Shown here piece after piece: positions 1 to 64,000 of a stretch of DNA of 64,000 nt. The stretch's first letter is position 1, and each line of letters begins with the position of its first letter. Below the pieces are notes generated by a model, which was not told the origin of the DNA, did no database searches, and worked only from the letters and a program-made list of their open reading frames with translations. Origin of the DNA: Haladaptatus paucihalophilus DX253 (GTDB lineage: Archaea; Halobacteriota; Halobacteria; Halobacteriales; Haladaptataceae). Both the position numbers and the translations under genes were made by a program. The stretch is taken from NCBI RefSeq assembly GCF_000376445.1, contig NZ_AQXI01000004.1, forward strand, positions 1-64,000. Reading direction: 5' to 3'.

Positions 1-2
1 AA

Positions 3-112
3 GAATCGGAAAGAGGTGTGGTGAATCGGAAAGAGGTGTGGTGAATCGGAAAGAGGTGTGGTGAATCGGAAAGAGGTGTGGTGAATCGGAAAGAGGTGTG
101 GTGAATCGGAAA
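3..112. repeat. 20-bp tandem repeat, 5.5 copies
   Basis: Five exact head-to-tail copies of GAATCGGAAAGAGGTGTGGT occupy 3-102, followed by a 10-base partial copy. The + strand is purine-rich. One frame runs into TGA in every unit, so it is unlikely to be coding. It lies just beyond the stop of the dehydrogenase gene and is cut by the window edge, so more copies may exist to the left. Confidence 0.95.
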
Positions 113-138
113 GGAGGACCGTCAACGGGAGATGTGAT

Positions 139-1110
139 TCAGTTCGGTTCCGGCGTGAGGACCTGATTTTCCAACGGTTCGCCCGTTTCGAGGCGTTCGA
201 GGTTCCCTGCAACGATATCGGCGAGCCGGTCCCAGTGGAGCGGCGTGTGTCCGCCGGTGTGCGGCGTGATGAGGCAGTTCTCCAAGTCCCATAGCGGATG
301 GTCGGCCGGGAGGGGTTCGGGGTCGGTCACGTCGAGCGCCGCCCCGCGAATCTTGTTCGACCGGAGCGCGGCGACCAGTGCGTCGGTATCGACGATTGGG
401 CCGCGAGCGGTGTTGACGAGAACGGCGTCCGTCGGCATCGTCGCGAGCTCCGACTCCCCGATGAGGCCGCGCGTCGCCTCCGTGAGCGGACAGGCGACGA
501 CGACGTACCGACTGCGAGAGAGGGCGTCGTGGATGGCGTCCTCGTCGAAGCCGACCACTTCGTTTGTCGGGCCGCCTTTCTCCGGCGTGTACCGAACGCC
601 GATGGTCTCTACCTCGAACCCCTGAAGACGTTGGGTGACCGCCTGTCCGATGGACCCGAGACCGATGACGGTGACGGTGCTCCCGGTGAGTTCCCCGGAT
701 TGGAAATGCCGCCACTCGGAGCGCCGCTTGCGTCGCCATCCCTCGTGCAGACGGCGGGAGAAGACGAGCATGTTGCCGACAGCCTGCTCGGCGATGCCGG
801 GCGCGTGGATGCCCCCCGCGTTCGTCACCGCGACGCCGCGTTCCGCGAGTACGTCCATGGGAACGTGGTCGGTGCCCGCGAACGTACACGCGAACAGTTC
901 GAGTCGGTCGGCGCGGGCGAGCAGCGCTTCGTCCACGGTGATGCCGGTGACGACTCGGGCATCCGCGACGAGTTCGCGCTCCATCTTCGGCGTCCGAGCG
1001 TGAACGACGGTTCGGTCGGGGAGACGTTCGCGCAACGCCTCTGCGTACGATTCCATCGAGAGTCCTTCGGTCCCCTCGCGGAGGACGACGATATCCGGGT
1101 TTTCACTCAT
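139..1110 (-). CDS. D-2-hydroxyacid dehydrogenase, NAD-dependent
   Basis: This 323-residue protein belongs to the D-isomer-specific 2-hydroxyacid dehydrogenases, which interconvert 2-oxoacids and D-2-hydroxyacids in the cytoplasm. The NAD-binding glycine motif GLGSIG is at residues 150-155. The expected catalytic Arg (in NTARGP, about 236), Glu (in DPEP, about 265) and His (in TPHTGG, about 284) are all present, and the length is normal. An in-frame ATG three codons upstream exists; the MSEN start is preferred because it begins the conserved fold. It is divergent from the M20 amidohydrolase and probably acts in the same catabolic region. The exact substrate cannot be read from sequence. Confidence 0.93.
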   Translation of the reverse strand: MSENPDIVVLREGTEGLSMESYAEALRERLPDRTVVHARTPKMERELVADARVVTGITVDEALLARADRLELFACTFAGTDHVPMDVLAERGVAVTNAGGIHAPGIAEQAVGNMLVFSRRLHEGWRRKRRSEWRHFQSGELTGSTVTVIGLGSIGQAVTQRLQGFEVETIGVRYTPEKGGPTNEVVGFDEDAIHDALSRSRYVVVACPLTEATRGLIGESELATMPTDAVLVNTARGPIVDTDALVAALRSNKIRGAALDVTDPEPLPADHPLWDLENCLITPHTGGHTPLHWDRLADIVAGNLERLETGEPLENQVLTPEPN

Positions 1111-1239
1111 GTGCACCACCGCGTCTGCTGACGCGAATCGACGGTCGAACGATTGTCAGGCCCCAACTTAGTCCTTTTGTGTAGTCGCTGTCAACGAATT
1201 GCGTTTACAATTAAGTGGTTGGGCGTGCCAGTACCACGC

Positions 1240-2520
1240 ATGGCGGAACCAATACGCGACCGACTCGCCGACGTGCGGCGGGAGTTTCATCGGTACCCGG
1301 AACCGGCGTGGCGCGAGTTCTACACGACGCATCGACTCGTTGAGGAGATTCGGGAGGTCGGCGTCGACGAACTCGCCGTCGGCACGGAGGCGTACGACAG
1401 CGACGACAGGATGGCCGTCCCAGACGCCGAGGACATCGAGGAGTGGTCCGAGCGCGCCCGCGAACGCGGTGCCGACCCCGAACTTCTCGACAGCATGGAG
1501 GGTGGAAACACTGGGGTCGTTGCGGTCCTGAATCGAGGGTCAGGACCGACGGTCGGCCTACGGGTGGACATCGACGGCCTGTTCATCGAGGAATCGACGG
1601 ACGACGACCACGTACCCGTCGCCGAGGAGTTCAGTTCCGAAGGGGACGGGACGATGCACGCCTGCGGTCACGACTCCCACATGACGTGGGGGTTGGCGAC
1701 GCTCGAAGCCATCGCGGAGAGCGACTTCGAGGGGACGCTCGTCGTCTTCTTCCAACCCGCCGAGGAGGTGTCGGGTGGCGGCCACCCGATGGCGGAGAGT
1801 CGGTTCGCCGACGACCTCGATTACCTCTTTGCCGTCCACGTCGGATTGGACCATCCGACCGGCGAGGTCGTCGCCGGAATCGAGCGACCGCTCGCCATGT
1901 GCCACGTCGACGTGACGTTCGAGGGGACCTCCGCACACGCCGGAAAAGCGCCGCAGGACGGCGATAACGCGATGCAGGCGCTCGGAACCGCCATCCAGAA
2001 CGCCTACGCGATTCCGCGGCACGAGGACGGGATGACCCGCGTCAACCTCGGATGGGCGGAAGCCGGGACGTCGAGCAACGTCATCGCCGATTTCGCACAC
2101 ATCGAAGCGGAGGCGCGCGGCGAGACGACCGAACTCATGGAGTACATGCAATCCCGCCTGAACCGGACGCTCGAAACCGCCGCCGAGATGCACGGCTGTG
2201 ACGTTGACATTGACGTGCGGAGTAAATCCCCCCGCGCGGACAGCGACCCCGAACTCGCCGACGTCGTGGCGAACGTCGCCCGCGACGCCGATGGCGTCGA
2301 GTCGGTCCTCCCGGCCGCGGACTTCGGCGCGAGCGAGGACGCCACGTTCCTGATGCGACGGGTACAGGAGAACGGCGGTCTCGCCACGTATCTCATCGTC
2401 GGCACCGACCACCCGACGAGCCATCACACGCCGACGTTCGACGTCGACGAACGGAGCCTCGAAATCGGCGTGGACGTGTTGGTCGAATCCATCCGTTCCG
2501 TCCCGGGGACCGAAGCGTGA
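1240..2520 (+). CDS. M20-family amidohydrolase (N-acyl amino acid or peptide hydrolase)
   Basis: The 426-residue protein is an M20/IAA-hydrolase type metallo-amidohydrolase. Metal and catalytic signatures are CGHD at 142-145, PAEE at 173-176, and conserved His residues near 200 and 233. Such enzymes cleave N-acyl or N-aminobenzoyl bonds of amino acids. The open frame extends 29 codons upstream, but homology begins at MAEPIRDRL, so the ATG at 1240 is chosen. It overlaps the next gene by four bases, so the two are co-transcribed and probably coupled. It resembles the 34002-35270 protein from end to end, so the window holds two paralogues in different pathway contexts. Confidence 0.92.
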   Translation: MAEPIRDRLADVRREFHRYPEPAWREFYTTHRLVEEIREVGVDELAVGTEAYDSDDRMAVPDAEDIEEWSERARERGADPELLDSMEGGNTGVVAVLNRGSGPTVGLRVDIDGLFIEESTDDDHVPVAEEFSSEGDGTMHACGHDSHMTWGLATLEAIAESDFEGTLVVFFQPAEEVSGGGHPMAESRFADDLDYLFAVHVGLDHPTGEVVAGIERPLAMCHVDVTFEGTSAHAGKAPQDGDNAMQALGTAIQNAYAIPRHEDGMTRVNLGWAEAGTSSNVIADFAHIEAEARGETTELMEYMQSRLNRTLETAAEMHGCDVDIDVRSKSPRADSDPELADVVANVARDADGVESVLPAADFGASEDATFLMRRVQENGGLATYLIVGTDHPTSHHTPTFDVDERSLEIGVDVLVESIRSVPGTEA

Positions 2521-3791
2521 ACTCCGAACGGACGAACGACCAGGACGTGTACCCGTCCGCCGACGATATCGTGGGCGTGAACGACGTGAACGCCGCTCGA
2601 ACGCGTCTCGACGGCGTGATTCACCGGACGCCGCTCGACCGCTCGACGACGTTCGCGGAGCGAAGCGGGGCGGCCTCTGTGGGCCTCAAACTGGAGAACA
2701 TGCAACGAACGGGGTCGTTCAAGAGTCGCGGCGCGTACAACACGATGGCGCAGTTGTCGTCGTCTGAGCGCGAGCGCGGCGTCGTCGCGTCGAGCGCGGG
2801 CAATCACGCGCAGGGCGTCGCCTTTGCCGGGGGATTGCTCGGCATCGACACGACCATCGTCGTCCCCGAGGTGACCCCCTCCGCGAAGATAGAAGCGACC
2901 AGAGGATACGGCGCGGAAGTCCTCGTCGAAGGCGATATCTACGAACGGTCCTACGAGCACGCCCTCGAACTCGCGGACGAGGAGGGGTTGCGATTCGTCC
3001 ACCCGTTCAACGACGAGGAGATAATCGCGGGACAGGGAACCGTCGGCCTCGAACTGCTCGACCAGTATCCGGAACTGGATACCGTCCTCGTCTCCATCGG
3101 CGGCGGCGGCCTGATTTCGGGAATCGCAACCGTTCTCAAGGCGCACGACCCGGACATCCGTGTCGTCGGCGTGCAACCGGAGGGCGCGTTCCACGCCAAG
3201 CCGTCGCTCGAACGAGACGAAATCCACGAACTGTCGGGCGTGGACACCGTGGCCGAAGGCATCGCCGACACTCGACTGCTCGACAAGACCTTCGCCGTCA
3301 TCCGCGAGCGAGTGGACGACGTGGTGAGCGTCAGCGACCGCGAGATGAGCGTCGCCGTCGCGCTCCTCGCCGAGCGGGCGAAAACGGTCGCGGAAACCGC
3401 TGGCGCAGCGCCGCTCGCGGCGCTGCTCTCCGGCGCGGTGGACGTCACGAACGAACACGTCGCGGTAATCGTCTCCGGGGGCAACGTGAACCTCTCCGAC
3501 CACGCCGAGCGTACCCGCTCCGGTTTGATGCGACTCGGCCGGTACGCGGAGGCTCGCCTCTCGGTCGCGGACTGGCCGAGCGGACTCGACGCGCTCACTG
3601 AAACCCTCGAACGACACGGCGCGGAACTGGAGGAACTGGAGCGGGCGCGCCGAACCGACGCGGACGACCCGAATCGAACGCCGGTGACCATCGGCGTGGC
3701 GGGAGGCGGACGGGACCATCTTTCGACGGTGTTCGACGCGCTGGACGACCGGGACGGCATCGCGGTGGAGAACGGTCCGTTGGACGGGTGA
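2517..3791 (+). CDS. threonine dehydratase-like PLP enzyme (fold type II)
   Basis: This 424-residue protein has the PLP lysine in GSFKSRGAYN (Lys69), the SSAGNHAQG phosphate/substrate loop near 92-100, and a glycine-rich SIGGGGLISG cofactor loop, all diagnostic of threonine ammonia-lyase/serine dehydratase relatives. About 85 C-terminal residues look like an ACT-type regulatory extension. It starts with GTG inside the stop of the amidohydrolase (GTGA overlap). It could be biosynthetic IlvA or a catabolic dehydratase of a hydroxy amino acid; the operon with an amidohydrolase and the nearby RidA, which clears enamine/imine products of such enzymes, favour catabolism. That preference is inference. 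Confidence 0.9.
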   Translation: MNSERTNDQDVYPSADDIVGVNDVNAARTRLDGVIHRTPLDRSTTFAERSGAASVGLKLENMQRTGSFKSRGAYNTMAQLSSSERERGVVASSAGNHAQGVAFAGGLLGIDTTIVVPEVTPSAKIEATRGYGAEVLVEGDIYERSYEHALELADEEGLRFVHPFNDEEIIAGQGTVGLELLDQYPELDTVLVSIGGGGLISGIATVLKAHDPDIRVVGVQPEGAFHAKPSLERDEIHELSGVDTVAEGIADTRLLDKTFAVIRERVDDVVSVSDREMSVAVALLAERAKTVAETAGAAPLAALLSGAVDVTNEHVAVIVSGGNVNLSDHAERTRSGLMRLGRYAEARLSVADWPSGLDALTETLERHGAELEELERARRTDADDPNRTPVTIGVAGGGRDHLSTVFDALDDRDGIAVENGPLDG

Positions 3792-3850
3792 AGTCGGTCG
3801 CAAATCGTCGTCGGGCGGCGATTCGACCGCCGGAATTCGGTTCGAACCTT

Positions 3851-5215
3851 TTAGGCCGGTTTCGCGGACGGCGTTCCCGCCGCCTCGATGGCTTCGTTCA
3901 GGATGCCGACGCCGAGTTCGATTTCGCGCTCTGTCGAGTCCAGCGGCGGGAGGAGCCGGATTGTCTTCGACCCACAGCCGAGGGTGAGGAGTCCGCGTTT
4001 CAGCGCTTCGCGGACGACATCATCGCGTCGGTCCGCGGTATCGAACTCCACGGCGAGCATCAGCCCTTTTCCGCGCACGTCATCGACGTGTGCCGGTGCG
4101 CCATCGCGGAGCAACTCCTTAGCTTGCCTGCCGCGTTCCGTCGCGTTGTCGAGCAGGTCGTACTCCTCGATGGCTTCGAGCGTGAACGCGCCCTGCATCG
4201 ACGCGAGGAGGTCGCCGCCGCCGAACGTCGACCCCAGACGGTTCTTCTCGGACGGGAAGAGGTCCGACCGCGAGATTGTCGCGCCGGTTCGAAGCGCCTT
4301 CGCGCTGGCGATGACGTCGGGTTCGATGGGGTAGTGGTCGGACGCCCACATCTCGCCCGTGCGACCCACGCCGGACTGGATTTCGTCGACGACGAGCGGG
4401 ATGTCGTACGTCTCGCACACGTCGTCGATTTCGGCCATGAATTCGGTGTTCGGGAACCGATAGCCCCCCACTCCCTGAATCGGTTCGATGGTGACGAACG
4501 CCACTTCGTCGGGGTTGACGTGGCCGCCTTCCGGTTGGAGCGCGTTCCGTAGCTGTGAGCCGTTCTCGGTGAAAAAGCCACAGTCACAAGCGTCGTCGGT
4601 GTCGCCGGACGCCTCGCAGAACGGGACCATCCGAACGCCGCCGATTTCCGGGTAGTGGCGCGTGTACACCTCGTTCGAACGAGTCAATGAGAGGGTCCCG
4701 AGCGTTCGTCCGTGAAAACTCCCGTCGAACGTGTAGGCGTACTTGGCGGCGGGCTTGTGGTCGTGGGTTATCTTCATCGCGTTCTCCATGGCCTCGGCCC
4801 CGGAGTTCGAGAGGAAGACGGTGTCCATGCCGTACTGACTGGAAACATCGACGAGTTTCTCGACAAGGTGGCTCGACGCGGGGAATTCCGCCGTTTCCGG
4901 GTCCGGTCCCGCGCCGAAGTACATGTCCTGTCCGGCGACCTTCATCGGTTCGACGAGCGAGAACTCGCGCAGTTTGTCCAGAATCTTCTCGTTGTTGTAG
5001 CCGAGCGGTGCCGCGCCGATGTGGCAGGTAAAATCGAGCAGGACGTTGCCGTCGACGTCGGTGACGAACGGGCCGTCCGCCTCGCCCGTCACGTCCCAGA
5101 CGAACTCGTGTGAGAACTCGCTCGGCGCGGAGTGCTCGTGATGAAAGTCGATCCACTGCTGTGCGTTCGGACCGGGGAGCGTGGCCACCTCGGGATTCGC
5201 CGTGTCCCTATCCAT
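3851..5215 (-). CDS. class III aminotransferase (4-aminobutyrate type)
   Basis: This 454-residue PLP enzyme has SNSGAEAMENAMK near 136-148, the cofactor-binding Asp in VVDEIQSG (278) and the Schiff-base Lys in SAKAL (306). Class III enzymes move an omega- or alpha-amino group to 2-oxoglutarate or pyruvate. A two-codon upstream ATG also exists. It converges with the dehydratase gene and is followed on its upstream side by the BCCT transporter, both on the minus strand. A CDACDCG-like Cys-rich stretch (about 210-213) is unusual in this fold and may be a lineage insertion. The substrate is unknown; GABA, beta-alanine, taurine or a diamino acid are all possible. Confidence 0.88.
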   Translation of the reverse strand: MDRDTANPEVATLPGPNAQQWIDFHHEHSAPSEFSHEFVWDVTGEADGPFVTDVDGNVLLDFTCHIGAAPLGYNNEKILDKLREFSLVEPMKVAGQDMYFGAGPDPETAEFPASSHLVEKLVDVSSQYGMDTVFLSNSGAEAMENAMKITHDHKPAAKYAYTFDGSFHGRTLGTLSLTRSNEVYTRHYPEIGGVRMVPFCEASGDTDDACDCGFFTENGSQLRNALQPEGGHVNPDEVAFVTIEPIQGVGGYRFPNTEFMAEIDDVCETYDIPLVVDEIQSGVGRTGEMWASDHYPIEPDVIASAKALRTGATISRSDLFPSEKNRLGSTFGGGDLLASMQGAFTLEAIEEYDLLDNATERGRQAKELLRDGAPAHVDDVRGKGLMLAVEFDTADRRDDVVREALKRGLLTLGCGSKTIRLLPPLDSTEREIELGVGILNEAIEAAGTPSAKPA

Positions 5216-5293
5216 ACACAATGTTCGTATATTGCGTTATTAAAACTTGTTGTCGTTGCAGGATTGGACGATGGTTGTCGGTCGGGTGGCCGG

Positions 5294-6928
5294 TCAGTCG
5301 TCGTCTTGACCGGCCACATTCGCCCCGTCCGTCGATTCCTCCCGTACCGTCGGCGCGCCGATGAGTTTCGTGCGGTCCTGGAGGAGGATGCCACCGGATT
5401 CCTCCTGGAACGTTTTCACGAGTCCGAGCATGGCGAGCAGACAGACGACGGCGAAGGGTGCACCTGTGATGATGGACGCGGATTGGAGCGCATCGACACC
5501 ACCGACCACCATGAGAATGGACGCGACTGTCCCCTGAAGCACCGCCCAGAAGATGCGGTTGATAGAGGAGGGGTGTTCCTTTCCGCCGGTCGTTATCATC
5601 GACACCGCCAGCGTCGAGGAGTCGGCGGAGGTGACGAAGAACGTCGTCACGAGGATGAGGAACGCGGCGAGGAGAAGCGGTCCGATGACCGGAACCGCGT
5701 TGAACAGGACGAATCCAGCGACCGACTCGTCGTACTGGCCGATGGGGCCGAGGATTTGTGCGACGCCCGTGTTCTGCATCGTGACGGCCGTCCCGCCGAC
5801 GATGATGAACCACGGAACGGTGGCCATCGACGTTGCGCCGATTCCGGCGAACGCGACTTCGCGGACGCTCCGGCCGCGCGAGATGCGGGCGATAAACAAC
5901 CCTGCGAACGGCGACCACGCGAGGGGCCACAACCAGTAGAAGACGGTCCACTTGTTCACCCACTTGTCATAGCTGTGAGGTTGGGCCGCTTCGGTAAAGA
6001 GGCTCATCCTGAAGAAATCGGTGACGAACCGACCGAACGCCTGTGACCCGAGTTCGAGGATGCGGAACGTCGGGCCGAAGATGAGCGTGGCGACCATCAC
6101 GAGGAAGAACAAAACCATGTTGAAGTTCGACAGCCACCTGATGCCCTTGTTGACCCCGAGTACGAGCGAAGCAGTGAAGATGACCGTCATGCCGGTGATG
6201 ACTAGAATGGTCCCCACGTCTCCGAGTTCGATACCCCACTGGAAATCGAGTCCTGTGATGAACTGGCTTCCGACGAACCCCAACGACGTGGCGACGCCGC
6301 CCAGCGTTGCGAAGACGGCGAGGATGTCGACGGCCTTCCCTATCGGTCCGTCGACGTTGTCGGCACCGAGTATCGGCGTCAACACCGCCGACACCCTGAG
6401 CGGGGCGTCGTAGTTGTAGACGAAGTAGCCGATGGCGAGTCCCATCACCGTGAAACACGACCACTGGGTGAGACTCCAGTGGAAAATGGCGTACTGCACC
6501 GCGATGGGCATTGCCGCTGCCGACTGGTCCGGAACGTTGTAAAGCGGCGGCACGCTCCCGTAATGAGTGAGCGCCTCGGCGGGTCCCCAGAAGACGATGC
6601 CCGCCGCGAGTCCGGCCGAATACATCATGGCGAAGTACGAGAGATAGCTGTACTCGGGTTCTTCGTCGCCCAACCGGAGTTTCCCCCACGGGCCGAAGAT
6701 GAGGAACGCGAGGAAGAGGACGAAGGCCAACATCACGATGAGGAAGTACCAGTTGAAGTACTCCAGAATCCAGAACTGTATTCCCTCGACGAACTCGTAC
6801 GAGTCGGCCGGGTTCAACACGAACGCGGCGACGAAGATGAGCGTGACCGCCGCACCGGCCCCGAAGATGGTCGGTTCGATTTCCTCGCGGAACTCGGCGA
6901 TTGCACCCTGGTCGTCGGAGTTGCTCAT
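5294..6928 (-). CDS. BCCT-family transporter
   Basis: This 544-residue integral membrane protein is a betaine/carnitine/choline transporter family member with the expected twelve hydrophobic segments and the Trp-rich motif region (FHWSLTQW; LAWSPFAGLFIARISRGR). BCCT proteins import quaternary-ammonium or zwitterionic solutes with Na+ or H+. The ATG at 6928 is chosen because the longer open frame upstream contains no membrane segments of the family and is AT-rich. A small ORF on the same strand ends with its TGA overlapping this ATG. Being among transaminases and a semialdehyde dehydrogenase suggests import of a solute for catabolism rather than only osmoprotection. Confidence 0.92.
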   Translation of the reverse strand: MSNSDDQGAIAEFREEIEPTIFGAGAAVTLIFVAAFVLNPADSYEFVEGIQFWILEYFNWYFLIVMLAFVLFLAFLIFGPWGKLRLGDEEPEYSYLSYFAMMYSAGLAAGIVFWGPAEALTHYGSVPPLYNVPDQSAAAMPIAVQYAIFHWSLTQWSCFTVMGLAIGYFVYNYDAPLRVSAVLTPILGADNVDGPIGKAVDILAVFATLGGVATSLGFVGSQFITGLDFQWGIELGDVGTILVITGMTVIFTASLVLGVNKGIRWLSNFNMVLFFLVMVATLIFGPTFRILELGSQAFGRFVTDFFRMSLFTEAAQPHSYDKWVNKWTVFYWLWPLAWSPFAGLFIARISRGRSVREVAFAGIGATSMATVPWFIIVGGTAVTMQNTGVAQILGPIGQYDESVAGFVLFNAVPVIGPLLLAAFLILVTTFFVTSADSSTLAVSMITTGGKEHPSSINRIFWAVLQGTVASILMVVGGVDALQSASIITGAPFAVVCLLAMLGLVKTFQEESGGILLQDRTKLIGAPTVREESTDGANVAGQDDD

Positions 6929-7068
6929 TCGAACCCACCCCCCAGCCGTCGGGCCGACGGCTGTGTTTTCGACCCGGTATTCGTCGTCTTCGGTCGCCGA
7001 ACGGTCATTCCCCCGTCCACGATGGTCAATCCGTCCTTCCCGTAACGGCCGTGTGATTTGTGTCTCAT
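6925..7068 (-). CDS. small ORF translationally overlapping the BCCT gene (47 aa)
   Basis: A 47-codon frame begins MRHKSHGRYG and ends RRLGGGFE, its TGA overlapping the transporter ATG as ATGA. Its composition is basic and Gly-rich with no membrane segment. The overlap is the type used for translational coupling in halophile operons, which is the main reason to list it. I do not recognise the family. It could be a leader peptide, a small accessory subunit, or a chance frame. It would explain why the transporter has no ribosome-binding site of its own. Confidence 0.45.
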   Translation of the reverse strand: MRHKSHGRYGKDGLTIVDGGMTVRRPKTTNTGSKTQPSARRLGGGFE

Positions 7069-7455
7069 GGATGATAATTGATGGCAATAGCCATGGTGTA
7101 TGGTGGCATACATAGCATGCATCGTGAATGACGGTGATAAATATTACGGATATTGATGCTAGCGCATACAGTATATGTTTATAAGATTGACGTGAGAACG
7201 TTATCTGTGTACGACTACAACAGTTATAAGATATGTGATGGTATAACATGCTTTATGGAAAATGGATGGTGGCCGTTCTCCCAGAAGGAATTCGACAACG
7301 GGGCCATTCCCGTTCGAAACTCGCGGTGGTGAAGAGCTAATCGGGGTTACTCCCGTACTTACCGAGGATAAAGCCGGTTTTCTCGCCGTTCCGAATCGGG
7401 GCCCGAAAACCGCACCTTCGTAACCCTTAATCGCTGTCGTACACAATTTCCGTTT
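7069..7455. other. AT-rich divergent intergenic region
   Basis: About 390 bases between the transporter operon (minus strand) and the hypothetical gene (plus strand). It is markedly AT-rich near 7120-7260, with several TATA-like stretches suited to divergent promoters. No gene or structured RNA is evident. Confidence 0.5.
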
Positions 7456-8109
7456 ATGAGTGATGAACCATCCGAGCGCGAGGCGAGATACGACCTCGCC
7501 TACTCCGCAGATCGGGACCGAGGCATCCTCACGCCGAGCGACAGGGAGTTCCTTATCGGGCGAAAGTCCGACTACACGGAGCACTCCAAAAAGCAGAAGC
7601 GAAATCGGATTCGCCGTCGCCTCCGGAACGCCATTCTCGACTTTACTCTTCTCTTCGAACACCTCGAAGACCGTGACCGGGAGACGGTCTTCAACCCCGA
7701 CGACGACGCGAGGGACGCCTACACGCAGGGAATCACCGACATGCTCGCGTTCCTCCATCTCGGGACGATGGGCTACTACACCCCGTTCAAGGACATGCTC
7801 GCCCAAGGCGTCAACGAGGCCGAACAGGAACTGGCGGGGTCGGACTACCGCATGGTCACGGTGGATTTCAACGTCGAACCGGTCGGTCAAATAGACGTGG
7901 ACGAGGTCATCGACAAACTCGAATTCGGCGACTTCGAGGAGATAACCGACGAGGAACTCCGCGCGTTCATCCGCCTCCTCACCGAATCCGACGAGTTCTC
8001 CGCCACGTCCATGCGCTCGGAGATGAAAGAACAGATGCACTCGTTCATCGAGAAGGTCAACGCCGCGGCGGAACAGCGCGACCAGCGCGTCGAAGAGTTG
8101 AACGACTGA
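7456..8109 (+). CDS. conserved haloarchaeal protein of unknown function
   Basis: This 217-residue acidic cytoplasmic protein contains RDRGILTPSDREFL near residues 23-36, then a basic RIRRRLRNAILDF helix and an LLFEHLEDRD motif. I associate that arrangement with a haloarchaeal domain of unknown function. No signal peptide or membrane segment is present. A predicted helical C-terminus (from about 180) is rich in Glu and Arg and may form a coiled coil. It converges with RidA, leaving 10 bases between stops, so it need not belong to either neighbouring operon. Function unknown. Confidence 0.8.
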   Translation: MSDEPSEREARYDLAYSADRDRGILTPSDREFLIGRKSDYTEHSKKQKRNRIRRRLRNAILDFTLLFEHLEDRDRETVFNPDDDARDAYTQGITDMLAFLHLGTMGYYTPFKDMLAQGVNEAEQELAGSDYRMVTVDFNVEPVGQIDVDEVIDKLEFGDFEEITDEELRAFIRLLTESDEFSATSMRSEMKEQMHSFIEKVNAAAEQRDQRVEELND

Positions 8110-8119
8110 TGGTATCGAG

Positions 8120-8509
8120 TCAGCCGAGGTACGCGATAGCGTCCATTTCGACCCGCACGTCACCCGGAAGCCGTGCGACTTCGACGCAGACCCGCGCCGG
8201 TGGGGTGCCGGGAACCCGTGCGCCGTACGCGTCGTTGACCGCATCGTAGTCGTCGAGGTCGGTCAGATAGACGGTCGTTTTTACAACGTCGTCGAGACCG
8301 TCGCCGCCCGCCTCATCGACGACGGCGGCGATGTTATCCAACACGCGCTCGGTCTGCGTTCGGATGTCGCCCTCGATATCGTCACCGGTTTCGGGGTCAA
8401 CGGGACCGTACCCGGAAACGTACAGCGTGTCACCCGCGTGAACGCCTTGTGAATACGGATTCTTGTTACGCGGTGCCTCGTCCGTGATGATTCGGTCGGT
8501 ATCACTCAT
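8120..8509 (-). CDS. ridA: RidA family 2-iminobutanoate/2-iminopropanoate deaminase
   Basis: This 129-residue protein has the YjgF/RidA core: YSQGVHAGDTLYVSGYG near the start, and PPARVCVEVARLP with the active-site Arg, followed by VRVEMDAIA. RidA hydrolyses reactive enamines and imines released by PLP dehydratases. Its stop is near the end of the hypothetical gene and its start is 49 bases from the stop of the downstream-coded aminotransferase on the same strand, so the two probably form one transcript. The pairing with dehydratase and transaminase genes matches the known protective role. Confidence 0.93.
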   Translation of the reverse strand: MSDTDRIITDEAPRNKNPYSQGVHAGDTLYVSGYGPVDPETGDDIEGDIRTQTERVLDNIAAVVDEAGGDGLDDVVKTTVYLTDLDDYDAVNDAYGARVPGTPPARVCVEVARLPGDVRVEMDAIAYLG

Positions 8510-8558
8510 GATGGTTCGAAATCGTTCGAAGGTTCGAAGAGTCGGTCGAAGGTTCGTT

Positions 8559-9941
8559 CTACGCGGTCGCCTGCCGTTCCGCGGTCACTTCCCGGACGGC
8601 CTCGACGATGACGTCCATCGCGATTTCGGCCAGTTCCTCCGTGAGGACCAGCGGCGGGAGGAGGCGGAGGACGTTGCCGTGGCGTCCGGCCTTCCACACG
8701 AGAACGCCCTGTTCGTAGCAGTACTGTTGAATCGCGTCGACGGTTTCACCGTCCGGGTTTCCGTCCGCGTCCACGAACTCCGCGCCGACGAACAGCCCTT
8801 TTCCGCGAACCTCGCCGATGCTGCCGGTCTCGGTCGCGGCCTCGTTCAGTCGGCCGCGGACGTACTCGCCGAGGTCGCGGCCGTGCGCCAGCAGGTCGTG
8901 GTCTTGAATGTACTCGATGGCGCGCGTTCCGGCCCGCATCGCCACGACGTGCCCGCGGTAGGTGCCCGCGTGGTCGCCCGACCCCCACGTGTCGAGGTCC
9001 TCGTGGTACATCGTTCCCGAGAGCGGGAACCCGACGCCGCCGAGCGCCTTTGCCGTCGTCATCACGTCCGGCGTGACGTCGTACCACTCGCTGGCCCACC
9101 ACTGCCCGGTGCGGCCGAGGCCGCTCTGAATCTCGTCGAACACGAGCACCACGTCGTTGTCGTCGGCGATTTCCCGAAGCCCGGTAAGGAACCCTTCCGG
9201 CGGCGTGATGATGCCGCCCTCGCCCTGAATCGGTTCGACGAAGATACCCGCCGGGTTCGCCAGCCCGCCGTAGGGGTCTTCGAGGATGGCTCGAACCTCT
9301 TCGAGCGCGTGGTCGACCGCTTCCTCCGGCGTCTTGTCCTGTCCGAACGGATGGGGATAGGGCGCGTGAACGACGTCCGAGAGGAGGGGCGTGTAATCGC
9401 CCTTGAAACCCTTGTTTCCGGTGAGGCTCATCGCGCCGCTGGTCGCGCCGTGGTACGCCCCCCGAAATGCGATGAGGCCGTCGCCGCCCGTGTTGTACTT
9501 GGCGAGCTTTATCGCGGCCTCGATGGCGTCGCTCCCGGTCGGGCCGCCGAAGACGAACTTGTTGTTGCCCTGAAGCGCCCCGGGCGCGATTTCGTCGAGC
9601 TTCTCGATGAGATCGAGGCGCGCCTCGCTCGGAAAGTCCACGGTGTGGACGAGTTTGTCCGCCTGTTCGTGCACCGCATCGAGAACGTACGGGTTGGCGT
9701 GTCCCACGTTCAGCACGCCGATGCCGGCGAACATGTCGATGTACGTGTTCCCGTCCGCGTCACGAACCGTCGCACCCTTGCCCGATTCGAAGGCTATCGG
9801 AATGTCCTCCGGGTACGAAACCGCGCTGCTGTCGATGTCGCGTTGTTTGTCCAGCAATTCCCGCGTGTTCGGTCCCGGAACGGTTCCGACGTCCGGTGCG
9901 TCCTCGAAATGGAGTTCGTCTATCGGTGGACTCGCCGTCAT
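8559..9941 (-). CDS. class III aminotransferase (diaminobutyrate/4-aminobutyrate type)
   Basis: The 460-residue protein carries [17 protein letters not shown] near 132-148, the PLP Asp in [13 protein letters not shown] (269) and the Schiff-base Lys in TTAKALGG (298). The residues around GPTGSDA and the QGEGG loop resemble diaminobutyrate-2-oxoglutarate aminotransferases, though GABA-type enzymes share them. A start four codons upstream is possible. It is the second class III enzyme within 6 kb and differs clearly from the 3851-5215 protein, so the two probably act on different substrates or steps. The aldehyde dehydrogenase on the same strand could oxidise the semialdehyde it produces. Confidence 0.88.
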
Positions 9942-10193
9942 ATGGGATACCATGTGAAAGAATTATAAATAAGTTGTCCACGATTTCTATATGCGGCATA
10001 AACGAAATCTGAATTCGAGGCCCGTACACGGTTTTCGTACTGAGAGGCAATAAAGACAGTCAATTGATATTTACTCGCAGGAATTATCCACTGTAGAAGA
10101 TGCGCGGGCCGGAGAAACGGCTCCGTTCGTCCACCTACCTCGAGAGTAGAAACGACCGTTCGAGTGACGATTCGACGGGAAAGATGGGATTCG

Positions 10194-11555
10194 CTATTCG
10201 ACCCAGATGGTCTTTCGGTTGACGAACTCCTGAATGCCGATTTCGGAGAGTTCGCGCCCGTAGCCGGATTCCTTGACGCCGCCGAACGGAACCCGCGGAT
10301 CCGATTTCACGAGTTGGTTGACGTACACGCAGCCCGCGTCGATTTCGTGGGTGAGTCGTTCGCCGCGCTCCCGGTCTTCCGTCCAGATGCTCGCGCCGAG
10401 GCCGAACTCCGTGTCGTTCGCCTTCGTAATCGCGTCCTCCTCGTCGGCGACGCGGTAGACGGATGCCACGGGGCCGAACAGTTCCTCCGCGTCCGCGGGA
10501 CAGCCCTCCGGGACGTCGGTGAGAATCGTCGGCGGATAGAACGCACCCTCGCGGTCGAGCGGTTCGCCGCCGAGTTCGACGGTCGCGCCCGCGTCCACGC
10601 TCTCGGTCACCTGCTCGTGGAGTTCCTCCATCAGGTCCGCGCGGGCCTGCGGGCCGACGTCGGTGTCTTCGTCCATCGGGTCGCCGACAGTCAGCGCGTC
10701 GAACTCGTCGATGAGTCGGTCGATGAACTCGTCGTATATCGCGTCGTGGACGATGAAGCGTTTCCCCGCGATACACGACTGGCCGCCGTTCTGATTGCGC
10801 GCCCACGCGCCGGTCTCCGCCGCCGCGTCCAAGTCCGCGTCGTCGAGCACGACGAACGGGTCGCTGCCGCCGAGTTCGAGAACGGTCTTTTTGAGGTGTT
10901 CCCCGGCCGTCGATGCGATGGCTCGACCCGCGGGGCCGCTCCCGGTGAGGGTCGCCGCCTTCACCCGGTCGTCGGCGAGCAGGTCCTCGACGGACGACGA
11001 GGGAAGGAGCAGGGACTGGAAGACGCCCTCGGGATACCCCGCGTCGCGGAATATCTCCTCGATGGCCAGCGCACACCCCGGCACGTTGGAGGCGTGCTTC
11101 AGAATCCCGACGTTCCCCGCGGTGAGGTACGGGGCCGCGAAGCGGAACACCTGCCAGAACGGGAAGTTCCACGGCATCACCGCTAGAACGGTTCCCAACG
11201 GCTCGTACGACGTTTTCACGGCGGAACCGGCCGGACTCGGGTGATACTCGTCGGCGAGGTACGCGTCCGCGTGTTCCGCGTAGTGGTTACAGAGCCACTC
11301 GCACTTCTCGACTTCCGCTTTCGCCTGCGAGATGGGTTTTCCCATCTCCCGCGTCATCAGCTCAGCGTACTTCTGTTTTCGCTCGCCGAGGATATCCGCA
11401 ACGTCCGAGAGGAGCTCCTCGCGCTCCCGAAGCGGACGGGTTCGCCACGAATCGAACGCGTCCGTCGCGGTGTCGAGTGCCGCCTTGGCCTCGGTGATGT
11501 CCTCGTCTTCGTACGTTTCGATCTGGTTGCCGGTTGCGGGATTGATGACGTTCAT
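10194..11555 (-). CDS. succinate-semialdehyde-type NAD(P) aldehyde dehydrogenase
   Basis: This 453-residue aldehyde dehydrogenase has MPWNFPFWQ near 127-135, catalytic Glu in LELGGSDPF (227) and catalytic Cys in NGGQSCIAGKRF (261). Its shortness and the GGQSCIAGKRF motif fit the YneI-like succinate-semialdehyde branch. It would convert the aldehyde from a class III transaminase into an acid entering the TCA cycle. It is the first gene of the minus-strand run; about 250 AT-rich bases separate it from the aminotransferase, so they may have separate promoters. Confidence 0.9.
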   Translation of the reverse strand: MNVINPATGNQIETYEDEDITEAKAALDTATDAFDSWRTRPLREREELLSDVADILGERKQKYAELMTREMGKPISQAKAEVEKCEWLCNHYAEHADAYLADEYHPSPAGSAVKTSYEPLGTVLAVMPWNFPFWQVFRFAAPYLTAGNVGILKHASNVPGCALAIEEIFRDAGYPEGVFQSLLLPSSSVEDLLADDRVKAATLTGSGPAGRAIASTAGEHLKKTVLELGGSDPFVVLDDADLDAAAETGAWARNQNGGQSCIAGKRFIVHDAIYDEFIDRLIDEFDALTVGDPMDEDTDVGPQARADLMEELHEQVTESVDAGATVELGGEPLDREGAFYPPTILTDVPEGCPADAEELFGPVASVYRVADEEDAITKANDTEFGLGASIWTEDRERGERLTHEIDAGCVYVNQLVKSDPRVPFGGVKESGYGRELSEIGIQEFVNRKTIWVE

Positions 11556-11752
11556 AGTCCTTTTTCGTTGATGACGTCTACAAATGCTGTGTTCGTAACT
11601 GGCATAAAGCTACCGCCGGGGCGGGTCGGCGCTCGGTGCCGCCCGTCGGTGCCATAGCGGTCGATACGTGACGGACGAAGATAGTAAACCGTTACACCGA
11701 CGGAATACGTTCGAGATATCCCGGATGAAAAAGCGCGGAATTCCGCGTTCGA

Positions 11753-12166
11753 TTACCCGTCGTCGGGTCGCGGGGCGTTTTCGTACTTGACCATCTTCTC
11801 GGGTTTGTCGGTAATCGTCTCGTAGATGCGTTGGAGCGTCTCCTCGGCTTCGAGGAGGTTGTGGTCTTCGAGAAATGCGCGGCCCTCGTCGGTCAGACCG
11901 TAGAACTTCCAGGGATAGCCTTGGCGGCGCTGTGCGTCCGGCAGCGCGACCTCCGTTACGATTCCCGCGTCGATCAACTTTTGAACGTGCTTGTAGACGG
12001 TTGCCTCGCTGATGCTCGGGTTGAGCTGTTCGAGCTCGTACATCGACGGGAGTTGCCGTGGGTGCTGTAGGATATTCGTGACCAGTGTGAACCGGGTCCG
12101 TTGGGTCACGAAGTGGACCAACTCACGGGCCTCCGTGCTCTCACCCGTTCCCAAATCGGTACTCAT
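11753..12166 (-). CDS. winged-helix transcriptional regulator (PadR-like)
   Basis: The 137-residue protein has a winged helix in which PSISEATVYKHVQKLIDAG is the recognition helix region, followed by YPWKFYGLTDEGRAFL, the wing and helix typical of PadR or related haloarchaeal regulators. The MSTD start at 12166 is preferred over an ATG nine codons upstream. It is divergent from the gene at 12294, and the promoter gap holds a 31-base near-perfect palindrome, so autoregulation and control of the neighbour are likely. Effector unknown. Confidence 0.85.
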   Translation of the reverse strand: MSTDLGTGESTEARELVHFVTQRTRFTLVTNILQHPRQLPSMYELEQLNPSISEATVYKHVQKLIDAGIVTEVALPDAQRRQGYPWKFYGLTDEGRAFLEDHNLLEAEETLQRIYETITDKPEKMVKYENAPRPDDG

Positions 12167-12197
12167 ACTGCAAGCTACGCACCGGCACGACAAGTAG

Positions 12198-12228
12198 TTT
12201 ACCCTGGAGTAAATTACTCCAGAGTAAA
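12198..12228. promoter_or_regulatory. 31-base palindromic operator-like site
   Basis: The core CTGGAGTAAATTACTCCAG (12204-12222) is palindromic apart from its central base, and the symmetry extends outward through TTTAC (12198-12202) and GTAAA (12224-12228) with one mismatched pair. A second dyad, GAGTAA at 12222-12227 and TTACTC at 12239-12244, overlaps it. It lies 32 bases upstream of the regulator start, where bound protein would block transcription. Confidence 0.75.
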
Positions 12229-12293
12229 TTCGAATACCTTACTCGGTAAATCACTTCGTAAATATTATGCTGAACACGCGACGTGCGTGTACT

Positions 12294-12842
12294 ATGTCCG
12301 ATGAAGAGTCGCCGGTTCCGGAGGGTATTCTCACGAGCGCAACTGCTCGACTCGACCGGGACGAGATTTCGCTGGCCGACAACGAGGAAATCGTCCGGAC
12401 GCTGGCCGAGCTCACACCCGTTTACGAAAACGACCGCTCGTACTTCGTCCTCGGAAACTACGACAGAGACCCGATTCGACGGTTGAACCTCGTGACCGAC
12501 CGTCTGAATCGTCGGGAGGACGCCTACGCGTTCCGGATGGTCGATATTCGCGGCGAATGGGACAACAGCATCCAGAAATTCTGCCTCATCGCCGACCTCG
12601 TTACGTACCTCGTCGGTGTTGCAGAGAAGGACCCGAGCGATTTCCTCGTCGAACAGGGCCTGCTCGTCGGTACCACGGAGTTCTTCTCGAAGAGCCACGT
12701 TCTCAAACGGGAGTACGACGACGAAACGCATCCGTTCGGATGGATGCAAGATGGCGTCTTCGACCTCTTCGAAAAAGAGGGACGGTTGTATCGGTGGCGG
12801 ACGGACGCGGAACTCCTCGAAGCGGCCGAGTCGCTTCCGTAA
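12294..12842 (+). CDS. conserved haloarchaeal protein of unknown function
   Basis: This 182-residue acidic soluble protein starts at ATG 12294, with a TATA-like GTAAATATT about 35 bases before it. Two blocks stand out: IVRTLAELTPVYENDRSYF near 32-50 and HPFGWMQDGVFDLFEKEGRLYRW near 148-170. It has no signal peptide or membrane segment. Divergence from the winged-helix regulator across a shared palindrome suggests it is the regulated target. I do not recognise the family. Confidence 0.75.
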   Translation: MSDEESPVPEGILTSATARLDRDEISLADNEEIVRTLAELTPVYENDRSYFVLGNYDRDPIRRLNLVTDRLNRREDAYAFRMVDIRGEWDNSIQKFCLIADLVTYLVGVAEKDPSDFLVEQGLLVGTTEFFSKSHVLKREYDDETHPFGWMQDGVFDLFEKEGRLYRWRTDAELLEAAESLP

Positions 12843-12863
12843 ACTTCCCCGCGAAGACGGGAA

Positions 12864-13445
12864 TCACTCGGCATTTGGATAGAGGTTTCGAAGAAAGTGG
12901 TCTCCAAATACGAGGACGAGCACCGCACCCACGAGATCGAACAGGAGGTCGAGGAGGATATCCGATCTGCCGTAGGAAACGAGAATGGGTTCGAGATCGA
13001 AGCGGTCGGCGACGGCGTGAATCGTATACTCCATGAGTTCCCACAAAGCCCCGAGACCGACGACGACTGCCAGAACGCGCGGACGGGGGTCGCGTCCGTT
13101 GTGGCGAGCGGTAACGAAGACGAGGCCGCCGAGGAGTGTCGCGGAATGCGTGTGAGTGAGATGGTCCCACCACCACACGTCGTCGTACGGGCCGAGCATT
13201 CCGACGGTGTGGGTCAGCATCGCGGCGTCCGAATAGACGCGTTGCCACGGTCCGAAGGTGATGTCGTACTCGCGTTCGATGGCATCGGGGAGATACGTCG
13301 CTGCGAACGCGACCAGCGCGTTGACGATTGCGCCGGGGTTCCGTCGGCGAAGGCCGACGACGAACGCGGCGAGAATCGCGTACCTGACTCCTCGTTCCGT
13401 CTCCCGCGCCGCCCGGTGGTGGTTGCTCTCGGCCACGGCTCTCAA
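12864..13445 (-). CDS. membrane protein with WWWDHxTH and WELxE motifs (DUF2238-like)
   Basis: This 193-residue protein has four to five hydrophobic segments. Conserved polar residues lie within or beside membrane segments: WWWDHLTHTHS near 90-100, LWELMEYTIH near 134-143 and YGRSDILLDLLFD near 158-170. The protein at 15309-15971 has the same motifs in the same order. The pattern recalls the YjdF/DUF2238 membrane family, but that assignment is from memory of the motif only. It converges with the gene at 12294. Function unknown; the buried Asp, His and Glu residues could form a metal or catalytic site. Confidence 0.75.
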   Translation of the reverse strand: MRAVAESNHHRAARETERGVRYAILAAFVVGLRRRNPGAIVNALVAFAATYLPDAIEREYDITFGPWQRVYSDAAMLTHTVGMLGPYDDVWWWDHLTHTHSATLLGGLVFVTARHNGRDPRPRVLAVVVGLGALWELMEYTIHAVADRFDLEPILVSYGRSDILLDLLFDLVGAVLVLVFGDHFLRNLYPNAE

Positions 13446-13738
13446 TCACGAGTGATGAAGGTTGCTTTGCACAAATACTATGTGCTCTGCCGTGTTTTCG
13501 CGTCACAGATGGTCGGCGTGGGAAATGCGACCCCACCGATTCCAAGCGCTGGCTGCTCGCAATCTTCGCCGTGGACGATATCGGTGCAATCTCGTCCACG
13601 GTCTCGTACGTCGCTTTCGAGACCGACGGAAGTGCCCCGCTCGGAGTATCTACTCCGTGCGATTCGCATCCGAAGTTTCGAGAACGAGTCGCCGACGGGT
13701 CCCGTTCGAGAGGCGACCCATCGAAACGGAAGGGACGT

Positions 13739-14104
13739 TCACGTGAGCTTCGCGCGCAGCGTCTCGAACTCCTCGTCGTCGATTTCGCCGCGGGCATATC
13801 GCTCACGGACTGTCTCCATCGCTGGGTCGGTCGATTCCTCGGGAACGCGACGAGTCATCAGGTAGTACACGAGCGCGAGCGGAACCGCGACGAGGAGTAC
13901 CATCCAGAGGAGTCCCCAAAGGCCCATCGAACCGGCACCCGCCATCCAGCCATCGCCCCACATATGGCCACCGTCCCACATATGTGCACTGCCAATCGCG
14001 CCAGTGGCGCGAGCGGCAACGGTTCCGGTCGCGGTGGTGACGAGCGTCGTCGCGATGGCAGTCAGCCTCACGGTTCCAATTTCGATTCGACGTGTACGAG
14101 TCAT
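13739..14104 (-). CDS. SHOCT-domain membrane protein
   Basis: The 121-residue protein has an N-terminal hydrophobic segment, a Gly/Met/Trp-rich loop (WDGGHMWGDGWM), a second membrane segment (LLWMVLLVAVPLALVYYLM) and a C-terminal SHOCT motif, METVRERYARGEIDDEEFE. SHOCT tails are short helical oligomerisation or targeting segments found in many haloarchaeal membrane proteins. It is intact, unlike the decayed SHOCT gene near 56.5 kb. Specific function unknown. Confidence 0.85.
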   Translation of the reverse strand: MTRTRRIEIGTVRLTAIATTLVTTATGTVAARATGAIGSAHMWDGGHMWGDGWMAGAGSMGLWGLLWMVLLVAVPLALVYYLMTRRVPEESTDPAMETVRERYARGEIDDEEFETLRAKLT

Positions 14105-14715
14105 GTGTAGCTCACCTTCACATCTATTCCTACGATGTCTATCGAATTATATTCGAAGCCAGATTACCATCGTTTGAGAACGAGAACGCGACACTGCTGT
14201 CAGATGTGACGAATCAGAAACGATGACCGGAACATCGATTATGCGTTTTCCCGTCGCTATCGCTCGATACAGCGTCGCCAGAGGTTACAGACAGTTCGCT
14301 CGCACCAAGCGGATAGCAACCCTCGCAGACCGATACCGGCAGTAGTGCCGCGCGGATGACCGAACCGACCGCCGCGACGACAACCGAAGTCGAGACGACG
14401 CCCGAACCGATGATCGATGCGTCTCACCGTTTGTGACCACGAGGGACGTATTGTGCGATAGAGACAGTGTGGAGAGTTATTTCGTCCGGCTTCACACTGT
14501 CTTCAGACGCATCACGGCGATTGACAAACGTTCTCGTCCCTTTCGGGACGGATTACCATGGGTTCGATATGGAACTAAACCTGCCGATTAAACAGACCGC
14601 CCTGTCTGTTTCCCCCTCTACCGGTACAACAGATAAGTCGATGCGGGTCGTCAATAACGGTGGAACCACTAGAGCACTGAATTCATCGCCGTGTGTTCTC
14701 TTGGGGGGACGAGGG
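14105..14715. other. long intergenic region without a clear gene
   Basis: About 610 bases. A 27-codon frame at 14357 (MTEPTAATTTEV...) is acidic and Thr-rich but too short to support. The coding frame of the next gene is open from 14467, but residues before 14716 lack membrane or family character. No repeats or RNA structures stand out. Confidence 0.5.
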
Positions 14716-15312
14716 ATGAGTCAATCACTTCCGGAAGAATGGTTTATCAGAGATACGCGAGTGAACGCGACGATTGCGTGGGTTCTCGTGGTCGTCTTCG
14801 TTGCGATTGCCGTCGTGAGCTTCTTGAATATCCTGTTCGTCGAGGCGACGATGGCCGCGATTGCGGCGTTCGTCGCTATTTCACCCGCGGTCGTCTACCG
14901 GTCGTGGACCCGAACGGTTCCGTGGCCACTGCTCCTCGTCGCATCGCTTCCGCTCTTTGTTGCAACGGCTCGGCCGGTGTTCCTCGACGATATCGTGACC
15001 GGGATTAGCGTTGCGACCCTCGCGATGCTCGTCGTCGTCGCACTCGAACTGACGACGGCGGTCCGAATGACGCCGCAGTTCGCGGTCGTCTTCACCGTCA
15101 TCGTGACGCTCGCGACTGCCGGGTTCTGGGCCGTCGGGTCGGCGGCCTCGGCGACGTATCTCGGGACGAGGTTCATCGAGACGAACACCGAACTCATGAC
15201 CATATTCACCGCGACGTTCGTTGCGGGCATCGCCGCTGGTGTGCTCTTCTGGTTGTACTTCCGGCGTCGGCTCGCCGCGAACGTCGAACGACCACGGGAG
15301 CGTGGCGCATGA
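14716..15312 (+). CDS. multi-pass membrane protein, unknown function
   Basis: This 198-residue protein has about six hydrophobic segments (for example VNATIAWVLVVVFVAIAVV and MAAIAAFVAISPAVV) and a short charged tail, FRRRLAANVERPRERGA. The ATG at 14716 directly precedes the first membrane helix, and the open frame upstream looks non-coding. Its stop overlaps the next start as ATGA, so the two membrane proteins are translated together and may form a complex. I do not recognise the family. Confidence 0.78.
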   Translation: MSQSLPEEWFIRDTRVNATIAWVLVVVFVAIAVVSFLNILFVEATMAAIAAFVAISPAVVYRSWTRTVPWPLLLVASLPLFVATARPVFLDDIVTGISVATLAMLVVVALELTTAVRMTPQFAVVFTVIVTLATAGFWAVGSAASATYLGTRFIETNTELMTIFTATFVAGIAAGVLFWLYFRRRLAANVERPRERGA

Positions 15313-15971
15313 GTTTCCACACCCCCGTCAGCCTCTCGGCGCGCCGGGAGAGTCAGTTGGTTCGACTCCTCCAAGCGGCGATAATCGGCATCTTAGCGGT
15401 CGGCCTCTGGCAAGGGAACGCCGGTATCGCCGTGAATGCGAGCGTCGGACTCCTCGTCACGTTTCTCCCGGCGTTTTTCGACCGGAACTACAGTATCACG
15501 ATGAACGGCGGCATCGTCCTCTGGATTACGCTCGCGATGTTCCTGCACGCGCTCGGGACCCTCTCGTTGCCCGCGCTGGGTTTCATCAGTCCCTACAAGT
15601 CGACGTGGTGGTGGGACCACATGACGCACGCGCTGTCGTCGTCGCTCGTCGCTGGCGTGGCATACGCGGTGACACGAGCGCTCGAAGAGCACACGGAGTA
15701 CATCTCGATGCCACCGACGTTCATGTTCGTCTATCTGTTGCTGTTCGTGATGGCGTTCGGCGTCATCTGGGAACTCATCGAGTTCTACGTCGCCGTCGTC
15801 TCGAACCTCGTCGGCATCGGAAAGGTGCTCACCCAGTACGGGTTGGACGATACGATTCTCGACCTGTTCTACAATACCATCGGTGGACTCCTCGTCGCGG
15901 TCTTTGGCACCGCCCATTTGACGGACCTCTCCGACCAACTTCGAGCGAAATTCGAATCCCCGAATCGATAA
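15309..15971 (+). CDS. membrane protein with WWWDHxTH and WELxE motifs, paralogue of 12864-13445
   Basis: The 220-residue protein has five to six membrane segments. WWWDHMTHALSSSLVAG lies near 99-115, IWELIEFYVAVV near 156-167 and YGLDDTILDLFYN near 178-190, the same three motifs in the same order and similar spacing as the protein encoded 2 kb away on the opposite strand. It overlaps the preceding membrane-protein gene by four bases. The presence of two copies in 3 kb suggests a functional module or a local duplication followed by inversion. Function unknown. Confidence 0.78.
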   Translation: MSFHTPVSLSARRESQLVRLLQAAIIGILAVGLWQGNAGIAVNASVGLLVTFLPAFFDRNYSITMNGGIVLWITLAMFLHALGTLSLPALGFISPYKSTWWWDHMTHALSSSLVAGVAYAVTRALEEHTEYISMPPTFMFVYLLLFVMAFGVIWELIEFYVAVVSNLVGIGKVLTQYGLDDTILDLFYNTIGGLLVAVFGTAHLTDLSDQLRAKFESPNR

Positions 15972-16192
15972 CGGGTGCCGCTCTCGTCCCGATTCGCATC
16001 GGTCGAAGTTCCACGACGATTCGGTGATACTCGATCGGATATCGTCCTTCCTACAAACCGAGGCGGATTACAGGGACGGACCACACAGTAGCGGATTGCG
16101 CGATTCTTCGCCGACCGGCATACGTTCGTTCGAACCTTCCGCACTGACATCCGGTGTCGGCACGTTCGCCTCGAAATCGCCGAGGATGGTCG

Positions 16193-17050
16193 TCACCATT
16201 CAGCGTAGGTGATATACTCGGCGCGTTCGTACTCGACGAGCCACGTTCCAAAGGTATCTGCCACGTCTATCCCCTCGTGCCCTCGGATGCGGTCGATCAC
16301 CGACCGGAAGGCGTCGTCGTCTTCGAAGTACCCTCCGTCGGTCGCTTCCTCGACGACCGTACGTTCGGCGTCGGAGAGGTCCGTAAGTTCGAACGAGTAC
16401 CGCTCCCGAATCCGGTCGGCGAACGTATCGACGTCAGGTGCGACCTCCGTCACCTCGTACCGGTACTCCGCTTCGGTTACCGTTCGAGTGTCGACTGCAA
16501 CCCGATATCGATTCTCGCCGCGGATGATGATGTCGTACCGTTGCCTCGGAACGAACACCGATTCGTTTCCCACCTCCTCGGCGGTTCCGTAGTGGATACC
16601 GATATCGCGTCGCTCTCTGTCGGACGTGTTTTCCTCGGACGGGATGGAATCGAGGCGGTTGCGGTCCGCGGCTGGCAGGTCGTCGTATTCTATCGCACCG
16701 AGCTCCGGCGTCGAATCGTCCGGGTCGAAATCGATGCGGACATCGTAAACGGTCGCCTCGTCGCTTTCGAGCCGGGTCTCCGAAACCTCGTAGAAGGTGT
16801 CTCCAATCCGGACGGTGTTGGTGGAGCCGAACAGCTCGTACGGCCCGCTCCGCGTCGCCGATCCGTTCCCGCGAGCCGACGTGACGAGCGTATATTCTTC
16901 GGAATCGGGCTCGGGGGCCATCGAAACTTCGTCGGCGATATCGTTCGCCGTCGCGTCGTCCATATCCAGAACGACGGGTGGATGGCCACATCCGGCGACG
17001 AAGACGGAGAGAAGGGCGGCTCCGTTTGCGAGGAACTGGCGGCGTCTCAT
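16193..17050 (-). CDS. secreted lipoprotein, unknown function
   Basis: This 285-residue protein begins MRRRQFLANGAALLSVFVAGCG: paired arginines, a hydrophobic stretch and a lipobox with Cys near 21, so it is likely exported and lipid-anchored. The mature part is very acidic and beta-rich, with repeated YDVRIDFDPD-like and YRVAVDTRTVTEAEYRY-like segments. No enzymatic motif is visible. It is a single gene with separate neighbours. It resembles many haloarchaeal surface lipoproteins in layout only. Confidence 0.75.
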   Translation of the reverse strand: MRRRQFLANGAALLSVFVAGCGHPPVVLDMDDATANDIADEVSMAPEPDSEEYTLVTSARGNGSATRSGPYELFGSTNTVRIGDTFYEVSETRLESDEATVYDVRIDFDPDDSTPELGAIEYDDLPAADRNRLDSIPSEENTSDRERRDIGIHYGTAEEVGNESVFVPRQRYDIIIRGENRYRVAVDTRTVTEAEYRYEVTEVAPDVDTFADRIRERYSFELTDLSDAERTVVEEATDGGYFEDDDAFRSVIDRIRGHEGIDVADTFGTWLVEYERAEYITYAEW

Positions 17051-17157
17051 ACATTATCTGATAAGTAGCGTCATGAATACTTTCTGATTCACATCACGAT
17101 TCCCTCGAAACGCCGGGTCAGTTCGGTGGCCGAAACGGAATCTCGGATTTCCGCCGC

Positions 17158-17475
17158 TCAGCGGTCGCTTCGTGCGGGCCGCTGGAGGTGTTGCTCGACG
17201 CGTTCTACCTTTTCGTCTACATCGAGCGTCTCCTCTCGGAAGTGGTCTATCTTCAACGTCGTCAGCGTCCGTGACGCATCGACGGCCTCCGTCGCCGCCT
17301 GGGCCGCGGCGAACACCTCCGACAGTTCGTCGGCCTGAATCGTCGTTTCCATCGGGTGCGTCTCGTACCGAACGTCGAAGTCGTCCAGCGCGTCGATGGC
17401 CTTCGCGATTTCCGCGTCGAAATCCGCGGTCGCGTCGTCGAGCGGCGCGACGGTGAGCATTGCCGTGACGGTCAT
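17158..17475 (-). CDS. MTH1187/YkoF-type thiamine-binding protein
   Basis: The 105-residue protein begins MTVTAMLTVAPL and continues with DDFDVRYETHPMETTIQAD, the hallmark of the small MTH1187/YkoF family, ferredoxin-like proteins that bind thiamine or related molecules. The ATG at 17475 is used because residues before it are basic and unrelated. It is divergent from the GtrA gene, with about 100 bases between. The cytoplasmic role is probably binding of a thiamine-like ligand; partners are not visible nearby. Confidence 0.85.
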   Translation of the reverse strand: MTVTAMLTVAPLDDATADFDAEIAKAIDALDDFDVRYETHPMETTIQADELSEVFAAAQAATEAVDASRTLTTLKIDHFREETLDVDEKVERVEQHLQRPARSDR

Positions 17476-17581
17476 AGTTCGACGTTCGAATCCCCGGGTA
17501 ATATAATCGAGTGATGGTCGAATCGGACTGGTCCACTGTGATACCCGATTCGCCGTCGATTTCACGGACCGAAACGCTCGA

Positions 17582-18052
17582 GTGAGAAGCGACAGGGATA
17601 CACCGTCTGAACCACTGGTGTATGTAGAGATGCTTCGGGAGTTCCTTCGTGACCTCCGGCGCGGCACACTGCTCCCACAGTTACGACGCTTCGTAATCGT
17701 CGGAAGCGTCGCCGCGGGCGTGCAGATGGTCCTCCTCTGGATGTTCGTCGATAGAGCCGGTCTCAATTACCTGTTTGGCGCGTCGATAGCCATCGAGATC
17801 ACGATTCTATTTCAGTATACGCTCAACAACGCGTGGACGTTCCACGCGTCCCGAAACTCCACGACCAGCGACTACCTCACTGGATTGTTCAAAACGAACG
17901 TCGTCCGTGGATCGGCCATCCCGATTCAACTCGGCATCCTCTACGTCCTCGTGAACACGGGGGATATTCTGTATCTCATCGCCAACGCCTTTGCCATCGC
18001 TATCAGCGGCGTCTATCGGTACGTTCTCGATGCCCGTTGGACGTGGGGGTGA
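17582..18052 (+). CDS. GtrA-family membrane protein
   Basis: This 156-residue protein has four membrane helices and the GtrA signatures QLRRFVIVGSVAAGVQ, QYTLNNAWTFH and YVLDARWTW. GtrA proteins are thought to flip lipid-linked sugars or support surface polysaccharide synthesis. The GTG start at 17582 gives a 16-residue polar lead; an ATG at 17630 (MLREFLRD) is an equally possible start. No glycosyltransferase partner is adjacent. Confidence 0.88.
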   Translation: MRSDRDTPSEPLVYVEMLREFLRDLRRGTLLPQLRRFVIVGSVAAGVQMVLLWMFVDRAGLNYLFGASIAIEITILFQYTLNNAWTFHASRNSTTSDYLTGLFKTNVVRGSAIPIQLGILYVLVNTGDILYLIANAFAIAISGVYRYVLDARWTWG

Positions 18053-18311
18053 ACGCGGAGGAAACGAGCGCCGCATTCGACGATTCGAGACCGATTCAGA
18101 CCGAGCGCGGACCGGTGTGACCCAACAGCCAGCTCGCGTCACGAGAGTGAGTGTGGACGAGGGTGCGAGTGAAACGGACGACGGGACCGGGGTCGAATCA
18201 CTCTCTCACAAGACAGTTGACACGTGTTACCATCTTTCGCATGTGGGTTACTACAATTAGTTTTTGTGCTACCGTAACGAGTTTTAACCTCCCGTCTAAT
18301 GATTCAGATGC

Positions 18312-18385
18312 ACTCTCACAACCAGTCACAGTGTTTCCCCGAAGTCAGCTATGCGACGCTGCCGCGCTTGGCTGGTTGTGGGAGT
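18312..18385. repeat. short hairpin element, copy 1
   Basis: ACTCTCACAACCAG (18312-18325) is the reverse complement of CTGGTTGTGGGAGT (18372-18385) with one mismatch, enclosing 46 bases. The right arm and following bases, CTGGTTGTGGGAGTTC, match the right arm of a similar hairpin at 59129-59202 with one change. It lies in a 500-base gap downstream of two genes. It could be a MITE-like element, an insertion-sequence end or a structured RNA. Confidence 0.55.
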
Positions 18386-18437
18386 TCCGCGGTTCGGACT
18401 TCTCCCCAGTAGCAGTCCCACGTTCTCATCCGGAGCC

Positions 18438-18572
18438 TTAGCTTCCGAAGAGCGGCCGCTTCTGCATGACGATCACGTTCGGGTCGGCTTCCTCGATCTC
18501 TCACTCACGAACTAATCGCGCTACCGTGACTTCGCCATCCGTCGATCGCTGCTCCCACCGCAAACTCCTCAT
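18438..18572 (-). pseudogene. ORF with one in-frame TGA, overlapping the sugar dehydrogenase stop
   Basis: An ATG at 18572 overlaps the dehydrogenase TGA (ATGA). It opens a frame beginning MRSLRWEQRSTDGEVTVARL, reaching one TGA at about codon 24, then continuing in the same frame with a protein-like stretch ending ADPNVIVMQKRPLFGS and a TAA. The composition on both sides of the TGA is haloarchaeal. It may be a broken small gene or a remnant of a longer one. I do not recognise it. Confidence 0.35.
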
Positions 18573-19897
18573 CCGGCGGGGACGATACGATGGAGCCCGC
18601 CGTCGCCATCGGCCCCGCTGCCGAGGACGTACAGTTCCCCCGCGGCGTCACGGCCGAACGAGAATAGTTGCTCTATCTTCCGTCCGCCGTCCCCGGCCAC
18701 CGTGACGACCCGCGTCGGCCACTGACCGCCCCCGTCGGGTCGCGTCGCGGCGAACAGTCGCCCGCCAGCCTGCAGATCGCCGAAGATGTACGCTCCTTCC
18801 ATCGCCCGAAGCGCCGACCCGCGGTAGACGTAGCCGCCGATAACCGAGATTCCGCTGACGGAACCGCCCGAGTGGGGATATTCGATGATGGGCGAGACGA
18901 GCGGTTCGCCGCCTCGGACGCTGCCGGGCGTCCCGTCGGGGCAGTTATCCGCCTCGTAGCAGTGGGTTCCTTCCTTTACGTTCCACCCGTAGTTGCCTCC
19001 CCGTTGAACCAGATTCACTTCTTCGTAGCTGCTCTGTCCGACGTCGCTGACGAAGAACTCGCCGCGGTCGAAGGAAAACCGCCACGGGTTCCGGAATCCC
19101 CACGCGTAGTGTTCGTCGAGACCGTCGGTACCGACCAGCGGGTTATCGTCGGGGATACCGTAGCCCTTCCCGTTCGCCCGAGTATCGACGTCGATACGAA
19201 GGATGCTCCCGAGGAGGTTCTCTGTCACGTCCTGTCCGTTGCCGCCACCGACGGCGCCGTACCAGTCGGAGACGTGCCCCGTTCCTTGGTCGCCTCCACC
19301 ACCGCCGTCGCCCACCGCCACGTAGAGGTACCCGTCCGCTCCGAACGTGATGTCCCCGGCGTTGTGGTTGCTCTGTGGCTCCGATATTTCCAAGACGACG
19401 CGTTCCGAGTCGCGCTTCGCCCGGCCGCCGTCTTCGGTCGCCACAAACTCCGAGAGGACAAACGTGTGGCTGAAGTTGGCTGGCGCTCCGGACCGTCGCG
19501 GAGCGCTGTATCGAACGAACAAGCGGCGGTTCTCGGCGAAGTTCGGGTGGAGCGCGATTCCCAGCAGTCCCTTCTCTCCCCCTGCTTCGACGGTATCCCG
19601 TAGGTCCAGGAACGGTTTCTCTCGGAGACCGTTCGCCCCGTGAAGATGGATGAGACCGGTCTGCTCGGCGACGTAGCGACGGTCGGCGTCGGGTGCGAAG
19701 GCGACGTCCAGCGGCGTTTGCATGCCGCTGGCCAGCGTCTGAAGACCGACCGCATTCGGAAGGGTTCCCCCCGTCGTCGCTGTCTCGGATGCGTCAGTTG
19801 TGTTCGATCGACCGTCGCGCCCGGGCGGTCGTCCACAGCCGGCCAGTCCGGTCGTCGAACCGGCGAGCACCGCTTTGAGAAACCGTCGCCGCTTCAT
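18569..19897 (-). CDS. PQQ-dependent-type sugar dehydrogenase, Tat lipoprotein
   Basis: The 442-residue protein starts MKRRRFLKAVLAGSTTGLAGCG, a twin-arginine signal with a lipobox, so it acts outside the membrane. The mature part is a glucose/sorbosone dehydrogenase-type beta-propeller: EKGLLGIALHPNF, GDITFGADGYLYVAVGDGG, GSILRIDVD and YAWGFRNPWRFSFD are family blades. These enzymes oxidise aldose sugars with PQQ. A start two codons upstream is possible. The neighbouring GH3 glycosidase and sugar porter make a sugar-use group, though all have separate promoters. Confidence 0.9.
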   Translation of the reverse strand: MKRRRFLKAVLAGSTTGLAGCGRPPGRDGRSNTTDASETATTGGTLPNAVGLQTLASGMQTPLDVAFAPDADRRYVAEQTGLIHLHGANGLREKPFLDLRDTVEAGGEKGLLGIALHPNFAENRRLFVRYSAPRRSGAPANFSHTFVLSEFVATEDGGRAKRDSERVVLEISEPQSNHNAGDITFGADGYLYVAVGDGGGGGDQGTGHVSDWYGAVGGGNGQDVTENLLGSILRIDVDTRANGKGYGIPDDNPLVGTDGLDEHYAWGFRNPWRFSFDRGEFFVSDVGQSSYEEVNLVQRGGNYGWNVKEGTHCYEADNCPDGTPGSVRGGEPLVSPIIEYPHSGGSVSGISVIGGYVYRGSALRAMEGAYIFGDLQAGGRLFAATRPDGGGQWPTRVVTVAGDGGRKIEQLFSFGRDAAGELYVLGSGADGDGGLHRIVPAG

Positions 19898-20191
19898 GGT
19901 CACTGATTCGAGCTCCGATGCAAAAAGAAATCCGGGTAGTTCATCGCTTTCAGTTGTAGACAGGCCGTCTTCCTATCGGACCTGAATCGTTTCACTTCCT
20001 TCGGGAACATTGCTATCGCTCCAATCGCGGGTCCAATTGCGATTTCCTCGATGGGTACGATTCGCTGATTACGAACGGAGACTGTACCGGTATCGAAGAG
20101 TACTATCAGAATTCATAATATGCTCAGAATATAGATTAATTATTATAATTTGGGTAATATTAATTAATATTCATCCACATGGTGGACACGG

Positions 20192-22723
20192 ATGCGAGAA
20201 ACTAACAATAATAGTAGTGAATGTCACTCTCGTCGGACGTTTATGAAAGCGACCGGTGCTGCAACTGCCGCGACTACGGTCGGTCTGACCGCACAGGGCG
20301 TGGCGGCGGATGAACACACGGTCGGCGCGATGCTGAACGATATGTCCATCGCCGAGAAGGCCGGGCAGATGATCCAGCCCGTGGTCAACAGTCTCGACCC
20401 GGAGGCGGATTCGACCTTCCAGGACGTCTCGGAAATCGGAGACCTCATCTCGGAGGTCGCCGCCGGGTCGTTGCTCTCCGGCGGGTCGCTCCCGCCGACG
20501 ACGGACCCACAGGAACTCGTCGAAAAGGTCAACGCGCTTCAGGAGTACATGATCGACAACTCCCCGCACGGGATTCCGTTCTTCTACGGCGTCGATGCCG
20601 TCCACGGCGCCTGTTACCTCGACGGTGCGACCGTGTTCCCGAACCGGCTCAACATGGGTGCGACTCGTGACCCCGAAACCATCGAACGGGCCGAGCGACA
20701 CACGGCGGCGGTGCTCGAAGCCACCAGTTGTCACGAGACGTTCGCTCCGACTATCGAACTCCAACACGACCCGCGCTGGGGGCGGTTTTTCGAGGGAATC
20801 AGCGAAGACCCGAAGGTGCTTTCGGACATCTCGGCGGCCCGGACTCGGGCCCTCGAAAGCAACGACCGCGTGACGTCTACGGTCAAACACTTCGCGGGGT
20901 ACGAAGTCCCCCACAACGGCAACGACCGGGCGGCAGCCAACGTCTCGATGCGCGACCTTCGGGAAACGCTGCTCCCGCCATTCGAGGTCGCCATCGCGGA
21001 AGGCCCCGGAATGGTCATGGTCAACAGCGGTTCCGTGAACGGCATCCCGGCGCACGCCTCGCGGTGGCTGTTGACCGACGTCCTCAGGGAGGAGTACGAC
21101 TTCGATGGCGTCGTCATCTCCGACTGGAACGACCTCTTCCGCATGATCGACCGCCATCAGTACTTCCCGGACACCGAGGACGGCCGACGGAGTGCGGTCG
21201 AGGCCGCTATCGAGGCGGGGTTGGACATGGTAATGCTCGGCGGCGGCGGTCTCACCCCACCCGAGTTCATCGCTCACGTTCAGACCCTCGTCTCCAACGG
21301 CAACCTCTCCGAGAAGCGCATCGACCAGTCCGTCAGGCGAATTCTTCAGCTCAAGCGGAGTCTCGGGCTGTTCGAGAACCCGTACGCCGATTCGTCGAAT
21401 CTCGCCTCCCTCGTCGGCAACGACGAGTCGATGGAGGTGGCGACCGACCTCGCCCGCGAGTCGATGGTTCTGCTGAAAAACGACCCGGTGACGGAGGGTG
21501 GTCCCTCGGCGCTGCCGCTTTCGGGCACCGAAAACGTCCTCGTCACGGGACCGGGAATCGACCCCGAGACGGGTATCGAGAACCGTATCCTGATGCAGTA
21601 CGGCGGCTGGACCCTCGGTTGGCAGGGAATCGAAGGCGGCTCGCTCACGGACGGCGGCCCTCGTCCGACCGGTACGACGATGGTAGCGGAACTGGAGAAC
21701 GCACTCGGCAGGGGCCAACTCACGCACGTCCCGACGAACTTCGACCGCTCGCAATGGTGGTCGATTCCCGAGGACTCGACCAACGAAAACGGTGAGTACG
21801 GCTTCACCGACGAGCAGCGCAGTGCCGTCGAAAGTGCCGCTCCTGACGCTGACGTCGCCGTCGTCGTCCTCGGCGAAGGTCCACACAACGAAGGATTCGG
21901 CGACCGTGACACACTTCGACTCCCGGAGACGCAGCGGGAAATTCTCCAGACCGTCGTCGAGAACACCAGCGACGACACGACCATCGTCGGCGTGGAGTAC
22001 GCGGGCAGTCCGCGCGGCAACGACGAGACCTTCCAGCATCTCGACGCACTGCTGTTCGCCGGTGAACCCGGCAGTGGCGGCGGCAAAGCCGTCGTCGAGA
22101 CGCTCCTCGGAGAAAACAACCCCTCCGGGAGGCTCGGGTTCACGTGGCCGAAGCAGGTCGGCCACGTTCCGAACTACCACAATGCGTGGCCGTCGAGTCG
22201 GCACGAACCGCTGTATCCCTACGGGCACGGGTTGAGCTATACGGACTTCGAGTACTCCGACCTCTCCGTTTCGCCGTCGAACGTCGGTAATCCCCGCGCG
22301 GGCCGAACAGTGACCGTTACCGTCGACGTTACGAACACGGGCGACGTGGCGGGTGATCACGTCGTGGAGGTGTTCAACACCGAATTCTACGGTTCGGTCA
22401 TCACCCGCGACCGCCGAGTCGTCGGCTACGAGCGCGTTCACCTCGATTCCGGCGAGAGAAAAACCGTCGAGGTCGAAGTCGATATGGAAGCCTTGGAAGT
22501 CGTCCCGGGCGATGTCCCAGCATTGGGTCCGAAAGCCGTCGAGGCCGGGGAGTACGAGCTGACCGTCGGGACGAACAGCGATTTGACGAGCACGCTTACC
22601 GTTCGGACTACCTGCGGCGTGGGTCGCGTGCGTCACCTCCCCGGTCGATTCGACGCCGACGGTGACGGCGAAGTCACCGTCTCGGACGTTCTCGAAATCT
22701 ACCGACTTTCGAAGGGGGAGTAA
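20192..22723 (+). CDS. glycoside hydrolase family 3 beta-glucosidase with dockerin-like tail
   Basis: This 843-residue protein has a Tat signal (SRRTFMKATGAATAATT, about 13-29), a GH3 N-terminal barrel with the nucleophile Asp in VVISDWNDLF (Asp311), the GH3 C-terminal sandwich with LPLSGTENVLVTGPG, and a fibronectin-III-like region near 690-790 (VTVTVDVTNTGDVAGDHVVEV). The last 25 residues contain DADGDGEVTVSDVLEIY, one EF-hand half of a dockerin. It hydrolyses terminal beta-glucosyl or related residues outside the cell. A strongly AT-rich promoter (20100-20170) precedes it. The dockerin-like end is unusual for an archaeal enzyme without a visible cohesin. Confidence 0.92.
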   Translation: MRETNNNSSECHSRRTFMKATGAATAATTVGLTAQGVAADEHTVGAMLNDMSIAEKAGQMIQPVVNSLDPEADSTFQDVSEIGDLISEVAAGSLLSGGSLPPTTDPQELVEKVNALQEYMIDNSPHGIPFFYGVDAVHGACYLDGATVFPNRLNMGATRDPETIERAERHTAAVLEATSCHETFAPTIELQHDPRWGRFFEGISEDPKVLSDISAARTRALESNDRVTSTVKHFAGYEVPHNGNDRAAANVSMRDLRETLLPPFEVAIAEGPGMVMVNSGSVNGIPAHASRWLLTDVLREEYDFDGVVISDWNDLFRMIDRHQYFPDTEDGRRSAVEAAIEAGLDMVMLGGGGLTPPEFIAHVQTLVSNGNLSEKRIDQSVRRILQLKRSLGLFENPYADSSNLASLVGNDESMEVATDLARESMVLLKNDPVTEGGPSALPLSGTENVLVTGPGIDPETGIENRILMQYGGWTLGWQGIEGGSLTDGGPRPTGTTMVAELENALGRGQLTHVPTNFDRSQWWSIPEDSTNENGEYGFTDEQRSAVESAAPDADVAVVVLGEGPHNEGFGDRDTLRLPETQREILQTVVENTSDDTTIVGVEYAGSPRGNDETFQHLDALLFAGEPGSGGGKAVVETLLGENNPSGRLGFTWPKQVGHVPNYHNAWPSSRHEPLYPYGHGLSYTDFEYSDLSVSPSNVGNPRAGRTVTVTVDVTNTGDVAGDHVVEVFNTEFYGSVITRDRRVVGYERVHLDSGERKTVEVEVDMEALEVVPGDVPALGPKAVEAGEYELTVGTNSDLTSTLTVRTTCGVGRVRHLPGRFDADGDGEVTVSDVLEIYRLSKGE

Positions 22724-22921
22724 CGCTCTTCGTTCTCACGGACGGCACCACAATCCGTTCGCTCGCGGGTGGTCGGCGACGAGCGAATGGCGATTTATCG
22801 CTATAATGAGGGACTCTCGTGGATGCGGCGCTCCAAAATCGGATCGGCGGTTCGGAATAGTGTCGCTGTGATGGGAGCGTCACACGCGAGACCTTCTGTA
22901 CTGACGGAGAGAGCCGCCCTT

Positions 22922-24340
22922 CTACTCGCGAGAGGCCGCAGATGCTCCCTCTCCGGTTCCGGCAACCGGGTCGGTGATGTTCTCACGAAGATCGGCTTCG
23001 ATCTCCTCAAGCGACCTTCCTTTCGTCTCCGGAACGAGTCTGTGGGCGAACACAAACGCCACGAGGCTACAAATACCGAACAGCCAGAACGTGGACGATT
23101 CCCCGATATTTGCCGTCAGCATCGGGAACGCCAGCGACACGAGTAAATTCGCACCCCAATTGGCGACGGTAACCGTCCCCATCGCACTCCCACGAACGGA
23201 GAGCGGATAGATTTCGGAGATGAGCAGCCAAAAGACCGGTCCGAGCCCGATGGCGAAGAACGCCACGAACAGCATCAAACTGCCGGTCGCGACCCACCCG
23301 AGAATCCCGCTGAAGCCGGGGACGTAGAAGACGACACCGAGAATACTAAGCGTGACAATCATCCCACCGGTTCCGACCAACAACAGCTTCCGCCGACCCA
23401 CGCGGTCGATAAGCGCTATGGCGACAATCGTCATGACGACGTTGATGACGCCGATTCCGGTGGTCGCAAGAATCGACGTCGCGCTTCCGAATCCGGTCGA
23501 TTCGAGAATCGTCGGCGCATAGTACATGACGGCGTTGATTCCGGTAATCTGCTGGAAGACGGCGAGTCCGAGTCCGACGATCAGTGCTGGGCGCAGCCAG
23601 GGTTCGAGCAGGTCGGTAAAACCACTGCCGGATTGCTTTTCGACCGTTTTCTCGATTTCGGCGAGTTCGGCATCGACGCCGGTTTTTCGAGTCCGTTTAA
23701 GAACCGTCCGGGCATCGTCCGTCCGACCGTTTTCGTAGAGCCAGCGGGGGCTTTCGGGCATTTTCACCATGCCGATAGCGAGGACGACGGCCGGAATCAT
23801 TCCGGTACCGAGCATCATCCGCCAATCGCCGGTATCGGCGAAAGCGTAGTTAACGAAGTACGAGATGAGGATTCCGAGCGTCACCATGAGTTGATTCAGC
23901 GAGGTCAGTGCTCCTCGTATCTTTGGCGGTGCTATTTCGGAGATGTAGAGCGGCCCGACGATGGACGCGAATCCGATCCCGACACCATCGATGAGACGAC
24001 CCGCGACCAACACGGGTACATTCGGCGCGATTGCCATCGTTAGCGACCCGATGAAGAACACGATGGCCCCGAGAAAGATGAGTCGACGACGACCTATCTT
24101 ATCGGCCAGCTTTCCACCAGTAGCAGCACCGAGTGCGGCGCCAGCCATCGCCCCGGACATGACGATACCTTCGACGAGTGGAGACATGGCGAAGGTATCA
24201 TTGATGTACAGGAACGCACCGGAAATTATCCCCGTGTCGAATCCGAACAACAATCCGTTGAGTGCGGCTAACGCAGCAGTGAGATAGATAAACCGATTGC
24301 TTCCATTCGGTTGTATCTCTTCTTTGTCAACTGTAGCCAT
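22922..24340 (-). CDS. MFS sugar porter
   Basis: This 472-residue protein has twelve membrane helices and the sugar-porter signatures GLLFGFDTGIISGA near 28-41, DKIGRRRLIFLG, RWLYENGR and PETKGRSLEEIE at the end. These proteins import hexoses or pentoses with protons. It sits opposite the GH3 enzyme, whose products it could import. A single start (MATVDKEEIQ) fits. The gap after it is AT-rich and probably holds its promoter. Confidence 0.93.
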   Translation of the reverse strand: MATVDKEEIQPNGSNRFIYLTAALAALNGLLFGFDTGIISGAFLYINDTFAMSPLVEGIVMSGAMAGAALGAATGGKLADKIGRRRLIFLGAIVFFIGSLTMAIAPNVPVLVAGRLIDGVGIGFASIVGPLYISEIAPPKIRGALTSLNQLMVTLGILISYFVNYAFADTGDWRMMLGTGMIPAVVLAIGMVKMPESPRWLYENGRTDDARTVLKRTRKTGVDAELAEIEKTVEKQSGSGFTDLLEPWLRPALIVGLGLAVFQQITGINAVMYYAPTILESTGFGSATSILATTGIGVINVVMTIVAIALIDRVGRRKLLLVGTGGMIVTLSILGVVFYVPGFSGILGWVATGSLMLFVAFFAIGLGPVFWLLISEIYPLSVRGSAMGTVTVANWGANLLVSLAFPMLTANIGESSTFWLFGICSLVAFVFAHRLVPETKGRSLEEIEADLRENITDPVAGTGEGASAASRE

Positions 24341-24693
24341 GGGAGAGTGTCTACAGTATTGCCCTGCTTCCAGTTAGAAAAGTTTCGAAATTTCTCCATT
24401 AAAAGAACATTATAAACATATGGGGTTTTAATCATTATACTACCGTTCATATGTTTACTTCTCTCGCGGTGCCCGGAAGCACGGCCGGTGTCCTCCGCCG
24501 ACCGTCTCGTGATTGTGAATACTCTGACGCAAAGTGGTGGGTATTCTAATCTTTTATCGAGGATATCGGAACCGAGCGCACGGATGTCAACCGACCGTGC
24601 GAACCCGCATCGTTTCCGGATTGATACGGGGACGGACGCAACTGGATCGGAATCTGCTTTCGAAGTTCGCTTTGAGGCGGTACTTCCCGCCGT
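24341..24693. other. intergenic region, no gene seen
   Basis: About 350 bases between the sugar porter start and the TetR stop. The left part (24360-24450) is AT-rich and likely carries the porter promoter. Short frames here have no family character. Confidence 0.5.
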
Positions 24694-25305
24694 TTACGGA
24701 CGCTTTCTCAGTTCGGAATCGATGTACGATGATAGTGAGACACGGGTCACAGCGATCGCGGTCTCACGGTTCGTCGTCGCATGGCAATACCTTGTACCGG
24801 TAATGGTGGCGAGAATGTGCTCGGCGACACGCGTCGAATCGACATCACGGAACACGCCGTCGTCGATACCCTGCTGGATTATCTCGTGAATCGCGGTTAC
24901 GATTTTCTCGTCGAGTCGGGTGAACTGTTCACGAAACGCTCCGTTGGTTACCGCTTGGGCGCGCAGTTCGACCAGCACTGTCTGAAGTTGCTGTTCCGTT
25001 TCGTCCGGTTGAAGGGGGAGGAGTTTCTCGATGACGCGATCGAGCGTTTCCTTCGGGTCGTCGCTCTCACGAGTATCGATGGTCTCCTCGAACTGATCGA
25101 CGGAATAGTCGAGAAACGAGACTAAGAGTTCATCTTTCGAATCGTAATAGTAGTACGGTGCAGCTTTCGATTTGTCGAGTTCTTCGGCGATGCGGGACAT
25201 CGAGAGGTTGGCGTAGCCGTGCGAAAGCAACGCTCGATACGTTGCCCGCATGATCTCCTCTTCGGCGGAGGTCCATTTTTCGCCGGATGAATCAGAAGAC
25301 GTCAT
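24694..25305 (-). CDS. TetR/AcrR family regulator (copy 1)
   Basis: The 203-residue protein has a TetR N-terminal helix-turn-helix (IMRATYRALLSHGYANLSMSRIAEELDKSK, about 18-48; YYYYDSKDELLVSFLDY next) and an all-helical ligand domain. It is a close paralogue of the regulator at 44315-44920 over its whole length, including the DVDSTRVAEHILAT region. It is divergent from P450 copy 1, whose start is preceded by an operator-like motif. It is likely a ligand-responsive repressor of that P450; the ligand is unknown. Confidence 0.9.
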   Translation of the reverse strand: MTSSDSSGEKWTSAEEEIMRATYRALLSHGYANLSMSRIAEELDKSKAAPYYYYDSKDELLVSFLDYSVDQFEETIDTRESDDPKETLDRVIEKLLPLQPDETEQQLQTVLVELRAQAVTNGAFREQFTRLDEKIVTAIHEIIQQGIDDGVFRDVDSTRVAEHILATITGTRYCHATTNRETAIAVTRVSLSSYIDSELRKRP

Positions 25306-25517
25306 TGTATTGTGTCGATGGTATTAAATCCAGAGCGTTGAGGGCGTCTACACCTCGGAACCAAGTTACGTATGGAGTAAGGTGACACTCGGTCGTTCTC
25401 TCCGAGGCACCGGTTCTGTCACATCGGTTACTATCCGTTCAGTAAGTATAATTCCTTTGTCCGACCCCGATGGAACTCCACTGGTCGGCCCCGTCTACGG
25501 CTGGAACGGCGCTCTCT

Positions 25518-25541
25518 CCTGTTAACGTTCGTTAGAACAGG
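25518..25541. promoter_or_regulatory. operator-like palindrome, P450 regulon motif
   Basis: CCTGTT and AACAGG form outer inverted arms around AACGTTCGTT, the core also found directly before both P450 genes. It is about 240 bases upstream of P450 copy 1 and about 210 upstream of the TetR start. Confidence 0.55.
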
Positions 25542-25759
25542 CTGACTTTGCTGATATTGGGCGTATGTGGCTATCATATTACAACATTCGAAAATGATTA
25601 GACTCAATTATATCTATTTGATATGGATATTTGTGTGAAATTCACGTGATTAAAGGTCGCTAACGAGCGGTGTGCGACTCGAACGGACTATTGTGTGGGT
25701 TATTAGACGCTACTTTCCGGGTATTCGCTTACGACAGGTAGACAAAAGACCTATGATTT

Positions 25760-25775
25760 ACTAAACGGTCGTTCA
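25760..25775. promoter_or_regulatory. operator-like motif just before P450 copy 1
   Basis: ACTAAACGGTCGTTCA ends three bases before the P450 ATG. The same arrangement, with ACTGAACGTTCGTTAGA, lies eight bases before P450 copy 2, and a third copy precedes the P450 remnant. Binding here would block a leaderless or near-leaderless start. Confidence 0.65.
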
Positions 25776-25778
25776 ATT

Positions 25779-26993
25779 ATGGCCTCATCGAACCAAGGTG
25801 TCGCCTTTCGTACGCCCCCAGAAGCACTGGCCAGCGAACAAGCACAACTCAACCCGTTCGACTGGTATGCCGAGATGCGGCGGGAACACCCCGTGAGATA
25901 CGACGACCAGCGTGGACGATGGGACGTGTTCAAATATGAGGACGTCAAGCAGATCGTGAGCGACCATGAAACGTACGCCTCCGATGTCGCTAGTACGGAC
26001 ATTCGTCTGGTCGATCGAGACTTCGATACGGATAGAGCGCCATCCATGATTCGAGCCGACCCGCCAGCCCATGGGCGTCTCCGGAATTTCGTTAACAGTC
26101 GATTTCAACCCGGGTCGATAGCGGAACACCGAGCGCGATTCGAGCAAATCGCCGATGACTTGTTGGACGATATCGACTCGGGGGCGAACGTCGACATCAT
26201 CGACAAATTCTCACACCCGTATCCCGTGACGATTATTGCGGACCTGCTCGGTCTCCCGCGCGACGATTACGATCAGTTCCTCACGTGGTCGAAAGCGGCT
26301 ACCGAGCTATCTTTGACGGGCGACGAGAAAGCCATCGAATCCAACAAGCGACGCCGTGCACGCGTGCAACGTGAAATGAGGGAGTACTTCTCGAATCTGA
26401 TCTCCGAACGTGCTACTGGAAGCGGTGACGATCTGATCACGCTCGCCGCGATGAACGATGAACTGACCCACGAGGAGAAGATCAGCTTTTGCCTGACACT
26501 GCTCATCGCTGGCAACGTTACGACGGTCAATCTCATTACGAACGCCCTCTGGTGCTTCGAAGAGAACGACTTGTTTGACGCGGTTCGGACGGGAGCAGTC
26601 AGTCGGACGAAAGTGATAGAAGAGGTCCTTCGGTACCGGTCACCGGCCCAGACCGTCCGACGCGTGACGACGAAACCGGTCGAACTGGGCGGGCGACGAA
26701 TCGATGCGGGTGAGTTGGTTTTAGCGAGGATCGGATCGGCGAACCGGGACCCCGCTCGGTTCGATTCGCCGGAGGAATTCCGACCCGAACGGTCTCCGAA
26801 TCCACACATCGCGTTCGGCGGTGGCATTCACTTCTGTTTGGGTGCGCAACTAGCTCGATTGGAAGCGGACATCGCTCTCGAGAAACTTTTGGATCGGTTT
26901 GAAGTGATCAACCCCGACCTCTCCGATTTGTCCCCCCAGACGTTCCTTTACGGCGTCAAATCCTTCCCTTGCCGTCTTGAAACGGGGAACTGA
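25779..26993 (+). CDS. cytochrome P450 (copy 1)
   Basis: The 404-residue soluble P450 has the I-helix AGNVTTVNLITNAL, the ExxR pair in VIEEVLRYRSP, and the haem loop FGGGIHFCLGAQLARLE with the axial Cys at 353. It has no membrane anchor, so it would use a soluble ferredoxin-type electron donor, which is not encoded nearby. It is homologous along its length to the P450 at 45279-46463. The substrate is unknown; the adjacent TetR gene suggests induction by a small lipophilic or aromatic molecule. Confidence 0.95.
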   Translation: MASSNQGVAFRTPPEALASEQAQLNPFDWYAEMRREHPVRYDDQRGRWDVFKYEDVKQIVSDHETYASDVASTDIRLVDRDFDTDRAPSMIRADPPAHGRLRNFVNSRFQPGSIAEHRARFEQIADDLLDDIDSGANVDIIDKFSHPYPVTIIADLLGLPRDDYDQFLTWSKAATELSLTGDEKAIESNKRRRARVQREMREYFSNLISERATGSGDDLITLAAMNDELTHEEKISFCLTLLIAGNVTTVNLITNALWCFEENDLFDAVRTGAVSRTKVIEEVLRYRSPAQTVRRVTTKPVELGGRRIDAGELVLARIGSANRDPARFDSPEEFRPERSPNPHIAFGGGIHFCLGAQLARLEADIALEKLLDRFEVINPDLSDLSPQTFLYGVKSFPCRLETGN

Positions 26994-27169
26994 CCGCCCC
27001 GATTCGTCGGGGTAACCGGGATTTGCCAGTCCGTCTCCCCGTTTCGAAACTCCAAACCGACACACATCGCTTATCCCGCCGGTGGTTCGGCGCACGGTGA
27101 GATAACGGCCGTCAACTATCCGCAGACGGCAGTTCCACGCGTCATCAGTTATCGAGTCGCTCGTCCCGG

Positions 27170-27310
27170 TCACTCCCGTTCCGTGACTTGTCCACCGCAT
27201 TCGGGGCAAATTCCTGCGGCGGTGTCGAAGGGTTCACCACACATCTGGCATTCGAACCGTGCATCACTCCTCGTGGTGACGAGCCGTTTGAGCTTGCTCA
27301 CGAGTCCCAT
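27170..27310 (-). CDS. small zinc-ribbon protein (46 aa)
   Basis: The 46-residue frame begins MGLVSKLKRL and carries two CxxC pairs, CQMCGEPF and CPECGGQV, typical of haloarchaeal small zinc ribbons. It is a complete frame with its own ATG at 27310. Similar miniproteins often act in nucleic-acid or protein binding; no specific role is visible. The longer frame running upstream of this ATG lacks conserved content. Confidence 0.7.
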   Translation of the reverse strand: MGLVSKLKRLVTTRSDARFECQMCGEPFDTAAGICPECGGQVTERE

Positions 27311-27483
27311 GGTGGTAGTAGACACACTCCGTGCTGTCGGAAAAGCCTGCGGGACCGTTCGATGCCCACCCCGAAAGCGTTCTACCCGACACGATGTTCC
27401 GCTTGACGCGGCGGGAACGGCCGGTCTATTCCGGTATTGGCAATCGTCCAGTCGAGGATAGAGTGAAGATACCGGCTTCGACG

Positions 27484-27819
27484 TTAGATAACGAACGGGG
27501 CTGTACCGAGACACCACAGGATAAGTCCCACCAAGTAGAACGTCAGCGCTGTCCGCCCGCTGCCCGGGAGGGAATACGACGTGCCGACTATCGATTGAGA
27601 GGCGTCTAATTCGGTGTAGTCGCTTTCTCCACCGCCTCCCTCCATCGTCATCGTCGGCCCGGTTCCGGTGCGAGCGTGGAGGAGCGACACGACGAACAGA
27701 GACGCGATCAGGAGAAGAACGATGGCACGACCATAGAGGTAGGCGAGTGGGATAACAGTCACTCCACCAGCGATGACGGAGTACGTAACGAAAACCGGCG
27801 CTAGCGTCGTTCGATCCAT
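27484..27819 (-). CDS. small membrane protein, unknown function
   Basis: The 111-residue protein has hydrophobic segments near 7-25, 29-46 and 90-108, separated by a Gly/Thr/Ser-rich loop (about 50-78). No family is recognised. A guanine-rich tract on the opposite strand lies 50-90 bases before its start. It is probably a single-gene unit. Confidence 0.6.
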   Translation of the reverse strand: MDRTTLAPVFVTYSVIAGGVTVIPLAYLYGRAIVLLLIASLFVVSLLHARTGTGPTMTMEGGGGESDYTELDASQSIVGTSYSLPGSGRTALTFYLVGLILWCLGTAPFVI

Positions 27820-27871
27820 GTCTGAAGCGGATTTCCCTGCTCAGTGGCACACCATGGCACGCGTGCGAGCA

Positions 27872-27908
27872 GGGAGGAGGGTGTGGCGGGGCAGGGGGGA
27901 GGGTCGGG
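27872..27908 (+). other. G-quadruplex-like G-tract cluster in a gene-free gap
   Basis: Six G-runs of three or more with loops of one to six bases occur in 37 bases, within the 377-base gap 27820-28196. The gap otherwise shows no gene. The pattern satisfies the usual G3+N1-7 rule on the + strand, the template strand for the neighbouring minus-strand gene. Confidence 0.55.
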
Positions 27909-28196
27909 AGTGATGGCGCCAGACCCGTGTGGGAACCCATTCAGGGTGTCAGAGGCAACCGCGCCACACTTCGTCCTTCGTGCCCTTCGGTAAATGCTTT
28001 GTGCAACTGTTCGAAAATAAGACAGTCAGATGGGCGACCATTGTTGGAACTCCAAACGAATCGGTGACGAAGTGCACTAGTACGTACTGCTCTCCGAGTC
28101 CGACGAATAACCGATAGTGAAGCGAACACGAGAACAGCCACCTGAGGTACCTATTGCACCTATCTCTGCGAAGGCTCCCGAATCACAAACCGGTGT

Positions 28197-29537
28197 TCAA
28201 TACGACCAGCGACCGCCGAGTTTGAGTTCCTGCTCGTAACCGGGGTCGATCAGGTCGCGTGTGTCTTCGCGGGAGCGACTCGGCACGTCGCGGTCGGTCT
28301 CGGTGAGTGCGCAGACGGCGTTCGTGATGGTAACGGCGTGCTCGCGGAGGTCCCGGATATCTATTTTATCGAGCGTATCGGCGTGCGTGTGACCCCACCC
28401 GCGACCGCTCTTGTCGGGGTTCGTCGAGGAGACCATCGCGCCCGGGACGCCCTCCTGTACGAACGCCCACTGGTCTCCGTGCGGAGAGACGGTGTTACTG
28501 GAGACGAGCGGAATCGAGCGTTCGTCCGTCACGTCTTCGAAGGCGTCGAGAATCTCGTCGAACTCGTTCGCGTTTATCGAGAGGGTTCGGTCTCGGCCAG
28601 CACCGTCGATGTTGACGATGCATTTCACGTCGTCGAGGTCGTACGTCTCCATGGCGTGGTACGCTCCTTTGAGGCCGATCTCTTCCGAACCGAACACGAG
28701 CACGCGAACGCGCGTTTCGAGTTCGTCCTCCATTTGCGCGAGCAGACGACCGACTTCGGTTGCCAGCACGCTTCCTGCACCGTTGTCGTTCGCGCCCTCG
28801 GCGATGTCGTGCGTGTCCACGTGTGCCGTCAACAGAACCATTTCGTCCGTGTCGGGTCCGATATCGCCGACGACGTTGACGGACGTCGAAGGCTCGTTCC
28901 GACAGTCGACATCGACCGTCACCGAGAGGTCGTCGTCCTCGGCGTGACGGACGAGACGCTCGCCGAGTTCCTTCGAGACGCCCACCGCCGGAATCGGACC
29001 GGGGCGGTTATCGTAGCCGACCTCACCCGTCGGGGGGAGACAGCCAGCGATGTGATTCCGGAAGATGAAGCCGACCGCACCGGCGTTCGCGGCGCTGACG
29101 TACTTCTCCATCCGGTGAATCCAGCGGCCGTAATCGTCCGGCGTATCGCTGGAGGCGATCAGAATTTTGCCCTCGCAGTCGACCGCCTCGAAGTCCTCGG
29201 GACGACCGTACCCCACGTCGACCAATTCGCCCTCGACGGTTCCGGCGGGCGTCCCCGGGAGCGCGATGACCTGATAATCCTTCACGTATTGCTGGTCGTG
29301 GCCGCCTGCGGTCTCGATAGAAGAGGACCCTCGCCACCAGCCGTCGATGTCGAATTCGTCGAGGTGGACGTCCCGCAATCCTATTGCTTCGAAATAGCCT
29401 TCGAGTATTTTCGCTCCCGCTTTCTCCTCTTTCTGTCCGGCCATCCGCGTTTCGAGGTCGACGAGATCTTCGAGAACCTGCCACGAGAAATCGCTCCGGT
29501 AGGCGTCTCCGACGATGGCGTCTGTGAGGCGAGTCAT
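28197..29537 (-). CDS. M28-family metallopeptidase
   Basis: The 446-residue protein is a zinc aminopeptidase-type M28 enzyme: AHVDTHDIAEGANDNGAG supplies metal His and Asp, FGSEEIGLKGAYH the catalytic Glu pair, and a protease-associated insert lies near 100-200. The ATG at 29537 begins the conserved MTRLTDAIVGD; the frame upstream is open but unrelated. No signal peptide is seen, so it is probably cytoplasmic. It would trim peptides or release amino acids. It is not obviously in an operon. Confidence 0.9.
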   Translation of the reverse strand: MTRLTDAIVGDAYRSDFSWQVLEDLVDLETRMAGQKEEKAGAKILEGYFEAIGLRDVHLDEFDIDGWWRGSSSIETAGGHDQQYVKDYQVIALPGTPAGTVEGELVDVGYGRPEDFEAVDCEGKILIASSDTPDDYGRWIHRMEKYVSAANAGAVGFIFRNHIAGCLPPTGEVGYDNRPGPIPAVGVSKELGERLVRHAEDDDLSVTVDVDCRNEPSTSVNVVGDIGPDTDEMVLLTAHVDTHDIAEGANDNGAGSVLATEVGRLLAQMEDELETRVRVLVFGSEEIGLKGAYHAMETYDLDDVKCIVNIDGAGRDRTLSINANEFDEILDAFEDVTDERSIPLVSSNTVSPHGDQWAFVQEGVPGAMVSSTNPDKSGRGWGHTHADTLDKIDIRDLREHAVTITNAVCALTETDRDVPSRSREDTRDLIDPGYEQELKLGGRWSY

Positions 29538-29656
29538 GACTCCAGTCGTGTGGCGATAGTCTAAAAACGTATGTATCTCGGAAAATAGCGTTGTGGCCGA
29601 ATCGACCCCTGCTGTACGCGACCGCACGCTGACCGACGACGGACTCCCGATTAGGC

Positions 29657-29693
29657 GGGAACGGTAGGGGGAGTAGACGGGGGAGGACGAGGG
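29657..29693 (+). other. G-quadruplex-like tract with regular 7-base loops
   Basis: Four G-runs (29657-29659, 29667-29671, 29679-29683, 29691-29693) are separated by exactly seven bases each. It lies between two minus-strand peptidase genes, so the transcript is C-rich and the motif forms only on the + DNA strand. Confidence 0.55.
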
Positions 29694-29729
29694 AGGTCGG
29701 AAGGAGAACGGGACGATAGAACGGTGAGT

Positions 29730-30701
29730 TCAGTTGACTTCGACGCGGTGCCACTGACCCGCCTCCTGACTCGTTTCGGCGGCCTTCGCGGCCTCACGAA
29801 CGCGGCGCACGCGCTCGTCGGTCGGCGGGTGACTTGCGAACGCTCGTTCCAGCGGCGTTTGTTCCGTGCGACGGTCACGAATCGGGAAGAACCAGGAGAG
29901 CAGTCCCCCTCCCGGTTCGTTCGCGCGCTGAATCTTTTCGAGCGCACGAGCGAACGACAGTGGCTCGTCGAGGACCGACACGGCTCGCCGGTCCGCTGCG
30001 TATTCGCGGCGGCGAGAGTAGGCTTGGAGTACGACCGTCGGAGCGACGAGCAAACCCATCACTAACCCCGTTAGTCCACGTCGTACGCCACTCCCAACGC
30101 TGTCGGGGCCTCGCATCGGTCGACCCATGATTAGCGAAAGTCCCCAGCAAGCCAATGAGGTAACCATCACGAGCGGGAGCACTACCACGAGAGCGAGGCT
30201 CGCTACCATTCGCAGGAGACTCATGGCCAGCGTCTGCAGGAGACTATCGTAGCCTTCGAGATGGGCGAGCTCGTGAGCGAGGACCCCTTCGAGTTCCGCG
30301 GGCGTCAGCAACCGGACGAGCGAGTAATCGATCACGAGCGTCCGACTCCCCAGCGCGAACGCGTTGGGTTGGCCGAGCCGCGCGATGTAGACCTCCGGTC
30401 GGTCGATACTCATCCTGCGAGTCAGCCGCTCGATGCTCGCGTGGATGCTCGGAGCCCGGACGTCCGAAAGCGGAGTCGTATTGAGACCCAAGAGGAGACG
30501 CTTGGTGCTCATCCGATAGCTCACGTACCCGAAAACGAGCGCACTCCCTCCTGCAAAGAGCAGCACTGACGGGAGAGACGTACTGGAGAGGAGCACACCG
30601 ACCATCCGAGAGCCCAAGAGGACGGTGACGCCAGCAAGAACGAGCAGCCACGCTCCAACCAGAACCGCGAGTCCCCGCGGCCGACGAGATGGGACTGACA
30701 T
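29730..30701 (-). CDS. M48-family membrane metalloprotease (HtpX-like)
   Basis: This 323-residue protein has two N-terminal membrane helices (about 11-30 and 42-62), the zinc motif HELAH at 143-147, a further hydrophobic pair near 155-190, and the third-ligand region RRREYAADRRAV. HtpX-type proteases degrade misfolded membrane proteins with the active site facing the cytoplasm. The start MSVPSRRPRG fits the first helix; the long frame upstream is non-homologous. Single gene. Confidence 0.92.
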   Translation of the reverse strand: MSVPSRRPRGLAVLVGAWLLVLAGVTVLLGSRMVGVLLSSTSLPSVLLFAGGSALVFGYVSYRMSTKRLLLGLNTTPLSDVRAPSIHASIERLTRRMSIDRPEVYIARLGQPNAFALGSRTLVIDYSLVRLLTPAELEGVLAHELAHLEGYDSLLQTLAMSLLRMVASLALVVVLPLVMVTSLACWGLSLIMGRPMRGPDSVGSGVRRGLTGLVMGLLVAPTVVLQAYSRRREYAADRRAVSVLDEPLSFARALEKIQRANEPGGGLLSWFFPIRDRRTEQTPLERAFASHPPTDERVRRVREAAKAAETSQEAGQWHRVEVN

Positions 30702-31445
30702 AGCTTCTATAGGGGTTGCACACTCAAAACGGTTGTCGGAAAACACGCACGTGTACCGTCCTGGACGGGCGACCAGCGGTGGCTTTAGTGGGTATCGAAC
30801 GCTTCCGGAGTGATGGTCAACACCACTCCAGTATTGTGAAAATAATACAATATTATTGTCGGTGAGGTTCTCCCGATAGAGAACTGTTTGTGCTAGGCTA
30901 GTCCGATAGATGCCATACACTATCCGGAAATCTTTGAAATCCGTTCTCAAAACATCGATCCATCTGTGTAAAATTGGGGAATGATGTGTTCTAGAACTTA
31001 TTCTCACAGATAATCAGTATTTGACTGGAAAAGTAGCGATAATATCGCATCTATCTCCCAAGATGGTTGTTATATCTAAAATATAGGTGGTCGTTGTTGG
31101 CTCACCCTTATGGATGAAAATTGTGAATATTGTGCAATATTACTGGTCCGTTGACGACATGCGCAATTTTTGAATCGACCTTATTGGACGTCGAATCGGG
31201 AAGTCGCCACGGGGACGTCCGGTAAAACGGACGACCCGCGGAGTCACCTCACGAAGCGGCATGGTATTACAAATATAGTGTTGTAATGTCGGTTTCGTGA
31301 GGACTCGCGTCCGACGACTGGACGGATTCGAGGAGGCGATTCGGTGGCCGTAGATAACAGTAGATAGTTCGTCGACATCGAAATGGAAACAGAACCGGAC
31401 GCCGAGCGAGTCCCGGTGCCGACTCGTCCGACGCGCTAACGGGAA
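30702..31445. other. 740-base AT-rich region with no gene
   Basis: This is one of the longest and most AT-rich gene-free stretches of the window (especially 30830-31160). I see no ORF with family character, no clear tandem repeat and no tRNA-like structure. It may hold the M48 promoter and terminator signals of the IclR gene. Confidence 0.5.
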
Positions 31446-32264
31446 CTATCCCAAATTCGGTGTGTCCGAGCTCCTATCCGCCATGTTGATGTTCACTTCG
31501 ATGACATTGGCGGTGCTCGTGACCATCTCCGGAATCGTCTCCTGGAACTGCGTTCCTTTCATCCGACTCGTCGGCGCGGAGACGCTCAACGCTCCGAGGA
31601 CGCTTCCGTCGCGGTCCTTTATCGGCGCACCGACCGCCCGCAGTCCCTCGACTTCCTCCTCGTCGTTGTAGGAGTAGCCCCGCTCGCGCGTCTCGGCGAG
31701 TTCCTCACGGAGTTCGTCCCGGTCGGTGATGGTGTTCCCCGTCTTGCCCGGGAGACCGTGAAAGTCGATTATCTCCGCGGTTCTCTCCGGCGGGAGTTGC
31801 GACAGTATCGCCTTTCCCGTCGCCGAGGAGTGCAGATAGTCTGGCTTCTGTAACTTCGACGTCTGATACTTGTCTCCGACTGCCTTCTCGCCCCGTACTT
31901 TGAACAAGCTGATTCGGAGACCGTGTTGTTCGGTCGAGAGATGTGCGTACTCGTTGGTCTGTTTGGCCAACTTCTCGATTTCTTTCTTCCCCGCTTCGTA
32001 GAGAATGTGCTGGTTGCGGACGAATTCTCCGAGGAGCAGGAACTGGAGACTGAGTTCGTACGCGTTGCCGTTCTTGACGACGAGCCCCGTTTGTCGAAGT
32101 GTTGCAAGATGGTTGTACATCGTGGTTTTGGAGACGTCGAGGTGGTCAACGAGGTCATCGACGGTCGCGCTGCCTAACTCCTCTAGCGCCCGTATCACGC
32201 TCACCGCCGTCACGACGGTACTCAACGTCCGCGACGGCGACCCCTGATTCGGTAGCTTGCTCAT
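31446..32264 (-). CDS. IclR-family transcriptional regulator
   Basis: The 272-residue protein has an IclR winged helix (VIRALEELGSATVDDLVDHL and KTTMYNHLATLRQTG, about 20-60) and an IclR effector domain (LHSSATGKAILSQLPPER, about 145-162; GLRAVGAPIKDRDGSVLGALSVS). The start at 32264 is chosen over an ATG five codons upstream. It sits next to the carbamoylase, amidohydrolase and ABC importer genes and is their most likely regulator, an inference from position. Confidence 0.92.
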   Translation of the reverse strand: MSKLPNQGSPSRTLSTVVTAVSVIRALEELGSATVDDLVDHLDVSKTTMYNHLATLRQTGLVVKNGNAYELSLQFLLLGEFVRNQHILYEAGKKEIEKLAKQTNEYAHLSTEQHGLRISLFKVRGEKAVGDKYQTSKLQKPDYLHSSATGKAILSQLPPERTAEIIDFHGLPGKTGNTITDRDELREELAETRERGYSYNDEEEVEGLRAVGAPIKDRDGSVLGALSVSAPTSRMKGTQFQETIPEMVTSTANVIEVNINMADRSSDTPNLG

Positions 32265-32595
32265 ACTCCTCCTGTGCAAACGACCGTTATAATTGTTTGT
32301 ATATGTTGCAATTTGTCGACAGGGGCCATACGTGACGTGTTCACGAACATTATGCCATTTGTTATCTCATCGTCGAACGGGGCTACCGACTCTGGAGACG
32401 CCCCGTCGTAAAGTGGTGGTACCGCCCAACGCGGCCACGGAACCGGCCGTCGTACCGGATTCGAACGCGAACGATTGAATTAGATATTTACCGGGCGAAA
32501 CGAGTCGATGCGTCCCGTCTCAATACTGATTGCAACTATTTACAAACACACGATGTGGCACCCACCGTCTGATACGACGTCCGTTCGCGCTAGTA
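32265..32595. other. intergenic region before IclR, no gene
   Basis: About 330 bases between the carbamoylase stop and the IclR start. TATTTACC-like and TATTTACAAACACACG-like AT patches suggest promoter elements for IclR. No coding content seen. Confidence 0.5.
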
Positions 32596-33843
32596 TTAGC
32601 TAGCCAAGCGTGCTAGCGTCGTCGCAAGCACATCGGTCGCTGCGGCGCAATCGTCCCAGTCGGTCCATTCGAGCGGGTTGTGCGACAGGCCGTTCCGAGA
32701 GGGGGCGAACAGGAGCACGGTGTCGGTCACGGACGAGACGTTTGCAGTATCGTGCATTGCAGCGGAGTGCATCTTCTGCGGGATGATATCGCACGCCTCG
32801 GCTGCGCCTACCGCCGCTTCGACACATCGGTCGGCCATCCGACTGGGTTGCTGGTCGCGGTACCGGTCGAATTCGGTTCGAACCGGCGCATCGCGTTCGA
32901 GGCGCGAGAGCGACTGACGGGCGCGGTCCGCGAGCACGTTCATCGACTCGTACTCGACGTCGCGGATGTCCATGTGGAGTTCGACGTGTCCGGGTACGAT
33001 GTTTCGAGCGTTCGGCGTGACGTCGCACCGTCCCACCGTTCCGACGGCCGTCGGACTGATCGAGGTAACCACGTCTTCCGCGGCGCGACGGAAGTCGACC
33101 ACGAACTCGCTCGCGGTCGTGAACGCGTCGGACCGTTCGTACATCGGCGTCGCACCCGCGTGGTCCGCCTCACCATCGACTTCGACCCTGCAGTTCGTGA
33201 TGCCGGTGATGGCGTCCACGACGCCGACCTGCGTCCCCGCCGATTCTAACGTCGTCCCCTGTTCTACGTGCAGTTCCGCCCACGCTGACCAGTCGCCCGC
33301 GCGGATTTCGTCGTCGCCCGCGAAGCCGACGTTCTGCAGATGCTTCTCAAGAGTGCGCCCCTCGTCGTCAGTGAGCGACAGCGCCTCCTCGGCCGTTCGA
33401 ACACCGGTTGCGACGGACGACCCGAGCAACCCGAACGAGAACCGCGCACCCTCTTCCTCGGTGAACGAGACGACCTCGACCGGCCGCCGGAGGTCCGCGT
33501 CCGAAGCCTGCAGCGTCCTGACGGCTTCGAGCGCCGCGTAGACGCCGAGCGGCCCGTCGAAGATGCCGCCCTCGGGAACGGAATCGAGGTGGCTCCCGGC
33601 CGCGACGGGTGCGGCGTCGGGGTTTGCCCCCTCCGGCGTCCACCGGCCGACGATGTTTCCAACCGCGTCGACGGACACCGAGAGTCCGGCGTCCGTGAGC
33701 CGCGAAACGAAGTATTCCCGCGCGCGTCGGTCCGCGTCGCTTCCCGTGAGTACTGTCCTGCCGTGTCCTTCGTCGACGTCGATGGCGCCGAACTGGCCGT
33801 TACGTTCGATGTCGCGACGAAGGCGTTCCTGGTCAACCTGCAT
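32596..33843 (-). CDS. Zn-dependent hydrolase / N-carbamoyl-L-amino acid hydrolase type
   Basis: The 415-residue protein is an M20-related amidase of the hydantoinase/carbamoylase family. Metal motifs are AGSHLDSVPEGGIFDGPLGV near 77-96 and TEEEGARF near 127-134. It begins with MQVDQERLRRDIE; the upstream frame is not homologous. Such enzymes release amino acids from N-carbamoyl derivatives, or hydrolyse ureido and allantoate-like compounds. It follows the M20 amidohydrolase on the same strand (158-base gap) and probably shares its pathway. Confidence 0.88.
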   Translation of the reverse strand: MQVDQERLRRDIERNGQFGAIDVDEGHGRTVLTGSDADRRAREYFVSRLTDAGLSVSVDAVGNIVGRWTPEGANPDAAPVAAGSHLDSVPEGGIFDGPLGVYAALEAVRTLQASDADLRRPVEVVSFTEEEGARFSFGLLGSSVATGVRTAEEALSLTDDEGRTLEKHLQNVGFAGDDEIRAGDWSAWAELHVEQGTTLESAGTQVGVVDAITGITNCRVEVDGEADHAGATPMYERSDAFTTASEFVVDFRRAAEDVVTSISPTAVGTVGRCDVTPNARNIVPGHVELHMDIRDVEYESMNVLADRARQSLSRLERDAPVRTEFDRYRDQQPSRMADRCVEAAVGAAEACDIIPQKMHSAAMHDTANVSSVTDTVLLFAPSRNGLSHNPLEWTDWDDCAAATDVLATTLARLAS

Positions 33844-34001
33844 ACCTCCGCTCAATCGAAATGGGGGGTAATAAACGCAGTGCATCGGTGGAAAAACAGC
33901 GCGAGCGGTCGGTTTCCATCGTGACCCGATGACCCGCTCGCTAACGGTACAGCCGCTCTGAACCCGCAATCGACGGCGAACCGTGTATCCAAGTGCGGCG
34001 A

Positions 34002-35270
34002 CTAGAGCGTGCGAACGGTTCGAGCGACGACATCGACCCCGATATTGAGGGAGTCCTCGTCGATGTCGAACCGCGCCGTGTGGTGGCCGTACGGGTTGCT
34101 CGCGCCGATACCGATGTAGGTCGCTTCACCGCCGTTCTCCTGCACGCGGCGGATGAGGTACGACGCATCCTCGCTCCCGCCCATGTCGGCGCGGTTGACG
34201 ACGGTGGAGACGGCATCGAGGTCGGACGCAGCGTCGGCAACGGCGTCGATCATCGCATCGTCGGCCGTGAACGTCGTCGTCTTCCCGTAGAGACCGGTTT
34301 GCAGTTCCACGTCGTGCATTCCGGCCGCGTGCTCGACGACGCGGCGGGCTTTTTCGAGCATGTAGTCGTTCAGCTCCGCCGACCCGCCACGAACCTCAAC
34401 GCGCATCCGGACCTCCTCGGCGACGATGTTCTGCGGATTCGGCGAGTGAACCTTCCCGACGTTGATGCGGGTCGTGCCATCGGCGTGGCGCGGGATGGCG
34501 TAGAGGTTCTGAATCGCGGTCGTCGCGGCCTGCAACGCGTTCCGTCCCTCGTTCGGCGCGTTCCCCGCGTGACTCGGGGCTCCCTCGAACGTCACGTCGA
34601 GTTTCGCGTTCGACAGCGGGTGTTCGTACGCCGCGACGACCATCCCCGTCTCGTTACCGAGTCCGAGGTGAAGCGCGAGGAAATACTCGACGTCGGCGAG
34701 GTGGTCCGTCTCGCTCATCGGTTTCCCGCCCCGGCCTCCTTCCTCCGCGGGTTGGAAGAACAGCTTCAACGTCCCGTCGAAACCGCCGTTCTCGTCGAAT
34801 TCACGCGCGATACCGAGGCCGATGGCAGTGTGGCCGTCGTGGCCGCACGCGTGCATCTCGTTCGGGTGCGTGCTCCCGAATCCGTCCCGTGCGGGGCGGT
34901 GGTCGTCGTCGGTGGCCTCGCTGCGTTCGAGCGCGTCCATATCGACCCGGACGCCGACGGTCGGGCCCGTCCCGTCTCCGTACGTCTTTTCGGCGACGAG
35001 TCCGGTGATGTCGTCCATCCGTTCGAGGTACGACTCCGGCGCGCCCTTCTCGCGGGCACGAGCGACCGCGTTTGCGATGTCGGCTTCGTCCGGGACGCCG
35101 AGGCGAGCGTCCTCGTCAACGGCGTCCGCGCCGAGGTGAAGGGTGTAGTCGCGCTCGTCGAGTTCGTGTGCGATGAGCGCTGTCGTGCGAAACTCCTTCC
35201 AACCCGATTCGGGATTCGCGTGTAAGTCTCTGCGTAGCTCTCGTAGGGTGAGCGGTCTGGCGTCTGCCAT
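34002..35270 (-). CDS. M20-family amidohydrolase (second copy)
   Basis: The 422-residue protein begins MADARPLTLRELRRDLH; the metal motifs MHACGHDGHTA and FFQPAEEGGRGGKPM and the His in HAGNAPNEGRN are intact. The open frame upstream reaches past 36.1 kb but runs antisense to the ABC binding protein and is not coding. It resembles the protein at 1240-2520 from end to end. It is divergent from the ABC operon across a 166-base gap, suggesting that imported N-acylated amino acids or peptides are its substrate. Confidence 0.92.
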   Translation of the reverse strand: MADARPLTLRELRRDLHANPESGWKEFRTTALIAHELDERDYTLHLGADAVDEDARLGVPDEADIANAVARAREKGAPESYLERMDDITGLVAEKTYGDGTGPTVGVRVDMDALERSEATDDDHRPARDGFGSTHPNEMHACGHDGHTAIGLGIAREFDENGGFDGTLKLFFQPAEEGGRGGKPMSETDHLADVEYFLALHLGLGNETGMVVAAYEHPLSNAKLDVTFEGAPSHAGNAPNEGRNALQAATTAIQNLYAIPRHADGTTRINVGKVHSPNPQNIVAEEVRMRVEVRGGSAELNDYMLEKARRVVEHAAGMHDVELQTGLYGKTTTFTADDAMIDAVADAASDLDAVSTVVNRADMGGSEDASYLIRRVQENGGEATYIGIGASNPYGHHTARFDIDEDSLNIGVDVVARTVRTL

Positions 35271-35359
35271 GGCCCTACAACAAAGGTGGACTATTAAACT
35301 ACTATGGGAACAGGTAATCGTAACAGAAAGTACCGGAACACGAGTGTCGCCGTCAACAA

Positions 35360-35382
35360 AACAGTTATATAATATATCTCCA
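35360..35382 (+). promoter_or_regulatory. TATA-rich promoter element of ABC operon
   Basis: TTATATAATATATC lies about 60 bases before the binding-protein ATG in the divergent gap. It matches the AT-rich box element of haloarchaeal promoters. The exact transcription start cannot be read. Confidence 0.4.
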
Positions 35383-35436
35383 TGTGCTAAGGTAGACCAC
35401 ACCAAAAGGTGTGTTTCGAAGCAGGTAAGAGTAGAT

Positions 35437-37164
35437 ATGGAAGAAGACGACATAATCGAATACAATCTGAACAGACGGCAGTTCGTCGGCGTCGCTGGCG
35501 TACTGGCTGGAACGGCGCTAGCGGGATGTTCCGGAAAGACCGACGACGACGGCGGTGACGGCGACGGTGGCGGCGGTGGCGGTGGCGGCAACGGCAAGAA
35601 GACCCGGTTGAACGTCGCCATCTCCGCGGAAGTGTGGAACTTCGACCCCGCGCTCTGGACGGACACCGCCACGAGCACCGTCGGTGGCCTCATCTTCGAC
35701 GAGGTCATCGAACTGACCCCCGACGAGGAACTGAAGCCCGGTCTCGTGACGGAAGTCCCGGAACCGAAGAACGGCGGGAAAGCGTTCGAGTACACGCTCC
35801 GCGACGGTATCACGTTCCACAACGGCGACGACGTGACCATCGAGGACTTCAAGTACTCCGTCGATTGGATTCTGAACCCCGATAACAACTCTCCGGTCAA
35901 GAGCCGGATGCCGTTCGTGGAGAGCAGCGAAATCGTCGGCGACCGGACGCTCAGGCTGAACACGTCGAAATCGTTCGGCACGCTCAACTGGTGGCTCACC
36001 CGGAGTCTCGAAGGAATCGTCCCGAAGGGGTCGCGCGGCGAGACGAAAGACGGGAAGGGTCCGAGCGGTCTCTCGACGAATCTCACGAACGACCCGGGCG
36101 GTGCGGGCACCGGCCCATACGAGTTCGTCGAGTGGAAGAGCGGGAGTCACGTCCTGTTGAAGAAGAACGAGAACTACTGGAAGGACGGCATCCCGTCTGT
36201 CGATGAGGTCAAGTTCAACTTCATCGGGGAGAACTCCACGCGCCTCGCCAACCTCCGCTCCGGCACGATAGACCTCACGGACAAGGTTCCGCCGAAGGAC
36301 TTCTCGGGGCTGAAAGGCCAGCCCGACATCACGGCGGAGTCGGTTCCCGGCAACCTCACGCAGGTGCTCTACGTGAACCTCATGGAAGCGGAGGGCAACC
36401 CGATGAGCAACGTCCACAACCGGCGCGCGGTGCTGTACGGCATCGACGGCGACGAGATTCTGGACGAAATTTTCCACGGACAGGGCGTCGTCCAGAAGGG
36501 GCCGTGGTACCCCGACAGCGAGTGGACGTCGCCGAAGCTCAAGAAGATGGAGCTCTACGACCCGAAGAAGGCCCGTTCGGAGCTTGAGCAAGCAGGCAAC
36601 CCCGACGGCTTCGAGTTGGACATCATCGCCACCAAGGGTTCGTGGTTCAAGGACGAAGCGATCGTCATCCAGGAGCAGTTGTCCAACATCGGCATCGACG
36701 TGAGCGTCACCGCCGTGGACAAGTCGACCCTGTTCGATCAGGTCTACGGCACGAACAAGTGGCACGCCGCCATGGAAGACTGGGGCCAGTCGATTCCGGT
36801 CGTGACGTCCTGGCTGGAGTCCGGCTACGCGGACAACAACCACAACCACAACAACTGGCACCACCAGTCGGACGATTTGATGGACATCTACGCTCCGAGC
36901 GGACCCGAACCGCCAGCGGACGCCAAAGGCGACTACTCGAACGGACACGAGTGGTACGTCGCACAGCTGCGCGAGGCGCAGGCCGCGACGGACAAAGAAA
37001 CGCAGAAAGAGATCGTCTACCGGCTCCAGGAGTACCTCGTCGAGCACGCGATTCAGATCGACATCGCGTACGTGAACAAGCTCGAAGCGTGGCGCAACTC
37101 GGTCAGCAACTACGACATCGGCACGTTCGTCGACGAGTACCGGAACGTCGAGGTCGGCGAGTAA
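35437..37164 (+). CDS. ABC transporter substrate-binding lipoprotein (family 5, dipeptide type)
   Basis: The 575-residue protein begins with a polar MEEDDIIEYN lead, then a Tat signal NRRQFVGVAGVLAGTALAGC with lipobox Cys, and an acidic Gly-rich linker (about 30-53). The mature domain is a family 5 binding protein with FEYTLRDGITFHNGDDVT near 110-127. It is anchored outside the membrane and delivers peptides or similar solutes to the permeases that follow 80 bases downstream. Its chosen ATG just precedes the Tat motif. Confidence 0.95.
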   Translation: MEEDDIIEYNLNRRQFVGVAGVLAGTALAGCSGKTDDDGGDGDGGGGGGGGNGKKTRLNVAISAEVWNFDPALWTDTATSTVGGLIFDEVIELTPDEELKPGLVTEVPEPKNGGKAFEYTLRDGITFHNGDDVTIEDFKYSVDWILNPDNNSPVKSRMPFVESSEIVGDRTLRLNTSKSFGTLNWWLTRSLEGIVPKGSRGETKDGKGPSGLSTNLTNDPGGAGTGPYEFVEWKSGSHVLLKKNENYWKDGIPSVDEVKFNFIGENSTRLANLRSGTIDLTDKVPPKDFSGLKGQPDITAESVPGNLTQVLYVNLMEAEGNPMSNVHNRRAVLYGIDGDEILDEIFHGQGVVQKGPWYPDSEWTSPKLKKMELYDPKKARSELEQAGNPDGFELDIIATKGSWFKDEAIVIQEQLSNIGIDVSVTAVDKSTLFDQVYGTNKWHAAMEDWGQSIPVVTSWLESGYADNNHNHNNWHHQSDDLMDIYAPSGPEPPADAKGDYSNGHEWYVAQLREAQAATDKETQKEIVYRLQEYLVEHAIQIDIAYVNKLEAWRNSVSNYDIGTFVDEYRNVEVGE

Positions 37165-37244
37165 ACGCACACCAACCATGTTATCCGATTCAGAGGAAGT
37201 GACTGAATGAATCCACATAGAACTGCTGCGGAGGTGATCGGGCG

Positions 37245-38213
37245 ATGAGCATGGGACGCTACGTCGCAAAACGCCTGCTGCTGACGATACCAGTCCTGCT
37301 CGGCGTCAGCGTCGTGGTGTTCGCGCTGGTTCACCTCGCGCCGGGCGGCCCCGTTCGCGTGATGCTCGGGCCGCTCCAAAACGAAAAGCTCGTCAACCAG
37401 ATTCGACACGATATGGGGCTGGATAAACCGGTGTACGTCCAGTACGGGCTGTGGATGGTCGATGCCATACAGGGTGACTTCGGAACGTCCTGGACCGTCC
37501 AACAGGGAGCGCCGGTGACGGACCTCATCGTGGAGCGACTGCCGCTGACGGTCGAACTGTCGATACTCAGTATGATAATGGCGATACTCATCGCCATTCC
37601 GACCGGCATCATCAGCGCCGTTCGCCAGGACCGAATCGAGGACCACGCGGCGCGCATCGCCGCGCTGACCGGCATCTCCATCCCCGATTTCTGGTTGGGG
37701 ATCATCCTCATCATGGTGTTCGCGGTCCAGTTCTCCTTCCCGTGGGCGACGGGCGGGTGGACGCCGCCGTGGGTCGACCCGGTAGCGAACCTTCAGCAGT
37801 TGGTACTGCCCGTGATCACGCTCGGGACGGCCTACTCCGCGCTCATCGCGCGGATGATGCGCTCCGAGATGCTCGATACGCTCAACCAAGACTACATCAA
37901 AACCGCGAAGGCGATGGGAATCAGCGGCCGCGAAGTGATACTGAAAGACGCCTCCAAGAACGCACTCATCCCGGTCGTCACCGTCATCGGCGTCGGTCTC
38001 GGCCAACTGATGAACGGGGCGATTCTGACGGAGACCGTGTTCAATCTGCCGGGCGTCGGAAAGCTCCTGATACTCGCCATCGACCGGCGGGATTACCGCG
38101 TTATCCAGGCACTCATCCTGTTCATCTCGATGGTGTTCGTCTTCGCGAACCTCGCGGTCGACGTACTGTACGCCTACCTCGACCCCCGAATCCGATACGA
38201 CGGGAGGAACTGA
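37245..38213 (+). CDS. ABC permease, DppB type
   Basis: The 322-residue protein has six membrane helices and the permease loop RMMRSEMLDTLNQDYIKTAKAMG, with the EAA-like GISGREVILKDASKNALIP. It is the first of two permeases for the binding protein upstream. A second in-frame ATG two codons later is also possible. One base separates it from the next permease gene. Confidence 0.95.
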   Translation: MSMGRYVAKRLLLTIPVLLGVSVVVFALVHLAPGGPVRVMLGPLQNEKLVNQIRHDMGLDKPVYVQYGLWMVDAIQGDFGTSWTVQQGAPVTDLIVERLPLTVELSILSMIMAILIAIPTGIISAVRQDRIEDHAARIAALTGISIPDFWLGIILIMVFAVQFSFPWATGGWTPPWVDPVANLQQLVLPVITLGTAYSALIARMMRSEMLDTLNQDYIKTAKAMGISGREVILKDASKNALIPVVTVIGVGLGQLMNGAILTETVFNLPGVGKLLILAIDRRDYRVIQALILFISMVFVFANLAVDVLYAYLDPRIRYDGRN

Positions 38214-38214
38214 T

Positions 38215-39225
38215 ATGGCAACGAAAGACCACGCAGAGACGGACACGTTCGACGCTGGGTCGGCCCCCGGAACGCACCACTCGCAGTTCCAGATGTTCTG
38301 GAAGGAGTTCCGGCGCAACAAGCTGTCGATGATCGGCGGTGCGATAATCGGCACGATGGTCCTCCTCGCGTTGTTCGCTCCCTACGTCGCCCCGCACGAC
38401 CCGACCGTACAGTTCGAGGCACCCGAGGGCGAGCACAACCCGATGCCGATGGGTACCAAGATGATCGTCGAAAACGAGAACGGCGACGCGGTCGGAACGA
38501 TGACCGCGTACCTCGGGACGGACCATCACGGCCGCGACATCCTCTCGCGCATCCTCTACGGTTTGCGTACCCTGATGACGGTGTCGCTCGGCGTCGTCTT
38601 CTTCGCCATGCTCATCGGCGTGAGCGCGGGTGCGATAGCCGGGTACTACCGGAACTCGTGGATCGACGAGATAATCATGCGGTTCATGGACATCCTCTTC
38701 TCGTTCCCGAGCCTCATCCTCGCCATCGCGGTGCTGGGCGTCTTGGGCGTCGGGGAGACGGAGTACGGGTCGTTCGTGCTTCCGAACCTGCTGAAGATAA
38801 TCATCGTCATCGGCGTCGTCTACATTCCGAGTTTCGCCCGCGTCATGCGCGGCTCCGTGCTCAAGGAGATGGAAGAGGATTACATCGACGCCGCCAAGGC
38901 GCTCGGGGCGAGCGACCGACACATTCTCGTGAAGGACATCGCCGTGAACACGCTGCCCACCGTCGTCGTTCAGGGCACGCTGTACATGGGAACGGCCGTG
39001 CTGGCGAGCGCCGCGCTGTCGTTCCTCGGCCTCGGTATCCAACCCCCGAAGGCGAGTCTCGGGTTGATGCTGTCGAACGCCCGCGGCTACCTCTACAGCG
39101 GCGAGTGGTGGTACTCGGTGTTCCCGGGCGCGGTCATCGTGCTCACCATCCTCGGGTTCAACCTGCTCGGTGACGGGCTCCGCGACGCACTCGACCCGCG
39201 ATACACGGAGGAGACGAGAGAATGA
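38215..39225 (+). CDS. ABC permease, DppC type
   Basis: The 336-residue protein has an N-terminal helix (about 40-62), a periplasmic-type loop and five more helices. The conserved RVMRGSVLKEMEEDYIDAA and GASDRHILVKDIAVN form the ATPase-contact loop. It pairs with the DppB-type protein to form the channel. Its stop overlaps the ATPase start by four bases (ATGA), indicating coupled translation. Confidence 0.95.
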   Translation: MATKDHAETDTFDAGSAPGTHHSQFQMFWKEFRRNKLSMIGGAIIGTMVLLALFAPYVAPHDPTVQFEAPEGEHNPMPMGTKMIVENENGDAVGTMTAYLGTDHHGRDILSRILYGLRTLMTVSLGVVFFAMLIGVSAGAIAGYYRNSWIDEIIMRFMDILFSFPSLILAIAVLGVLGVGETEYGSFVLPNLLKIIIVIGVVYIPSFARVMRGSVLKEMEEDYIDAAKALGASDRHILVKDIAVNTLPTVVVQGTLYMGTAVLASAALSFLGLGIQPPKASLGLMLSNARGYLYSGEWWYSVFPGAVIVLTILGFNLLGDGLRDALDPRYTEETRE

Positions 39226-40265
39226 GCGACCCGATACTGTCGGTTCGCAACCTCGTCACCCGGTTCTACACGGACGAGGGAACGGTGAAAGCCGTCGACG
39301 GCTCCTCGTTCGACCTCCACGAGGGCGAAACCCTCGGCATCGTCGGCGAGAGCGGGTCCGGAAAGAGCGTCACTGCGCTCTCCGTGATGCGACTCATCGA
39401 CGACCCCGGACGCATCGAGAGCGGAAGCGTCCGCTACAACGGCGACGACCTGTTGGAGAAGAGCGAAGCGGAGATGCGCGCGATACGCGGCAACGAGATA
39501 TCGATGATGTTCCAGGACCCGATGACGAGTTTGAACCCGGTGTTCACCATCGGCGAACAGATCCGCCGCGTCATCCTGCGGCATCAGGACGTCTCGAAGC
39601 AAGAAGCACACGAGCGGACCATCTCGCTCATGACGGACGTGGGCATCCCGGAACCGGAGGCTCGCGTCGACAGCTACCCGCACCAGTTCTCGGGCGGCAT
39701 GCGCCAGCGCGCGCTGCTCGCGATGGCCATCTCCTGCGAACCGGACATACTCATCGCGGACGAACCGACGACGGCGCTCGACGTGACCATCGAGGCACAG
39801 ATATTCGAGGTGCTCGACGACCTCCAGGAGAAGTACGGGATGAGCATCATCCTCATCACGCACGACCTCGGCGTCGTCGCCGGGACGTGCGACCGCGTTG
39901 CGGTCGCGTACGGCGGTCGAATCGTCGAACGCGCGGACGTGGACGACCTCTTCGAGAACCCGCGCCACCCCTACACGCGCGGGCTGATGCGTTCGCTACC
40001 GACGCTGCGGGGACAGATGGACCGACTGGTCCCCGTCAAAGGCGACGTGCCGAACCTCGCCGCCCTGCCGTCCGGGTGTTCGTTCCATCCGCGATGTCCG
40101 CACGCGACGGACGCGTGTCGTGAGTACGACCCGGAACTGCGGTCGGTCGAACCGAACCGCGAGGCCGCCTGCATCCACGCCCGCGGATACGGCCCGATAT
40201 CGAAGGAGACGGGAACCGCTCCACGTACCGAGGCCGCCACCGACGGAGGGGTGGTCGATGACTGA
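39222..40265 (+). CDS. ABC ATP-binding protein, DppD type
   Basis: The 347-residue ATPase has Walker [10 protein letters not shown] near 43-51, signature [14 protein letters not shown], Walker [13 protein letters not shown], and the C-terminal oligopeptide-importer motif [12 protein letters not shown] that carries paired Cys. It energises the permeases together with the next protein. It overlaps that gene by eight bases. Confidence 0.95.
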
Positions 40266-41364
40266 CGCCCCGCTGGTGGAAGTGCGCGGCCTGCGCAAGC
40301 ACTTCGTCCAGAACGACGGACTTATCGACCGCCTGATGGGCGCAGAGGAGCGCATCAAGGCCGTCGATGGCGTCGATTTCGAAATCGAACGCGGCGAGAC
40401 GCTCGGTCTCGTCGGCGAGTCCGGAAGCGGAAAGTCCACGACGGCGCGGTCGCTCCTGCGCCTCGACGAGCCGACGGCGGGGACGGTTCGCTACGACGGA
40501 ACCGACCTCACCGAGCTGTCCGCGGGCGAAATGAAGGCGATGCGAAAGCGAATCCAGATGGTGTTTCAGGACCCCGCGTCGAGCCTCAATCGTCGAAAGA
40601 CCATCTCGCAGCTCCTCAAGCAGCCGATGGAGATCCACGGACTGTACGAGGGCGAGCGCGACGAGCGCGTAGACGAACTGATGGAAACGGTCGGCCTCCC
40701 GCCACAGTTATCCAATCGGTATCCGCACGAGTTCTCGGGCGGTCAGCGCCAGCGCGTCGGTATCGCCCGCGCGCTCGCGGTCGACCCGGAGTTCATCGTC
40801 GCCGACGAACCCGTTTCGGCGCTCGACGTCTCCATCCAAGCCCAGATACTCAACTTGCTGATGGACCTGCAGGACGAGTTGGACTTGACCATCCTGTTCA
40901 TCGCCCACGACCTCAGCGTCATCCGCCACTTCTGTGACCGCGTGGCGGTCATGTACCTCGGCGAAATCGTGGAGGTTGCGGACGGATCGGACCTCTTCGA
41001 GAGTCCGCAACACCCGTACACGAAATCGCTCCTCCGCGCGATTCCGGAACCGGACCCGGCCCTCGCCCGCACGCGAACCGCGCTGGAGGGAGAGGTACCC
41101 TCGCCGCTCGACCCCCCGAGTGGCTGTTCGTTCCACTCTCGCTGTCCGAACGCTACCGAGGAGTGCATGGCGACTGACCCGCCGCTGGAGGCGATTTCCG
41201 GGGCGAACGACGGCCACGAAGCGGCCTGCATCCACGTCGATGAGTTCGAGTACGGAACGGGATTCGTCGCCGAGGAGGCGGTCGTGGACGACCGATTCAG
41301 CATCGAAGGGTTCGACCACGCCGACGAACCGGTCGCGGACGGCGGCCGGTCGGATAACGAATGA
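40258..41364 (+). CDS. ABC ATP-binding protein, DppF type
   Basis: The 368-residue ATPase has Walker [11 protein letters not shown], signature [16 protein letters not shown], Walker [13 protein letters not shown] and the importer tail [16 protein letters not shown] 46-codon upstream extension is open but reads antisense-like sequence inside DppD, so the ATG at 40258 is used. It completes the heterodimeric ATPase of the importer. Its end overlaps a small membrane gene by four bases. Confidence 0.95.
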
Positions 41365-41567
41365 ACGTCGCGCTGAAGCCGCTGATTCGGCTCGCCATCA
41401 CGTTCGCCATCGTGTGGTTCTACAGCGCCTTGCTTACCCCCCTCGATGCCGGGCTTCGCTTCATCGCCATCGTCGTGCTCGCCATCCCGACGTGGCTCGT
41501 CGTGAGTCGGGCGCTATTCGCGGACGACGACTGGTCACCGTTTCGGTTCCGCCGCGACGCGAAGTGA
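41361..41567 (+). CDS. small two-helix membrane protein at the end of the ABC operon
   Basis: The 68-residue protein has hydrophobic stretches near 9-26 and 33-50 and a charged tail (FADDDWSPFRFRRDAK). It overlaps the DppF-type gene as ATGA, so it is co-translated with the importer. Its family is unknown to me. It could be an accessory subunit or stability factor of this transporter, an inference from position only. Confidence 0.75.
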   Translation: MNVALKPLIRLAITFAIVWFYSALLTPLDAGLRFIAIVVLAIPTWLVVSRALFADDDWSPFRFRRDAK

Positions 41568-41684
41568 CCGGAAACAGACCCGAACCGCCGTTCGGGTCGG
41601 AGGAAATCGCCGCGCTCCTGCTCACACGATGAAAACCTCGTCCGAGTGTAGTATCTGCTATGGTAGCACCATAAACATCCTCGA

Positions 41685-43541
41685 TCATATGACTTCCGTA
41701 AGGTTGGATCGAGCCTCATCAATCGCATCTACTCGGCCAAGGAGCGTTACCACATCACCACGCTCGAGGGTGGTATCCGGCATTGGAACGAGCCGCTCTC
41801 CGTTTTTCTTGATCAGTCCGACGATACATCCCTCGGGGAGGTCGAGCTCTGCGATGGTAGTTCCAATCGCCGCTTGATTGCTCACAGTCACATCGGAGAC
41901 GTCCCTGTCGTCGGCAAACTCGGACAGCCACGGGAACATTCCGGGTCGTATCATCATGTTGTCCATCGTGTACGCCGTCGCTAGAATCGGTGAAACCGTC
42001 CGAACTCCGAGATCCTCGAAGGCTTCACGGTTTTCGGGATCGTTCACCTGAGCAACGAGATCGTCGACCCCAAACCGGGTTCGGGCGGTTTGGCACGTCA
42101 AGATGTTCTGGTCGTCGCTACCTGTTGTCGCAGCGACTTTCGTTGCGTTCCCGATGCCCGCCTCCTTGAGAATGGCAGCTTTCGTTCCGTTGCCGTGGAC
42201 TACCGAGTAGCCGTTTCGACGAAGTTCCGCAACCGTCGCATCGTCGCGTTCGACAATGACGGGGTTTTCTCCGCGCTGTTCGAGTCTGTCTGCTAGTGTG
42301 CGGCCGGTACGGCCACCACCGATGATGAGTATTTTCATTGGAATGATGTCGAGACGTTCGGCAAGAAATCGAGCACTCCCCGCTTGGACGACGACAGTCA
42401 CGAGGATGACGAGGAACACAACACTGACGACACTGTTCGCGTTTGGAACGCCCTCAGCTGCCAGCTCGAGCGAGAATAGCGTTGCTACGGATGCTGGGAC
42501 GATCCCGCGCGGTCCGACGAAAGAGATGAACAACCGTTCGTTGGGGGTGAACGATGCCCGTCGCGTGGCGAGCCAGACCCCAAGCGGGCGCACGACGTAC
42601 GCTGTGACGAGGATCACGGCTAATCCTCCGATGCCAAGCGCGAACAGATCTTCAATCGTGAGCAGCGCGGCGAGCAACACGTAGACCACGCCCAGTACTA
42701 CGACTGTGATGTCGTCTTTAAACTCGGAAACTGCCTCGTGGTACGGGATGTTTGCGTTTCCAAGGAGGATTCCAGCGACGGCAACCGACACGATGCCTGC
42801 TTCCGAGGCGAGGCTGTCAGCAATGGCGAATGATAGCAGAGCCGTCGCCAATGCCGTAATGCGAGAGTGTTGTGGGGATTCACTCAAATAGCGCAGCACA
42901 TACGCTGATAACGCTGCTATGGCAGTGCCGACGATGACACCGAGTCCGATTCGCGAGAGGAACTCGGTGAGGACGGACCGCTGAACCGATCCACCAACGA
43001 GCGGGAAACCATGTCCTAGCGCCAAAACCTCAAATAGTACGGCTGCGAGAACGGCCGCGACGACATCGTTGACGATACCTTCGATTTCGAGAATTGCGCG
43101 AACGTTCTCTCGCACGTCCACCTGGTCGAGAATCGGTGTAATTACCGTCGGACCAGTTGCTACAAGGAGGGCCGAAATAACGAGCGAAAGACTCCATTGC
43201 AGGCCGAGGAAGGTGTGTATCGCAACGCCGAGCCCCATGAGCGTGATCGCGGAGCCGATAGTCACGAGTCTGAGCGTCGATGCGGGGGCTTGCCGTAACG
43301 TATCGACGTCGAGGTTGAACGCTCCTTCGAAGACGATTATCGCTACCGAGAGGGAAACGAGTGTCGAGAGCGACCCGCCGAACAGCCGGGGGTCTATCAG
43401 CCCGAACCCTTCAGGGCCAAAGAGAATACCGGCACCGAGTAGAAATACCACGCTGGGGATGCTGTATCGGTCACCGATTAGCTTCGAGGCGACACCGAGG
43501 CCGATCACGAGCGCCGCTACCAGCAATAGTTCCGAGGCCAC
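41685..43541 (-). CDS. cation:proton antiporter with C-terminal RCK (TrkA) domains
   Basis: The 618-residue protein has about twelve membrane helices with CPA1-type motifs (ATGPTVITPIL near 138-148; EIEGIVNDVVAAV near 162-174; FVGPRGIVPAS near 348-358), then a Rossmann RCK-N domain beginning MKILIIGGGRTGRTL near 404 and a TrkA-C domain at the end. Such proteins exchange Na+ or K+ for H+ and are gated by a nucleotide bound to RCK. The gene is convergent with the ABC operon. Confidence 0.92.
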   Translation of the reverse strand: MASELLLVAALVIGLGVASKLIGDRYSIPSVVFLLGAGILFGPEGFGLIDPRLFGGSLSTLVSLSVAIIVFEGAFNLDVDTLRQAPASTLRLVTIGSAITLMGLGVAIHTFLGLQWSLSLVISALLVATGPTVITPILDQVDVRENVRAILEIEGIVNDVVAAVLAAVLFEVLALGHGFPLVGGSVQRSVLTEFLSRIGLGVIVGTAIAALSAYVLRYLSESPQHSRITALATALLSFAIADSLASEAGIVSVAVAGILLGNANIPYHEAVSEFKDDITVVVLGVVYVLLAALLTIEDLFALGIGGLAVILVTAYVVRPLGVWLATRRASFTPNERLFISFVGPRGIVPASVATLFSLELAAEGVPNANSVVSVVFLVILVTVVVQAGSARFLAERLDIIPMKILIIGGGRTGRTLADRLEQRGENPVIVERDDATVAELRRNGYSVVHGNGTKAAILKEAGIGNATKVAATTGSDDQNILTCQTARTRFGVDDLVAQVNDPENREAFEDLGVRTVSPILATAYTMDNMMIRPGMFPWLSEFADDRDVSDVTVSNQAAIGTTIAELDLPEGCIVGLIKKNGERLVPMPDTTLERGDVVTLLGRVDAIDEARSNLTEVI

Positions 43542-43713
43542 GGTCAGTACCTCCCTCTAGGTGATGCTCGGATAGACAATGCGAAACGCGAACCGGTAAT
43601 GGTATTTCCAGTCAAGAAGAGGACATCGTTGCTGTTCGTGAGTGCCGTCTTGAAGACAGGGGGTGTCTCGGATAAGAGCATCGTGGTAATCTGTTTCTAG
43701 TTGAACATGGTAC

Positions 43714-43733
43714 TGAATGGACGTTCGTTAAGC
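43714..43733. promoter_or_regulatory. operator-like motif, orphan copy
   Basis: TGAATGGACGTTCGTTAAGC matches the site before the P450 remnant at 44171-44190 at 16 of 20 positions and in the same orientation. A minus-strand ATG follows at the same kind of distance, but its frame stops after two codons, so this looks like a promoter whose gene was lost. Confidence 0.5.
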
Positions 43734-43743
43734 ATGGGCGATT

Positions 43744-44238
<495 letters not shown>

Positions 44239-44314
44239 TCAACGGGAGAATCGCGTCTCTATCGGTGGAAAAAGGCGAGTGTTTCAGGGCGCGACCTCTC
44301 AACGCAGTTCACCA

Positions 44315-44920
44315 TCATCGCTTCATCAGATCCTTATTGAGGTATGAAGATAATGCAACGCGAACTGCTGCGGGTGCGTTCTCTCGATTGGTTGTTGCCC
44401 GATTATACATTACGCCGCTAAAAGTAGCAAATATGTGTTCCGCAACACGCGTAGAATCGACGTTCCGAAACTCTCCTTCGTCAATCCCCCGATCGATGAT
44501 CCTTTCGAGGTGGTCTACAATTCGGTCATCGATTTCGGTAAACTGCTTACGGAACTTCTCGTCCATCACTGCTTGTGAACGAAGCTCGACCATTGCAGCT
44601 CGTAACTGACTCTCGGTATCATCAAGTTGTAACGGTAGAAGCATCTCTATGAATTGTTCGAGCTCTTGGCTCGGGGATTCATCATTACTCGTATAGATGT
44701 TCGATTCTAATCGATCGGTTACGTACTCCAGAAACGATAGCAAGAGATCCTCTTTCGAGTCGTAATGATAATACAGAGAGGCTTTCGACTGGTCCAATTC
44801 GGAGGCTATCCGCGAAATAGAGAGCTGTGCGTATCCGTCTCGGAGTAGTGCACGGTGCGTTGCTTCCATAATTCGCTCTTCGGACGTACTCCACTCACTG
44901 TCAGATGAATCCGCTGTCAT
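44315..44920 (-). CDS. TetR/AcrR family regulator (copy 2)
   Basis: The 201-residue protein has a TetR helix-turn-helix (MEATHRALLRDGYAQLSISRIASELDQSK in two blocks, about 17-46, followed by YYHYDSKEDLLLSFLEY) and a helical ligand domain. The start at 44920 aligns with copy 1; longer starts exist. It is paralogous to 24694-25305 over the whole length. It lies between the P450 remnant and intact P450 copy 2, both with the shared motif, and probably regulates them. Confidence 0.9.
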   Translation of the reverse strand: MTADSSDSEWSTSEERIMEATHRALLRDGYAQLSISRIASELDQSKASLYYHYDSKEDLLLSFLEYVTDRLESNIYTSNDESPSQELEQFIEMLLPLQLDDTESQLRAAMVELRSQAVMDEKFRKQFTEIDDRIVDHLERIIDRGIDEGEFRNVDSTRVAEHIFATFSGVMYNRATTNRENAPAAVRVALSSYLNKDLMKR

Positions 44921-45278
44921 CATTTCGCCCATACTTTCATCGGTATCACTTTTTCTTCTATCTACTGAGTGGGCATTTGGTGGCAAAAATACTTCGCTGA
45001 AAGGGCTCGAGGGAGATTATTTATCGACGATCTCCAACTGCTGTTCATGAATTCGAGAAGAAATCCGTACCGTTCCATTCAACGTTCGCTGTACCTGCGT
45101 TCGTCAGCACGGTGAAAGCGTATTTCGGATAGCGCTTTTGCTGAACGATCGGTAAATTATCTCTGAAAAATCGGAATGCCAAACCCAACAGGCGAATTCC
45201 AAGCTGCCGTGAATCAGTTGGACGACAGTGTATCACGTGAATACTGGTGAAATAGGTCTACAGACGCACTGCTAAGTT
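44921..45278. other. intergenic region between TetR and P450 copy 2
   Basis: About 360 bases. It contains CATTCAACGTTCGCTGTA (45078-45095), a weak relative of the operator motif. No gene is evident. Confidence 0.45.
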
Positions 45279-46463
45279 CTATTTCTCGATATGGCAGGGG
45301 AGTGATTTGAGACCGAACGGAGTCGCTTGAGGAGACAGATCCGAGAGATCCGGTTCGATGACTTCGAATCGATCAAGAAGCCTCTCAAGTGCGATATCCG
45401 CTTCTAGCCGAGCGAGGGGTGCCCCTAAGCAGATATGGATTCCCCCTCCGAATGCGATATGGCGGTTCGGTTTTCGCTCGGGGCGGAACTCCTCGGGCGC
45501 ATCGAACGTCGCCGGGTCGTGGTTTGCGGATCCGTTCCACGCGACGATTAGCTCTCCTTCCTCGATCTCCTTGCCGCCGATTTCCACGGGCCGCGTCGTT
45601 CTTCGTAGTAGTGACTGCGCGGGGGACCGGTAGCGAAGGACTTCTTCGATCGCTTGTTTTCGATCGATTGCTCCCGAACGGATATCATCGAATAGATCGA
45701 ACTCTTGAAAACACCAGAGAGCGTTCGTGATGAGGTTGATCGTCGTCACGTTCCCCGCGACGAGAATTCCATGGCAAAATGTAACTTTCTCTTTGTGGCT
45801 CAGGTTGTCATTTGTCGCCGCAATCGTAATCAAGTCGTTGCCATCTCCGTCGGTGCGTTCCTTAATTAGTTCCGAGAAATATTGGTTCATCTCCCGAATC
45901 GCCGTCTCCTGCTCTTCGACAGTTATCTCGTCCTCCTCATCGGTTCGGGGAGGTACACGCAAGGACGCATCGGACCATTCGATGAACTGTTCGTAGTCTT
46001 CGATAGGGAGGCCAAGCGACTCTGCGATAACAGTGACTGGATACGGGTGCGCGAACTCCGAGATGATATCGACATTCCCCGGCTCGATATCGTCGATTAG
46101 CTCGTCAGCGATCTCTTCGAAACGTGTCCGCTTTTCTCTCAACGTACGAGGAGAGAACCAACTACTCGCGAAATTGCGGAGTCGACCGTGTTCGGGCGGG
46201 TCCTCTGTAAACATCGACTTCCCTTCGCTGCTACTGCCAAAAGTAGTCGTGTATGTTTCGTGGTCACGAAGGATGGAATTGACATCTTCGTAGCGGAACA
46301 CGTCCCATCGCTCACGCTCTTCATCGTATCGGACGGGTTGCTCTCGGCGCATCTCGGCGTACCAACTAGGTCGATGAAGCTGTGCCTCATCAGTGGACAA
46401 TTCTTCAGGGAGCGGCTGGTGCAATGGATCCTGAATCACAACGTCTTGGTCAGCGGATGCCAT
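45279..46463 (-). CDS. cytochrome P450 (copy 2)
   Basis: The 394-residue soluble P450 has the I-helix VAGNVTTINLITNAL, ExxR in AIEEVLRYRSP and haem loop FGGGIHICLGAPLARLE with Cys at 345. It resembles copy 1 throughout, including SWYAEMRREQPVRYDEE near the start and LLDRFEVIEPDLSDLSPQ at the end, so they are paralogues from duplication. It lies on the same strand as the TetR gene. No ferredoxin or reductase is adjacent. Substrate unknown. Confidence 0.95.
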   Translation of the reverse strand: MASADQDVVIQDPLHQPLPEELSTDEAQLHRPSWYAEMRREQPVRYDEERERWDVFRYEDVNSILRDHETYTTTFGSSSEGKSMFTEDPPEHGRLRNFASSWFSPRTLREKRTRFEEIADELIDDIEPGNVDIISEFAHPYPVTVIAESLGLPIEDYEQFIEWSDASLRVPPRTDEEDEITVEEQETAIREMNQYFSELIKERTDGDGNDLITIAATNDNLSHKEKVTFCHGILVAGNVTTINLITNALWCFQEFDLFDDIRSGAIDRKQAIEEVLRYRSPAQSLLRRTTRPVEIGGKEIEEGELIVAWNGSANHDPATFDAPEEFRPERKPNRHIAFGGGIHICLGAPLARLEADIALERLLDRFEVIEPDLSDLSPQATPFGLKSLPCHIEK

Positions 46464-46470
46464 ATTATTT

Positions 46471-46487
46471 ACTGAACGTTCGTTAGA
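46471..46487. promoter_or_regulatory. operator-like motif just before P450 copy 2
   Basis: ACTGAACGTTCGTTAGA starts eight bases upstream of the minus-strand ATG at 46463. It is the best match to the consensus among the five sites and contains the palindromic GAACGTTC. Confidence 0.65.
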
Positions 46488-46796
46488 ATATTAATCTGTT
46501 GGCCGATTAGACAGACAGCTAACTAATCGAATGACGATTTGCCAGATATGTAGATCAGAATACTCGTTTATAACGGATTCGACTCTCCGGTGGCGGGTTT
46601 CTCGTGGCGTTACACGAGCATTCCCTTCGGAAATGGCGTCGTCGCAGTCCTCCCTCAGTGAAACAGTTCTACTGTCACGGTGTCGTAGCCACACTGAACG
46701 ACCAATGTAGCGCACGGTTGCGGTTCTTCTCTCCTCTTTTTGTATTTGTTTTAGAACTCGGGCTCACATCCACTTGGGAGGTGACCTGTTGGCCCC
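46488..46796. other. intergenic region, no gene
   Basis: About 310 bases. The left part is AT-rich and probably completes the P450 promoter; the rest has no coding character. Confidence 0.45.
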
Positions 46797-47588
46797 TCAC
46801 TCGTTGCAAGATTCGCCGTCCGACCACCTGTCCTCGGCCTTGACCGGAGCAATAGCACGGGCCAGTTGCTCATCAGTATAGTCGTGGTCCTCCAACTTCA
46901 TACTCCGAAGACGCCATCGGCGACTGAGTTCCGGTTCCACTTCAGGGCCGACCCGGGCCCCGTGCGTTCTGAAGAAGGCACCGCCGCGGCCACGCTTCTT
47001 TCCTTCGTACGTATGCTGGTCGAACGCGACGTCGTACTTTCCATCTATTTCGAGATCGTCCGCTGGATGATCAAAGCGGGGTTTGCGTCCCTCTTCATCC
47101 GCGGTGGCTCGTTCGGCCGATAGCTCACTAAAGTAATCGTCCGCATGTGCGGACTCGCGCGAAGAGGTCGCCCTGGCCGCCGCTAGCGCAGCGTGCACCG
47201 CACACAGTCGCCCCCGCCAAGAGTCTTCCGTCCAGCGCTCACGCGCCAATTCCTCGTACCGGTCTATCGTGAGTGCCACTTCGTGACCGGCCCGTAGGTC
47301 CTCGACTACGTACAAGTTAATACGATCCCAAAAATTCCATGCGTAGCCGGACCGCACAAGCTCCCAGGCAGCCCACGCTGCGGTCTCCTCGTCAGACCGT
47401 CTGACCGCCTTTTGAAGCAAGCTGGAAACGGTATATCGGTTCACCCCGGATTTGGTCTCGTTCTCGCCGCACTCATCGCCGAAATCGTTCGTCGTCGCTC
47501 CCTCCCCGTCGCCAGTCTCGTTCGTCGCTTCGTCGTCGGTTCGCAACTCCCCATCTGATCCGAACGTGGCCTGTTTCTTCTCGTCCAT
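46797..47588 (-). CDS. acidic protein with possible RarA/WRNIP1 C-terminal-like domain
   Basis: The 263-residue protein has a disordered acidic first 50 residues, then VSSLLQKAVRRSDEETAAWAAW (in two blocks near 54-76), RSGYAWNFWDRINLYVVEDL, and a long helical part. The LLQKAVRRxDEETAxxxAxEL...VVEDL pattern resembles the C-terminal helical domain of RarA/MgsA clamp-loader-like ATPases, but no ATPase domain is present. The similarity is from motif memory and is uncertain. It is a single gene in the accessory region. Confidence 0.65.
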   Translation of the reverse strand: MDEKKQATFGSDGELRTDDEATNETGDGEGATTNDFGDECGENETKSGVNRYTVSSLLQKAVRRSDEETAAWAAWELVRSGYAWNFWDRINLYVVEDLRAGHEVALTIDRYEELARERWTEDSWRGRLCAVHAALAAARATSSRESAHADDYFSELSAERATADEEGRKPRFDHPADDLEIDGKYDVAFDQHTYEGKKRGRGGAFFRTHGARVGPEVEPELSRRWRLRSMKLEDHDYTDEQLARAIAPVKAEDRWSDGESCNE

Positions 47589-47723
47589 ACGGAGGTCTCA
47601 AGTCTATCGGATAAAATAGGTGGGCAAATCAAGCGCCGACGACCGGATGAGATTCACTGAATGATACAGAACATCGCGTGAAGTCTTGGTCTTACCTATC
47701 GCGTCCCGAATTTGATAGTACGA

Positions 47724-48001
47724 ATGGGTCCAAACGAGACGTCGCCACTCACCCAACTTGTGCAAGAAGCGCTTGAGGCACTCGAGAGCGCGATCCCACC
47801 CGGTGATGAACCCACCTCCGAGCGAGCGTATGCCGTTCTAGGCGAGAAAGAAGACCCGAGCGGCCTGCCGCCGAAGATATCATCGAACGGCTGTACAGTA
47901 AGGGCCATCTCTACGAAGGTAAGGGCCATCTCTACGAAGGTAAGGGCCATCTCTACGAAGTCGAGGGAATACTCCGACTCACCGATTACGGGGAAGAGTG
48001 A
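47724..48001 (+). pseudogene. frameshifted small gene with an internal 21-bp triplication
   Basis: The N-terminal frame begins MGPNETSPLTQLVQEALEAL and is plausible to about codon 45. A shift near 47858 is then needed to reach ERPAAEDIIERLYSKGHLYE, repeats of GKGHLYE, and VEGILRLTDYGEE with a TGA at 47999-48001. The unshifted frame instead reads VRAISTK three times and runs on into antisense HalOD1 sequence. A one-base deletion around GACCCGAGCGG explains it. It probably encoded a small helical, perhaps winged-helix, protein. Sequencing error cannot be excluded. Confidence 0.6.
47898..47960. repeat. 21-bp tandem repeat, three exact copies
   Basis: GTAAGGGCCATCTCTACGAA plus a final G repeats three times (47898-47918, 47919-47939, 47940-47960). 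The unit is a multiple of three and lies inside the frameshifted gene, consistent with recent slippage. Confidence 0.95.
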
Positions 48002-48020
48002 ACACGATATAGCCTTCGCT

Positions 48021-48404
48021 CTAGTTGCGGATGGGGTTTCGACTACTGCTGCGGTGTGGTCCGAGTGGTTCGTAAATGAGGACGGTATCGTTGCTGCGAA
48101 CGGTAACGAGATAGTTTTCGATGGTGAATCGGACCTCGACACCGCTTTCTTTTGTTGTACTTGCCTCGATAATCTCTTCGAGCGCATCCGGGTTCACGTG
48201 CTGGTACAGACTGAGTGAAGTCTGGCCGTCGGGTGGCTTCAGCGTATCAACAATCGTTTCGATCAAACTCACTGTCAACGATTGATCTGGATCGACCGAC
48301 CGAGTCGCGATCAACACGTATTGTGGCGGATTAGTTGGGTCCGCGGATGTACTCTCGTTTTCGAACCAGTGTGTCGTTTCGACGGAGGCCGGGTTGCTCG
48401 ACAT
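48021..48404 (-). CDS. HalOD1-domain protein (stand-alone)
   Basis: The 127-residue protein is almost entirely a HalOD1 output domain: SLTVSLIETIVDTL, LYQHVNPDALEEII and EVRFTIENYLVTVRSNDTV match the order of a haloarchaeal domain usually found in signalling proteins. About 45 acidic residues precede it and a basic tail (GPHRSSSRNPIRN) follows. It has no sensor or receiver domain. It may be a small regulator or adaptor. Convergent with the frameshifted gene. Confidence 0.82.
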   Translation of the reverse strand: MSSNPASVETTHWFENESTSADPTNPPQYVLIATRSVDPDQSLTVSLIETIVDTLKPPDGQTSLSLYQHVNPDALEEIIEASTTKESGVEVRFTIENYLVTVRSNDTVLIYEPLGPHRSSSRNPIRN

Positions 48405-48988
48405 ACTTTCTGTACGTGCTCGATCTATTTGAGTAACACCTGCTTACCTCCAAAACCGCTTGAGACCGGTTCATCGCCCAAAATTGGATACCCAGGAGAG
48501 CATCGATCGAATACTAAAATCAATTTTTGTGCTTCCGGTACTCGTTTTATCCTTCCGCCCATTGGTCTATATGCGTTCGCACGGCCTCCCACAGAAACAC
48601 ACTGTCTAGCGCCATCACGCAGACAACCTTCCATACCGACTGCCTGTGAACGCACACCCCGCACTCCGACCGATTTTTCTTCACATCGCCCGTCTCCTAG
48701 CTACTTCGGTCAGTGGTTTCGATAGTGTCTCGGGAGATTCTCATGGATCTGTTCAGTGACGTTCCGATTCAATTCCGTGATCTCGGCCATGTTCGTTATG
48801 CGAACGATTATCTTCGTTCCCTCTTATCGCTGGAATCATCCATCTCTTAGCCGCATTTGGAATACTCTAATCTTCGAGAGGATTTCGGACAATTTTTGCG
48901 TACTACGATCGCGTACCCGCTTCCATGGAGGTATCTGTTGCACACCGTTGAGAGGACGTCGTACTGGCCATCGACATTGACCGTATTC
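48405..48988. other. gene-poor region, 580 bases
   Basis: Several short frames run through here on both strands but none has family character, a good start or haloarchaeal composition. It is probably decayed or regulatory DNA between HalOD1 and the cupin. Confidence 0.45.
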
Positions 48989-49405
48989 TCACTTGCCGTC
49001 TCGACTTGGTATCTCTCCAGCAGGCACGATTTCGCATTCTGGGAGGTCGGCCAAGACATCTTCCGGACCGGGTGGTGAGTACACTGCTAGTAATTGGAGC
49101 GGTTGCCAGCCGGTGTTTATCGTTCCGTGCTCGGTTCCAGCAGGGACGAATATCATTTCGCCCGGTCCGACCTCGCGCGTTTCGTCCTCGATAGTCTGTT
49201 CTCCTTCCCCGCTGATGACGTACAGTATCTCATCGCTATCTGGATGTGTATGTAACTCGTGACCTTTTCCGGGCGCGAGTTGGACGGCACCGGCGCTGAA
49301 TCGCTCGGAGCCGTTGACGTCGGGTGTGGCCATCCATTTGAGGGTTCCCCAATCGAACAACTGAGTCGGTACGTCTTCGCTGCTAACGAAGTTCTCGTCT
49401 GTCAT
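48989..49405 (-). CDS. cupin-domain protein
   Basis: The 138-residue protein is a single cupin. Motif 1, GKGHELHTHPDSDEILYVISG (near 48-68), supplies two His and a Glu; motif 2, GEMIFVPAGTEHGTIN (near 82-97), the last His. Metal-binding cupins isomerise or oxidise small molecules or bind ligands. It lies divergent from the PEP-hydrolase-type/Tm-1-type pair with about 185 bases between, so they may be co-regulated. Substrate unknown. Confidence 0.88.
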   Translation of the reverse strand: MTDENFVSSEDVPTQLFDWGTLKWMATPDVNGSERFSAGAVQLAPGKGHELHTHPDSDEILYVISGEGEQTIEDETREVGPGEMIFVPAGTEHGTINTGWQPLQLLAVYSPPGPEDVLADLPECEIVPAGEIPSRDGK

Positions 49406-49589
49406 TGTCACACAAAAACCTCGGCGTACACGACCATAATTGTACCGTGCGTACCGGTCGGAAAGCGGGTCGACGGGCCTACCGACTCGTCGGGTCGGGA
49501 AGAACTGCGACTGTGAGTAACTCGTACCGAACCAGTACCACTCCGTTGTGAATATTGATTAGCCTTCTCGCTGTAGATGCGCGCGGCAT

Positions 49590-50423
49590 ATGAAATTCAC
49601 ACGTGAGGAGTCGCTCGCGCGGCTCGAAAAAACGATAGCCAACGGCGAACCTATCATCGGAGCCGGTGCGGGAACCGGTATTTCGGCGAAGTTCGCCGAG
49701 CGAGGCGGCGTCGATATGCTCATCATCTACAACTCGGGACGGTACCGGATGAACGGCCGAGGCTCCCTCGCTGGACTGCTTCCGTACGGCGACGCCAATA
49801 AAATCGTCGTGGAGATGGGCCACGAGGTCCTGCCGGTCGTCGAGGACACGCCGGTCCTTGCGGGTGTCAACGGAACCGACCCGTTCCGTCAAATGGACGT
49901 CTTTATCGAAGATCTGAAACGCCGTGGGTTCTCGGGCGTCCAAAACTTCCCGACGGTTGGGCTTATCGACGAGGGAAGTCAATTCCGGCAGAACATAGAG
50001 GAAACGGGGATGGGCTACGACAAGGAGGTAGACATGATCCAGGAGGCGGCCGAACAGGACATGCTGACCTGTCCGTACGTGTTCACCGAAGAGCAAGCTC
50101 GCGAGATGACCAAGGTGGGTGCCGACGTCATCGTTTCGCACATGGGACTCACCACCTCCGGCGATATCGGTGCGGAGACGGCGCTGGATCTGGACGATGC
50201 CGCGGAACGTGTTCAAGCCCATCACGATGCTGCAAAAGCGGTCAACGACGATGTCATGGTCATCTGTCACGGCGGTCCGATAGCGTGGCCGGACGACGCC
50301 GAGTACGTGCTCAACAATACGGAAGGCGTCGTCGGCTTCTTCGGTGCATCGAGTCTCGAGCGCTTGCCGACAGAAGAAGCGATTCAGAACCAAGCCCGAG
50401 ACTTCAAAGAGATCGAGTTCTAG
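49590..50423 (+). CDS. phosphoenolpyruvate hydrolase-type TIM-barrel protein
   Basis: The 277-residue protein has GEPIIGAGAGTGISAKFAE (near 19-37), IYNSGRYRMNGRGSLAGLLP, and FSGVQNFPTVGLIDE, features of the TIM-barrel family annotated as PEP hydrolase-like, related to PEP mutase/isocitrate lyase. In plants and fungi the same domain is the C-terminal half of Tm-1-like proteins. The next gene encodes the other half and begins one base after this stop. The reaction is not established from sequence. Confidence 0.88.
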   Translation: MKFTREESLARLEKTIANGEPIIGAGAGTGISAKFAERGGVDMLIIYNSGRYRMNGRGSLAGLLPYGDANKIVVEMGHEVLPVVEDTPVLAGVNGTDPFRQMDVFIEDLKRRGFSGVQNFPTVGLIDEGSQFRQNIEETGMGYDKEVDMIQEAAEQDMLTCPYVFTEEQAREMTKVGADVIVSHMGLTTSGDIGAETALDLDDAAERVQAHHDAAKAVNDDVMVICHGGPIAWPDDAEYVLNNTEGVVGFFGASSLERLPTEEAIQNQARDFKEIEF

Positions 50424-50424
50424 C

Positions 50425-51645
50425 ATGGCAGTCGTACTCATCGGGACGCTGGACACGAAAGGGGAGGAACTGGAGTTCGCCCGAGAAATCATCGAAGCAC
50501 ACGATATCGACGTCCACCTGATCGACGTTGGGGTGATGGACGACCCCGACATCGAACCGGAGACGTCGGCACACGATGTTGCCGAGGCGGGTGGTACCAG
50601 CCTCGAACGACTTCGGGAGGGGGCCGACCGTGGGGACGCCATCGAGACGATGGGCGACGGCGCTGCTGCCATCGCATCTCGGCTTCACGACGAGGGCGTT
50701 CTCGAAGGTATCGTGGGACTCGGCGGGTCAGGCAACACCTCTATCGCAACCACAGCGATGCGCGCACTGCCCGTCGGGGTTCCGAAACTGATGGTCTCGA
50801 CGATGGCCTCCGGCGACACGGAACCGTACGTCGGCGCGAAAGACGTGATGATGCTGTACTCGGTCGCCGACATCGAAGGGCTCAATCAGCTCTCCCGCCG
50901 CGTCATCTCCAACGCGACGCTCGCGATGGTTGGTATGGTCGCCAACGAACCGGACATCACGGTCAGTGAAAAACCGACAGTCGCCATCACGATGTTCGGG
51001 GTGACGACTCCTTGCGTGCATGCGGCACGCGAGTATCTGGAATCGAAGGGGTACGAGACGATAGTCTTCCACGCGACCGGAACCGGTGGCCGAGCGATGG
51101 AGCAGCTCGTCAGACAGGGCGTCGTCGACGGCGTGCTCGACGTTACGACAACCGAATGGGCCGACGAACTCGTCGGCGGTGTTCTGAGTGCTGGGGAAAC
51201 ACGGCTCGATGCGGCCGCGGAGATGGGAATTCCACAAGTCGTCTCGCCGGGTGCGCTCGATATGGTCAACTTCGGTCCGCGGGATTCCGTGCCGGAGACG
51301 TTCGAGGGGCGGACGTTCCACATTCACAATCCACAGGTGACGTTGATGCGAACGACACCCGAGGAGAACGCCGAGCTCGGCGAAATCATCGCGAAGAAAC
51401 TGAACGCGTCCACGGGGCCGACTGCGCTGATTCTCCCGCTCGGTGGCGTCTCGCTCATCGATGTCGAGGGAGAAGATTTCCACGACCCGGAGGCGGATTC
51501 GAAGTTGTTCGACGCCCTGCGGGAACACCTCGACGAGAACGTGGAGTTGGTCGAAGTCGATGCCGCGATCAACGACGAGGAGTTCGCGACGGCAATCGCC
51601 GAAAAACTCGACGAGTATCTGCGCGCGACCGATGGTGGTCGATAA
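50425..51645 (+). CDS. Tm-1-like ATP-binding domain protein (UPF0261)
   Basis: The 406-residue protein begins MAVVLIGTLDTKGEELEFAR, the UPF0261/Tm-1-like N-terminus. GLGGSGNTSIATTAMRALP (near 100-118) and ILPLGGVSLIDVEGEDFHDP near the end are family blocks. Tomato Tm-1 carries this ATP-binding domain fused to the TIM-barrel encoded by the previous gene. Here they are separate but translationally adjacent, supporting a physical partnership. The earlier in-frame ATG overlaps the previous coding sequence and is not used. Confidence 0.9.
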   Translation: MAVVLIGTLDTKGEELEFAREIIEAHDIDVHLIDVGVMDDPDIEPETSAHDVAEAGGTSLERLREGADRGDAIETMGDGAAAIASRLHDEGVLEGIVGLGGSGNTSIATTAMRALPVGVPKLMVSTMASGDTEPYVGAKDVMMLYSVADIEGLNQLSRRVISNATLAMVGMVANEPDITVSEKPTVAITMFGVTTPCVHAAREYLESKGYETIVFHATGTGGRAMEQLVRQGVVDGVLDVTTTEWADELVGGVLSAGETRLDAAAEMGIPQVVSPGALDMVNFGPRDSVPETFEGRTFHIHNPQVTLMRTTPEENAELGEIIAKKLNASTGPTALILPLGGVSLIDVEGEDFHDPEADSKLFDALREHLDENVELVEVDAAINDEEFATAIAEKLDEYLRATDGGR

Positions 51646-51814
51646 CGGTCATCGGTCGGCGACAGAGTTTCTCTCTCTTTAATCGTTTGTTCGTCAACGC
51701 CTGTGGGGACCGCGCTCCCTCCTGACACCGCGGTTGTGTCCGCACAGCGTGTCGTGGAAACAGGAGGTCACTGCTTCAAGAAGCCGCCGACGGCGGCGAG
51801 TATGAAGCGGTAAT

Positions 51815-51940
51815 TCACCACGCTCCATGACACGATCTCGGCGTCGGCACGACTCCGATTGGAACGTGTCCAGCATCCACGAGACGTGAAACTAACTCCC
51901 GACCGATTCCACCGTTCGCACCGATAACTGCGACCTGCAT
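51815..51940 (-). pseudogene. N-terminal fragment of an NAD(P)-binding SDR/NmrA-like protein
   Basis: The frame from ATG 51940 reads MQVAVIGANGGIGRELVSRL, then VDAGHVPIGVV, the Rossmann start of an atypical SDR with GxxGxxG. It ends after 41 codons at a TGA, where a real member would continue for about 170 more residues. It is therefore a truncated remnant in a region of similar fragments. Confidence 0.7.
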
Positions 51941-52053
51941 CGTGAGCCGTATTAACACAGGCTGCATCAATAGTTGCTGGGGCCACTGAACGCCGTGCTA
52001 TCCGGACGACTGCTCGGTGAGCTCCCGTGAGGAAAGAGAGATAGAAATCTGGA

Positions 52054-52263
52054 TTATTTCGACGAGTCCGTTTCGCCTTCAGTTCTGATGATGTCATCTT
52101 CGGAGATATCGTCGTTCGGATCGAAGTAGACGGTAAATACTCGAGCAGTTCTTTCGCGACAAAGCCCGTGGACACATTCAACTTGGTTCGAGGGAACCGA
52201 TTCAGCGAGACCAACGAGCGGAAGCGAGGGTGAACGGATAACGAATTCCGTGATGATAGTCAT
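52054..52263 (-). pseudogene. N-terminal fragment of an HTH_10 (Bat-like) regulator
   Basis: The 69-codon frame starts MTIITEFVIRSPSLPLVGLA and continues with ARVFTVYFDPNDDISEDDI, the usual beginning of haloarchaeal bacterio-opsin-activator-like regulators. It ends before the C-terminal HTH_10 DNA-binding domain (full proteins are about 200 residues or more). The downstream frames decay. It lies beside the SDR fragment. Confidence 0.65.
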
Positions 52264-52653
52264 GAGAAAGACGTAGACTCCCACAGCGGTTAATCCTCTG
52301 GGTTTTTTTGGTCGACAATGACCGACGACCTGAAAGTAGACGATTTTGCGGCACAACCCATTTTGTGGTTGAAAGTAAGCTACGCACCAATTACATCCTC
52401 CGAGGTTGTGCAAGAATCTTCGATGAGAGACGAGCACTTTGCAGAACTCCGACTACTACCTGGGACGCTTCGGACTTTCTCCTTGGAGGGTGGTGAATGG
52501 CGAACCTACGGAGTGCGACTCTGTGGGTTTCAGCGGCATCTCATAACCGGTGAGCCGACTTCGGTGACAATATTCTATACAGTAATAGTGGTGATTATTA
52601 TGGTAGTTTGGTGATAAAACCTATGTATGTAGAGCAAGTGTCTATGCATTGCT

Positions 52654-52839
52654 ATGGAAATACTACATCGGTTACGCGGTGTCTTTAGTTCAGAAACGCC
52701 CTCTCGGCATACGGAACAGCAGGTACGGGCGACTGGTGATATTTTTGAATGCGAAGAATGCGGTACCACCTTTATTTCGAAACCATCCCGCTGTTCAAAG
52801 TGTGACCAGAGCGACTTCCGGAATCTCGGCAGTTGCTAA
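52654..52839 (+). CDS. small zinc-ribbon protein (61 aa)
   Basis: The 61-residue protein has a basic helical N-terminus (MEILHRLRGVF) and two CxxC pairs (CEECGTTF and CSKCDQSDF). It is similar in layout to the 46-residue zinc ribbon at 27170-27310. The frame is complete with ATG and stop. It likely binds one zinc; partner unknown. Confidence 0.7.
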   Translation: MEILHRLRGVFSSETPSRHTEQQVRATGDIFECEECGTTFISKPSRCSKCDQSDFRNLGSC

Positions 52840-52960
52840 TCCGATATCTCTCGCCGTCCTCTCTCTACTGATACCGTTTCTAACTGTTGGTGTCGTATAC
52901 GAGCCGTGACTTTCCCTTTTTGCACGTGCTGGCGGTTCACTGCGCCGAAGTGGTGACTTA

Positions 52961-53203
52961 TGTGGGGACTGTGGCGGTCGGATTCCGCGCTATCGACAGT
53001 CGAAGACAGTGCGCAACCCGGAGCAGTACTGCTGTGGTGAGTGCGGAGGATCGTTTCACGTTAAAAGGCAACCGGCGATAACTGACAGACGAAGAGTAAC
53101 GGACGGTGGTTCTCTATACCCTCTCGAAATTCATGTCCTCACCACGAAGCGCGGTTGCAGGCAGGACAGAGCCTCGGTGACGGTGGTAATGAATCGGATG
53201 TGA
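52961..53203 (+). pseudogene. zinc-ribbon remnant without a start codon
   Basis: CGDCGGRIPRYRQSKTVRNP and CCGECGGSFHVKRQP form a clear two-CxxC zinc ribbon in one frame, but there is no ATG or GTG between the in-frame TGA at 52907 and the first Cys pair. A GTG at 53009 would lose the first knuckle. It probably lost its start through mutation or a small deletion; the reading after the ribbon is non-conserved. Confidence 0.5.
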
Positions 53204-53224
53204 ACAACTCCAACTCGTAGCACT

Positions 53225-53488
53225 CTACGAATCCACGTCAGCAACGGAAACCGTGCGATCAGAATCAATCGTAACGTGAAACCCGATATACTCGAAGCTC
53301 ACCGTCGGTGAACCATGCTGATAGAGATCCTCGAGTGCATCGGGGTCAATCACCTCATAGAGGGGCGTCGCAGGCTCCGTCCCATTCGCTTCAGTCACCG
53401 CCGTCACCACGGCGGTGGTGATCGACTCGGTGTCTGGACGTGTCGTTCGTATCGATGGCCCTGGCCGCGACGATGACGTGTTCTCCAT
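53225..53488 (-). CDS. HalOD1-domain protein (short, stand-alone)
   Basis: The 87-residue protein is a HalOD1 domain with a short polar lead: SITTAVVTAVTEANG, LYEVIDPDALEDLY and VSFEYIGFHVTIDSDRTVSV follow the family order. It is smaller than the 48021-48404 protein. No partner domain. It is complete with its own ATG. It may interact with signalling proteins. Confidence 0.82.
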   Translation of the reverse strand: MENTSSSRPGPSIRTTRPDTESITTAVVTAVTEANGTEPATPLYEVIDPDALEDLYQHGSPTVSFEYIGFHVTIDSDRTVSVADVDS

Positions 53489-53869
53489 ACGCTCTGGTCA
53501 AGCAAGGTGTGCTAATAGGTTTTAGGGGGTGCTCGGTAGCATATCACACGATTTCTGAACAATCTCACCGAGTCGAGCGTCTCACAGCCTTGCAGTATCG
53601 TACGTTTTGTCGAGGCCGATTTTGATCACGAGGTCCCACTTTCCCACACAGTCACCATCGCTCTCCCAATCGCTGGTTGTACGAGTAGCGATTGGCCTAA
53701 CAAGAATTACGAGACGGGTGGGAACGAAAAGCAACTCCGTCAAGCAGCGACGAAATCTACTCTCTACAAAGCGCCCAACTGCGCGTGTCGTGAAGGGCAC
53801 AAAAAGTACCCGGAGTCAACGACAGGCGTGGAAATAACGGTTACCAACGTGGACGACATTTTCAGGGGG
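53489..53869. other. intergenic region, no gene
   Basis: About 380 bases upstream of HalOD1 and downstream of the oxidase. Frames here lack start context and family similarity. Confidence 0.45.
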
Positions 53870-55309
53870 CTATTCCCTGACGTATTTAATAATACGGGCC
53901 ATCCCGGATTCTAAGTGATAGAGGTTGTGACAGTGGAACAACCAGTTTCCGGGATTGTCTGCGAGGAAGTCGAACGTCACCGACCCCATGTGACCCGGCA
54001 CGATAACCGTGTCCTTCATTGCGTCTCCGACCCGGAAGAAATGCCCGTGGAGGTGCATCGGATGAAGCACCGGACTCCGATTCGTCATCCTCACGCGGAC
54101 GTGTTCGCCTTCCCGGATGTGTAGCGGATCAGCGTCGGGATATGCTTGTCCATCGATGAGCCAGCCATACGAACCACCCATCTCAGGCGACAGCGTCAAG
54201 TCAAACGTCCGGTCGGGGCTTCCACGGAGTTGCTTCGGGAGCTGCATTGCTCGCAGATCGCTATATTGGAGCGTCCGCCCCCACGAGCTGAGACCGGCTG
54301 GAGACTCTGACGAATTTTCATACCGGAGGACCGCACGAGCTGGCTGTTCGTCGCCATCGACTGCCTCTCCTCGTATTTCCCATGCACCGGGATTCGTCGC
54401 TTCGATGATGGCATCGTAGCGTTCGCCGGCACCGAAAACGAACGAATCGACCGGAACGGTGTCAACGGGTTGCCCGTCGGCGTGCGATATCTGTAGTTTA
54501 TGCCCGGCAATTCCGACACGGAATGCAGTCGCACTGCTGGAATTAATAAAGCGTAGGCGGACCCGTTCTCCCTCCTTGACGTCGAATGTGGTGGGATCTG
54601 CTGGTAGACGACCGTTTACGAGCAAGCCGGCGTACGGTGGGCGTCGGTCATCCATCATACCACCCATTCCACTGCCACCCATACCGCCCATCCCGCCACC
54701 ACCGCTACCGCTCGACGATCCTCCGAGCGGTTCGGGTGCGTGGGTCAGATAGTCGTCGAACACGACGGTGTAGTCTCGGTCGTACTCGACATGTGGCGAT
54801 TTCTCTTCGATTACGAGTGGTGCAGATAGCCCGCGGTCGAGTTGGAGTTCGACGTGGCTGTGGAAGAAGTACGTTCCCGCCGGTTTCGCCCGGAATTTGT
54901 ACGTAAACGTCTCGTCCGGCTGGATCGGCCGTTGGGTCACGTTCGGCACGCCGTCCATTTGGTTAGGGACGGGGAGGCCGTGCCAGTGCACCGTTGTTTC
55001 CGTGGGGAGACGGTTCTGCAACTCGACGCGAATGATTTCGTCTTCGGTGACTCGGAGTTCGTTACCAGGGAACGATTCGTTGTACAGCCAGTTCGATGCC
55101 GAAGAAGAGGAAGGAGACACGGTAGCAGGGGAAGCTGTCAGTGTGGCCTGCACGTCCGAATCGCCCGACACTGTGGTCCGTGCGGAGACCGTCTTTTCGT
55201 CGTCGAACGACGGGATAGAACTGGTAGTACAACCAGTGAGGGCCCCGATTCCCGCGACACCAAATCCACGGAGGAGTGCGCGTCGAGAGAGACGTGAGTC
55301 GTCCGTCAT
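53870..55309 (-). CDS. multicopper oxidase, Tat lipoprotein with Met/Gly-rich insert
   Basis: The 479-residue protein has a Tat signal with lipobox (SRRALLRGFGVAGIGALTGC). The four copper-site motifs are complete: TVHWHGLP, TYFFHSHVELQLD, HPMHLHGHFF and LFHCHNLYHLESGM with the type 1 Cys. A Gly/Ser/Met run (GMGGMGGSGMGGMM) lies in the middle domain, resembling the Met-rich inserts of copper-tolerance oxidases. It is expected to oxidise metal ions or phenols outside the membrane using O2. The frame upstream of ATG 55309 is non-coding. Confidence 0.93.
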   Translation of the reverse strand: MTDDSRLSRRALLRGFGVAGIGALTGCTTSSIPSFDDEKTVSARTTVSGDSDVQATLTASPATVSPSSSSASNWLYNESFPGNELRVTEDEIIRVELQNRLPTETTVHWHGLPVPNQMDGVPNVTQRPIQPDETFTYKFRAKPAGTYFFHSHVELQLDRGLSAPLVIEEKSPHVEYDRDYTVVFDDYLTHAPEPLGGSSSGSGGGGMGGMGGSGMGGMMDDRRPPYAGLLVNGRLPADPTTFDVKEGERVRLRFINSSSATAFRVGIAGHKLQISHADGQPVDTVPVDSFVFGAGERYDAIIEATNPGAWEIRGEAVDGDEQPARAVLRYENSSESPAGLSSWGRTLQYSDLRAMQLPKQLRGSPDRTFDLTLSPEMGGSYGWLIDGQAYPDADPLHIREGEHVRVRMTNRSPVLHPMHLHGHFFRVGDAMKDTVIVPGHMGSVTFDFLADNPGNWLFHCHNLYHLESGMARIIKYVRE

Positions 55310-55634
55310 CGGTCGGCATACGAACCGGAACATAATAAGGTGCAATATTGGGATTTTTATGAAAGATACTGATCGGGCACGCAACCACGAACGAGACGAT
55401 GTCGAAATTGTCGGACTACAGCACTGACTGAACCCACAGAAATTGAGGGTGATTAGAGTTCGGACACACATCAAGTCACGGGACCCGGGTGTAGTCCACT
55501 TCCGCTTACGAAGGCGGAAGTGGTACACCACTTAGAAACTCATTTACGCCAATTTCAAAAGAATAGATCGAGCGAAAAGAACTAGACAGCGAAAATCCAT
55601 ACTGCTTTATCCAAGCCACAACCATCCCCTATCC
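55310..55634. other. divergent intergenic region, oxidase and ArsR-like gene
   Basis: About 325 bases. A hairpin-forming AGTCCACTTCCGCTTACGAA / GGCGGAAGTGGTACACCACTT pairing is present near 55493-55531, with CCACTTCCGC matched by GCGGAAGTGG. No gene. The hairpin could be an operator or terminator. Confidence 0.45.
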
Positions 55635-55997
55635 GTGTGTGAGGACAGTGCCTCTCGTAAACTCCTATCCCTCCTAGGAGACGAACACGTCCAAGCCATA
55701 CTATCTGTTACGAGTGAGCAACCCATGTCCGCGAACGAACTGAGTGATGCCTGTGGTATTTCACTACCAACTGTGTATAGACGGCTCGAGGAACTGGTCG
55801 AACACGACTTGCTTTCCGAACAGAACAAGATAGCATCCGACGGAAATCACTATAAGACGTACGAAGCGGCAGTAGAGCGGATCGGCGTTCGACTCCATCA
55901 GGGTCAGTTTGACGTCGACATCGGAGAACAGCCACCTACCGATGCCCCAGAGCGATTCAATCGGTTGTGGGATGACATCCGAGGGGATGATTCCTAA
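55635..55997 (+). CDS. ArsR-like winged-helix regulator
   Basis: The 120-residue protein begins at GTG 55635 and has SASRKLLSLLGDEHVQAILSV, ANELSDACGISLPTVYRRLEEL and a wing, then a short tail. It overlaps the DUF7521 gene by one base, a pairing often seen in haloarchaea where the regulator and a small membrane protein are co-expressed. It may respond to a metal or stress, but no metal-binding Cys pair is evident. It is divergent from the multicopper oxidase. Confidence 0.85.
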   Translation: MCEDSASRKLLSLLGDEHVQAILSVTSEQPMSANELSDACGISLPTVYRRLEELVEHDLLSEQNKIASDGNHYKTYEAAVERIGVRLHQGQFDVDIGEQPPTDAPERFNRLWDDIRGDDS

Positions 55998-56269
55998 TGC
56001 ACGCTGGACTCATCGTGGCGAAAATCATCGTAATAATACTTGGAGTTCTCATTGCACTCCAAAGCTATCGTGCGTACAGGCGATACGACAATCAACCGAT
56101 GCTCTTCCTCGCAATCGGGTTTGTGATGATCAGCATCGGTGCCGTAATCGAAGGGATACTGTTCGACATCGCCAACGTGTCGATTTTCTATTCTGGAATG
56201 ATTCAGTCGATAATCGTCATCGTTGGAATGGGTTTCGTCCTCTATTCTCTCTACTATCAACCAACGTAG
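55997..56269 (+). CDS. DUF7521-type small membrane protein
   Basis: The 90-residue protein has three membrane helices (about 6-24, 34-54, 64-84) and the QSYRAYRRYDNQPMLFLAIGF block of the haloarchaeal DUF7521 family. It immediately follows the ArsR-like regulator. The family is thought to accompany stress regulators, but its role is unknown. Confidence 0.85.
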   Translation: MHAGLIVAKIIVIILGVLIALQSYRAYRRYDNQPMLFLAIGFVMISIGAVIEGILFDIANVSIFYSGMIQSIIVIVGMGFVLYSLYYQPT

Positions 56270-56344
56270 GGACCTAGGAGAACGGAATGGAATCTATGTA
56301 TGCGAGAGGCGCAGCAGAGTTTGGCTGTTCTCGACGCGTTCGGC

Positions 56345-56699
56345 ACACGTACCGATTATTGATGTCACGTTGTAGGCGACCACGACGAGTCTCGAACTCT
56401 TCTTCAGAAAGTTCCCACGTCCATACGCTAATCGGAGTTCTTCGAGTGCCGGGTCGGTTCCTACGCCAGCTCGCGCAAGGGCACGATGGATAAGGTAGCC
56501 ACTGCCATCAGGATAATCAGTGGGATGAGCATCATGACCCATCCCCAGCTCGGAGTGACGTAACCGCTAACCCGGACCCATCCTCCACCCACCCAGTAGC
56601 GGGAATGCGAACAGCATCACCACCACTGGGATGAGAAGGAGGACTGCAAGAACGATGTTGCGATGTCGCCGACCACTACAGTAAGAATCGACCAAGGTA
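56345..56699 (-). pseudogene. decayed SHOCT-domain membrane protein
   Basis: Three frames must be joined: IVLAVLLLIPVVVMLFAFPL, then MMLIPLIILMAVA, then SGYLIHRALARAG and DPALEELRLAYGRGN, and finally EEEFETRRGRLQRDINNR. Together they match the two-helix plus SHOCT architecture of the intact protein at 13739-14104. At least two frameshifts interrupt it. The start would lie near 56699. Confidence 0.6.
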
Positions 56700-56759
56700 C
56701 GCAACTCGTGCTGGAACGTCTGGGAAACAACTTACCGTTAGTACGTCAAAAAGAGAGAT

Positions 56760-56939
56760 ATGGGAAACGAATGTACGTACTGTGGTAGCAATATCGAGCG
56801 GCACGACCCTGTATTCGTTAATGTGGGCGCGAACACCAGTACGAACCAAGCGGGACAGTTCTGCAATTATGCCTGCCTCGCAACACACATCGAAGAAGAG
56901 GGGTTGACTGATGGTGCCGCTTGTGAGTGGCCTTGCTAA
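56760..56939 (+). CDS. Cys-rich miniprotein (59 aa), possible metal-binding protein
   Basis: The frame begins MGNECTYCGSNIERHDPVFV and ends DGAACEWPC before TAA. Six Cys (CxxC, CxxxC and two more at the end) in 59 residues with NYACLATHIEEEG suggest a TRASH-like or zinc-ribbon metal site. It is complete, has haloarchaeal composition and lies among metal-associated genes. It is too short to be found by length-based gene calling. Confidence 0.65.
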   Translation: MGNECTYCGSNIERHDPVFVNVGANTSTNQAGQFCNYACLATHIEEEGLTDGAACEWPC

Positions 56940-57029
56940 GTTCAGACCCACTCCCCATCTGAAGATCAGTTAGAGGACAGATATGTGTATAATCTGGCTG
57001 ACTGTGATCGAATGAGATGTACTCGATAA

Positions 57030-57290
57030 TTAGCGAACGAGTCGAGTCTTAACTGTCCCCAGCAGTCCAGTCCGTTTGGTCGACTCGTCTTTTGAACTGT
57101 TTGAATCCGCCTGTTCTCCTGCAGTCTCGCCCAGTCTCGCTTCTTCATACTCTGCAATCATGTGCGCCACGTGACGATTGCACATATCCCTGGATACGCG
57201 TCCGACCTACATAACTGTTTGATCGATGGTGGGGGATATCACATGGGCGACAAGAGTCTGTCGAATAAAACGAAACGAGGGACGGATTCC
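57030..57290 (-). pseudogene. frameshifted small zinc-finger gene
   Basis: One frame supplies STDSCRPCDIPHHRSNSYVG and the next supplies CNRHVAHMIAEYEEARLGET and a charged tail ending KTRLVR before TAA (57030-57032). CxxC followed by CNRH resembles a C2CH zinc finger split by a one-base indel near 57175. The second half has its own ATG at 57161 and could still be translated as 43 residues. Confidence 0.4.
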
Positions 57291-57380
57291 AGAACCATCC
57301 AAAGGAGACCACCACGAATTGCTTGCGAATGCAAACCAACAGTATCCGAATCACAGTCTTGCCGAGATTCCCACATTTGC

Positions 57381-58085
57381 TCAGTGCCGAGCGCGTTGTC
57401 GGTGACGCAAAAGTAGGAAACCAAGAGCGATGATGAGAAGTACCTGTACCACTTTATCGATCAGACCGAAACTTCCGACGTGGGGCATTCCATCAGTGAT
57501 CCACAGGAGGATTTGAACAGCCGTATAGAGAATCCCCACACCATAGAGATACAGTCGGTTGACATCGATAAAGAACAGACCAATGCCACCGAGAAATCCG
57601 AGTCCGGCAAGGGCCATTATCTGTTCGCCATGTTCGAAATAGAGATAAAAGTGCACGGCAGCAGTAAAGAGTACAAGTAGCGCGACGCCAAAGTGAATTG
57701 GAGAGGCTGTGAAGTTCTGCCGGCGTGTACTGGTGTACCGATACACTGGTGCCGTTGCAACGGTTCCTAACAGGAACAGTCCACCGACGATCATCAGCCA
57801 GCCATTCACGAATCCTTCTTCATCACCGCTGTGTCCCTCCCCTTCGTGGCTGTGGCCTGATTCGGACTGACTTTCCCCCGCGTCTGTCTTCCCACCATGT
57901 CCTGATTCGGTTGCCGTCTCTGTGCCATGTTGTCCCCCATCGTTATGGCCATCGGCCTGACCCGATGTCGTCGACGTTGTTGTATGATCTTCACTACTTG
58001 CCATCGAAAAACCTGGTGAAACAACCAGAAAGACGATGCTCAGTATGAGGAGTACGCGTCCAATTCGTTGCCAGTTGGGTTTCAT
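57381..58085 (-). CDS. His-rich membrane protein with N-terminal signal (DUF7475-like)
   Basis: The 234-residue protein has an N-terminal signal-like helix (about 10-30), a His/Gly/Ser/Glu-rich linker (about 33-88, with HNDGGQHG, SGHGG and GHSHEGEGHSG) and four membrane helices (about 93-232). The His-rich loop could bind copper, nickel or zinc on the outer face. I associate the membrane part with the haloarchaeal DUF7475 family. Its neighbours include a multicopper oxidase, suggesting a metal-handling role, an inference. Confidence 0.75.
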   Translation of the reverse strand: MKPNWQRIGRVLLILSIVFLVVSPGFSMASSEDHTTTSTTSGQADGHNDGGQHGTETATESGHGGKTDAGESQSESGHSHEGEGHSGDEEGFVNGWLMIVGGLFLLGTVATAPVYRYTSTRRQNFTASPIHFGVALLVLFTAAVHFYLYFEHGEQIMALAGLGFLGGIGLFFIDVNRLYLYGVGILYTAVQILLWITDGMPHVGSFGLIDKVVQVLLIIALGFLLLRHRQRARH

Positions 58086-58229
58086 CAGTGGCGTTTGATC
58101 GCGATGGGATATAGTTCGTCACGAGCGTCTTCATCCAGTGAAAACGCTCCCTAATATTGCACAACAATAATGTGGATTATGCCCAGGAGAATTAGAATTC
58201 ACAACGACGATTCCACAGGTGGAGATGGA

Positions 58230-58416
58230 TATTCTCAGGGCATGATGTTGCTCATCCCGAAGAACCGCCATTCCAACGTCATACTCATGGAGAACTCAAC
58301 GATGTAGCCGACCGTGGACTTCTTGGAATTGCGTGCTTCGCGTTTGTTCTTGGATTCGCCCACGAAGAAGAGTTCCAAATCATTTGGCTCTGTTCGGGAT
58401 CACGGTACCGACATGA
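58230..58416 (+). pseudogene. fragment of a nickel/cobalt-transporter-like membrane protein
   Basis: HTHGELNDVADRGLLGIACF and AFVLGFAHEEEFQIIWLC read in one frame at about 58280-58405, with a His-rich HDVAHPEEPP lead. The GFAHEEEF block recalls the permease motif of haloarchaeal NicT/RcnA-like metal transporters. A TGA soon follows, with no further homologous sequence, so only a piece remains. Confidence 0.45.
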
Positions 58417-58557
58417 GGGGGTGCTTTTCTAGCGGGGGGGATACAACTTCGACCGCAACCAAGACAGAGGAATCGACCACGAGCGTAAGAAAGTGCCGAG
58501 CATTCGTTCACGTCATTGATGAAGGCAATTCCCCGAACTCGTCATCGACCGTCCCAC

Positions 58558-58809
58558 TCACTCGACCATCTTTTCTCTATAGTCGGAATCGTCATCCATA
58601 CTGTCGGGAGCGGAAAGGCTCCTGAACGTCCCAACGAGCATCAACAAGAACCCAAGCACTATCGCGGCAAAACTGACGGTGGTGGTGCCAGCGGTGAGCC
58701 CAGCATAGACGAGGATTCCTAGGCAAATTAGCAGCACTGGAAGAATAGCTCTTTTCTGGTAGTAGATTGGCGCTTCGTTCGTTGTATCGTCGTCCGGTTG
58801 TTCAGTCAC
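58558..58809 (-). CDS. small two-helix membrane protein
   Basis: The 83-residue protein has hydrophobic segments near 22-40 and 43-62, with a polar start and an acidic tail (SDYREKMVE). It is complete with ATG and stop. No family is recognised. It stands alone between a transporter remnant and an AT-rich region. Confidence 0.65.
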   Translation of the reverse strand: MTEQPDDDTTNEAPIYYQKRAILPVLLICLGILVYAGLTAGTTTVSFAAIVLGFLLMLVGTFRSLSAPDSMDDDSDYREKMVE

Positions 58810-59683
58810 TGTTAATCAACCTATATCGCCGCTGCCTCCCCAATCGTGTTAAGTATTACCATGCATCCGTATAAATATCAGAGTTTAATTTAGAAATAAT
58901 AGAACAGAATAAGTTTAATATTGGGGATTTGTCTGCTATATTTGGATGGTTAACGACATCTTCGGGCAGGGAGAAACATTCTCATATCATATTCTAATAG
59001 AACGAAAGAAAATAGCACTGGAAACTGAGTTCGATGAACGTTGTTCGGCTCCTTGGCTAGATTATATAATAAAATCAAGCTATGTCTGACGAACTTATTT
59101 CCTCCATCGACTCATCGGTGGGGATACGCTCTCACAGAGGCCAGCACGACGCCATCGTCTGGCGCCATCACCCGACAATGTCGTCGTGCCTGGTTGTGAG
59201 AGTTCTCTCTTTCCTCTGCATTCTTTACGACGGGGTGAATACGGTTCGTTGGTCGGTATTTTCTCTCCCGAGGGGTAGTGTTTCGGAAATCCGAATCGGA
59301 AATGGATGGAATCTATCAAGTCCTTCTGGCGCTGCCAGACATATTTAGCGACGATCGACTGGTCGTTGATTCGTGTATAACCGCGTCAATTCGGGACTCC
59401 ACATTCGGGTTTGTTTGGCCGTTCGTGTTAGATTCCCTGTCGCTCAGCCCCATCGACCCACTACGGTCGGGGGATAGACTCGTTGCACATCAATGCTACG
59501 TGCTCTCACGAATTACCTTTCTCAGAGATACTATTTAAATGACACTGGGAATTTTTTACCCTTAGAAAAAATGATGACGAAAATACCGTTTATACCGTTC
59601 ATAACGTTCTAAACGAACGAAAATCGAGAAAAACGGAAATAAGCACCAGATAATTAATATAGGGTAGTGTGACTGCACTTTTG
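58810..59683. other. 870-base AT-rich gene-free region
   Basis: Strongly AT-rich at both ends (58850-58960 and 59560-59680), the latter probably the promoter of the beta-helix gene. Within it lies the hairpin at 59129-59202. No coding frame is convincing. Confidence 0.5.
59129..59202. repeat. short hairpin element, copy 2
   Basis: CTCTCACA (59129-59136) pairs with TGTGAGAG (59195-59202), and GCACGACG (59144-59151) with CGTCGTGC (59182-59189), giving a 74-base imperfect hairpin. The right end CTGGTTGTGAGAGTTC matches the hairpin at 18312-18385, and the two elements are almost equal in length (74 against 72 bases between the same arms). Confidence 0.6.
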
Positions 59684-61549
59684 ATGGTGTCAGACAGGCA
59701 AAATCGAAGTATCGCAAGTCGTAGAACCTATCTTAAACTAACCGGATCAATCATAGCATCGTCTGCAATCATGGGGACTGCTTCTTCATCCCTGTCAGAT
59801 TACAATGACCAGTACGATAACGTAATTGATGTGACGGAGGCCGGAGCGGACAACGGTGGGAACGAATCTATCACACCAGTACTCGAAGACAATGCGGACG
59901 ACAATACGCTCCTTTACTTCCCTGAAGGGGAGTATTATATGGATTCGCAGTTCCGCTTTACTGGCTTTACAAACTTCGGGATGGTCGGCAACGACGCGAC
60001 ACTCGTCCCGGCGAACTACCACGACTTCGACGACGACGGCGACGGAAACTACCGACTCTTCCGAATGGGCGTCGACTACGATCCCGGAACAGACCTGCGA
60101 ATCGAGGGGTTCACCGTCGACCAAACGGCGGACGACACCGGTATCCGTGTCATCGAGGCCGAGGTAACCGACGGGTTGACCATCCGCGATATCGAGATCG
60201 AGGGCAAACACGACAGTGGAACGTGGGGCCCGCTCCGAGCCGTCGTGCACAACTCGGACGGTAGCGGTCTCGTCGAACGGTTCGAGGCACCTGACGGCGG
60301 CGCGTGGGAAGGGAACACACCGAGCGATTCCCTGTGGCGTGGACCGACCGGTATCCTCTGCAACGAAGCGAACAAGGGAAAGATGACGTTTCGCGACTGT
60401 GTACTCGGAAGCTTCCCGGACAACGGGTTGTACGCCGCCAACGGGTCCGGTGCTATCCAGGTCGAAGGTGGTCACTTCCAGAACAGTCTGAGTTCGAACG
60501 TCCGTATCGGTGGCAAGGACAGTTACATCGAGAACGCCACTATCATCATTGACAAAGAGAGCGACAGCGGTATCGCCCAGCGTGGTCTCCGCGTGGAGGG
60601 AGGCGCCAACATCGTCGCACGGAATGTCGACATACGGACGAACATCGATAATAGTCCCGCAATTTGGGTCACGAGCGATGCGGACGACGTAACGGTTGTC
60701 GACTCCACTATCACGGCTCGAACCGATGGCACAACGAATGCAATTTTCATTCAGGAATCTTCGGGTCGAACGAGTATCAAGCGAACGACCGTCGATCACG
60801 AGGCGGGGGGTTCGGAGGCTATCAAAATCAAGGAGGGTGACCAGCCGGTTTCCCTCGAAAACGTCACCGTCACCGGGAACGCAGCGACCAAGGGTACCCG
60901 GAGTGCCATCCAGAACAACCGTGACGATAGCGAGTTCCGCAATCTGAAAGTCCACCACGGCGGTGAAGCGGGCCGACGGGCGCTGACGAACACAGGGAAC
61001 AACGTCGTGATCTACGAAGGCGATTACGTCTCCGAAGAAAACGCGCTTGTGGAGGCCGGTAGCGGAACGATGATAGAAAGCGTCTCCGCACTCGCACGCA
61101 GCGGGAACGAGGCACTTCGCATCACGAGTGACGCCGAAGGAGTCACCGTCACGGACTCCCACATAGAGAACGGCATCGACGACAGCAGTCCGGACGGGTA
61201 CGAAGGCAGCAACAACAGCTGGGAGTACGACGGCGGCGACGAGGACGACGGCAACTCCGGCGGAGATTCCAGTGGTGACTCCGGTGGAGATTCCAGTGGT
61301 GATTCCGGTGGTGACTCTGGTGGAGATTCCAGTGGTGACTCCGGTGGAGATTCCAGTGGTGATTCCGGTGGTGACTCTGGTGGAGATTCCAGTGGTGATT
61401 CCGGTGGTGACTCTGGAGGCGACTCCGGCGGAGATTCCGGTGGTGACTCTAGCGGTGATTCCGGCGGAGATTCCAGTGGCGATTCCGGCGGTGATTCGGG
61501 TGGCGATTCCGGTGGTGACACTGGGGACGACCAGGACGACCGCTGTTGA
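59684..61549 (+). CDS. secreted right-handed beta-helix protein with SGD-repeat tail
   Basis: The 621-residue protein has a Tat signal (SRRTYLKLTGSIIASSAIM), then a long parallel beta-helix with repeated TIRDIEIEG-, NVRIGGKDSYIENATI- and NIVARNVDIRTN-like coils (about 40-505) as in pectate-lyase-fold proteins. The last 98 residues are a repeated Ser/Gly/Asp run, highly acidic and disordered. It probably binds or degrades surface polysaccharide, with the repeat acting as stalk or calcium sink. A longer start five codons upstream is possible. Confidence 0.88.
   Translation: MVSDRQNRSIASRRTYLKLTGSIIASSAIMGTASSSLSDYNDQYDNVIDVTEAGADNGGNESITPVLEDNADDNTLLYFPEGEYYMDSQFRFTGFTNFGMVGNDATLVPANYHDFDDDGDGNYRLFRMGVDYDPGTDLRIEGFTVDQTADDTGIRVIEAEVTDGLTIRDIEIEGKHDSGTWGPLRAVVHNSDGSGLVERFEAPDGGAWEGNTPSDSLWRGPTGILCNEANKGKMTFRDCVLGSFPDNGLYAANGSGAIQVEGGHFQNSLSSNVRIGGKDSYIENATIIIDKESDSGIAQRGLRVEGGANIVARNVDIRTNIDNSPAIWVTSDADDVTVVDSTITARTDGTTNAIFIQESSGRTSIKRTTVDHEAGGSEAIKIKEGDQPVSLENVTVTGNAATKGTRSAIQNNRDDSEFRNLKVHHGGEAGRRALTNTGNNVVIYEGDYVSEENALVEAGSGTMIESVSALARSGNEALRITSDAEGVTVTDSHIENGIDDSSPDGYEGSNNSWEYDGGDEDDGNSGGDSSGDSGGDSSGDSGGDSGGDSSGDSGGDSSGDSGGDSGGDSSGDSGGDSGGDSGGDSGGDSSGDSGGDSSGDSGGDSGGDSGGDTGDDQDDRC
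61255..61530. repeat. SGD-coding tandem repeat
   Basis: GGTGGAGATTCCAGTGGTGA-like units recur. A 60-base block is tandemly duplicated at 61261-61320 and 61321-61380 with one difference, on a background of 12- and 24-base units. The length is variable in principle by slippage. Confidence 0.93.
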
Positions 61550-61768
61550 TCCCTGTAATCCTGGTCTGACGCTTCAAACTCTCTGTCCTTCTCTGCTGTT
61601 TCAGCCGTTCACTTCGTGAGCGGAAACCACGGATATATTACTCGTTCGAACGTTCGCTTAACCGTTCGATGTCGAACCCATGGTCGCAGAGGAACGCCTC
61701 CATCCCTCCGTTGAATTCCATCTCTCACGTTCGATTCCGTACGGATTTGAAGAACGAATTCGGGTGAA

Positions 61769-62206
61769 TTACTCGTAGTAGGCTTTATGCTCGACGACCT
61801 CGGCGAAGGCGACGTTAGGAGTGACGTTGGTGATTTCGACGGTGACTCGGTCGCGTTTCTCTGTGTCGGGTACGATGATCACGTAGCCATTATCGATGCG
61901 GGCGATGCCATCGCCTTTCTCGCCGACGCCATCGATATCGACTGTTCGGTGGTCGCCCTCTTCGACTGGGGCCGCCGAATGGCTCGACTGTCGATCGTGA
62001 TTCTGTTCTTGGTGTGTCGAGGGTGCTGTCTCTGGTTCTGTACTATCCGCTGATGACGGATGTTTCAGAATACCCACGCGGTATGCGGCGTCTGGTTGGA
62101 TGTCTCCATCCACAACTTCACGGGTCGGCACAGTAAGCGTGTATGACCCATCCTCTGCTTCAATTTTGCCGCTGAAAACACAGCGTAGTTCGTCGGGTAT
62201 TTCCAT
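61769..62206 (-). CDS. TRAM-domain protein
   Basis: The 145-residue protein has an N-terminal MEIPDELRCVFSGKIEAEDG segment with a beta-rich TLTVPTREV, a disordered polar linker, and a C-terminal TRAM domain: VDIDGVGEKGDGIARIDNGY and VTVEITNVTPNVAFAEVVE. TRAM domains bind RNA; small ones are suspected archaeal RNA chaperones. It is complete. The N-terminal extension is typical of haloarchaeal TRAM proteins. Confidence 0.88.
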   Translation of the reverse strand: MEIPDELRCVFSGKIEAEDGSYTLTVPTREVVDGDIQPDAAYRVGILKHPSSADSTEPETAPSTHQEQNHDRQSSHSAAPVEEGDHRTVDIDGVGEKGDGIARIDNGYVIIVPDTEKRDRVTVEITNVTPNVAFAEVVEHKAYYE

Positions 62207-62520
62207 CTGTCCGTCTCATTATCCCGAGAATATAAGAATCTGTGTTTGTGTCTACCGCTAGAGACGACAATACGGGTCGATAAGCCACCTCGGTTTTGAC
62301 TACATTCGGTATCGTCCAATTAGCTCTTCTTTATCCTCTCTCAAATCTCGGGACCGGGATATCCAGTTTGATCGGTGTTCTGCAAATCGATTATGATTGG
62401 TTACTGATCACGGTGTCGTTCACCACTACCGTTCTCGACTTCGCTCACCACTATTATTTAGCAGATATATTATAATAGATTTAATTTCTAAAGGAAGTAA
62501 TCATCGGATTAGTATTCCAC
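62207..62520. other. intergenic region, promoter of the beta-helix/MFS remnant
   Basis: About 315 bases. AT-rich at 62450-62500. No gene is seen. Confidence 0.45.
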
Positions 62521-62988
62521 ATGGATGAAGACCAACTGCTAGAAACGACTGATGAAGATCGCCTCCGTGAACTCATCCGAGATGAGCTCACCTCGATCGA
62601 AGATGAACGAGAAGAATCTGGGCCTTCTCTTTCACGGCGAGGTACACTCGCGACACTCGGTGTCGCGGGGGCCAGTGCGATGGGGCTGCTTGGCTCTGCC
62701 GGTACCGCAACAGCGGCCACAAGCGAAGACGTCGGGACGGCGAACAATCCGGTATCCAACGTCTACACACAGAATCTGTTCACGCCACAACTCAATGATG
62801 GGGTGTTCGTTGTCGGTGAAGGGGGCTACGACACGATTCAAGAAGCCCACGACGCCCTCCCGGCGAAGGGTGGCGGTGTCGTTCTCGTGACTGAAACCTA
62901 CGACCGGACGAACTCGTTACTGCCGAAAAAGGAGCCACGCTTGACTGGATCGGGACGCTGTTGTCGATTCTCAGCCTCGGTACGATAG
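62521..62988 (+). pseudogene. truncated Tat-secreted beta-helix protein fused to MFS sequence
   Basis: The N-terminus is MDEDQLLETTDEDRLRELIR, a Tat signal (SLSRRGTLATLGVAGASAMG), and the first strand of a beta-helix (FVVGEGGYDTIQEAHDALP near 97-115, VVLVTETYD). The homology ends around residue 128. From LLPKKEPR the reading resembles an MFS transporter and then leaves frame near 62940, ending at 62988. It is a broken gene whose 3' part was replaced by the MFS remnant. Confidence 0.75.
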
Positions 62989-64000
62989 TAACTGGCTTCC
63001 TGTTGGCTGGCCAGTACGGATGGTGGACCGCCCGGCGGCCGTTCAGCATTGCCGACGTCCAGTTCAACCCGGCCGGACTGTCGCCGACGCCGCTGCTGGT
63101 CGCGCTCGGCGTTACTCTTGTTGTCGTGTTCATCCACTGGCAGTATCGCCGAGAACGCCGCGGTGAGATGCCACTGCTTCGTCCCCGAATCTTCAGTAAC
63201 GGCAAATTCCTCTCCGGTATTTCGACGTACACCGTTCGATCGGTGTTCCTCGCCGGTTTTCTGTTCGTCGTCCCGATTTTCCTGCAATCCGCGTTGAAGT
63301 TCAGCGCCTTCGAGAGTGGACTCGCTATCCTTCCATTTTCACTGGCGACATTCGTTGTCTCACTGGGTTCCTCGGGACTAAGCGACCGATTCGCCCCGAA
63401 ACACCTCATTCAACTCGGGTTGGTGATAATCGGACTCGGCTTCCTCATGCTGTATTCGGTAACGAGTTTGACGATGACCATCACGACAATGATCGTGCCG
63501 ATGGGCGTCATCGGAATCGGCATGGGGCTGATGATTGCGCAACTCGTGAATCTTACCCTCTCGACAGTTGAGTCAGACGACATCCCGGAAGCGTCGGGCG
63601 TGACGAACGCCTTCGACTCGCTCGGAAACGCGCTGGGTACGGCCGTCATCGGCTCTGCGCTCTTCTCGTTCTACTACGGCGGTGTTGTCGATGGCGTGCT
63701 TCGTGCCGGACAAGTCCCGGTGACACCATCCTAACGCGAATCGCTGGTGGTCCTTCTCGAAGACGCGAGTAAGGTCGTTACACCACAGGAACAAGCAGCG
63801 TTCGTCGCAAGTCTGCCACCGGATGTACAGGCTGGACTGGCCAGACTCCTTGATACGACGATGATCAGCGCACAACAGGAGACGCTCCTGCTCATCATGT
63901 TATTCTTGCTCGCCACGTTGCTGCTCTCGTCATTTCTTCCAAAACATCAACTTCGAGAGACGAGCCCTGATGAACAGGTCGAATTGGAAGAAGAGCCGGC
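62915..64000 (+). pseudogene. MFS (DHA2/EmrB-type) transporter remnant, window edge
   Basis: LDWIGTLLSILSLGTIVTGF, FNPAGLSPTPLLVALGVTLV and PLLRPRIFSNGKFLSGI followed by six further membrane segments match the second half of DHA2-type drug exporters. The N-terminal half is missing. A single in-frame TAA at 63732-63734 interrupts it; beyond it the frame stays open for 88 codons to the window end, including a last membrane segment (LLLIMLFLLATLLLSSFL). A CAA-to-TAA change would explain it. Confidence 0.8.

Follow-up and report, generated by a model that had tools for sequence, protein, structure and literature searches.

Copper islands and multicopper oxidases (MCOs) are already known, and Haloferax LccA is presumably among the closest known systems to the oxidase described here. 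In Halobacterium, a TRASH-Lrp regulator accompanies the YvgX copper ATPase, according to PMC3600143. The DNA considered in this study, hereafter the window, is a stretch of 64,000 nucleotides on contig NZ_AQXI01000004.1 of the salt-loving archaeon Haladaptatus paucihalophilus DX253, a 317-kb contig that is probably a secondary replicon. The region of interest is quite likely a collapsed copper-homeostasis island in which an MCO, a copper-linked HTH-DUF7521 pair, a His-arm accessory and a miniprotein have survived, because most genes of this cluster also occur on contigs from five further Haladaptatus genomes and in a genome from a different family, among genes for TRASH-Lrp regulators, DUF326 proteins and ArsP-YHS permeases and, in some of these genomes only, DUF302 proteins and CopA-like ATPases. 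This company supports the copper handling that an initial annotation of the region had proposed.

Gene content of the cluster

All features named in the initial annotation exist (Table 1). The MCO, the HTH-DUF7521 pair, the Cys miniprotein and the His-arm protein lie within 4.2 kb, followed by the NicO-like remnant; the latter is most likely the metal-transporter fragment that had been listed, although it lies slightly beyond position 58085, where that cluster had ended. Four of the nine gene-like features are broken (DUF411, SHOCT, CuA-like and NicO-like). The DUF411 remnant has the same position downstream of the MCO that is seen in G002, and its relative carries PF04214; no Pfam match was found for the relative of the CuA-like remnant. 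The DUF411, SHOCT and CuA-like remnants had been overlooked at first, as had the larger island of which the four broken members and the gene order probably represent the collapsed form.

Table 1. Features of the region on NZ_AQXI01000004.1, in window positions
Feature	Start	End	Strand	Evidence
DUF411 (CopG-like) remnant	53651	53867	+	phmmer 78 bits, partial; tblastn 60% over residues 21-92 of L105:7759-8286
Multicopper oxidase, 479 aa	53870	55309	-	PF07732, PF00394, PF07731; copper motifs
Junction segment	55373	55523	.	homology limits 55372 and 55524; palindrome 55496-55523 at end
Upstream region of HTH regulator	55524	55634	+	matches ArsP/HTH divergent region of G008
Winged-helix regulator (HTH_20), 120 aa	55635	55997	+	Pfam 45.4 bits, cut-off 27
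DUF7521 membrane protein, 90 aa, Glu52 and Asp57	55997	56269	+	Pfam 88.3 bits, cut-off 27
SHOCT-type membrane protein gene, broken over frames	56352	56657	-	two-frame matches; DNA 79% identical to L112:11301-11610
6-Cys miniprotein, 59 aa, zf-FCS/TRASH-like	56760	56939	+	PF06467 and PF24461 matches, both below cut-off
CuA-like lipoprotein remnant	57268	57376	+	61% over 36 residues of L121:3949-4611; CxxxCxxxHxxM by eye
His-arm membrane protein, leader and His-rich N-terminal arm, DUF7475-like, 234 aa	57381	58085	-	PF24287 27.3 bits, cut-off 31.3
NicO-like transporter remnant	58274	58409	+	56 bits to L109:4861-5862; 63% over 43 residues

The MCO starts at ATG 55309; a 553-aa ORF from 55531 was rejected as over-long, the homolog in G007 beginning with the same MTDDSRLSRR. 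Its three cupredoxin domains (Cu-oxidase_3, Cu-oxidase and Cu-oxidase_2) all score above the Pfam cut-offs, its four copper-binding motifs are HWHG at 108, HSH at 150, HPMHLHGH at 416 and HCHNLYHLESGM at 459, and a twin-Arg leader with a Cys was recognized by eye. AlphaFold2 modeling gave results too poor to use for either the MCO (four sequences, mean pLDDT 51) or the His-arm protein (three sequences, mean pLDDT 58).

The residue biases emphasized in the initial annotation hold for the miniprotein (6 Cys in 59 residues, p 1e-6), for the N-terminal arm of the membrane protein (7 His in 60 residues, p 3e-4) and, locally, for a 16-residue Gly linker of the MCO with 5 Met (p 1.6e-5), each p value having been calculated after the stretch was picked. 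Overall, the MCO is not Met-rich as had been claimed, with 14 Met in 479 residues (2.9%) versus 2.1% across the other called window proteins. The miniprotein has homologs in 20 of 28 family genomes and misses the zf-FCS and DUF7576 thresholds (PF06467, 19.7 bits against 22.4; PF24461, 18.9 against 27).

The junction segment between the MCO and the regulator has no match in the relatives compared, and from 55524 onward, including the start of the HTH gene, the DNA is 87% identical to G008 over 197 bases; the adjacency of MCO and regulator in the window looks like a derived product of recombination. The palindrome that closes the segment is not supported as an abundant mobile element, because a genome search allowing up to 3 mismatches found it at only one other place, with 3 mismatches. 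A palindrome GTTTTGCG-N5-CGCAAAAC is present in three halocyanin/HTH regions.

Recurrence of the island in related genomes

The clustering is conserved in other genomes. Core copper genes were found at 14 of 20 MCO loci, fetched from 63 MCO places, versus 1 of 20 control stretches, 14 of which came from the largest contigs, islands being often on smaller ones. In the genome of the other family (G398, locus L223), about 10 kb hold genes for DUF411, MCO, His-arm, HTH, DUF7521, DUF326, TRASH-Lrp, Cys and SHOCT proteins, DUF302 and a P-type ATPase. Core copper genes also accompany the His-arm gene at all 11 of its loci, a count from which L227 (G096), where no HTH match was found, was excluded because its start is unclear; the His-arm protein was absent from all 20 other MCO loci. 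We propose that this DUF7475-like protein, whose G002 relative also scores below the PF24287 cut-off (30.4 bits), is an island accessory.

Within the window, no match was found to CopA, TRASH-Lrp, DUF302 or ArsP, and the contig carries no CopA ATPase, the nearest relative being on C3. Together with the broken features, this would fit an island that is being lost and whose intact genes have no present role. Such a loss is nevertheless unlikely, as the four intact genes remain open and under purifying selection against their nearest relatives, with dN/dS values of 0.09-0.15 for the MCO, 0.13-0.18 for the HTH gene, 0.05-0.07 for DUF7521 and 0.15-0.19 for the His-arm gene, values that average over time and would not reflect a recent loss of function.

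The HTH-DUF7521 pair and its Glu52 clade

The HTH and DUF7521 genes overlap by one base. Nine island pairs form one group (support 94/95) in a midpoint-rooted tree of HTH plus DUF7521, and all nine have Glu52 in DUF7521; in a tree of HTH alone, the island regulators were not united and fell into two groups. The sole conserved Cys of the HTH protein, Cys40, is also present in 50 of 53 non-island homologs. A divergent copper-protein gene lies within 600 bp in only 4 of the 9 island pairs, and in one of these it is the window's own MCO, whose adjacency, as noted above, looks derived. Outside the islands, 7 of 8 Glu52 pairs are divergent from a plastocyanin-like gene less than 600 bp away, versus 0 of 43 non-Glu52 pairs with a divergent copper-protein gene within that distance. 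This positive test counts cupredoxins, a class recognized only after the data were inspected, and with a strict marker list leaving them out, Glu52 pairs were not enriched (2/8 vs 6/43, p 0.6). Held-out loci were therefore used: 42 of the 57 HTH places had been read, and in the 15 set aside the link to a copper-protein gene was seen for 8 of 8 Glu52 pairs (one duplicating a seen locus) versus 0 of 7 non-Glu52 pairs.

Alternatively, HTH-DUF7521 could be a general-purpose regulator type placed in copper islands incidentally. HTH homologs occur in all 28 family genomes, at 1 to 11 places each, DUF7521 adjoins 54 of the 57 HTH loci, and for 34 of the 43 non-Glu52 pairs a radius of 6.5 kb contains no copper marker. 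Against incidental placement, which we regard as improbable, stand the shared Glu52 and the clustering of the island pairs in the tree, and a neighboring clade that is divergent from plastocyanin-like genes, held-out loci included. Even so, the wider type may be general and include a single copper clade, and we propose the Glu52 clade as that copper-linked regulator. Given how widespread HTH and its DUF7521 partner are, a copper-tied clade would open a common archaeal regulator type to testing. The regulator group to which the window's pair belongs is little studied, and the pair's relatives in it often lie back to back with copper-protein genes.

Handling of nickel, also named in the initial annotation, or cobalt instead of copper is very improbable: it draws little support from the NicO-like remnant, an SBP_bac_5-type (dipeptide-type) ABC operon that G002 and G004 carry upstream of the HTH-DUF7521 pair and a conceivable binding of nickel by the His-rich arm, but the NicO gene is broken, its relative is below the Pfam cut-off (23.6 against 27.7), and the MCO, DUF411, DUF302, TRASH-Lrp and CopA-like neighbors indicate copper.

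Proposed roles and comparison with known systems

For the collapsed copper island, we infer biochemical activities, metal, topology and direction of regulation as follows. On the outer side of the membrane, the exported MCO would likely oxidize Cu(I) to Cu(II), and the His-rich arm, probably extracellular on its membrane protein, would be a copper-binding accessory. The HTH protein is likely a transcription factor whose activity would be set by its DUF7521 membrane partner, with neighboring copper-protein genes as targets; the TRASH-like miniprotein survives in the island without a clear role. More tentatively, HTH-DUF7521 could be a split, membrane-coupled archaeal regulator, in which DUF7521 would sense either copper itself or the condition of a membrane cupredoxin via Glu52 and Asp/Glu57, acidic positions within a hydrophobic stretch, and signal to the co-translated winged-helix protein. 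The latter would control a copper-protein gene nearby, frequently a divergent one (halocyanin, His-arm protein or ArsP-YHS permease), and the remaining DUF7521 clades would respond to different membrane signals. New in the copper-island reading would be a lead to the function of DUF7521 and the DUF7475-like His-arm protein, neither domain being named in any paper found among the open-licence PMC papers searched, and a copper link for one clade would name residues and a candidate target gene.

Compared with CopA/PcoA-type oxidases and laccases (TIGR01480), the MCO shares three cupredoxin domains, four copper motifs and a Met-containing linker, and its top NCBIfam model is copper_res_A; it differs from CopA copper-resistance oxidases and is not a TIGR01480 member by that rule, because its score of 283.9 bits is below the cut-off of 478.95. 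The pair once labeled ArsR-like/DUF7521 stands as a winged-helix HTH_20 protein with DUF7521, sharing its fold family with ArsR/SmtB metalloregulators (NF033788), whereas the ArsR assignment falls short, its 23.3 bits being well under the required 55. Haloarchaeal zinc-finger micro-proteins, as PMC10716476 describes them, resemble the miniprotein in having fewer than 70 aa and paired Cys motifs, but theirs are two C(P)XCG motifs and its are CxxC then CxxxC, zf-FCS/TRASH-like. Haloarchaeal copper islands are recognized by a copper ATPase and a TRASH-Lrp gene in the cluster; neither lies next to the cluster in the window, whose HTH-DUF7521 pair has no TRASH domain, whereas the islands of its relatives carry HVO_1752-like TRASH-Lrp genes and CopA-like ATPases, as in the Halobacterium system of PMC3600143.

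Gene content and remnants of the cluster

All of the features named in the initial annotation were found in the window (see table), and the cluster finding is real. The multicopper oxidase (MCO) comprises three cupredoxin domains with a complete set of copper motifs; described earlier as Met-rich, it holds one Gly/Met linker and is not Met-rich overall. The proposed ArsR-like/DUF7521 pair stands as a winged-helix regulator gene (HTH) overlapping the gene of the membrane protein DUF7521 by 1 base, with the regulator being an HTH_20 protein and, judged by the curated model, no ArsR metalloregulator. The Cys-rich miniprotein (Cys protein) and the His-rich membrane protein (His-arm protein) match their previous description, and the metal-transporter fragment is most likely a NicO-like remnant. 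Comparing relatives' proteins with the window revealed further remnants, namely a DUF411 beside the MCO, a frame-split SHOCT gene and a CuA-like lipoprotein piece; four of the nine gene-like features of the cluster are therefore broken.

With saturated comparisons left out, dN/dS against the nearest relatives (other Haladaptatus genomes) was 0.09-0.15 for the MCO (G007, G002, G004), 0.13-0.18 for the HTH, 0.05-0.07 for DUF7521 and 0.15-0.19 for the His-arm protein (G008, G007). For the Cys protein, a single comparison with saturated dS gave a pN/pS of 0.18, and a copper-type marker lay in the 1.5-kb flanks at 4 of 22 other loci. A leader plus an N-terminal arm bearing 2 to 18 His residues, the arm varying in length and repeats, was seen in twelve proteins from eleven genomes (L227 set aside), eleven being among the best-scoring relatives and the twelfth a truncated second copy in G004; so far as ORF starts allow, no comparable arm was seen in the other relatives listed.

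The present adjacency of MCO and regulator was most probably created by a junction formed once DUF302 and ArsP had been lost. The MCO-side DNA similarity to relatives ends at 55372, and the regulator-side similarity to G008, where the regulator and an ArsP-YHS permease are transcribed divergently, begins at 55524; the 151 bp between has no match in the relatives compared and ends with a perfect 10-bp inverted repeat.

Features of the window and of related loci
Feature	Location	Strand	Remark
PEP_hydrolase-like gene, then UPF0261 gene	window 49590-51645	+	
HalOD1 domain protein	window 53225-53488	-	stand-alone; adjoins island
MCO	window 53870-55309	-	
HTH	window 55635-55997	+	
DUF7521	window 55997-56269	+	
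Cys protein	window 56760-56939	+	six Cys
His-arm protein	window 57381-58085	-	DUF7475-like
Metal-transporter fragment	window 58274-58409		most likely NicO-like remnant
Repeat protein	window 59771-61549	+	long Gly/Asp/Ser repeat at end; no Pfam match
MCO of G004	129857-131314		on 205,464-bp contig
Partial copy of HTH upstream region and 5' end	L112:11013-11193 (G007)		5' of ArsP gene
Carbamoyltransferase and ~350-aa unknown protein	L112:13177-15968 (G007); L117:9268-13466 (G015)		adjoin MCO/HTH genes
SBP_bac_5 dipeptide/nickel-type ABC operon	L106:96-5961; L108:2605-8689 (G002, G004)	same as HTH-DUF7521	immediately 5' of HTH-DUF7521
Further HTH-DUF7521 pair of window genome	L233:9323-12687 (G000:C3)		low DUF7521 score; adjoins CopA ATPase, the genome's closest to G002 CopA
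Palindrome	L322:5899-5919; L332:6704-6724; L334:6263-6283		halocyanin/HTH regions of three genomes

Islands in relatives and association with copper markers

The neighbourhood comparison bore out the clustering, with homologues of the window genes gathered in five other same-genus genomes (G002, G004, G006, G007, G008; stretches of 67 to 487 kb contigs) and in G398 of another family. Such islands carry HTH-DUF7521, the His-arm protein, an ArsP permease and DUF326 in all five same-genus genomes, as well as TRASH-Lrp (5/5, the G004 match being weak and partial), DUF302 in three (G002, G004, G007) and a full CopA-like ATPase in three (G002, G006, G008), with none in the G004 and G007 stretches examined. 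The MCO was detected in four of nine same-genus genomes (G000, the window's own, with G002, G004 and G007; E 1e-60). In G398, ~10 kb at L223 unites DUF411, MCO, His-arm protein, HTH, DUF7521, DUF326, TRASH-Lrp, Cys protein, SHOCT, DUF302 and a P-type ATPase. In this island comparison the CopA label covers many more distant P-type ATPases and does not imply a transported metal. Of the two carbamoyltransferase loci (G007, G015), one also holds a carbamoyl-phosphate synthase small chain; these neighbours may form a biosynthetic unit linked with the island.

Copper markers (E 1e-5) were scored against 20 control stretches of 19.5 kb at places chosen blind, 14 on C1 contigs and 6 on others. Any core copper gene was present at 14/20 MCO loci and at 11/11 His-arm loci (the window included, two stretches merged for each of G004 and G007, and MCO also a marker), vs. 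1/20 controls, a DUF411, which occurred at 0/20 MCO loci. For MCO loci vs. controls, the counts of 20 were 11 vs. 0 for DUF302, 11 vs. 1 for SHOCT, 6 vs. 0 for ArsP, 5 vs. 0 for DUF326, 4 vs. 0 for TRASH-Lrp and 8 vs. 0 for CopA. The His-arm protein was found at 0/20 MCO loci; therefore, the two are separable.

HTH-DUF7521 pairs and their divergent neighbors

All 28 family genomes hold HTH homologues, at 1 to 11 places each, with DUF7521 adjoining at 54 of 57 HTH loci (island loci counted); a further sample of ~13 kb stretches at 60 other HTH loci yielded 51 scored pairs. In a joined HTH and DUF7521 tree (59 rows, midpoint root), the nine pairs from islands, which span four families, form one group (94/95) neighboring a seven-pair group (95/86), the two together at 91/75. 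All nine, and 8 of 51 other pairs, carry Glu at DUF7521 position 52 (Glu52); position 57 is acidic in 9/9 and in 7/8 of these, the exception, L301, being frame-broken.

At seven of the eight non-island Glu52 pairs, a plastocyanin-family domain gene lies divergent, <600 bp from the regulator (PF00127 in both proteins tested), vs. a divergent cupredoxin, His-arm, ArsP or MCO gene within 600 bp at 0/43 non-Glu52 pairs (p 7e-8, which overstates the evidence because the rows are related). The eighth, L294, faces a DoxX gene with CopA-like genes near and falls outside the joint tree group. A strict marker list without cupredoxins gave no Glu52 enrichment (2/8 vs. 6/43, p 0.6), and a copper marker within 6.5 kb was also present at 9/43 non-Glu52 pairs. 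Among island pairs, four of nine have a divergent copper-protein gene at <600 bp (the window MCO, ArsP in G008, His-arm in G398 and G150); on the divergent side of the remainder, G007 has a SHOCT gene and G002, G004, G006 and G357 no marker.

For a held-out set, 15 of the 57 HTH places not looked at before, the DUF7521 score was the proxy for Glu52 (among the pairs already scored, non-Glu52 pairs never exceed 73 bits; L294, a Glu52 pair, stands at 68). A DUF7521 of at least 84 bits directly follows the HTH at 8/15, and a divergent halocyanin-like gene lies within ~270 bp at 8/8 of these vs. 0/7 others (p 1.6e-4); one high-score locus, in G244, duplicates a locus read before, which leaves 7/7 vs. 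0/7 for new loci, three of the seven high-score ones coming from one genus. The palindrome GTTTTGCG-N5-CGCAAAAC, a candidate operator, was found in the halocyanin/HTH regions of three genomes and at no other of 338 loci (L194 repeats the L322 site). No papers on DUF7521 or DUF7475 were found among the open-licence PMC papers searched; the HTH-DUF7521 clade is the part of the finding worth following.

Replicon setting, proposed roles and known systems

The window's 64 kb open a 316,765-bp contig, one of six in a 4.32 Mb Haladaptatus genome (largest seen, 2,950,504 bp); the MCO also lies on a smaller contig of G004 and likewise on NZ_FTNO01000008 of Haladaptatus litoreus. We infer that the window contig is a secondary replicon. 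The metal of the cluster is likely copper. The MCO, judged by its family, is predicted to oxidize Cu(I), giving Cu(II), on the outer side of the membrane; HTH-DUF7521 would be a putative copper-linked regulator with a membrane partner, and the His-arm protein may bind metal extracellularly. Among known haloarchaeal systems, a TRASH-domain copper regulator and YvgX are described for Halobacterium within PMC3600143, and an MCO and cupredoxins of Haloferax mediterranei are catalogued within PMC9240420; as a cluster, the one in the window is a shrunken example of an already known type.
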